From Desulforamulus aquiferis (GTDB lineage: Bacteria; Bacillota; Desulfotomaculia; Desulfotomaculales; Desulfotomaculaceae): a stretch of DNA of 36,979 nt. The notes beneath the pieces are model-generated. The model did no database searches, was not told the DNA's origin, and was given only the letters and a program-made list of their open reading frames with translations. Shown here piece after piece: positions 1 to 36,979 of this stretch (positions are counted from its first letter, which is position 1; the number at the start of each line of letters is the position of its first letter). The stretch covers positions 5,229 to 42,207 of the forward strand of contig AWVY01000064.1 of NCBI GenBank assembly GCA_004143605.1, given 5' to 3'. The position numbers and the translations under genes were made by a program.

Positions 1-39
1 TTTGGTGTTATAGGTAAAATGGGATTTGTTCAGCTAACC

Positions 40-1146
40 CTAATTATGTTTTTTACTTTTATAAAAACATTTTTCATAACTATCAACCATTTTTTCTATA
101 CTGAAATGCCTCGCTTTCTTAATAGCTTTACTTGCTAAAGAACCTGATATATCTTCATTTTTTAGCACTTCTTTTATAGACGTAATAAATCTATTTTTAT
201 CACTTAGAGATATTAAAATGCCAGCTTCTTCTCCATCATCTATTTTAAGAATATCTTTAAATGCAGGTATATCACTAGTTATTATAGGTAACCCAACACT
301 CATTGCCTCAACCAGAGCAAATCCAAATGCTTCTGACAAAGACGGAAAAATAAACAAGTCTCCAGAACACAAAAAACACCTTACTTCTTCTGGTTTAATT
401 TCGCCTAATATAAACAATCGTTCAGAAACACCTAATCTATTTGCTTCATCCAATAAAACTTCTCTAAGTTCACCATCACCTGCAATAGCTAAATTAACTC
501 CCTGCAAGTAAGGAAGTAGCCTAATAAGGAATAGTTGGTTCTTAGCTTTTGATAACCTACCTACATTTATAATAAGGGGCATATCCTTAGGGAGGTCATA
601 TCTTTCTCTAGAAATTTCCTTACTAATCAATAATCTTGAAATTTCAATACCATTATTTACAACTTCTAACTTATTTTTGTATCTATTAGGGTAGTTACTA
701 AAACAATCATATACTGCACTTGAAACTGCTATGTTATGGGTATAACAACCTATACAACCGATAAATTTATCTGCTATTTTAGCAAACCTAGGATATAAAT
801 CTAAGAGACTCCTTTGAGTAGCAATTCTTATTGGTATTCTAAGTATTGTGGCAATAATCTGACCAACAATGTTCGCATAATGCGTATATGTAATAACACA
901 ATCCGGTTTATATTGTTTTAGTAATACTATTAGTCTTAGACAAATAGTTAAGTAGTCCGCTCTGCTTTTAGGCGTTTGATTATATACAACTTTTACACCT
1001 TCTAGACCAATATAGGTCGGACGCTTTTGATATAAAAACCAAGTTTCTACGGTATGCCCTCGACTCCTTAATTCCATAGCCATCCTTATAGCTGCTCCTT
1101 GAGCTCCACCCGCCTCCATTTGTGTTACTATATTTATTACTCTCAA
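40..1146 (-). CDS. Glycosyltransferase family 4 (GT-B fold)
   Basis: Probably adds one sugar from a nucleotide donor to a lipid-linked polysaccharide intermediate at the cytoplasmic face; donor and linkage cannot be read from sequence. The N-terminus has the GT4 acceptor-side glycine-rich loop (EAGGAQGAAIRMA). The C-terminal half has IINVGRLSKAKN, then the retaining-GT4 E-x7-E region (SEAFGFALVEAMSVGLP). About 368 residues, normal for the family. I prefer the TTG start at 1146: AAAGGAG lies 8-9 nt upstream, whereas the in-frame GTG at 1155 has no room for a ribosome site. It is the last complete gene of the leftmost unit, 42 bp after a uronate-forming dehydrogenase, so it may use that product. 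The first 39 bases of the window hold no assignable gene. Confidence 0.88.
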   Translation of the reverse strand: MRVINIVTQMEAGGAQGAAIRMAMELRSRGHTVETWFLYQKRPTYIGLEGVKVVYNQTPKSRADYLTICLRLIVLLKQYKPDCVITYTHYANIVGQIIATILRIPIRIATQRSLLDLYPRFAKIADKFIGCIGCYTHNIAVSSAVYDCFSNYPNRYKNKLEVVNNGIEISRLLISKEISRERYDLPKDMPLIINVGRLSKAKNQLFLIRLLPYLQGVNLAIAGDGELREVLLDEANRLGVSERLFILGEIKPEEVRCFLCSGDLFIFPSLSEAFGFALVEAMSVGLPIITSDIPAFKDILKIDDGEEAGILISLSDKNRFITSIKEVLKNEDISGSLASKAIKKARHFSIEKMVDSYEKCFYKSKKHN

Positions 1147-1188
1147 TCTTGGCACTCCTTTAAGTTAATAAATAATATTAAATATAAG

Positions 1189-2583
1189 CTATTGATTTAT
1201 TGCATTTTTTAGATTGTTAAAATTAAATTCTTGATTGGAATTCCCTATTTTAAATATTTTAGGATTGCTTTTACTAAATTCTTCAAATACATTTCTGGTA
1301 TCTACAATTAGACTGGAATTTTCTAGTATCAACTTATAATCATATATTTTATGTGCAGTCAATAAAACTGTACAATCATACGTTTTTATATTTTCAGACA
1401 AGAGCTTTACACTATATTTTTTGTTTTGAAAAATTTCAAAATAATTTACATATGGATCATTAAAATCAACTATTGCTCCTTTTCTATGAAGTAACTCAAA
1501 AACTTCTAAGCTAGGAGATTCTCTTACATCATCTACATCAGGTTTATACGCCATTCCTAAAATAAGTACTTTTGAAGATTTTAAAGGTTTTCCCGCAACA
1601 TTTAATGCTTCAGTTATCTTATTAACAACATAATACGGCATATTTTTATTGATTTCTTGTGCAATCTCAATAAATTTGCTATAAAAATTGTAGCCTTTAG
1701 CTTTCCAGGAAAGATACATTGGATCTAATGGAATACAATGACCACCAATACCAGGTCCGGGATAAAAAGTCATAAACCCAAAAGGTTTACTAGATGCTGC
1801 CTTAATTACCTCCCAGATATCTACCCCCATTCGATCACACATAAGTGCCATCTCATTAATAAAAGCAATATTAATACTTCTAAACGTGTTTTCCAATAGT
1901 TTAGACATCTCTGCTACTTTGGGTGTGGAAACTGTAACAATTTTATTTATAAATGTATTATAAATATGACAAGCTAGATCTAAGCATAATGGCGTTGTCC
2001 CCCCAATGACTTTAGGAGTGTTCTCAATCCTAAAGTTTGTATTTCCCGGATCCACTCTCTCTGGAGAAAAGCACAGAAAATAATCCTCCCCAACGACATA
2101 ACCTAGTTGATCTATTTCTTTTTGGATAAGTTCTTCTGTTGTTCCGGGATATGTAGTGCTTTCTAAAATAATTAAGGTACCCTTTTTAATATATTGCTTT
2201 AATAAATCAACAACACTTTCTATATAGGACATATCTGGTTCTTGATTCTTTTTCAAAGGTGTTGGTACGCATATTATTATTACATCAGCGTTTTTTATTA
2301 CTGTTGTATCAGTGGTTGGTATAAAATTGTGATTATCTATATTCTTTTTTATTTTTGAAGAAGAAATATCAATAATATAAGATTCTCCATTTAATAATTT
2401 ACTAACTTTTTCATTATTAACATCAACACCAGTAACCTCATAACCTTCTTCACTTAATCCCATAGCGAGTGGAAGTCCAACATATCCTAACCCAAAAATA
2501 AGAATTCTAGCTTCTTTCCTTTTAATTTTATTATGTAAATTTATGTAATTTACATTCTCTATAAACTTTTTATTATCATACAT
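1189..2583 (-). CDS. UDP-N-acetylglucosamine 6-dehydrogenase-like (WbpA/TviB type)
   Basis: NAD-dependent four-electron oxidation of the C6 hydroxyl of a UDP-N-acetylhexosamine to the uronate. 464 residues with the three UDP-sugar dehydrogenase domains in order: NAD-binding GLGYVGLPLA (about residue 31), the central domain with CVPTPL and FSPERVDPGN, and the catalytic-cysteine loop GPGIGGHCIPLDPMYL; then the C-terminal UDP-binding domain with MAYKPDVDDVRESPS. The SPERVDPGN and GGHCIPLDP signatures resemble WbpA/TviB more than glucose-specific Ugd, but substrate is inference. The start ATG overlaps the end of the upstream Alg13-like gene by 8 nt, implying translational coupling. It is the third nucleotide-sugar dehydrogenase in the window (also 12882-14162 and 23796-25140), and its sequence is clearly different from both. 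Confidence 0.88.
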   Translation of the reverse strand: MYDNKKFIENVNYINLHNKIKRKEARILIFGLGYVGLPLAMGLSEEGYEVTGVDVNNEKVSKLLNGESYIIDISSSKIKKNIDNHNFIPTTDTTVIKNADVIIICVPTPLKKNQEPDMSYIESVVDLLKQYIKKGTLIILESTTYPGTTEELIQKEIDQLGYVVGEDYFLCFSPERVDPGNTNFRIENTPKVIGGTTPLCLDLACHIYNTFINKIVTVSTPKVAEMSKLLENTFRSINIAFINEMALMCDRMGVDIWEVIKAASSKPFGFMTFYPGPGIGGHCIPLDPMYLSWKAKGYNFYSKFIEIAQEINKNMPYYVVNKITEALNVAGKPLKSSKVLILGMAYKPDVDDVRESPSLEVFELLHRKGAIVDFNDPYVNYFEIFQNKKYSVKLLSENIKTYDCTVLLTAHKIYDYKLILENSSLIVDTRNVFEEFSKSNPKIFKIGNSNQEFNFNNLKNAINQ

Positions 2584-3100
2584 TTTGCATCATCCTTATT
2601 TTTAAATTGCTAATATAACTTTTCATAAAGCATTCTAAATGCTTTACATAGTTATTTATATTATTAGTATTTTTTTCTATTAGACATTCTTCCTTATAAT
2701 TATGATAATTTTGTAATACCTCGGACAAATTAGAAATGTCTTCAATAATAATAATCTTTTTCTGTTTATTAAGGCTCTTCGCGAAATAAAGCTGGTGATT
2801 ATCTATATGTTCACCGAATTCCTTTCTTCTCGGCACAACAATTGGTACCTTTCTCATATAAAGAGGCATAAAAATACTCCCAGGGCCCCCGTGAGTAACT
2901 ATTATATCTGCTTGTTCAACAAATTTTTTCATTTCTTCAAAAGATATAAATTTTTTAAATTTATATCTTTTAGGTATATACTCTGAATATCCAATTTGGG
3001 CAAAGATTTCTGTATCTAGACCATTCTCTATTATTTTATCAACCTCTCTAATTAATCTATCAAAGGGTTGTTCGTGAGTCCCTACTGTAATAAATATCAA
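2576..3100 (-). CDS. Alg13/PssE-like glycosyltransferase catalytic subunit
   Basis: C-terminal half of a split GT-B glycosyltransferase (GT28/Alg13 type) that binds the nucleotide sugar and works with a membrane-bound Alg14-like partner. Markers: the opening MIFITVGTHEQPFDRLI and the donor-binding THGGPGSIFMPLYMRKVPIVVPR at about residues 69-91, both hallmarks of PssE, Cps14G and EpsF proteins. Length 174 residues, typical. The start is TTG, sharing TTGA with the stop of the upstream partner gene; a GGGGGGA ribosome site precedes it by about 5 nt. The 4-nt overlap with its partner fits the obligate two-subunit enzymes known in this family. Streptococcal relatives add beta-1,4-galactose; the sugar here is not determinable. 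Confidence 0.9.
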   Translation of the reverse strand: MIFITVGTHEQPFDRLIREVDKIIENGLDTEIFAQIGYSEYIPKRYKFKKFISFEEMKKFVEQADIIVTHGGPGSIFMPLYMRKVPIVVPRRKEFGEHIDNHQLYFAKSLNKQKKIIIIEDISNLSEVLQNYHNYKEECLIEKNTNNINNYVKHLECFMKSYISNLKIRMMQNV

Positions 3101-3546
3101 AATAATCCCCCCATATTTACTGCATTAGGGTAAAACTTTTTTTGCTCCTCCCATTGAACAATAAATAAATCCGTGATAGGATAAACTAATTTGCCGGTCA
3201 ATGTGGGAGTATCTATCCTATCATATACTTCAATAAACACTAACTTAGATCCTAAAAGTTTTCCAATATAAAAAAAAGGAACTGCAGAACCCGCACCACT
3301 AGATATAATTATATTAGGCTTTTCCCTTAATAATATTTTAAATGCAAGCACTATGTTACGAACTAAGTTTTTAATATTTCTATTGGTCGGGTAATAACAC
3401 CAATAACTCCTTTCCTCTTTCAATATTGATTTTGAGTCTTCCTTTTCAAAAGTAACCCAAAATCTCTCTTGCTTCTCCCACCATGGTTTTAACATATATA
3501 AGTGCAATAAATGACCACCGCTCGAACCAACTAAGCAAATTTTCAA
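3097..3546 (-). CDS. Alg14/PssD-like glycosyltransferase membrane-anchor subunit
   Basis: N-terminal, acceptor-side half of the split glycosyltransferase whose catalytic half is the next gene. It begins with the Alg14 signature CLVGSSGGHLLHLYML and contains IIISSGAGSAVPFFYIGK, a conserved membrane-associating helix, followed by FIEVYDRIDTPTLTGKLVYP. 149 residues, normal for PssD, Cps14F and Alg14. The start is taken as TTG at 3546 because GGAGGAG sits 6 nt upstream; the possible TTG at 3561 lies inside that ribosome site. Alg14-like subunits recruit the Alg13-like subunit to the membrane to add the second sugar to an undecaprenyl-diphosphate sugar. That fits its place directly after the priming transferase. 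Confidence 0.88.
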   Translation of the reverse strand: MKICLVGSSGGHLLHLYMLKPWWEKQERFWVTFEKEDSKSILKEERSYWCYYPTNRNIKNLVRNIVLAFKILLREKPNIIISSGAGSAVPFFYIGKLLGSKLVFIEVYDRIDTPTLTGKLVYPITDLFIVQWEEQKKFYPNAVNMGGLF

Positions 3547-3590
3547 TAGTAACTCCTCCAAAATATACTTAACTTTAAATCGCTAACTAC

Positions 3591-3633
3591 CATCAGTTTT
3601 TCCTGATGTAATACAGAACTATAAAGTATACCA
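3591..3633 (-). promoter_or_regulatory. Possible internal promoter and small hairpin before the Alg14/Alg13 pair
   Basis: The 194-bp gap between the priming transferase stop (3741) and the Alg14-like start (3546) is AT-rich and codes for nothing. On the minus strand it has an extended -10 (TGGTATACT, core at 3625-3630) without a convincing -35. Just downstream is a 6-bp hairpin CATCAG/CTGATG (3591-3608). Either an internal promoter with a leader hairpin, or chance; weakly supported. Confidence 0.3.
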
Positions 3634-3740
3634 GAACTTACCATAAATTCACCATCACTCTGTTGAATACAGTTGTTATATTTACCAACTTTCAATACTC
3701 AGTTTAATTCATGATCGCATCACTTGCCTCTGTAAGGGTA

Positions 3741-5257
3741 TTAGAAGGCGCCCTTGCGATTTATTACAACACCTATTGTTCTAAATAGCAAAGTAATATC
3801 AATCCACAAAGACCAATTACGGACATACCACGATTCAATATGCAACCGCCCGTTAAAATCGATATCGTTTCTGCCACTAACCTGCCAGAGACCAGTTATT
3901 CCTGGCGGGGTTTTTAATATTGTTTCAGCATATACGCTCATATCTTCTCTCTCACGTGGCAAGTAAGGGCGAGGACCTACAAGGCTCATTTCACCTTTTA
4001 ATACATTAAATATCTGAGGTAGCTCATCTAAGCTAGTTTTTCTAAGTAACTTGCCTATTTTTGTAACTCTAGGGTCATAACCCCTTAACTTAGCATACTT
4101 TTTCCATTCCTCTAATGCATCGGGGTTTTTCTGTAAATATTCTTCCAGAATTTTGTCATTATCCTTATACATAGTTCTGAACTTATAACACCGAAACTCT
4201 TTCCCATCTTTTCCCATGCGATATCCAGTAAACACCGCTGAACCTTTATCTTCCATTTTTATAAGTATGTAAATAATAACTAATATCGGTAGAGATATTA
4301 ATGCTATGACACCACCAGTTGTAATATCAAAAATTTTCTTAAGAAAACAGTTCCAGGGTGATGCTAAATTGTTCTGCATAGACAACATCAAAGTTTTCTC
4401 ATCAAACAAATGGTTCACTTTAATGCCCGTTAAAGGGATACCAAAGAGGTCAGGTACTAGCATTACATTAGCTGATATATTCTGTAGTAGATTAGTTAAA
4501 TTGACTAACTTTTTATTATCCATTCCTGGTGCCGCAATGATTACGTCTCTCACTCCAGTACGTTGTATAACCTCTTCTACATCAGTGAATTTACCTATAA
4601 CAGGCACTATTTTATTACCATTTAAAATACCTTTTTCTTAGGGTCGTCATCCAATAACCCAATAGGTCTAAAGCACATTGTGCACTCACGTTCAAAACCT
4701 TTTATAACTAACTCAGCAGTTTTCCCAGCCCCCAGAATAAGAACTGGTTTTTCCCATAACCCAGCTTTATAAAAAGACTTTTTAATTAGATATCTGCTAA
4801 AGGGAACTAGTAGAATGGCGAATATGAATGTTTGAACAATTAATGTTCTTGAATAATCAAATGATTTCGAGAGGTACATCACTAATATTGCGAAGACAAC
4901 AGACCAGGTAACGGCTTTTACTAATCTCTTAGTCCCCCTCCAGAAGGGGAGGCGATTATGATACATACCTTCGTACGCAAGGACAATGACAGTAAGCAAT
5001 GGGAACCACCAAAGGTTCAGCAAGGCATCTCTCTGGATTGGTTGAAAACCCTCATAAATATACGGCAAAACGCTGACTCGACTTAGATATGCCAAACCCA
5101 TAGAAATAACAAGAGCCAGTAAATCATTGAAGACAAGAATCGTCACACCCAGTACGGCGGACAAGTGCTTTCTTAACCCTGTACCTTGATGTCGTTTTGC
5201 TAATGAAAGGCTGTCCACTCGAATAGCCGGATCATCGATTCGTGGACCAACAGACAT
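3741..5257 (-). CDS. Polyprenyl-phosphate sugar phosphotransferase (WbaP/EpsE type), copy 1, one frameshift
   Basis: Priming enzyme that moves a hexose-1-phosphate from a UDP-sugar to undecaprenyl phosphate on the membrane. Four to five N-terminal membrane helices (to about residue 145), a CoA-binding-3-like domain (PVLILGAGKTAELVIKG), one more helix, then the catalytic domain with RCYKFRTM, LDELPQIFNVLKGEMSLVGPRP and PPGITGLWQVSGRNDI. ATG at 5257 has GGAGGGGAG upstream and gives MSVGPRI, matching MSIGPRI in the paralogue at 26544-28049. Reading frame breaks at 4632-4636, a five-A run on the coding strand. Adding one A restores PKKKGILNGNKIVPVIG, collinear with the intact paralogue; repaired length 505 residues against 501. 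Probably first gene of its operon. Confidence 0.9.
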
Positions 5258-5343
5258 CGTTCTCCCCTCCACTCAACTAAAGAACTGTTTGAAATCTCCG
5301 TTTGATTTAATTACTTTACCGTGACGTTCACATTAGTACAGAA

Positions 5344-5376
5344 AACCACCACAGTAACTAGAGGTCTGGGGTGGTT
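5344..5376 (-). terminator. Terminator-like hairpin inside the leader (attenuator candidate)
   Basis: On the minus strand AACCACC-c-CAG, an 11-nt loop, CTG-t-GGTGGTT, then TTTTC: a 7-bp plus 3-bp stem with one internal mismatch followed by a short U run. It lies about 87 nt upstream of the priming transferase ATG and downstream of the putative promoter, so it could act as an attenuator rather than as the end of a gene. Confidence 0.5.
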
Positions 5377-5448
5377 CTATATTCCTCTATATACATTATT
5401 TGCAATAGAAATTAATTAGCAATTTACCCAAATCTGCGTTTGTGTTGA

Positions 5449-5458
5449 TATTCGACAA
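5449..5458 (-). promoter_or_regulatory. Spo0A-box-like site (TGTCGAA)
   Basis: Minus strand reads TTGTCGAATA, containing a perfect TGTCGAA, the 0A-box core known from Bacillus. It lies about 190 nt upstream of the priming transferase start, inside the proposed leader. An identical 10-mer in the same orientation occurs at 5740-5749. Motif match only; a 7-mer can occur by chance. Confidence 0.35.
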
Positions 5459-5468
5459 CTTTAGTCAT

Positions 5469-5514
5469 TTTGTCCTGACATCAGCGTGACTTTAGTCCTA
5501 TAATTAGGACAAAA
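5469..5514 (-). promoter_or_regulatory. Leader RNA with two mutually exclusive stems
   Basis: In the minus-strand transcript UUUUGUCCU (5506-5514) can pair with AGGACAAAA (5469-5477), a perfect 9-bp stem. The overlapping GUCCUA (5505-5510) can instead pair with UAGGAC (5495-5500) around a 4-nt loop. Both pairings use the same GUCCU, so they exclude each other. A 9-nt direct repeat GACTAAAGT follows each right arm. This is switch-like architecture upstream of the hairpin at 5344-5376. I do not recognise a known riboswitch class here. Confidence 0.4.
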
Positions 5515-5621
5515 ATAAAACTTTAGGATGATATGCATGTTTTTCCACTATCTTCACCCTAAGGTTTAGGTTTTACCAAGCACAATAATACAAATATCTC
5601 TAAAACAGACTTGGTTTAAAA

Positions 5622-5652
5622 ATTATAGTATGATTCTAGTACTATTTTGTAA
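5622..5652 (-). promoter_or_regulatory. Probable sigma-A promoter for the left operon
   Basis: Minus strand has TATAAT (5622-5627) with TTACAA (5647-5652) 19 bp upstream; spacing is longer than ideal. Transcription would begin near 5615, giving a leader of about 360 nt before the ATG at 5257. The rest of the 586-bp gap (5258-5843) holds the structured leader elements, two Spo0A-box-like sites and the terminator of the preceding gene. I see no coding region in it. Confidence 0.45.
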
Positions 5653-5739
5653 TTTTATTCCACATAAAACACAATATCCCTTTAATAATGACATGTTTTT
5701 TGTTAGAAATTTCCGATAATATACGCTAATATAATACAT

Positions 5740-5749
5740 TATTCGACAA
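5740..5749 (-). promoter_or_regulatory. Spo0A-box-like site (TGTCGAA), second copy
   Basis: Minus strand TTGTCGAATA, identical to the site at 5449-5458. It lies about 115 bp upstream of the putative -10, a position compatible with activation. Supported by motif identity and repetition only. Confidence 0.35.
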
Positions 5750-5773
5750 TGACAAAGTTTTAAATTAAATGAT

Positions 5774-5819
5774 TATGCCCCAAACGCGTCCGAATGGCTG
5801 AACACGTTTTGGGGGCATA
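5774..5819 (-). terminator. Rho-independent terminator after the methyltransferase-GT4 gene
   Basis: Long hairpin 25 nt past the stop at 5844: TATGCCCC-AAACGCGT pairs with ACACGTTTTGGGGGCATA, with a U·G pair on the minus-strand RNA and a one-base bulge. Downstream sequence is AT-rich but has no clean U run. It probably ends the ABC-exporter unit. Confidence 0.6.
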
Positions 5820-5843
5820 TATAACATATTGATATATTTTCTC

Positions 5844-8356
5844 TTAAAGTTTCTGATACAACTGACAAACCACTTCTGCCTGTCTTTTCCAATCTCTTTC
5901 TGATACTACCCAATCTCTACCTGCCTTTGATAATGTTCTCCGCAATTCTGGCTGTTCAAGAAGCAGTTCCAGCACTTTTGCAAAATCTCTTACATCGTCC
6001 TTCTTAAACAACATCCCGGTTTTGTTGTCTTGCACAATTGCTGCCAATGCCGCAACGTTGGATGCAACTACACACTTTTCCATGGCCATGGCTTCAAAGG
6101 GCTTTAAGGGTGAGATAAGCTCACAGACTAGGGCTCCTTTGCGGGGGAACGGTGCAATATCTATTAGGGAGTAATATTGTTCCACCTGTTCATGGGGGAC
6201 ACGACCCGTGAAAATCACCCTGTCAGCAATGGACTTTTCCCTTGCTAGCTTTTTCAATTCTTCGTAGCATCGACCGTCGCCCACTAAAAGTAAGCGAAAG
6301 TCATCCCTTTGGCTCAAAAGAATTGCAGAGGCTTCCAGCAGTAAGTCCAACCCCTCGTACTCTACCATTGAACCAACAAAGCCAATCACCGTTTTACCAG
6401 AGAGTCCCAACTGGGATTCTAATTGGATATTTCGTTCCACGGGCTTAAAGCGGGTGGTGTCTACCCCGTTTGGTACAACAGTTATCTTCTCCTCCGCTAT
6501 ACCCCTTTGGTTAACTAAATAATCCTTCAAGGATGGAGTAATGGCAATTACCGCATCGGCTTCACGGCAAGCTTCTGTCTCCAGGCGAACACACATGGCA
6601 TATTCCTCCGAATGCTCCCAATCTGGTTCCCTGGAGATTCGGGTGATCTCCCAAAGGCCTCTTACTTCGTATATGCTTGGTATTCCGAGTATTTTAGCTG
6701 CCTTGACTGCTACATTTCCTTCCACATAATTAGAGGCTGCATGAATTATTGCTGGTTGATAGACCTTGGCTAGATTTAGCACTTCCTCCAGGTACCGCTG
6801 CATATATTCATCTAAGGGAATTTGGCTGAATCCCGCATCTTCGGTTGGCATTCGCAGATACGTCACATTGCCTATAGACTCTTTTTCCACAACATCTTCA
6901 ACCGACATATTTTTAAGATCCCAGGGGAAGCCCAGGCGGGAAACACCAAGTACATTAAATCCACCGGAGCATAGGCTGGATATAATCTCTTGGGAACGAA
7001 CTGCATAGCCGCTGCTAACATAGGGAAGTGATGCGTGAAGAAGATAAAATACACACCCTTCTTTAGGAGTGTAGTTTTCCGGAGTTGAGATTTCCACCGG
7101 ATTAAAACCATGCTGCAGCAGGTTTAATTTACCCCTTTGAAAGGGACTTCTGGGATTTAACTTTTGAGTGTTCTTTTCTCCGTTTGATTGTACACTTTGT
7201 ATGCTTTTGTCAGATGTCCTTACCCTATTGGCAATGCCCTGGGTGAACAGCCTAGCTAAACGGAAAGGCAGGGCTAGTGTATTCCACCCCGGCCTGGTTA
7301 TCGCCTGGATCAAGGCCTGTCCCAAACGAAAAGAGATTGATTCCTTTACTTCCCTTAGCTTATCTCGGGTTTGATAATAGTTCTGGGCTGCCCTATTACG
7401 TGATTTCCGTTGATCGTCATTTTGCTTGTGTAGTACCTTAATTTTAGCTTGAAGGACTTCATTATCAGCCTTTAGCCATTCTAGCCGTTCTTTTTCCTGC
7501 TTAAACAGCTGATTTGGTGATTTAGCTCTCTTTCTTTAAGGGTCAATTCTAGAGCTAGCTGATTTTTTTCTGTTGTAAGCTTGTCAGCAGGACCCTTGAT
7601 ATCTTGAATTTGATTTTTGTTTTTTCTATATTCCTGGCGCAGCTTATTTTCCGCCGCTTTCCATCGTTCGATATTTTTCCACAGAAAGATTTGCTGCTCA
7701 ATTATTGCCTTGTCCGAAATAGCTAAAAGAAAGGTATCGTCAAAGCTATCCCACCCTGACCCGCCATTTTCCCTTTTTCTACCGGCAAAGCGGATATACC
7801 CATCTTCAATTGCAATCTCCACCGGGGAGATAAATGGCTTTAGTAAGGCTGAAAAGCTAGCTAGTGTGAAGGTTTGTTTGTGGTCAGTCGAAGGGAAGTA
7901 ACCAAAGGGTGTGGTTACTAAGAGTTTTCCTCCTGGCTTTAGGAAATGGCAGGCCCTTTCAAGAATTAATGCAGGGTGCAGTAAATGTTCAAGCAGTTCA
8001 CCCAGAATCACTGTGTCAAAGGAGTCACCTGCAAATTCCACTGCCATTAAATCCCCGTTGATAAAACTGGCCCTTTTGCACACTGATTCTGCCTCATTCT
8101 TAAATAGGCCTTCGGCATATTTAAGGGCCTCCTGATTTATATCAACACCTACTACTTTAAAGCCTTCCCGGGCCAACAGCAGGGCTAATATTCCTTCACT
8201 GCAGCCCACATCCAGCACTTGCTCCCCTTCGGCTTGGCCGGCTAACCAATTAATACGCCTCTTGGCCCTCTCTTGTGTATCAGTTCCGCCCCAACTACCT
8301 AGATAGGCCTGGGCTATTCTATCCCGCTCATTTATCTGATTTGTATCGCTGCTCAT
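5844..8356 (-). CDS. Fusion: SAM methyltransferase + coiled coil + GT4 glycosyltransferase, one frameshift
   Basis: About 837 residues. Residues 1-215 are a class I methyltransferase: motif I VLDVGCSEGILALLL (about 48), acidic VVGVDIN (68-74), LGELLEHLLHP (118-128) and FLKPGGKLLVTTP. Residues about 215-340 are charged helical coiled coil. Then SFRLGQALIQAITRPGW leads to a GT4 domain with HASLPYVSSGYAVRSQEI, GFVGSMVEYEGLDLLL and ELISPLKPFEAMAMEKCVV. The start ATG at 8356 has AGGGGAG upstream. The frame breaks near 7506-7511; one added base (agctg to agcctg) joins HQIS to LFKQEKERLEW inside the coiled coil. Known parallels: WbdD (methyltransferase/kinase with coiled-coil ruler) and WsaE (methyltransferase fused to glycosyltransferases). 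Inferred role: methyl-capping and adding sugar to chains exported by the neighbouring ABC system. Without the repair these would be two separate genes. Confidence 0.82.
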
Positions 8357-8378
8357 GCTATCTCCCCTAAGGTTGACA

Positions 8379-10521
8379 TTATATCTCAATTTGATTGATA
8401 TAATCCTTTGAGTAATTTACTATTTCAAAATCAGCTAATTTAGTTGCTTTACCCTTTTGTATTTGGACAAAATTATATCTATCCGCTGAATATATTTTAA
8501 AACCTTCTGAAGCACAGTCTGTGAGAAAATTTCCTTGCTGGGCCTGGTTTGACTCAGTTTTAGCTTTTAATCTGCTGAATACTTCCTTTTTTATAATACA
8601 TGCCTCGGCCAATACCAAGGGAGTATAACAGTGGTTCATATGCCGGTTGTTAAGGGCCAATGCTTGCTCATCTTCAAAATAAGTATAATAGCTGCCTTTA
8701 CCCACAATACTTGCATCAGTAAAGTCAAAGGCCATGTTTAAATCCCCAAGATAGTGTTTTCCATAAAAGCAGGCACCATCAAATACTGCTATATATTCAT
8801 ATTTAGCCACTTCTAAGGCTTTATGCATCCACTCTTGCCGGTCAATTGTTTTATCGACTTTGGTTATTGTAATACTCTCACAGGCCTGGCCAATCTTTCC
8901 CATTTTGCACCATTGAGATTGGTTTCATCCAATAGTAAAATCATTTCTTTTTCAGCATACTCCTGCCTGGAATAGCTTTCCAATAATGAATTTATACTTC
9001 TTCGGAATTGGCATAGGCGACAATGGTTATTTCCCTTTTACTTGGTTCTGAATCCTTTGTGTTTAAATCAATGTTGTCTATTATATACTTAAGCCGATTA
9101 GAGTAGGTATGGTGCTGTAGTACCATTCGCACGCCCAGATGGGCTAACCTTTCCCTTTTAGCTTCATCTTTTATTAGTTGATCCAAATGCCTTTTAGTTT
9201 CTTCCCAGGAATTACTCATTTTAACAAGGTCGGAGCCTAATATTTCATCAATACCCTTGGAATAACTGCTGACAACGCAGGTACCGGACGCCAGGATCTC
9301 AAAAACCCTTCTAGAAAACATGGTGGGACTTGCTGAAACACTATTTACATTCAAAAATACCTTGTAAATTTTATATATATAATTTATCTCCTGATACGAA
9401 GCCTCCCCTACAATGAAAGGCATATATTTTTCTGGGAAGCGTAATGTATCGTTATTTCTTGAGTAATTCCGGTCAAAGATATGCAGTTTATATTTAAAGG
9501 CAGGCTCAAGCATGTATTTCATTTGCCTCTTTCTGGCATCGTGGTTTTTTTCATACCAGGAACCGGCAAAGGCCACGTCATGCACTTTGGGTTTGCTGCC
9601 AATGGGATTGTGTATTTTAGGCTGGGCTCCAAAGGGCAAACAAAACACCCTCTCATGGCCCAGCATACCTTTATACCTTGGTACACAATCTATATCTGTA
9701 GTGAAAACATAGTCAAATAATTTTGCCGCAGTTATAAATCGTTCGAAGTGAGGTGGGTCCTCTTTATTCCAAAAAACTGTCTTGATGTTTTTATCTTTAC
9801 ACCAGTTCACCAATTCAAACAGCCGACTATCCTCTACTTTTCCCAAATCATTTAGATAACCCATCCAGGAATTATTGTTTCCCCGCCAAGCCGACTCAAC
9901 CAATAAAAAATCCGGTGTATTATTACTCAATACTTCTTTCCAGTTTTCCGGTGTAAATATTACCAGGTTAGCTTCATATTTAAAACAATCATAGCTAAAC
10001 TTATCCATTATTACACCGATAGTGATGTCTTTTCTTTTAGGCTGGAAATCCTCAGCCGCCATAATTAACGTGTTTTTAACCAGGTTGGCTTTTGGTCTAC
10101 CGTGAAAGCATGTATTGATTTTTTTGTACAGGGGTCTCAATAGGGATAAGATTATTTTTCTAAGGGGTAGTTTAGTTTCATTTTTTCTAATAAAGTAATA
10201 TGCCTTAGAAAAAAAATATTTGGAGAAAAATAGAATCTTACGGGGTGCTTTTACCGGATTTGTTAAACTCTCTAATAGGGTATCCAGCAATACATATTTC
10301 GTGGAGTTTTCTAAGTCTATAATCCTTTTTCTTGAACTTATTAACTCAATGAATTTTATCTTAAAGAATTTTCTCTGATCATAATTAAGCTTTGTAACAT
10401 TCCCAAAATCCTGTTCAAAGCTTTTCACTAGATAATCCAAATTCTCTTTTTCTTTCTTCAATTTATTGTATTTGTCTAGGTTCTGCCGATATCCTGGTCT
10501 ATTTACATCTGTGTTCTGCAC
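8379..10521 (-). CDS. Fusion glycosyltransferase: CgeB-like GT-B + C-terminal GT2-like domain, two frameshifts
   Basis: About 714 residues. A charged N-terminal helical region (MQNTDVNRPGYRQNLDKYNK...) is followed by a CgeB/DUF3880-type GT-B glycosyltransferase with KTVFWNKEDPPHFERF, HDVAFAGSWYEKNHDARK and SRRVFEILASGTCVVSS. After about residue 490 comes a GT-A/GT2-like domain: REITIVAYANSEEV, then YIAVFDGACFYGKHYL, where the Asp may be the metal-site aspartate. Two single-base losses separate the parts: near 8993-8999 and in the T run 8903-8906. Adding a base at each restores EEVINSLLESYSRQEYAEK and NGAKMGKIGQACESITI. GTG start with AGGTG upstream, 20 nt after the ABC ATPase. CgeB proteins are known from Bacillus spore-coat glycosylation; the sugars here are unknown. 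Confidence 0.8.
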
Positions 10522-10540
10522 TGTTTACACCTATAATTTT

Positions 10541-12019
10541 CTAATTTACATTACCTTGTTTAGTATTCTCTCTATATTTAGCAACGGCCTCCCTGGGATC
10601 GCCATCAAACACTAATCGACCTTTATTTATCCAGATGGCCCTTGTACAAACCTTTTCTACAAACATCATACTATGTGTTACTACCATCACGGCTTTAGAT
10701 GCAGCTATCATTTCTTGTATTCTCTCACTTGCCTTTTCATAAAAGGCTATGTCCCCCACAGATAGAGCTTCATCAATTATAAAGATATCCGGTTCAAGGG
10801 TGGCTGCAATACTAAAACCCAATCTTGCTCGCATACCACTGGAGTACTGTTTTACAGGTCTATTAATAGACTTCTCCAATCCGGAAAAGCTAACAATATC
10901 TTCATAGACCTGCTCAATTCTCTCCTTGGTTAAGCCCAGCATCAGGCCATTTAAGTAGATATTATCTGCTCCGGATAGCTGCCCGTTAAAACCGATACCA
11001 AAACTTAAGAGGCTGCCACCTCTCCATTAACTTCAACTCTACCCTCATCCTGTTTAAGGATTTTGCTTAAAACCTTGCATAAGGTGGACTTACCCGCCCC
11101 ATTATTTCCTATAATACCAACTATTTCTCCTTTTTTTACAGTAAAAGCAATATCCTTTAAAGCCCATATTTCTTTCCCCGACAGGTTATATCTGACTCCC
11201 ACATCAGCTACATTAATAATTACTTCTTCACTTATTTTACTTTCTGTCTTCTTTAAATCGGCAATTATCTTTTTCTTCTTTTTGGGGGAAGCCTCTAACC
11301 TGTATTGATTGGCTATACTTGCCGCATCACCAAAGGCCTTTATAGTCCCGCCGTCAAGCCAGATGGCTTTAGTGCAATTCTTTTCTATGAAGTTTATATC
11401 GTGGGATACAATTATAACAATTTTGGCATTTTGTACCAGTTCTTTCATTTTATCTGCTGCAGTTGCTTTAAAACCAATATCCCTGTGCTTAAGGCTTCAT
11501 CTAGCACTAATATTTCAGGGGCCAGCATCGAGCAATACTAAACCCGAGTCTTGCCTTCATCCCGCTGGAATAGTACTTGATGGGCTGCTCAATAAAGCTA
11601 TTATCAAGTCCAGAAAACTCAACTATTTCATGATATAGCTTATCTATATCTCTTCTGGAAAACCCCAGCATCATCCCGTTTAAATAGATATTTTCTTTCC
11701 CCGAAAGTCCTTTATTAAAACCCGTGCCCAGGGAAAGCAGTGCCGATATCTCTCCACCAACCTGTATCTCTCCGGAATCAGGTCTCAATAATTTGGATAG
11801 TACTTTGCAAAGGGTGCTCTTCCCTGCACCGTTTGAGCCAATGATACCAATTATATCTCCTTTAGCTCCTTCAAAGCCTATACCTTTTAAGGCCCAAAAT
11901 TCCCCTTTGGCAGCCTTTTTATTATTTCTTCCCAGCACAAGATTATCTATTGCAGTTCTAAATTCAATCCTTTTTTTATTAAATGAATACTTTACACCTA
12001 CATCTGTCAGCCTAATCAC
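10541..12019 (-). CDS. Tandem double-NBD ABC ATPase of polysaccharide exporter (Wzt/TagH type), three frameshifts
   Basis: Powers export of lipid-linked polysaccharide with the adjacent permease. Repaired length about 493 residues with two complete nucleotide-binding domains. NBD1: Walker A GSNGAGKST (61-69), signature YYSSGMKARLGFS (149-161), Walker B ILVLDEAL, switch His in IVSHDINF. NBD2, after a KKKKK-containing linker: Walker A GNNGAGKST, signature YSSGMRARLGFS, Walker B IFIIDEAL, VVTHSMMF. No carbohydrate-binding C-terminal domain is seen. Breaks: near 11528-11533, the CCC at 11481-11483, and GG at 11011-11012. Adding one base at each restores MLAPEILVLDEALSTGDIGFK and GEVAALLSFGIGFNGQLSG. 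GTG start with GAGGTG upstream. Usual Wzt proteins have one NBD, so the fusion is unusual. Confidence 0.85.
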
Positions 12020-12048
12020 TATTACACCTCAAATATAAGTAAATGCCT

Positions 12049-12825
12049 TTATAAAGCTTTGATAATTTTGTGTTCATTACGATTGTAGTAATAGATCATA
12101 AAACCAATCACTATAATAGATGCGGTACCTATAAGCAATAGCTTTAATAATTCGGGGTTACTGCCATGCATAAATATATTTCGATAGCTAATTAAAAAGG
12201 CCGAAGCCGGATTGATATCTATAAGCCAACTATATTTAGCCGGTATTCTGTCGGCCTCCCATATTACAGGTGAAGAATAAAACCATATCCTCATTAGGTG
12301 GCTCAGCACATTTTCTATGTCCCTTATAAACACACTAATATATCCCAGGGTCAAAGATATGGCCAATAAAAATAACTGCTGGATAAACATGATAAAAGGC
12401 AGCCACAATATCTCTACCCCTGGCATTATTTTGAAATAGACTAAAAACAAAGCAATTATTACAAGGCCAAAGGAAAAGTTTACCAATTGGGTTAGGCTGG
12501 TCCCTAATGGGAATATTATTTTGGGCAAATACACCTGGGAAATAATACCTGATTGGCCGGTAATCGCCTTGGCTGACGACATGGTCGTCGTGCTTAACCA
12601 TCTCCATGTAATCATTCCCACGACTAAATAAACCCCGTAAGCCTCTCCTCCATGGCCAAATAATACAGCCACCAGGAAATAATAAACAACCACGCCCAAC
12701 AGCGGATCGAGCAACCACCAAAAATAGCCTAAAAAACTATTTCGATGCTGGGCCTTAAGTCCCGAGGTAACTAGATAGATTAAGAGATCCCTACGTTTGA
12801 TTAACTCCTTGATATAACTATCCAT
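12049..12825 (-). CDS. ABC-2 type polysaccharide export permease (Wzm/TagG type)
   Basis: Membrane half of an ABC exporter for undecaprenyl-linked polysaccharide. About 258 residues with six predicted helices. The family opening is clear: YIKELIKRRDLLIYLV, then LKAQHRNSFLGYFWWLLDPL. It also has GYISVFIRDIENVLSH and WFYSSPVIWEADRIP, both conserved in TagG, Wzm and RfbA proteins. I take the ATG at 12825; an in-frame TTG at 12849 lies within GAGAGGAGC, which is better read as the ribosome site although spacing to ATG is long (about 14 nt). The gene is 29 nt upstream of the tandem ATPase and 56 nt downstream of wecC, one transcription unit. Confidence 0.92.
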   Translation of the reverse strand: MDSYIKELIKRRDLLIYLVTSGLKAQHRNSFLGYFWWLLDPLLGVVVYYFLVAVLFGHGGEAYGVYLVVGMITWRWLSTTTMSSAKAITGQSGIISQVYLPKIIFPLGTSLTQLVNFSFGLVIIALFLVYFKIMPGVEILWLPFIMFIQQLFLLAISLTLGYISVFIRDIENVLSHLMRIWFYSSPVIWEADRIPAKYSWLIDINPASAFLISYRNIFMHGSNPELLKLLLIGTASIIVIGFMIYYYNRNEHKIIKAL

Positions 12826-12881
12826 TAAAAGTCTTTCTGCTCCTCTCAAAAAGCAGCAATTTAATTTTATAAATTATAGTT

Positions 12882-14162
12882 CTAGGCGTAAGAGATTTGA
12901 GCTTTTTGCTCAACCCCCAAATTGTAGGGTTGTCCGTCTCCCAATAGCAGCACCTGGAATCCTGCTTCTCTCCATTCCCTGTGGTTAATGGTGTTTTTTG
13001 TATCTATAACTAATTGGTTTGCCATCAGACCTTCGCACATTTCTGGATTTAGTGTTTTGAAGGAATCATGATCCACTGTGATAACCACACAGTCGGCATT
13101 ATATAGGCACTCTTTCAAGCCGGCAGAATCCTCGACGAAAGGATCGTGGGCACTTACTATATATCCCTTCTGCCTCAATAGCTCAACAATTTCTATGGAG
13201 GGACTTTCCCTGGTATCGTCTATATTAGCCTTATAGCTTAAGCCTAATATCGCCACTTTCTTTTTAGGAATTACATTAGACTGAACCATTTCAAGAACAT
13301 ATTTAGGCATATTACGGTTGATTTGGCGTGCGGTTTTTATCAATTTGGATTGTTCCGGGGCAGATTCAATAACGAAGTAGGGATCGACTGCAATACAATG
13401 TCCGCCTACTCCAGGACCTGGTTGGTGAAGATTGACTCGGGGGTGCTTATTTGCCAAACCGATTGCTTCCCACGCATTTATTCCTATCTGGTTGCAAATC
13501 TTTGCCATTTCGTTTGCCAGGGCAATATTAACATCCCTAAATGTATTCTCCATCAGTTTAACCATCTCAGCCGTTTCAATGTCGGAAGTATATATTTCTC
13601 CCTTAACAAAGAGGCTGTACAATTCCTTGGCCTTTTCTGCCGATTTCTCATTTATTCCGCCAATGACCCGATAGTTGTTTACCAATTCCTCAATAATCTT
13701 ACCGGGAATAACTCTTTCCGGACAGTGGGCTATATATACGTCTTTGCCGGGTTTGAAGCCCTTTTTCTTCAGTGGCTCAAGTACCACTTCTTTGGTAGCA
13801 CCAGGGTAGACCGTTGATTCTAAAATTATTAGATTGCCCTTTCGCAGATATGGCTTAATAGCCTTCATGGCATTGTGACAATAACTAAGGTCGGCTTTAT
13901 GATCACTGGTGCAAGGAGTGGGTACGGCAATAATAAATACATCCGCTTCAATGGGCCTTATGCCTACGGTCAGCATACCTTGACCTATAACCTTTTTGAT
14001 CAGTTCATCTAGCCCAGGTTCTACATAAGGGTTTTCACCCTTTGAAACCTTATTTATTAATTCCTCGTTTATATCAACACCATGTACATATGCCCCAGCC
14101 TCTGCAAATGCCCCAGCGGTAGGTAAGCCAATGTAGCCCAATCCAACTACACAAATTTTCAC
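12882..14162 (-). CDS. wecC: UDP-N-acetyl-D-mannosamine dehydrogenase
   Basis: Oxidises UDP-ManNAc to UDP-ManNAcA using NAD. 426 residues, normal length. NAD site VVGLGYIGLPTAGAFAEAG at the start, IAVPTPC, HCPERVIPGK, NTFRDVNIALANE, catalytic-cysteine loop GPGVGGHCIAVDPYFV, and C-terminal domain LSYKANIDDTRESPS. HCPERVIPGK and GHCIAVDPYF are typical of WecC/Cap5O/MnaB enzymes. GTG start, with AAGGGG about 12 nt upstream. No UDP-GlcNAc 2-epimerase (wecB/mnaA) is present in this window, so the substrate must be made from elsewhere, or specificity differs. First gene of the ABC-exporter unit, preceded by a 490-bp non-coding gap. Confidence 0.9.
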   Translation of the reverse strand: MKICVVGLGYIGLPTAGAFAEAGAYVHGVDINEELINKVSKGENPYVEPGLDELIKKVIGQGMLTVGIRPIEADVFIIAVPTPCTSDHKADLSYCHNAMKAIKPYLRKGNLIILESTVYPGATKEVVLEPLKKKGFKPGKDVYIAHCPERVIPGKIIEELVNNYRVIGGINEKSAEKAKELYSLFVKGEIYTSDIETAEMVKLMENTFRDVNIALANEMAKICNQIGINAWEAIGLANKHPRVNLHQPGPGVGGHCIAVDPYFVIESAPEQSKLIKTARQINRNMPKYVLEMVQSNVIPKKKVAILGLSYKANIDDTRESPSIEIVELLRQKGYIVSAHDPFVEDSAGLKECLYNADCVVITVDHDSFKTLNPEMCEGLMANQLVIDTKNTINHREWREAGFQVLLLGDGQPYNLGVEQKAQISYA

Positions 14163-14252
14163 TGCCGAATTTTCCCCTTTCTTATGTTATCACCGCAAAC
14201 GAACAGCGGGTATTTACGTTGAGCAATATTTCAGGGGATTTGTCAAAGCATT

Positions 14253-14296
14253 GAAATAATTGAAAGGTAGGGTGTATTCTACCTTTCAATTATTTC
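14253..14296. repeat. Perfect 18-bp inverted repeat upstream of wecC
   Basis: GAAATAATTGAAAGGTAG (14253-14270), an 8-nt loop, and its exact reverse complement at 14279-14296. Neither side has a T run, so it is not a standard terminator. It lies about 91 bp upstream of wecC. On the minus strand it is followed by a perfect TTGACA (14241-14246) with no good -10. It could be an operator, an mRNA-stability hairpin, or a scar of a small mobile element. Confidence 0.55.
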
Positions 14297-14463
14297 ATCT
14301 TTGTGGTAATTACTTCTATGGCAATAATCAATGCAAGATATCTAGTTTTTAACTTTCCCCTAACATTAATTTTTCTACAAATTAATTGGATTCCCTTTAG
14401 AAAAATGACAACAATTTCTGTTCTTTCCTAGGCGCTAAATATTAAGGTGAATTTGACATAATG

Positions 14464-14498
14464 AACCCCGGTACAACTTAATGGTTAACACCAGGGTT
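14464..14498 (-). terminator. Probable terminator downstream of manB
   Basis: In minus-strand RNA AACCCUGGUGU pairs with GUACCGGGGUU: 11 bp including three G·U wobbles that exist only in this orientation, which supports the strand. The U tail is weak. The gap 14163-14653 otherwise holds the 18-bp inverted repeat, a small unassigned reading frame, and AT-rich sequence with nothing else recognisable. Confidence 0.45.
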
Positions 14499-14609
14499 TG
14501 CGTCATCAGATTCAATTTTTATTACTACGGCAGTAGTTCGGCATTTTTCCAACCAGGGCATAAATTCATCAAGCAATGTCGGGTCGCTCTTAAAGTCTGC
14601 CCCTGGCAT
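14478..14609 (-). CDS. Small unrecognised reading frame or gene remnant (43 codons)
   Basis: Not recognised. From an ATG at 14609 it encodes MPGADFKSDPTLLDEF, then MPWLEKCRTTAVVIKIES and ends DDANPGVNH. Similar protein-like sequence continues upstream of the ATG (DKIGYAIFSN) to a stop next to the manB stop, 45 nt away. Composition looks like real protein (Trp, Cys, amphipathic helix), but there is no ribosome site. Its stop lies within the terminator hairpin. It may be the remnant of a larger gene, or a real small gene broken by a base loss as seen elsewhere in the window. Confidence 0.3.
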   Translation of the reverse strand: MPGADFKSDPTLLDEFMPWLEKCRTTAVVIKIESDDANPGVNH

Positions 14610-14653
14610 GTTGCTGAAAATTGCATAACCAATTTTATCTTATAAAATCATAA

Positions 14654-16023
14654 TTACCCCAATGAATCAATAAAATTTAGCAGTTCTTTCGTTTTCTCCT
14701 CCATTAAGTCCTTGTTCCCCATAGCTTCCACGTTTAACCTAATAACAGGTTCCGTGTTAGAGCTGCGTAAATTAAACCTCCAATCTTTAAATTCCATGCT
14801 TAAGCCATCAATATAGTTTATATTAACGGTTTCTGATATGTAATTACCTTTTATACTTTTAATAACGTAATTAGCATCATTGACCTTTCTATTAATCTCA
14901 CCACTTGCGGGATATGCCTTCATTCGATCTTCAACTAATTTCGATAAACTTTTACCCTTCTGACACATTTGTTCTAGCACTAAAAGCCAGGGTATCATTC
15001 CGCTATCGCAATAGGCGAATTCACGAAAATAATGATGGGCTGACATTTCACCACCATACACGGCATTTTCCGCCCTCATTCTTTCTTTTATAAATGCATG
15101 TCCTGTTTTACTCTCTATTGGGAAGCCCCCTGCTTTTTCTACTATCTCCTTCGTGTTCCAGGTTAAACGAGGATCATGAATAATCTTACCTCCAGGATTC
15201 TTTGCTAGGATCGATTTGGCTAATAGCCCAACTATATAGTATCCCTCAATAAACTGCCCCTTTTCATCAAAAAAGAAACACCTATCAAAGTCACCATCCC
15301 AGGCTATTCCGAGATCTGCCCCGGTCTGGCGTACTACACTGGCCGTAGCTTCTCTATTTTCAAGTATTAACGGATTTGGGATTCCCTTTGGAAAATTTCC
15401 ATCCGGAAGATGCTGTATTTTAATTAATTGAAATGGTAATCTATCCTCTATGGCATCTATAACCGGACCAGCACAGCCATTTCCTGCATTGACTACTACT
15501 TTGAGGGGCTTTAGATTGTCAATATTTATATAAGATAGTATATGTTCAGCATATTCTAACATGATATCTCTTTTAGTGTAGGTCCCCATAGACCCTTTAT
15601 AAGTTACCTGAAATCCTTCAATAACTAGTTTTTCAAGCTCCCTTAAGCCACTATCTCCACTAATTGGTTTTGCCCCTGCTGTTACTAATTTCATGCCATT
15701 ATAATCCATGGGGTTGTGACTTGCCGTAACCATTATCCCACCATCCAGTCCCAAATGAAAGGTGGCAAAATATATCTGTTCAGTTCCACATTGTCCTATA
15801 TCAACTACATTACAACCACTGTCTCTTAGTCCACGGACTAGTGCAGAGGTTAGAGGTATACTAGTAAGACGTACATCGTACCCTACTCCCACCAGTTAGG
15901 TCTAAACAATTCCACATAGCTTATGCCAATAGAGTACGCCATTTCTTCGTTTAGTTCCTCTGGAACTCTTCCTCTGATATCATATGCTTTAAAGACATTT
16001 CTCCACTTATCCTTTAACACCAT
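14654..16023 (-). CDS. manB: Phosphomannomutase/phosphoglucomutase, one frameshift
   Basis: Interconverts mannose-6-phosphate and mannose-1-phosphate (often glucose phosphates too), feeding ManC for GDP-mannose. Alpha-D-phosphohexomutase family: N-terminal [20 protein letters not shown], catalytic phosphoserine loop [18 protein letters not shown], metal loop [16 protein letters not shown], sugar loop [20 protein letters not shown] and phosphate-binding [15 protein letters not shown]. Repaired length 456 residues, typical for ManB. ATG at 16023 has AAGGAGAGG 7 nt upstream. The frame breaks at about 15891-15894; adding one G turns RPNWWE-stop into [15 protein letters not shown]. Without repair the first 43 codons, including the YDIRG motif, would be lost. 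It lies 14 nt after a mannosyltransferase-like gene. Confidence 0.9.
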
Positions 16024-16037
16024 CAATGAACCTCTCC

Positions 16038-17174
16038 TTAACACAACTCTCTTCCTTTAAATACCTTGATTTCTCGTTCAACAAGCTGTCTAAATTGGTT
16101 TCTAAATCTTTCAGACGAAAACCGAATGGCATTTTCTCTGCAAGCTTCTGGTGTTATTCTTCCTTGATTCTTTTCAAATAGTTTTAAAGCGGACAAAAGT
16201 TCGGAAACAGTTTGTTCATGAAAGAAAACGCCTGTAGGGCTTGTATTTTCAAGACCTTTGACCGTTTCTAAGGCTCCTCCCCTACCATATGCAATTACAG
16301 GTGTGCCACAAGCCTGAGCTTCAACAGGAGTAATCCCAAAGTCCTCCTCTGCCGCAAAGATAAAGGCCTTGGCCCGCTGCATGTAATCTTCCAAAACTAC
16401 AAAAGGCTGGTATCCCATTAAAATTATATTATCAGCAGACTTTTCTTTTATTTTTTTAAAATCAGGTCCATCTCCTATTACAATCAATTTTTTGTCCGGT
16501 TGCTGTTTAAATGCCTCAACAATTAAATCCATCTTTTTGTAGGGAACCATTCTGGATGCGGTTAAATAGAAGTCTTCTTTTTCTTCTTTTAGTCTAAAAT
16601 CTTCAACTGCCACAGGTGGGTATATAATTTCTGCTTCCCGTCGATACACTTTCCAAATCCTACGTGATATAAATTCTGAGTTTGCAATAAAAACATCTAC
16701 TCCGTTAGCAGTCCTGACATCCCACATTCTCATTTTATGTAAAATATATCTAGCCAACCAACCTTTTAGCCCATGGCTAAGGCCAGATTCCTTCAAGTAT
16801 TGGTGCTGTAAATCCCAAGCGTAGCGTATAGGGGAATGTACATAGGAAATATGTACTTGATTAGGGTTTGTTAGCACTCCCTTAGCTACAGCATGTGAAC
16901 TAGAAATAATTACATCATAGGCAGACAAATCGAATTGTTCAATTGCCAATGGCATTAGTGGCAAATAACTCCTATATTTTCTCTTAGCAAAGGGAAGCTT
17001 TTGAATAACTGACGTTTGAACTGATTTATTCATAATAAACTGGCGCCCATCATCCGGGAGAAAGTCAACAAGACAAAATATATCTGCTTCTGGGTATAGT
17101 AAAAGAATCTGTTCCACAACTCGCTCGGAACCAGCATAATTTACCAGCCATTCATGGACTATAGCTATTTTCAT
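16038..17174 (-). CDS. Glycosyltransferase family 4, WbaZ-like mannosyltransferase
   Basis: GT4 enzyme of about 378 residues. MKIAIVHEWLVNYAGSERVV is the standard opening of WbaZ/mannosyltransferase-like GT4 proteins; HISYVHSPIRYAWDLQHQYL and FIANSEFISRRIWKVY are also typical. The C-terminal donor site has LIVIGDGPDFKKI and the E-x7-E region EEDFGITPVEAQACGTP. The start is the ATG at 17174 (MKIAIV), preceded by GAAGGTG at about 8 nt; a longer frame to 17195 lacks a good ribosome site. It overlaps the upstream glycosyltransferase by 23 nt and is directly followed by manB, consistent with GDP-mannose as donor, though that remains inference. Confidence 0.88.
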   Translation of the reverse strand: MKIAIVHEWLVNYAGSERVVEQILLLYPEADIFCLVDFLPDDGRQFIMNKSVQTSVIQKLPFAKRKYRSYLPLMPLAIEQFDLSAYDVIISSSHAVAKGVLTNPNQVHISYVHSPIRYAWDLQHQYLKESGLSHGLKGWLARYILHKMRMWDVRTANGVDVFIANSEFISRRIWKVYRREAEIIYPPVAVEDFRLKEEKEDFYLTASRMVPYKKMDLIVEAFKQQPDKKLIVIGDGPDFKKIKEKSADNIILMGYQPFVVLEDYMQRAKAFIFAAEEDFGITPVEAQACGTPVIAYGRGGALETVKGLENTSPTGVFFHEQTVSELLSALKLFEKNQGRITPEACRENAIRFSSERFRNQFRQLVEREIKVFKGRELC

Positions 17175-18350
17175 TAGATAAGCACCTTCCATCATTGTTG
17201 ACTATTTTCATCATTTCTTCTGTGCGAGTTTTATAGGTATATTTGCGAGCTATGTTAAGACGTTCTTCTAACTCTGATCCTAGACCATCAAGAGATAATT
17301 TTATACCTTTAATAAAATCGATGGGGCTTTTAGCTATATAAACAACATTTTGAAAATCTTGCAAAGCTGGAAGCTCCACACTGATTACAGCTTTTCCTGC
17401 AGCTAAATATTCGAAAAACTTCATAGGAAACATAGACTCTGTATATTCGTTAAGCATGTTTGGTAAAAGTGCCACATCAAATCCTTTTAAATAATTGGGT
17501 AATTCTTTATACGAGCGGGGTCCCAACAAGTGTACATTGGGTAGATTAGTTAATAACTCCGAATTTGTCCATGGATCCCCTTCTCCAACCTTGCCTATTA
17601 AGATCAGCGACCAATCTGGTCGACTTTCAGCCACAAATCGCAGTAGGTTAAAATCTACTTTGTAGCCGCTAATAGCTCCAATAAATCCAATTCTAGGTGA
17701 TGAAATGTTTATTAAATCCGAAGGTATTTCAGTTGTGCTATCTAAAGCTTTTGAAAAATGATCAAAATCAGCTACATTCGGAAAGTAGTATGTCTTTGGG
17801 TTCCATTCTTTTCTTGTTTCAAACAGCTTCGGTGCTGTCACAAACACAATGTCTGAAAGTTCCACCAATTCCTGCTCGGTCTTTTCTAAAATCTCTACGG
17901 GCATACCTGGTTGTGCTTTTATCTCGTCCACACAGTGATATATTAGCTTATTATATCCTTTATAGTTGATAAGTCGAGTTGTTAGTGGATTGTATGTCCA
18001 AAGTAAATCCTTATTTATTCTTAAACGAAAGAGCCAAAAGTTTAACCAACAGCTTATTAATAATTTGTTTAGGTAGCGAACGGCTGGGTATCCCTGAAAA
18101 GGTAGTACGACAGGAGACCACACCCAAAGATTTTCCCTAACTTTTCTAGGTGCCTTTAAAGCTTTCTTTAGCCTACTAGCCATACGTCCCAAATCCTGGG
18201 AACTAGCACTGGGTCTACGCAAACCAAGGGAATCGATATAAAAACTCGATGCCCTCTATCTGCCAATTGTACTGCAACATGCTGTTTATTGGTCCAGAAA
18301 GGATTATCCCAGTCTGCTGTAGAAAGAAGAATAATATCTACTGGCTTCAT
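17152..18350 (-). CDS. GT4-like glycosyltransferase, TuaH-like, one frameshift
   Basis: About 399 residues repaired, matching TuaH-type teichuronic-acid glycosyltransferases. Sequence marks: DIILLSTADWDNPFWTNKQH, LLWTYNPLTTRLI, YHCVDEIKAQPG, RIGFIGAISGYKVDFNLLR and FPMKFFEYLAAGKAVISVELP (the donor-site region, lacking the classic E-x7-E spacing). The start is ATG at 18350 with GAGGG 8 nt upstream; it overlaps nothing, while an upstream ATG at 18365 would overlap the flippase stop. The break is in the T/A run 18240-18244: one added T gives HRVFYIDSLGLRRPSASSQ. Its place with Ugd and ligase-type polymerases recalls Bacillus teichuronic-acid operons, where glucuronate is incorporated. Donor unknown. 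Confidence 0.82.
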
Positions 18351-18354
18351 AATT

Positions 18355-19872
18355 TTATCCCTCATGACTTGATCTATATTTTTTCATTATTTGGTTTACC
18401 TTTGGTTGAAAAGCTTCTAATAAAGATCCTGCACTTTTTCTTAATAACGGCACTGCTGCAATGTAAATTACCCAAAAAAATAAGAAAATTAAAGTAGATA
18501 AGGCTAAACCTAACCACCCTTGTCCAAGTAAAAACACACCAACGGGAGCATATAAAATTACACCAATACTTAACCAAAATAACTGTGGCAATGTGACCTC
18601 CGTAATTTTCAAGGCTTTTATAGTTAATAAAAACAGAATAATTCCATATACACTTGTACCAACTCCTAATGCAAGAGGTCCCAGTGTTTGATATAAAAGT
18701 ATATTTGTTAATGCATTAGCACCTAATGCAATACCCATATATTTTACAACTTCCCTATTCCTAAGCTGAGCATTCATAATCTTAATTAACACATATGACG
18801 ATACCTGTGCCCAGAAACCCAAGCCAAGTCCCAAGAGAACGGTTTGAGTCAAATTTACAGATTCTCTATTAAAATTACCCCTCTCGTATAACAAATGAAC
18901 CAGAGTTTCGCTATGAATAGCTAAAAATGCTGAAACAGGTACTGTTATAAGAAGGATTACAGTAATTACCTGTTGAATGCGCTTGTTTTGTTCTTTATCG
19001 CTAATGTTACTAAAAATCGAAAGTCCCGCAAGACCCAGTGGTACTGCAAGTAGATTAATCCCTGTTTCAGTAACAAACTTAGCATAATCCAATGCAGCAA
19101 CTACGCTTACACCCATTAAGGATGCAATGATTCTTTCTACTGCTATATTGCCTTGAAGCATAAAGGGAAGTAGTAGTAATGAACGGATTGTTTGCCAAAA
19201 GGACTTGAGTACTTCAAAGGTTTCCGGCCATATCCAATTAGAAGGCCATGTTAATAGTCCCAGTTTAGTAAGTCGTAAATACCCCAATATAAAAAATGTA
19301 ATATATGCCCCAGTAAACCCCCAAGCTAAATAAACTGGTTGTTTAAACCAGAATGCAGCTATGGTACCTGCTATAAGCCCAATACTTTGAATACTTGGCC
19401 GTATGGAAGTCAAAGTATAGCCATCATTACCCATTTCTAAATATGATAAGAGGGAACCTATGATGTAGAATGGCACACTTAAACTCATAACTTCAACAAA
19501 AGAGGCCGTCACATCCAAGATATGACTGTCAAAGCCCGGGGCCATAACTTTAACCCATATGGACGCCCCAAAGTAGAGAAAAAGCATTATCATAATAGAT
19601 ATTAGAAAAATTAATGACTTAAGGACCCAAAATAGTGTCTGAGCCTTGGCTGGTTCCGAATTAAGATACCGCTTGTATAGAGGAATAAACCCAGCATTTA
19701 GACTTTCAGCGGTAAAAAAATTAATTGGTACTAATGTGGCAGTTTGGGCAATTCGATAAGCACCCACTGGAGCAGTCGTACCGAATAAAGCTGCCAACAG
19801 TAATTCACGTAGAACGCCTAGGATCTTTCCCAATAATCCACCGCTAAATATCGTAAGAAAAGCCTTAAACAC
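18355..19872 (-). CDS. MurJ/MVIN-family lipid-linked oligosaccharide flippase
   Basis: Integral membrane protein of 505 residues with about 14 hydrophobic segments and no frame break. The N-terminus FSGGLLGKILGVLRELLLAALFGTTAPVGAYRIA is the MVIN/MurJ signature, and ESLNAGFIPLYKRY follows as in that family. Known family role: flipping lipid II or lipid-linked glycans across the membrane. Here, between glycosyltransferases and with two polymerase-like genes in the same unit, it most likely acts as the Wzx-type flippase for the repeat unit rather than for peptidoglycan; this is inference from context. GTG start at 19872 with AGGAGG 11 nt upstream. The downstream glycosyltransferase begins 5 nt after its stop, counting from the chosen ATG. 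Confidence 0.88.
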   Translation of the reverse strand: MFKAFLTIFSGGLLGKILGVLRELLLAALFGTTAPVGAYRIAQTATLVPINFFTAESLNAGFIPLYKRYLNSEPAKAQTLFWVLKSLIFLISIMIMLFLYFGASIWVKVMAPGFDSHILDVTASFVEVMSLSVPFYIIGSLLSYLEMGNDGYTLTSIRPSIQSIGLIAGTIAAFWFKQPVYLAWGFTGAYITFFILGYLRLTKLGLLTWPSNWIWPETFEVLKSFWQTIRSLLLLPFMLQGNIAVERIIASLMGVSVVAALDYAKFVTETGINLLAVPLGLAGLSIFSNISDKEQNKRIQQVITVILLITVPVSAFLAIHSETLVHLLYERGNFNRESVNLTQTVLLGLGLGFWAQVSSYVLIKIMNAQLRNREVVKYMGIALGANALTNILLYQTLGPLALGVGTSVYGIILFLLTIKALKITEVTLPQLFWLSIGVILYAPVGVFLLGQGWLGLALSTLIFLFFWVIYIAAVPLLRKSAGSLLEAFQPKVNQIMKKYRSSHEG

Positions 19873-19946
19873 TCTGTTTTTTTCCTCCTAGATTTTACGA
19901 ATAACGTTTAATTATCTTTTGGCACCTATATGCAAACTATATTTAA

Positions 19947-19952
19947 ATTATA
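19947..19952 (-). promoter_or_regulatory. Possible -10 element upstream of the flippase gene
   Basis: The 203-bp gap 19873-20075 is AT-rich and non-coding. It contains TATAAT within the 14-mer TCATACTATAATTT on the minus strand. The identical 14-mer surrounds the -10 of the leader promoter near 5622. No convincing -35 is seen. Possibly an internal promoter for flippase through manB. Confidence 0.3.
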
Positions 19953-20075
19953 GTATGAGTGTTTTGTCTTCAGAGCCATAATTCTTAAAATTTATAATTA
20001 TGTAGTGTGTGTAAAAATTCTAACATTGTTCTTTTTACAGTCCTTAGTTAAAACATACTTAGCTCCTCCGAATTC

Positions 20076-21240
20076 CTATGATATACTAAGTAACGCGTAA
20101 TACCTCTTTGCACAAAACGAAAGACTATATTCTTTTGGCAAAGTATTTATACCCCTACTTGTTTTAAACATTTTGTCTATTTCCTCTACTATTTTCCTCT
20201 CACTTCCAGGGTCTACACCCCTAATAAGAGAGTTAATCTTTATTACGCCTTGTAAGTGCTCTGATACTACAGCAGGAAGTCCAACTGATAATGCCTCTAG
20301 TACATTTAGTGGTAAACCTTCAGACCAAGTTGTTGTAAATAGAAATAAATCTCCTGCCTGAGATAGGGAGGTAAATTTTGCCGTTCTACTTCACCTGTAA
20401 ATAACACCTTGTCTGATATATTCAGTTCACTTACTTGCCTTTCAAGATTTTTACGTTCCGGACCGTCTCCAATAATCATATACCTAGCTTTTGGGTTCTT
20501 TTGACTAATTTTAGCAAAAGCATTTAATCCTAAGTGCAATCCCTTTTGTATATGTAGTCTCGAAGCAGAAACAATAACTTGTTCATCATTTGTCCATCCT
20601 AATGCTGTTCTCATTTCATACCGGGAATTATCATCCGGTGCAAAAAGCTTTGTGTTAATTCCGTTAGAGATTAAATGTATTTTTCTGTATGGTAATACAT
20701 AAGAAACGGGCTTTTTTAATAAATCACTTTTTACAGCATCACCTACAGCAACCACTGCATCAAACTTAGAGTAGGCCCATATATCTTTGATTAGCCATAA
20801 CATATTTCTAACGGATGTTATTATAGCCTTTGGAGAACGGGACTTCCATTTCGAATTAATTTCCCCCCATGAGGTTCCGTGGGCTTGAAAGACAAAGGGT
20901 GTTCCGACCATGCGATGCTTTAGTTGAAGTAAACCATAAGCTGCAGCACTAACACTCAGAACACCTGTGACAGAATCCATTAGGTGCTGTTCAAAATACT
21001 TTCTCGATAGCCTCCACCAGGATCTAGTATAGCGTTCTGGTGTTGCATCTTTTATCGCCACCACCTCACTCCGTTTTGGAAAAAGTGTTCGGGCATATTC
21101 GGTATATGTGTTGTAATGACCGTAATCTTTAAACCATCAGCTGCAAATTGACATGCCAGATCCCACGCTATTGCTTGCATGCCCCCCATACTATGAAATG
21201 GTAGTGTACGTGAAAGCATAACTATGTGTTTCTGTTTCAT
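20076..21240 (-). CDS. Glycosyltransferase family 4, two frameshifts
   Basis: About 388 residues repaired. N-terminal MLSRTLPFHSMGGMQAIAWD is the GT4 glycine-rich loop; the linker has FVFQAHGTSWGE and VGDAVKSDLL; the donor domain has VIVSASRLHIQKGLHLGLNAF, MIIGDGPERKNLE and WSEGLPLNVLEALSVGLP, the E-x7-E site. Breaks: near 21061-21066, where one added G restores NGVRVVAIKDATPERY, and at GGG 20366-20368, where one added base restores LSQAGDLFLFTTTWSEGLP. The second break would otherwise remove the donor-site glutamates. AAGGAG precedes the ATG at 21240, which overlaps the upstream gene's stop by 4 nt. Donor and linkage unknown. Confidence 0.85.
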
Positions 21241-22354
21241 GATAACTCCTTATATAATTCTTCTAGCATTGCGGTTTGGTTCCTAATATTAAATTCCCTT
21301 TCAACAAGTTTTCTTGCAGCTTGCCCCATTCTATCACATAAGCCATCGTTTTCTAAAAGATTCCTCAAACATTCAGCTAGTGAGTTTATATCTTTTTCTT
21401 TTACTAAATATCCTGTCTCTCCATCCTTAACAACTTCCGGTATTCCTCCATGATAAGTTGCAACAGCAGGTACTGCCATAGCTGCTGCTTCTAAAAACAC
21501 CATGCCTAACCCCTCCGAATCTCCAGAACTAGCTACAATGCTAGGCAGGCAAAACAAGCTCGCCCTACCCATCCATTTTATTACTTCGGAATGGTTTTGA
21601 ACGCCCAGAAAGTTTATCCTATCATTTATTCTCAAGGAACATGCCAGAGATTGAAGCTCATCTCTAAGTGGTCCTTCACCAATTATTACTAGTTGGTAGT
21701 TCTTTTTTGCAGTACTGATTTTACTAAAAGCTTTTATTAAATACTCTGTTCCCTTTTTTTCAACTAAACGAGCAACATGTAAAATTATTTTTACATGAGT
21801 TATCTCTTTTATAGGCTTTATAGTCTCAGTATCAATTCCAATATAGTGTGTAATTGTACGTTCCTCTGGAAAACCCATTTCTAGTACTCGGTCTCTAATG
21901 TAATTTGAAACACAAACAAACATCTGTCCCTCTTTTGCTAATTTTCTTCGATGAATTAGATAGTTTACCCAAGAAGGTTTCCCAGATGTTAGCAAAGCTT
22001 TATTTGTAATAGTTGCGTCAAATCCGTGAAATGTAGTAACAAGGGGAGTATTAAGACTTTTTGCTAGTTCTAATGCATAAACCCCTTCTACCCAAAATGT
22101 GCATGAATCAGTGCAGGCTTCAGCGGTTTTATCAATCTTTCAAAATACTTTGCGTTTCTAAAAACTACATTTTTATATATTTGATAACTCCCAGCACCCG
22201 CTAAACTAATAACTTTTGCTCCTTCTGGAGCTTTGCCAAGTACACTTCGGCCAACAAATACCGGATCATATTTCTGCATAGCTCTAGCTTGCTGTGAGAT
22301 AAATATCTCCGATGGTTTAAAGAGCTGATGACGATATATTATTGCGTGTTTCAT
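21237..22354 (-). CDS. Glycosyltransferase family 4, WcaL/AmsK-like, one frameshift
   Basis: About 372 residues repaired. The opening IIYRHQLFKPSEIFISQQAR is characteristic of WcaL/AmsK-like colanic/amylovoran glycosyltransferases; next come ALIHAHFG, VCVSNYIRDRVLEMGFP, ILHVARLVEKKGTEYLIKAF and DSEGLGMVFLEAAAMAVP with the E-x7-E site. The break is at CCC 22091-22093 (GGG on the coding strand). Adding one G gives HAHFGVEGVYALELAKSL and reads on through FHGFDATITNKA to the rest. AAGGAG lies upstream of the ATG at 22354. The start overlaps the end of the preceding polymerase gene by 38 nt. Colanic-type relatives often add galactose; not determinable here. Confidence 0.86.
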
Positions 22355-23772
22355 TGACTTCTCCTTTATCTTTCTTCAGAGAACAAAGCTTAGCATAGGT
22401 CATTCCCAACATCAAGCCAAGAATAGGCTGAATATGCACATCACCCAGAATTCCCCAATTCTCTGCCATGCCGTGAATAAAAACCCATAAGAATACAAAC
22501 GTTGTTGTAATCGTTAGAACTGAAAGTTCAGTATCACTAACTTTTAAAGCATTCCAACCAAACCTAATTATACTAACTATAAAAAATATCCCTAAAAATG
22601 CAGCTATAATACCACTTTGGGACCATAGATAAATAATTGTATTATGGGGAGGAAATTTATTATTAATTTCTACTGTTTGAGCGTAATCTGCAAAGCCCTG
22701 TTGCCAACCGCCAAATCCCTGCCCTAATATGGGAGAATCTTTAAAGGATTGCAGCCCATATTTCCATATTTCAACTCTAATATTAGTCGTGCTAGAGGAT
22801 TGTTCAACAAAATCTACTGCTATTCTTGATATTGCACTAGTCTCTTTTTATCTTCAACCACATATTTATTATCTACATTATTAACACTGTGCATAAAAGG
22901 AATAAACCAAAACACTACAATTGCTACGCATAGGCTTATGGTATTGTAAATTGCAAGGCTTTTTAATAATTGATAAAGATTAAGCTTTTTATTATGATAT
23001 TTATATAATAAATAACCTGCTATAGATAGAGTATAGATGAGTATAATACCAGCTTTAGATCCCGTAAACCACACAGATATCCATAATAATACTGATGCTA
23101 CCTTATACCATTTTAATTGATACGCTTCACCTATACCCCAACTGATAAATGAGCATATCCCTAAGTAACATGCAGCAATGTTAGCATTTACGAAAAACGC
23201 CCCGGATTTTACGGGATCTAATATATTGTTTCGCTCAGTAGTATATAAATTCTCTAAGGTGTTTGGATTTATAAATAACTTTGCTATCGTAGAATGTAGA
23301 AACATTTCCTCTAGAGAAGGGGCCACGCGAAATATTATTACGATAGAGGCTACGGTTAGAGCACTTATAACAAATATAGATAATATTTCTCTTAACTTGT
23401 AAAGATTTTCTAATGCAAGATTATAAGAGGCACAAAATACAATAATAAATGGCAATAGGTATATAATAGTTCTAAAACCTAGCCTAATATCATCCGACCA
23501 AAGCAAACTCATTCCGTGGATTATCAGTAAACCTATCAAAAGAGCTATAGGCTCCCATTTTAGTATTCTTTTATTTTTTATTGCTTCCGCCAAAGGGCTA
23601 ATGAAGTTAATAGACCTACGGAAGGATATATCCCTAATATTGGAATAGTATATATTTGAAAGACTGAACTCCAAATAGCTAAACCTAAACGCCAAACTCT
23701 TGGTATTATAAAATAAAATACTCCTACGGATATTAATACGGCTATTATAACAAGGAATTTATACGGTTCCAT
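22317..23772 (-). CDS. O-antigen ligase/polymerase family membrane protein (Wzy type), two frameshifts
   Basis: About 485 residues with 10-12 hydrophobic segments, consistent with a Wzy/WaaL-family glycan polymerase or ligase using undecaprenyl-linked units outside the membrane. The C-terminal third carries the Wzy_C hallmark: RVEIWKYGLQSF, GQGFGGWQQGFADY and, in the periplasmic-type loop, FPPHNTIIYLWSQSGI with the conserved H. Two losses interrupt it: AAA 23592-23594, where one T on the coding strand restores SLALLAEAIKNKRIL, and the T run 22845-22849, where one A restores EDKKETSAISRIAVD. AGGAGATATAA precedes ATG. Without repair the catalytic loop would be lost. It is the second ligase-type gene of this unit (the first is 28076-30593). 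Confidence 0.84.
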
Positions 23773-23795
23773 TTATATCTCCTATTTAATATCAG

Positions 23796-25140
23796 TTATT
23801 TTCGTCCTATACCCCAGTATTCAAACCCTAGCTGTTTCAGACTTCTGCTGTCTAGTGAATTTCTTCCATCAATCAATATTTTGTTCTTCATTAATTTTCC
23901 AAGTTCATTCCAACTTAACTCTCTATAAAATCTCCATTCGGTTAGTAAGATTGCGGCCTCAGCATTGATAAAGATATTTTCTATTGAATCTGATAGCATT
24001 ACAGTTTTAGGCAAAAATTTCTGTGCTTTTTCTATAGCAATTGGATCATGTGCCCAAACTTCTGCACCTTCTTCAATAAGTTGCTGAACGATAGGTATAC
24101 TAGGAGCCTCTCTAAAATCATCAGTCCCGGGCTTAAATGTAAGTCCCATTACAGCTATTTTTTTACCTTGTAAGTTAGTCAAGATATTTTTTAATTTGCT
24201 TATAATTATTAATCTTTGATCATTATTTACTTCTATGACTGAACTTAGTAGCTTAAATGAATATCCTTTTGTATTTGCTATATACTGAAGTGCCCGGGTA
24301 TCCTTTGGAAAACAACTACCACCATAGCCAATTCCGGCATTTAAAAATTCCTTACCAATCCTAGGATCTGAACCTATTATTTCCGCTACCTTAGCAACAT
24401 CTGCCCCAACCTTATCGCAAACATTTGCAATTTCATTGATAAACTTATTTTCATGGCCAAGAAAGCGTTAGCAGTATATTTAGCCAGTTCTGCACTTCGA
24501 CGATCAACAGATAAGAAGAGAACATCTTGTGCCCTTTCCTTTGGAGGTTTAATATCCTCAGGTTTTGTAAACGACTGCTCGATTATGGGTTTATAGAGGT
24601 TACGAAGCATTCTACAGCTTCACAATTACCTCCTACTACAATTCGATCTGGGTATAGCGTGTCAGCCATAGCTCTACCCTGCCTTAAAAACTCAGGGTTT
24701 GATACTATTTGTGTATTGGTTATGCCATAATCTTTAATAATACTATCTAACTCATCCGCAGTCCCTACTGGTACAGTGCTTTTATTAACTAATACAGTTA
24801 ATTTTTCTTTCCTTTTTAGGTAATTTAATATTTCAAAATAGGCATTATATAAGTATCTTAAGTTTGGTGATCCATCTTCATTTGGCGGAGTACCTACCGC
24901 AAAGAAAATAATATCGGAGTTAATAATACATTCGCTATATTTAGTTGCAAAATTTAATCTTGCCTTAGCCGCTTTCATCATATTTTCTAACCCGGGTTCA
25001 TAAATGGGTGTAATTCCTCTGTTTAGCATAGAAATTTTATCTTTATCAACGTCAATACATGTTACTTCATTACCTAAATAAGCAAGTGTGACACCAGTTG
25101 TCAAACCTACATATCCTGTACCAATAATTACTACGTTCAT
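23796..25140 (-). CDS. ugd: UDP-glucose 6-dehydrogenase, two frameshifts
   Basis: Converts UDP-glucose to UDP-glucuronate with two NAD. About 448 residues repaired, as expected for Ugd/TuaD. Motifs in order: IGTGYVGLTTGVTLAYLG, FFAVGTPPNEDGSPNL, NKSTVPVGTADEL, SNPEFLRQGRAMAD, AKYTANAFLAMKISF, catalytic-cysteine loop GIGYGGSCFPKDTRAL, then MGLTFKPGTDDFREAPS. Breaks at 24610-24611 (one A restores AVEMLRNLYKPI) and 24441-24443 (one T restores ISFINEIANVCDKVG). The part with the catalytic Cys lies between the breaks and is fully readable once repaired. AAGGAG precedes the ATG; the manC stop is 14 nt upstream. Confidence 0.92.
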
Positions 25141-25154
25141 AATTTCTCCTTACA

Positions 25155-26532
25155 TTAGTAATTGGAATTCCTACCGAAGTCATCATCAATTCTTACAATA
25201 TCATTTTCCTCCAAATACTCACCTAACTGAACCTCAATAACCTCCAAATTTACTTTTCCTGGATTTTCTAATCTATGTTTAAATCCAGTTTTTACATAGG
25301 TGCTTTCTCCACTTCGCACAAAAAACTCTTCACCTTCGACTGTTACTTTTGCGGTTCCCTTTACAACAATCCAATGCTCACTCCTGTGATGATGTAACTG
25401 ATAGCTCAGTTTTTTATCTGGCAAAACTGTAATTCGCTTAATTTTATAAAATAATCCTTCTTCTAAAATCGTATATGAACCCCATGGTCGGTAGGTGGTT
25501 AGGTGATTATCTACTCTAGGATCCCCTGATGATTTAAGTTTTTCTACTACTTTTTTTACCTTTTGTGCATTATCTTTTTTGCATATTAGAAGGGCATCTT
25601 TTTCATCTATTACGATTAAGTCATTTACACCGATTAACGCCACGACTTTGTCATTATCGGTGTATATTAGGTTATTTTTGATTCCACAAGATTGTCTTTT
25701 CCAAAGTTAATATTGCCGTTCTTATCCTTTGGGAACTCTTCATAAAAGGAATCAAACTTCCTAAATCACTCCACTTCACATCCATTGGTATTACAGCTAT
25801 TCTTTGAGACTTTTCCATTATGCCAAAATCTATAGATATGGAGGGAACTGCCTCAAAAAAATCCTTAAGGTCATTATTATTAAATAAGTTATAAATTATT
25901 GGGCTATGCTTTTTTATTTCTTCAGCAAATACATCTGTCCGAAACATAAACATACCACTATTCCATAAGTACCCTTTTTCTAAATATAATTGTGCACTTA
26001 AATACTCAGGTTTTTCCTTAAACTCATCAACCTTGCTGCCTTCGCCAATGACTTGTCCAGGTTTTATGTACCCATATCCCGTATGTGGTTTGTTAGGTTT
26101 TACTCCAAAGGTAACAAGGTAATTGTTAGTTAATCCAATACCTTTGAATATAGTATCAGTAAAGCTAGCCTCATCCTTTATCAGGTGATCGGAGGGAAAT
26201 ACGACTACTACTTCGTCCTTTTCTCTCTGAATCTCTTTTACCCCATAGTAAATAGCCGGGAGTGTATTTTTACCTAGCGGCTCAATTAAAATATTGTTTT
26301 TACTTGCCTCATAACCGAGTTCTTCAATTTGCCCCATAACCAAAAATTTATATTTTTCGTTAGTTATAATGTAGATATCATTCAGAGCAGTTAATTTTAG
26401 ACTTCTATCTAAAGTCATCTGAAAGATAGACTTGTTCATGTCTTTAAGTTTAAGAAACTGTTTAGGATAATTTGTACGACTTAAAGGCCACAACCTAGTG
26501 CCGTTACCTCCTGCTAGGATTATTACCTTCAT
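25155..26532 (-). CDS. manC: Bifunctional mannose-1-phosphate guanylyltransferase/mannose-6-phosphate isomerase, two frameshifts
   Basis: Makes GDP-mannose from mannose-1-phosphate and GTP; the C-terminal domain isomerises fructose-6-phosphate and mannose-6-phosphate. About 459 residues repaired, close to typical type II ManC. N-terminal nucleotidyltransferase: ILAGGNGTRLWPLSR, YPKQFLKL, FPSDHLI, FKEKPEYL. C-terminal cupin isomerase: YRPWGSYTILEEG, LSYQLHHHRSEHWIVVKGTA. True start is ATG at 26532 (MKVIILAGG), with AGGGGGGGG a few nt upstream. Losses: AAA 25754-25756 (one T gives GSFDSFYEEFPKDKNGNI) and the T run 25675-25679 (one A gives VESKNNLIYTDND). Works with ManB at 14654-16023. Confidence 0.92.
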
Positions 26533-26543
26533 CTGTTCCCCCC

Positions 26544-28049
26544 CTAATAAGCACCCTTTGACTTTAACACCACGGTAATGGTTCTTACTAATATTGTAAA
26601 ATCTAACCACAACGACCAATTTCTAGCATACCATACATCTAGTTGAACTCTTTCAGCATAATCAATATCATTCCGCCCATTTATTTGCCAAAGCCCACTT
26701 ATACCAGGTGGTACCATCTTAAAATAGTCAAAAAAACAGCCATATTTTTCTACTTCATCATCTATAATAGGTCTAGGTCCCACCAAGCTCATTTGGTTCA
26801 CAAGCACATTTATTATCTGAGGTAGTTCGTCAAGACTGGATTTTCTCAAAAATTTTCCTACTCTAGTTATGCGAGGATCATTTTTTAATTTAAATTCCTG
26901 CTCCCATTCTCTACGCATTTTAGGATCATTATCTAACAGCTCTTTTAAAATCTCTTGAGAATTTACTGCCATTGTTCTAAACTTTAAACACTTAAATTTC
27001 CTTCCAAATTTCCCTACCCTTTCATGGGCATAAATAACCGGACCTTTTGAGTCAACTTTTATTGCAATAGCAATCATTAACATTACAGGTACTGCAAAAA
27101 TCAAGCATATTCCACCTACCACCAGATCAAAAGCTCTTTTTAAAAACCTGTTCCATGGTGAAGCTAGATTGTTTCGCATGGTTAAAAATAATGTCTTCTC
27201 ATCAAAAAGGCATTCGACATTAATGCCTGAAAGGGGTATTCCAAACAAGTCAGGTACTAGCATAACATTAGCAGACATTTGTTGTAATCTATTTGTTAAC
27301 TGAACCATTTTTTTGTCATCCATACCCGGTGCGGCTATTACAACGTCTTTTACACCTGTTTTCTTTATAACTTCCTCTAAATCCGCAAATCTACCTAAAA
27401 CAGGAATCAGTTCCTTACCATTATTTATTCCACATATTTTCTCAGGGTCGTCTTCTAATAAACCAATTGGACGATACCCCATGGTATACTCCCGATTAAA
27501 GCCTTTTATGATAAGTTCAGCAGTTTTTCCAGCACCCATGATTATTACTGGTTTTTCCCAAATTCTCATCTTAAAGAGTATTTGTTTTACTAATAATCTA
27601 CTGAAAGGCAACAAAATTAGGCAGTATATATAAGTTAATACTAGCAATGTTCTTGAGATAAAATCTGAAGTTTTAGAGAGGAAGATAAATAATACTGCTA
27701 TTATCATAGAATAAGTAATTGCTTTAATAATCTGTTTTGTAGCGTCCCAGAAAGGAAACCTTTTGTAGTACATACCTTCATATATAAGTAATATTAATAT
27801 TAGAAGAGGAAACCACCATATAATAATTAAAGACTCAATATTAAACTCACTAAACCCCGAATAAAAGTAAGGTAATATATGCAACCTTGTAAGATATGCA
27901 ACAATTAATGACAAGACTACCGTCATAATATCTGTGGTTGCAAGTATCAACATGGCGATTGTATTAGATATTTGTTTTTTAAACGGAGTTGTTACCAGGT
28001 TAACATCTACCTGTCTGCTTATATTTCCTATTCGGGGCCCAATTGACAT
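26544..28049 (-). CDS. Polyprenyl-phosphate sugar phosphotransferase (WbaP/EpsE type), copy 2, intact
   Basis: Intact 501-residue paralogue of the gene at 3741-5257, starting chain synthesis by loading sugar phosphate on undecaprenyl phosphate. Opens MSIGPRIGN, then 4-5 membrane helices, a nucleotide-binding-like region with PVIIMGAGKTAELIIKGFNRE, a further helix and the catalytic domain: KCLKFRTM, LDELPQIINVLVNQMSLVGPRP, PPGISGLWQINGRNDIDY. GGAGG lies 7 nt before ATG. It probably primes the polymerase/flippase-dependent glycan of its own operon. Catalytic domains of the two copies differ in the segment after GPRP (IIDDEVEKYG here, YLPREREDMS in copy 1), which may reflect different acceptor units or sugars. 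Sugar identity is unknown. Confidence 0.93.
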   Translation of the reverse strand: MSIGPRIGNISRQVDVNLVTTPFKKQISNTIAMLILATTDIMTVVLSLIVAYLTRLHILPYFYSGFSEFNIESLIIIWWFPLLILILLIYEGMYYKRFPFWDATKQIIKAITYSMIIAVLFIFLSKTSDFISRTLLVLTYIYCLILLPFSRLLVKQILFKMRIWEKPVIIMGAGKTAELIIKGFNREYTMGYRPIGLLEDDPEKICGINNGKELIPVLGRFADLEEVIKKTGVKDVVIAAPGMDDKKMVQLTNRLQQMSANVMLVPDLFGIPLSGINVECLFDEKTLFLTMRNNLASPWNRFLKRAFDLVVGGICLIFAVPVMLMIAIAIKVDSKGPVIYAHERVGKFGRKFKCLKFRTMAVNSQEILKELLDNDPKMRREWEQEFKLKNDPRITRVGKFLRKSSLDELPQIINVLVNQMSLVGPRPIIDDEVEKYGCFFDYFKMVPPGISGLWQINGRNDIDYAERVQLDVWYARNWSLWLDFTILVRTITVVLKSKGAY

Positions 28050-28075
28050 TTTTAAACCTCCACGGAAGTGTTTTG

Positions 28076-30593
28076 TTATTTTATATAGGGAAGCAATATT
28101 ATCTCATCTATTTTTTCTAGATTGTTTGAGTTTTTGACTCTAGCCTTTTCACGCCAGATTTTATAATTAGATTCGTCTCCTAATTTATAATAAGCTGCCG
28201 CATTCAAATTTGTTGACTCCTCTACTAGATTTATATCTTTAATGACAGTCTTATTTAACTCAATTGTTTCTTCGTAATTGCCAACTAGATAATATGCTTT
28301 AGCTACATGAAGAAGCGCCTGCAGACTTATGTCAAAGTGTCTTTCTGCTCCTCCTTTAACTTGTTTAGTTTCTAAAATCCCCTTAATTTCCTGAATTTTG
28401 TTGTAGTATTTTATAACATCTTCAAGTTCTGTTCGTACAGACGTCTGTAATCCATTTTTAATCTTTTCTTCCGCTATTTGATAACCCATAATAATTCTTT
28501 GATTATAGATATCTGAATTATATGGTGCAATCGACATTGCACTTTCTAATTCTCTCTTTGCTCTATCCATATCCCCCTTTTTGTAGTTAAGTTCAGATAG
28601 TTTGACCTTTACCAAGGTTGAATATGGTAACCTGGAAGCAAGGTTCTCTAATATAGTTTCTGCTTCCTCTTGTTGAGCCTTCCTTATGTTTTGGTCCTTT
28701 TGGATGCTAGCAATTGAATATAGGTACTCAGCATAATATACAGACATATCCGTATTTAGCGGATCATTGTTATGAGCTTTTTGCAAATAATTTAACGCAG
28801 ACATATAATTGCCTTGCATTATCAAGTTTTCTGCTTTTCTTGCATTGCTTATAGCGGCCACAGGTAATGCATTAAGAACGAATACTAAAACACAACCTAA
28901 TTTTAATAAAAAAGGCTTCTCTTTCCCAAAAAGATATCTTTATTTAGCAAAGATATTAGTTTATTGTTCTTTCCTCTTTCTATCAAAGAATTAGCGTTAT
29001 TATTGCTTTGATTCTCATAAGATAACCAGTTTTTACTAAATATGCAAGCAAACAACACCCATACTATCATGGCATAAGATGACAGTGACATGTTAAAATC
29101 GATAAAGCTGTGGCTCATCAACATTAGGCATCCTACTATTGCTGCAATTATGATATATTGGTTTCTATTATTTTTATACCTCATGTATAAGCAAGTAGAG
29201 ATTAATAAAAAGGAAATTAATATCAATGCTAAAGCAATCAATCCTAATGTCCCTGCCTCTATTGCCAATTGTAAGTAATAAGTATGTGCCTGCCTTGACC
29301 AATAGGAATAACTTTGATATGTTTCAAAAAGTGCCTGCCAAGCTCCTCCACCAGCACCTAAAATTGGGAAATTCTTATATATCTTTATGGAATCATTATA
29401 GAATACTATACGAGATGCAGCGCTACTATTATCTTGAATATTATTAAAAGCCTCTAGTCGATTAATTATGTTTTCCAAAGAACCGATATCTTGGGACACT
29501 TTATCTGAAATAATATTTATTCCAATAAATATTATTAAGATACCAACTACTATGGTCGCAATTTGTAGTACCCGATATTTTTTTAAATCCTTTTTGAAGT
29601 GTAAAATAATCATAGTGTAAATAAATGCTGCTATTGCTGCTATTGCTGCAGCGACCAGCATAGTTGCCCAACCACCATTCGGTATAATGGTATTTTGTTG
29701 CAGTATATTTGCTTGGTATGAAGCCACCATAATTTCATTAGCCTTCATAAGTACATATACAGAAGGAGTTGCAGCAATAGCTGAAAATGTTAAAAAGATT
29801 ATCTTATCTCTTAATGGTACTAAAATAAATGTAATAATATAGATTAGTAAAAATACAAGCAAAGCCCCACGGGAATGGGCTAATAAAAATACAGATATTA
29901 AAATTGTAGTTATTCCTAAGTACAAAGCGGCGTATACACTACATAATGTATTTTTTCTCTATTATTTTCATCGTAATAAGCCTTACTGCCAATACTAGAG
30001 CGACCAATATTGTAGCGCCTAAGAAAGATGCTAGAGTATTATGGTATTGGAATACTGATGATATCATTGGGGTACTTTCCCAACTAACAGCATCTTTGTA
30101 TTCCCAGCTACCCATAGCAACTCCATATCCGAATAGGGATACCCATAGTCCTAAAATAATTATTGAGTTTAAAACAATTTATTTGATGTTTGTTGCTTTT
30201 GATAGTTATAATTAAAATATAGTATATCAATACATAATTAATATTTCTAAATATCTCATCCCGGGCCATACCAGGATCCACTGAGCCGATAAAGGATAGC
30301 ATAAACGCTATTGGTAAGCCAAACATAATAATATCTATTGTTCGGTTTGGTAAATTTATATTTTTACTAAAAAATTGTTTAACTAACAAAACTATAAATA
30401 ACCCTGCAGTGATAAGGTGAAATATATAGTAGTTCTCTCTGAAGAATAGTCCTCTAAAATAAGGAGCTATCATAATCATCATTAGACATGCTGCAAAGAT
30501 TACATTTTCTACTGTTAATATTTGGTTCTCATATAAATTGTCTTTTTCTTGTACATGCTGATTCTTTGCTTTCTTTTTATTTGGTTGTACCAA
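28076..30593 (-). CDS. O-antigen ligase/polymerase with C-terminal TPR region, four frameshift sites
   Basis: About 840 residues repaired: a membrane part with 10-12 helices (to about residue 560), then soluble TPR repeats (ALNYLQKAHNNDPLNTDMSVYYAEYL; LHVAKAYYLVGNYEETIELNK). The ligase hallmark is FPILGAGGGAWQALFETYQSY followed by QAHTYYLQLAIEAGTLGL. Sites: two losses between about 30175 and 30200 (adding A and T gives TIKKQQTSNKLFLNSIII), a six-T run 29951-29956 short by two (gives EKKNTLCSVYAALYLG), and TTT 28922-28924 (one A gives GKEKPFLLKLGCVLVF). TTG start at 30593 with AGGGGCG upstream. First gene of the large polysaccharide unit. Role: polymerise repeat units or ligate glycan to a surface acceptor. 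Confidence 0.82.
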
Positions 30594-30797
30594 CTAACAC
30601 TACGCCCCTTTTTTATATTATTCAATATTATGTAAATCTATAGTGTAAATTGTATTAATTATTTCTGTTTTCTACAACTGTCAGCAAGATTCCTTTTTAT
30701 TTCTAACTTATCTTCAAAACAATATGCAGCATTTCTACCATCTTTTGCTAAAATGTATATTTTTGTCATTATCTGTTATTTTTGTTTGATGAATACC

Positions 30798-30835
30798 AAA
30801 AGCCGACCTATGATTTAATATCATAAATCGGCTTT
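30798..30835 (-). terminator. Terminator after the TolC-family gene
   Basis: Minus-strand RNA AAAGCCGAUUUAUGAU, a 5-nt loop AUUAA, AUCAUAGGUCGGCUUUU: a 16-bp stem including two U·G wobbles that pair only in this orientation, ending in U4. It lies 48 nt past the stop at 30883. The rest of the gap 30594-30882 is AT-rich with no recognised gene; a promoter for the next operon is expected there but none is clear. Confidence 0.75.
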
Positions 30836-30882
30836 ACGCATGATTCATATTATAACCTATAGTAATATAGGAAAATCACCTG

Positions 30883-31928
30883 TTAATTTTTTAATGTTAA
30901 CAATGTCACAGTATGCCTGGAAGCAATGTCTAATTGTGTATTTTTAAGTTTCTTTACATTTGATTCAACTGTTAACATATTGTCTTTAGTCACTAGACCT
31001 AGGTCTGAATGTAGCTTTAATACTCTTAGATTTTCTTCCAACTGCTCAATCTGTTTCTCTATTTGTTGATAATTAGCTTCTAATGTCTTTACTCCATTGC
31101 AAAGAGTAACAGTTGAAACACTTATCTCTTCTTTTGTACTTTCTACAGTGTTATTCGCTTTGGCCTGATTATTGTTACCAATGTCTGAATAAAATTCAAA
31201 GTACTTAGTTACGCAGCTGTTCTTGCAGCCTCAGTAGCACTCCAAATTTCAAAGGAATTATTAATGGCCTTTGTCACTTGCATATCTACATCGAATTCTT
31301 CTGGGTAAAATCCTATCTCTTCCTCTAATTTAGGTCGAGCACTAATATTTTGCCCTGTAATTTTATTTAATTCACCATAGGCAGTGTCTAGTTTTCCTTC
31401 AGCATCTTTTATGTTAGCTCTGGCACTCACTACTTGGGCATCTGCTGCTAATAAGTCTGCCATCGTAGCCATCCCTACATCGTATTTTGCCTTAACCTGA
31501 TCCCTTTTAATAATATTCAGTGTCAAATTTGCTTTCATTTCATCTAAGAGTTGATTGTTTTTTATAACCTGATGATATGCCTCTGTAACATTAATAGAAA
31601 GCTGCATTTTATCAGCATTCAATTTTTTTTGTGCTTGTCTAAGCTGGTGCTGAACCCCATAGTAGGATTTAAATACATTTGTATCATCCTGATTATAATT
31701 ATAGTCTATTGGTGTATACTTTACTAATTCCTGAAGGCTATCACGCTGTATTTCTGTGCTATCTATATCTAATTGTGCATTCAAAATAGATTTATTGTGA
31801 GACAATGCTTTTTTAATTGCATTATCTAGGGTTAAGGTCTGGTCCGTTGCTTCATTTGCAAAAGCAGGAACTGCAATAATTAATAGGGCCAGCAACAGGA
31901 GCAATGTTTTTGTAATTTTCTTTAACAT
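30883..31928 (-). CDS. TolC-family (outer membrane efflux protein-like) secreted protein, one frameshift
   Basis: About 348 residues: signal peptide (KKITKTLLLLLALLIIAVPAFA, cut near AFA-NE), then the long antiparallel helices of TolC proteins. The family pattern is clear: LDNAIKKALSHNKSILNAQLD, AYHQVIKNNQLLDEM, KYDVGMATMADLLAADAQVV and AYGELNKITGQ. The second half is AKANNTVESTKEEISVST...LEANYQQIEKQIEQLEENL. The break is near 31209-31213: one added G turns the early stop into TAVTKYFEFYSD, adding about 109 residues that end at 30883. ATG with GGAGG 7 nt upstream. Shorter than Gram-negative TolC (about 430-470). Its job in a cell presumably lacking an outer membrane is unclear; it may be a wall-spanning conduit or structural helical protein. 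Confidence 0.82.
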
Positions 31929-31957
31929 GCTTTTTCCTCCATTAGTTAGAGAGGGAA

Positions 31958-31986
31958 GAAAGCCCGAACCAGAGGTTCGGGCTTTC
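31958..31986 (-). terminator. Strong hairpin terminator after the repeat surface protein gene
   Basis: Perfect 13-bp stem GAAAGCCCGAACC / GGTTCGGGCTTTC with a 3-nt loop, 35 nt past the stop of the surface-protein gene and 30 nt upstream of the TolC-like ATG. The run after the stem on the minus strand is TTCCCTC, so termination may be partial and the hairpin may also protect the abundant upstream mRNA. Confidence 0.75.
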
Positions 31987-32020
31987 TGTGATTACTGGTT
32001 ACCCTTTGTAATCAGACTTA

Positions 32021-34168
32021 TTATTGGGAGATAACTACTTGACCGTTAGCAAAGCCAACAATTGCGCCGAATGCTTCAGCTACAAAGCGGGCAGGAAGCA
32101 TGGTGCGGCCATCAGTAATTTCAGGAGCTACGTCCATTTCGATGGTGCTGTCATTGCTAACCAGAGACTTGCTACCAATGGTCAGTTGGATGGTGGCGTC
32201 ACCCTTAACCAGGGTTACAACGCCGTTCTCAAAAGCGATGTCGCTTTCATTTACGCCCAGAGCCAGAGCCAGGTAACGAACAGGTACGTAGGTACGGCCA
32301 TCCTTGATGTAAGGAGCAGCATCCATAACCTTGGTCACGCCACCAGCGGTGTAGATGGTGGAACCGATGTTGAATACAACGGTGCCAGCTTCAGGAGCAG
32401 GAGTTACTACTTTAGCTACAACAACCTTAGAAGCGGTAGACTGGTCAAACTCACCAGCATCTAATGTATCTGTCTTACCAACCTTAACTTTATTATCTTC
32501 ATTCATTACATAAGGCTCTTCACCTTTGAACCAACCAAGTTGATCCTTATGGTTGCGTACTACAGCAGTACCTTTCAGCTTAGCAACTACATCACCTTCA
32601 GGAACTACACGGTTGATGTCCACTTTAATGTTGGAGATCTTGATTGCAGTTACTTTGGAGCTGGTGTTCTTGATAGGAATGGTCAGAACGTTGTCAGAGG
32701 TGCTGATGCCGTCTGTATCAATTTCGCCATTACCTTCAATTACTTCAACGGTAGGCTTGCTGGTCCAGTTAACGCTGTCAGGTAATTCTACTTTCAGGGA
32801 CTTTTTGCTATCGAAAGCTTCGGACTTGTTCTCTTTGATTACAATATCAGCAAGAGGCTGAGCTTGAACACCAATCTTAACTTGAGCTACGGAAGCAACA
32901 GTCATAGCTGCAGGAGTTACAGCCTTAGCAACTACGATAGTACCTGTAGCACCGGATCTGCCGGACAGAGTTAATTCTATGTCACCACTCATGTCAGCTT
33001 TGATGGACAGTTCAAACTTCATTTTGATTTTACCAACAGCTTTATCGCTGGCTGTTTTAACTGTAAATTCTACTTCATTATCGGTTCCATCGTAAGTAAG
33101 ATCACTTACAGCGATTCCACCGCCAGATGCGCTAAAGCTGCTAACATTGGTTACTTTAACCCAGCTGGGGAACTCAAGGTTAACTTTACGACCTTGAACC
33201 AAGGTGCCAGGTACTAATTCTTCAATGGTTAATTCTTCGGTTTTCGCATCAAAGGTACCAGCTACAAGTTCTTTAACTTCTTTAATTTCCACTTTAAGAC
33301 CAAAATCAGCATACTCAGCAACTACTAAATCAGCATCGTCAACTTCGTCACCAGACACGTTGATTTCAACTTCTCCGTATTTAGCAGACTTGTCTGCAGT
33401 AAGGTAAGGGGTGATGTAGATGGTTCCACGCTGGGTTCTGTTACCAGAAGTAAGACCAGTTACATTAATCTCTAATGTGCGACCGTCAGCGCCTAATGTG
33501 TAGTCTGCACCATTAAAGCCACCACCAAAGCTTACAGTTGTTTTGTCATCACCAGTTGTAACCCATTTGAAGTTAGAAGGTGCTTTTAATTTGATTGTTC
33601 CAACATTCTTCAGGGTGTTTAGTCCAGTTTCGTCAATCTGGATGGTGCCAGTCTTGCCGCTTTCACCAATTGTCTCAACACTTAAGGCAGTGGCTGTGCT
33701 GGCACCGCCTGAAACGCGAGCAATCAGTATTGAAGTTGTGCTAATAACAGATTCTCTTCCATCAATGTCTACTCTGATATCACCAGTAGCTCCATCGATT
33801 TCGATACCGGGTTTAATTTCGATTTTTCCTACACCCTTGTCTTGTGTAGTTAACTCGATAATTTGATCGTTAACAAGTGAGTAGTTTGTATATACATCAC
33901 CACTAACGGTTGTATCATCTTTAACCCACTTAACACCAGATGGCAGAGTCAGTCTGAATGCTTCACCAGTTGTAATTTTATCAGGATAGTCTTTGTCTTC
34001 ACCAATGATAATGGTACTGCCTAGTGCACCTTTAAAGTCTTCATCTACAGAGACAACTTTGTCAACGCGGTTTACTGTAGCTGCGAAGGCGCCGCCTGCG
34101 GGAAGCAGTAGGCCAATCAGCATAGCCAGAGTAACCAGAATGGAGATAGCCTTTCTAGCTTTTCTCAA
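32021..34168 (-). CDS. Secreted four-repeat surface (S-layer-like) protein with C-terminal CuAO-N domain
   Basis: Intact, 715 residues. Signal peptide: RKARKAISILVTLAMLIGLL..., cleavage near AFAA-TV (about 30). The body has four divergent repeats of about 105-130 residues. Each opens with a hydrophobic strand plus LPS-v-W (FRLTLPSGVKW 71, IKLKAPSNFKW 192, VNLEFPSWVKV 329, LKVELPDSVNW 458) and closes with G-D/E-I/V...G (GDIRVDIDG 129, GEVEINVSG 265, GDIELTLSG 395, GDVVAKLKG 525). Residues about 598-713 are a copper-amine-oxidase N-terminal-like domain (YIKDGRTYVPVRYLALALGV; EITDGRTMLPARFVAEAFGA). Such CuAO-N modules are common in surface proteins of Peptococcaceae and are thought to bind the envelope. 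TTG start, with AGGAGGG 8 nt upstream. Rich in Thr/Ser. Base composition looks more GC-rich than the glycan genes. Probably abundant. Confidence 0.85.
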   Translation of the reverse strand: MRKARKAISILVTLAMLIGLLLPAGGAFAATVNRVDKVVSVDEDFKGALGSTIIIGEDKDYPDKITTGEAFRLTLPSGVKWVKDDTTVSGDVYTNYSLVNDQIIELTTQDKGVGKIEIKPGIEIDGATGDIRVDIDGRESVISTTSILIARVSGGASTATALSVETIGESGKTGTIQIDETGLNTLKNVGTIKLKAPSNFKWVTTGDDKTTVSFGGGFNGADYTLGADGRTLEINVTGLTSGNRTQRGTIYITPYLTADKSAKYGEVEINVSGDEVDDADLVVAEYADFGLKVEIKEVKELVAGTFDAKTEELTIEELVPGTLVQGRKVNLEFPSWVKVTNVSSFSASGGGIAVSDLTYDGTDNEVEFTVKTASDKAVGKIKMKFELSIKADMSGDIELTLSGRSGATGTIVVAKAVTPAAMTVASVAQVKIGVQAQPLADIVIKENKSEAFDSKKSLKVELPDSVNWTSKPTVEVIEGNGEIDTDGISTSDNVLTIPIKNTSSKVTAIKISNIKVDINRVVPEGDVVAKLKGTAVVRNHKDQLGWFKGEEPYVMNEDNKVKVGKTDTLDAGEFDQSTASKVVVAKVVTPAPEAGTVVFNIGSTIYTAGGVTKVMDAAPYIKDGRTYVPVRYLALALGVNESDIAFENGVVTLVKGDATIQLTIGSKSLVSNDSTIEMDVAPEITDGRTMLPARFVAEAFGAIVGFANGQVVISQ

Positions 34169-34693
34169 GATTAATTCCCTCCTAGTTGTATTTCCAAGGA
34201 TATTGTTTTTCCGGACTCCAAAAAAATGTTACCGGTTGGCTTACTACCCCTTGGAGAAGTTCACCAAGTAATTGATTGGTTAGTTTGGACGAACCATTCC
34301 CTTTAGGTTCGCCATCCCCCCTTTCAATAAATTTTAAAAGGTGCCTGGATTTTTGCCTTTTAAGAGGTGGCCCTAATGACATTCCTAACCATTATTTTGG
34401 CACCAATCGCTAGAATTGCATAGTTCTACACTAATTGGCAAAAACCCTTTCAATCTGGAGCATTTTTTCTTACCAGGTAAGTTTTGCTTTCTGGCAACTT
34501 ATTTAGTTAGACGCAACAGTTTCTTTAAAGGTTCCCTTAATTTGAAACTATTTTGCCTAATCTTAAAAACCGAGTCTATTTGTTACATAAGAGGAAGCGC
34601 CTAACCCTCCTTACAGAAAGATAGACGCCTCTATATTACTGTTTGTTCCCACTTTAATATAATTTATCAAAAATAATCTATTTTGTTATTAAG
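34169..34693 (-). promoter_or_regulatory. 525-bp non-coding leader/promoter region of the surface-protein gene
   Basis: No gene on either strand. Near the gene, the minus strand carries a hairpin CGAACC / GGTTCG flanked by GGA / TCC (around 34275-34310) and the AGGAGGG ribosome site. I could not find a clear -35/-10 pair; the AT-rich segment around 34640-34680 is the likeliest promoter area. Length suggests a long 5' leader, common for S-layer-type mRNAs. Confidence 0.4.
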
Positions 34694-36053
34694 TCATTCT
34701 GGTCTACAGAATTGGCAGGGAATGTATTCGTTTTCTTTAGCGTGGTTAGCATCCTTAAACCAAATCCGGTCATGAAAATCTATTCGTTTAGCCAATGAGC
34801 AGTACGGCCAGTGAAATGTGTCCTCCTCCTTGTGAGCAACATATACACCTTGATCTGTTGGGGGCTCAGCTCGTCTTTTTATTACCGGTATTTCGTTTTT
34901 ACTTATTTGGACACCATAGTCTTTACCATTTGTGCTTACAACAATGTCTCCATTAAGATCTGTGCGGAATATTTGGGATCCAATTTCGCTAATCCTTGAC
35001 AAAGTGTCACCATGGGGAAATCCATTTATGTTATCTTTTGATACTGAAATTATTACTGTTTCTGGTGTAACTTTGTTTAATAACTGCTGACTAGTGGATG
35101 TCTGCCCCCCTTGAAAAGCAGCTTTAAGAATCTCTACGGGACCAGTAACCTTCAATTCTCTGTCATAGGGGTAACTGACATCCGCCATAAATAAAAATTT
35201 AACTTCTCCAACCGTAAGAAGCGAAACAACCGATTTACCATCTAGGTCCCGGTTCCAGTTTTCGTTGCGACTACTTAACACCTCTAAAGTGGCGCCATTA
35301 AGATCGAACTTTTGTTTGTCAGCAACCGCGTAGTTGTATTTGCCCTTAGTCAGCATACCGCTATATTTCATGTATGTTGCTGTGCCTTCAGCTGCACCAC
35401 TATCGATAATCTGTTTAACATTATAATTTTCTAAAATTGAAGGAATGCCACCCATATGTCCTTCATGGGGATGTGTAGAAATTAACAGGTCAATATCATC
35501 TACACGGTTCTCTCTTAAAACCTGTAAAACATTTTTACCAGTTATCGTACTACCTGCATCTATTAGTACATCTTGGTTATTTGGTAGTTGAATATAGATA
35601 GCATCGCCATCACCTACATCTATAAAGTGAACTTTAACATAGTCCTTTGTAATTAGATCAATTTTATCCTCTTCATACTTAACATCCAACCTAAAGCCTC
35701 TCCCACAAACCTAAGTGGCACCATTGTAGTACCATCAACAACTTTAGCAGGTGCGTCTAAAACAATCGGTTTGTCATTAATATAGGCTGATCAGAGTCCA
35801 ATGTGAGTCTTAGAAAAGTACCATGTCGGGATGCCCGGACTGTACGGGTGTCATTATCATATTTGACTTCCGCACCAAGGGCCTCCGAAACTGCGCGTAG
35901 TGGGACTAATATCCGATTGTTTTCCAGTACTGGTTCCTTAGTTAGAGCGATTTTTTCCCCGTCAAGGGTCACTTCTGTGGCTGCCGCTGCAGGCATTGCC
36001 CACACCATCATTAGCAGGACCAGAATTGCAAGAAGAAACCGTTTCCTTTTCAT
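34694..36053 (-). CDS. Secreted CuAO-N + ComEC-type metallo-beta-lactamase-fold protein, two frameshifts
   Basis: About 453 residues repaired. Signal peptide KRKRFLLAILVLLMMVWAMP...AAA; CuAO-N domain (NNRILVPLRAVSEALGAEVKYD; then DGTTMVPLRFVGEALGLDVKY); then a ComEC-like beta-lactamase-fold domain (VHFIDVGDGDAIYIQLPNNQ, LLISTHPHEGHMGGI, MADVSYPYDREL, GFPHGDTLSRI). The C-terminal tail CSLAKRIDF...NEYIPCQFCRPE resembles the Cys-containing tail of related ComEC-like proteins. Losses: near 35775-35780 and at 35688-35689; one base each restores DKPIVLDAPAKVVDG and GEALGLDVKYEEDK. ATG at 36053 with GGGGTGG upstream. Metal ligands deviate: HPHEGH instead of HxHxDH, and KAAFQGG where relatives have GHHGS, so hydrolase activity is doubtful. 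Confidence 0.85.
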
Positions 36054-36151
36054 AAATCCACCCCCACTTGAATATGTATAGCGATCCTATTCGATTTATA
36101 ACTAGTTTTTTAGACTCTATTGGGTCTTAATAGGTAATAGATCATTTAAGC

Positions 36152-36979
<828 letters not shown>

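Follow-up and report, generated by a model that had tools for sequence, protein, structure and literature searches.

A split gene joining a methyltransferase, a coil-like stretch and a GT4 glycosyltransferase beside an ABC exporter in Desulforamulus aquiferis: a candidate chain-capping ruler

The window analysed here, 36,979 nucleotides of a Desulforamulus aquiferis contig (AWVY01000064.1), carries on its minus strand, at 5844-8356, a stretch that by ORF reading and Pfam joins a class I SAM methyltransferase, ~148 helical residues and a GT4 glycosyltransferase, spread over two frames. The methyltransferase and the first coil part lie in one of these (the MT frame, 7481..8356; 291 aa, ATG at 8356, stop at 7481), and the second coil part and the GT4 domain in the other (the GT frame, 5844..7535; 563 aa between its opening at 7535 and its stop at 5844); the 55 bases common to both, 7481..7535, are the frame-break zone. 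Searched separately, as unrepaired frames, the pieces matched Methyltransf_31 (7.9e-20, MT frame) and Glycos_transf_1 (7.8e-32, GT frame). The methyltransferase domain (7742..8278, minus strand; Methyltransf_31/11/23) has UbiG as its top NCBIfam match, far under the cut-off of that model, and among its top sequence matches are the O-methyltransferases MitM and UbiG. A kinase domain is absent, given that no kinase Pfam match was obtained and that the coil stretch begins at residue 206, straight after the methyltransferase. At the other end lies one GT4 domain only (5844..7055, minus strand), in which Glycos_transf_1 and Glyco_transf_4 domains form a GT-B fold according to Pfam, AlphaFold and Foldseek. 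Its top solved match in Foldseek is MshA, followed by sucrose-phosphate synthase, GlgM and BshA, and since the MshA-, GlgM- and BshA-type families are retaining enzymes, the sugar that the domain adds is more likely alpha-linked. The best NCBIfam match of the GT4 domain, the PEP-CTERM/XrtA glycosyltransferase model TIGR04063, reached 332.9 bits against a curated cut-off of 442.05, and assignment to the XrtA family was rejected.

A sequence-only reading of this DNA had taken the two frames for a single gene of ~837 residues after one base repair, and the evidence bears this out: the 2513 bases with one frame change give a protein of that length. The GT frame holds ~70 coil residues ahead of its first ATG, GTG or TTG, a TTG at 7325 that lies inside an SFRLG motif, so that a separate GT gene starting there would lose those residues together with part of a conserved motif. 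Intact single-ORF proteins with the same domain order occur in two metagenome-assembled genomes (MAGs; L075 and L048), with no break in either. Two separate genes are consequently unlikely and were rejected. As to the cause of the break, other genes of the same assembly are broken likewise, namely both mreB paralogs, the Wzt gene, a GT-B/GT2 gene, the LytR-CpsA-Psr gene and, further along the contig and in three pieces, wecB; sequencing error is therefore the simplest reading and likelier than decay. A real pseudogene, two proteins or ribosomal frameshifting, any of which would mean that the cell works with something other than the fused form, is very unlikely. The assembly does show a broken frame, L140 encodes a methyltransferase-coil protein by itself, and an A-rich run inside the overlap 7481-7535 might serve a programmed shift, but the breaks in the other genes are alike, L075 and L048 are intact, and the assembly is 72% complete at 3.57 Mb, a size that matches eight other members of the genus that are 94-100% complete at 2.7-4.0 Mb. 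Just 3' of the gene the minus strand has no listed terminator, and an imperfect inverted repeat can be seen by eye at ~5775-5819. The mreB paralogs are broken by frame changes (36152-36979 and G000:C61:25543-26519), a sign of widespread indel errors.

The stretch between the two enzymes (7296..7741, minus strand) is helical, charged and coiled-coil-like over ~148 residues. By a composition rule, a long proline-free charged stretch comprises MT-frame residues 206-291 and GT-frame residues 8-81, and the length covers everything between MT-frame residue 206 and GT-frame residue 80, where the modelled helix ends. Where a charged coiled coil of ~125 residues had been proposed, the charged and helical character stands, but the length is ~148 and heptad periodicity is weak in the window stretches (z 0.5 to 1.5); the predicted coiled coil owes its label to composition, model and homologues. 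AlphaFold, applied to the GT frame alone with a 29-row alignment, gave an unbroken helix at residues 7-80, a second helix at 88-106 and a confident GT-B domain (pLDDT mostly >90, model mean 88.1). The proposed order of methyltransferase, coil and GT4 domain is thus upheld by Pfam, by composition and by the model of the GT frame. The SFRLG motif and the next helix (GT-frame residues 68-106, 7218..7334, minus strand), where two helices are modelled, form a candidate membrane or partner contact on the grounds of composition, AlphaFold and recurrence of the motif as SYRLG in L075, the common form at the coil end being SxRLG; as a gauge of a possible amphipathic, membrane-associated helix near the GT end, the best 18-mer moment is 0.43 in the window and 0.58 in L075. 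A linker with mostly low model confidence follows (GT-frame residues 107-130, 7146..7217, minus strand). A 148-residue helix would span ~22 nm. Across relatives the coil-like stretch measures 72 aa in L048, 217 in L081, 235 in L075 and 260 in L046, a range that is expected of a ruler but equally of a drifting spacer.

The fusion gene lies downstream of wecC, wzm and wzt, which supports its proposed position, and its neighbours up to 15892 are on the minus strand. Adjoining it is a broken gene for a GT-B (PF13524) and GT2-like protein (8379..10521), whose pieces 8992-10521 and 8379-8903 both match one ORF in L138 (Cytobacillus) and therefore represent a single gene; they likewise correspond to one ORF in L081. 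Next comes a broken Wzt gene (10541..12019), which Pfam and homologues show to be of tandem-NBD type, with two ABC ATPase domains in one chain, and whose ORF 11005-11448 runs, with no change of frame, out of the first ATPase domain and into the second. A cap-reading carbohydrate-binding module (CBM) gave no Pfam match either in the window pieces of Wzt or in the intact 523-aa homologue from L145. The Wzm-type ABC permease (12049..12849, Pfam) is 72% identical to that of L145, and the WecC-like UDP-sugar dehydrogenase (12882..14162) resembles UDP-ManNAc dehydrogenases but scores 423.5 bits with NF008286, under the curated cut-off of 459. A phosphomannomutase/phosphoglucomutase (14654..15892; Pfam, NCBIfam) is possibly the head of the unit. 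Elsewhere in the window, a MurJ-like flippase (18355-19872) and a Wzy_C ORF (28903-29925) suggest a second polysaccharide pathway, of Wzx/Wzy type.

Neither Omp85 nor LpxC was found in the genome, an absence that is weaker than usual because the assembly is broken, and a LytR-CpsA-Psr gene is present. The Gram-positive setting that had been supposed agrees with these findings, which make a polymer attached to the wall likelier than an O antigen; an outer-membrane O antigen is accordingly not favoured. Given the WecC-like dehydrogenase in the window and the WecC-like neighbours of the better GT loci described below, the pathway likely involves a ManNAcA-type sugar, and the teichuronic acid of Micrococcus luteus was considered as a product type because of its ManNAcA (PMC3005890). 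An outer membrane efflux protein (OEP) Pfam match of 2.1e-12 at 31209-31928 speaks for an outer membrane.

The Wzt domain junction was found at E<=1e-25 in two of 150 relatives, the genome itself and G075, and the tandem junction had no match in the plasmid collection. In G075, of the same order, locus L145 encodes the 72% identical Wzm, then the intact tandem-NBD Wzt (L145:8151-9722), then a 467-aa protein (L145:9725-11128) with an FkbM methyltransferase (PF05050, 9.1e-19) and, by eye, a charged coil-like tail, and after it a protein of 1226 aa that opens with a coil and has GT2 and GT4-like domains. The FkbM methyltransferase is unrelated in family to that of the window, and an unrelated methyltransferase-coil beside the same exporter suggests that such a protein is what the pathway of this exporter needs. 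The FkbM methyltransferase at L145:9725-11128 also bears a SRIWRYMTPVRK motif.

The sequence-only reading had called for a search for the architecture in other Firmicute ABC-export loci. Among 398 phylum genomes no near-home orthologue was found, and a stand-alone methyltransferase-coil protein was (L140/L142); the intact fusions (L075, L048) came from a wider scan. None of these, the genome itself apart, gave a GT match at E<=1e-50; the best among 99 other relatives was 3.7e-35, methyltransferase matches at 1e-20 occurred in 5 of the 398 (own genome included), and in three relative loci with GT matches that were inspected this methyltransferase was not in the same ORF. This wider scan of contigs gave at least 594 stretches in at least 313 relatives, of which the best 80 were kept as 79 loci and ORFs taken from 64. 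Among these best loci, a window-related methyltransferase shares the ORF of the GT in 2 of 64 cases, L075 (Burkholderiaceae MAG, 1153 aa, methyltransferase 33% and GT4 41% identical) and L048 (bacterial MAG, 1078 aa, 32% and 48%). The L075 model, from a 21-row alignment, begins with the methyltransferase and helices at 216-283 and 292-482 and ends in a GT-B fold; between these come two short helices, then disorder, then a helical repeat. Confidence in its coil is low (blocks mostly 53-74). A GT tree puts L048 next to the window, with support of 95/66, which is not firm, and places L075 in another part; firm branches force two changes to account for these two fusions, from which the methyltransferase-GT4 fusion is read as having arisen, or been lost, more than once. 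Of the 22 loci with the lowest scores, L103-L125, all except L105 and L119 join L090, L100 and L110 in the same tree on a separate branch that we infer to be XrtA-type.

Related modules are joined in other ways as well. One 1187-aa ORF in L081 (Qipengyuania) holds the methyltransferase (44%), a 217-residue coil-like stretch and GT-B/GT2 homologues, and one on a Leisingera plasmid (L046, 1428 aa, cut) holds a methyltransferase, a coil-like stretch and a GT-B module, with genes annotated as ABC permease and ATPase about 25 kb off; in eleven other loci among the best, the GT4-type ORF also holds a homologue of 8992-10521. Joined in such varied combinations, the methyltransferase-coil, GT4 and GT-B/GT2 modules are assigned to one pathway. 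In L140/L142 (same phylum) the methyltransferase-coil stands alone (348 aa), accompanied at its locus by wecB, wecC, wzm and a 244-aa wzt, and the order wecC-wzm-wzt-GT recurs without the methyltransferase in L076 (Alkalihalobacillus). In L138/L151, L139 and L141 the methyltransferase protein is short (233-263 aa), and no Wzm/KpsM-like permease was found near it in these loci. Large single ORFs with the GT4 module and the 8992-10521 homologue were seen in L089, L071, L083, L091, L095, L096, L101 and others; several of this L089 group contain further GT-like sequence, and the L089-type ORFs have the look of a one-chain multi-GT synthase family, with wecB/wecC adjoining in many loci.

Gene neighbourhoods among the 79 best loci bear on how general the association is. 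Of the 54 loci in which the GT scores at least 225 bits, 30 have a WecC-like neighbour of at least 300 bits, against 1 of the 25 lower-scoring loci (Fisher p 4.7e-6, which ignores relatedness), or 24/37 against 1/17 where at least 15 kb of flank is present. For Wzm/KpsM-like permeases, with a threshold of 50 bits, the figures are 16/54 against 1/25. These 300-, 225- and 50-bit thresholds were picked post hoc from the data, and several contigs are short. With a permease in only 16 of the 54 better GT loci, the link of this GT4 family to ABC export is not general.

Several characterised systems provide the frame in which the window may be understood. ORF6 of Klebsiella pneumoniae O7, a methyltransferase-kinase-CBM-coil-GT-GT protein of demonstrated kinase and methyltransferase activity, resembles the window in joining an N-terminal methyltransferase, a coil and a C-terminal GT in one chain at a wzm/wzt locus (PMC11231755). 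It differs in the kinase and Ig-like CBM between methyltransferase and coil, where no extra domain was found in the window fusion, in having two GT modules, called GT2 in the Discussion of that report, rather than one GT4, and in serving a Gram-negative O antigen (PMC11231755). WbdD of E. coli O9a/O8 likewise has a methyltransferase and a coil, its membrane-proximal end recruiting the polymerase, and the O8 form is described as a simple methyltransferase terminator; unlike in the window, the polymerase is a separate protein, the O9a form has a kinase, and the exporter reads the cap through a Wzt CBM (PMC3482155), none being found in the window Wzt. The methyltransferase matches WbdD weakly (2.6e-4). 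WsaE of Geobacillus stearothermophilus is Gram-positive, serves an ABC-exported glycan and joins a methyltransferase and glycosyltransferases in one chain, but with two GT domains and, in the part of the account drawn on here, no coil mentioned, against one GT4 and a coil-like stretch in the window (PMC2943079). WbbB of Klebsiella O12 polymerises, measures and terminates in a single protein, its terminator being a Kdo transferase and not a methyltransferase (PMC11231755). Finally, E. coli group 3 capsule clusters encode putative methyltransferases with variable-length coils at ABC-exported capsule loci, with no GT fusion mentioned in the part of the account drawn on here, unlike the window (PMC13171606).

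The analogy with WbdD and WsaE that the sequence-only reading had drawn is thus supported, and the match to WbdD is incomplete, since neither a Wzt CBM nor a kinase was found; the window is a candidate system of the WbdD type, with the defining cap-reading Wzt module not found. The remark that no characterised protein has exactly this order nearly holds, with Klebsiella O7 ORF6 and O12 WbbB coming close (PMC11231755), and WsaE already provides a Gram-positive protein that combines capping with extension (PMC2943079).

A chain-capping ruler role is plausible by analogy, and we regard it as modestly probable that the fusion is a polymerase-terminator for an ABC-exported cell-surface glycan that probably contains an N-acetylmannosaminuronic-acid-type sugar. 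In such a protein, the helices on the GT side of the coil would keep the complex at the membrane, the GT4 domain would add an alpha-linked sugar and the neighbouring GT-B/GT2 protein its partner sugar. Once the chain had grown as far as the other end of the coil, the methyltransferase there would O-methylate its non-reducing end; this would stop chain growth, and the coil would thereby set the minimum length. Placement of the methyltransferase at one end of ~148 helical residues and of the GT4 domain at the other, in a single gene, speaks for the role, as do the intact relatives L075 and L048, the methyltransferase-coil proteins at the L145 and L140/L142 exporter loci, the WecC-like neighbours and the precedents of Klebsiella O7 ORF6, O12 WbbB and WbdD. 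Against it stand the Wzt without CBM, the missing kinase, the weak heptad signal, the low-confidence L075 coil, the methylation by WsaE irrespective of chain length in vitro (PMC2943079), the failure to find a permease near the methyltransferase in L138/L151, L139 and L141, and the proportions of better GT loci with a permease (16/54) and of GT ORFs, among the best loci, with a methyltransferase (2/64). In light of the CBM-less Wzt, the cap-gated export of WbdD systems is not to be assumed here.

Two other functions deserve consideration. The methyltransferase might decorate internal sugars or each repeat, with the coil a scaffold near the polymerase and neither ruler nor termination involved. 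Methylation by WsaE was independent of chain length in vitro (PMC2943079), Wzt has no CBM to read a cap, and methyltransferase homologues without a long coil occur (L138, L139, L141). However, the coil sets a wide distance between methyltransferase and GT, methyltransferases of unrelated families are found joined to a coil beside the same exporter, and published accounts of characterised ABC systems treat their coil proteins as terminators (PMC11231755); internal decoration is on these grounds rather unlikely. Alternatively, the coil protein might mainly assemble the GT complex at the membrane, with methylation falling on an adaptor or linkage region near the lipid. A coil and a similar end motif precede GTs that lack a methyltransferase (L089 and the second proteins of L145 and L048, by eye), and the authors of the Klebsiella O7 work call their coil protein a membrane scaffold too (PMC11231755), but such a function, which we hold quite unlikely, leaves the far-end methyltransferase of the window, L075, L048, L081 and L140 unexplained.

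Beyond the ruler role itself, a more specific proposal is possible, if tentative: that an apparent monoderm combines extension, length measurement and methyl capping in one polypeptide with a tandem-NBD, CBM-less exporter, that length control here is not gated by recognition of a cap by Wzt, and that unrelated methyltransferase-coil terminators (Methyltransf_31-like and FkbM) have been swapped beside this exporter, the ruler logic being kept and not the enzyme. Single-protein polymerase-terminators and a Gram-positive methyltransferase-GT fusion are already characterised; what is new is a kinase-less, GT4-fused version in an apparent monoderm with a tandem-NBD exporter, and no report of a kinase-less methyltransferase-coil-GT4 protein was found in the literature searched, which covered few subscription journals. 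Control of length by a coil ruler has been worked out for Gram-negative O antigens, and a version without Omp85/LpxC, kinase or cap-reading module would show whether a ruler works without export gating. More broadly, the reshuffled methyltransferase-coil, GT4, GT-B and GT2 modules of bacteria, with GT4 also in archaeal MAGs, offer a set of coil lengths to be compared with chain lengths.

Two further occurrences of the GT4 module may be added. The E. coli plasmid pCE1537-B (L044) carries a kps capsule cluster with wecB and wecC and a TPR-like + GT4 protein that is 39.5% identical to the window GT frame over 98% of the frame; the alignment takes in the coil region, though by eye no coil of this sort is present in the plasmid protein. 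In Poseidoniales and Euryarchaeota MAG contigs (L064, L065, L066 and L056) the same GT4 module is present at 41-46% identity.
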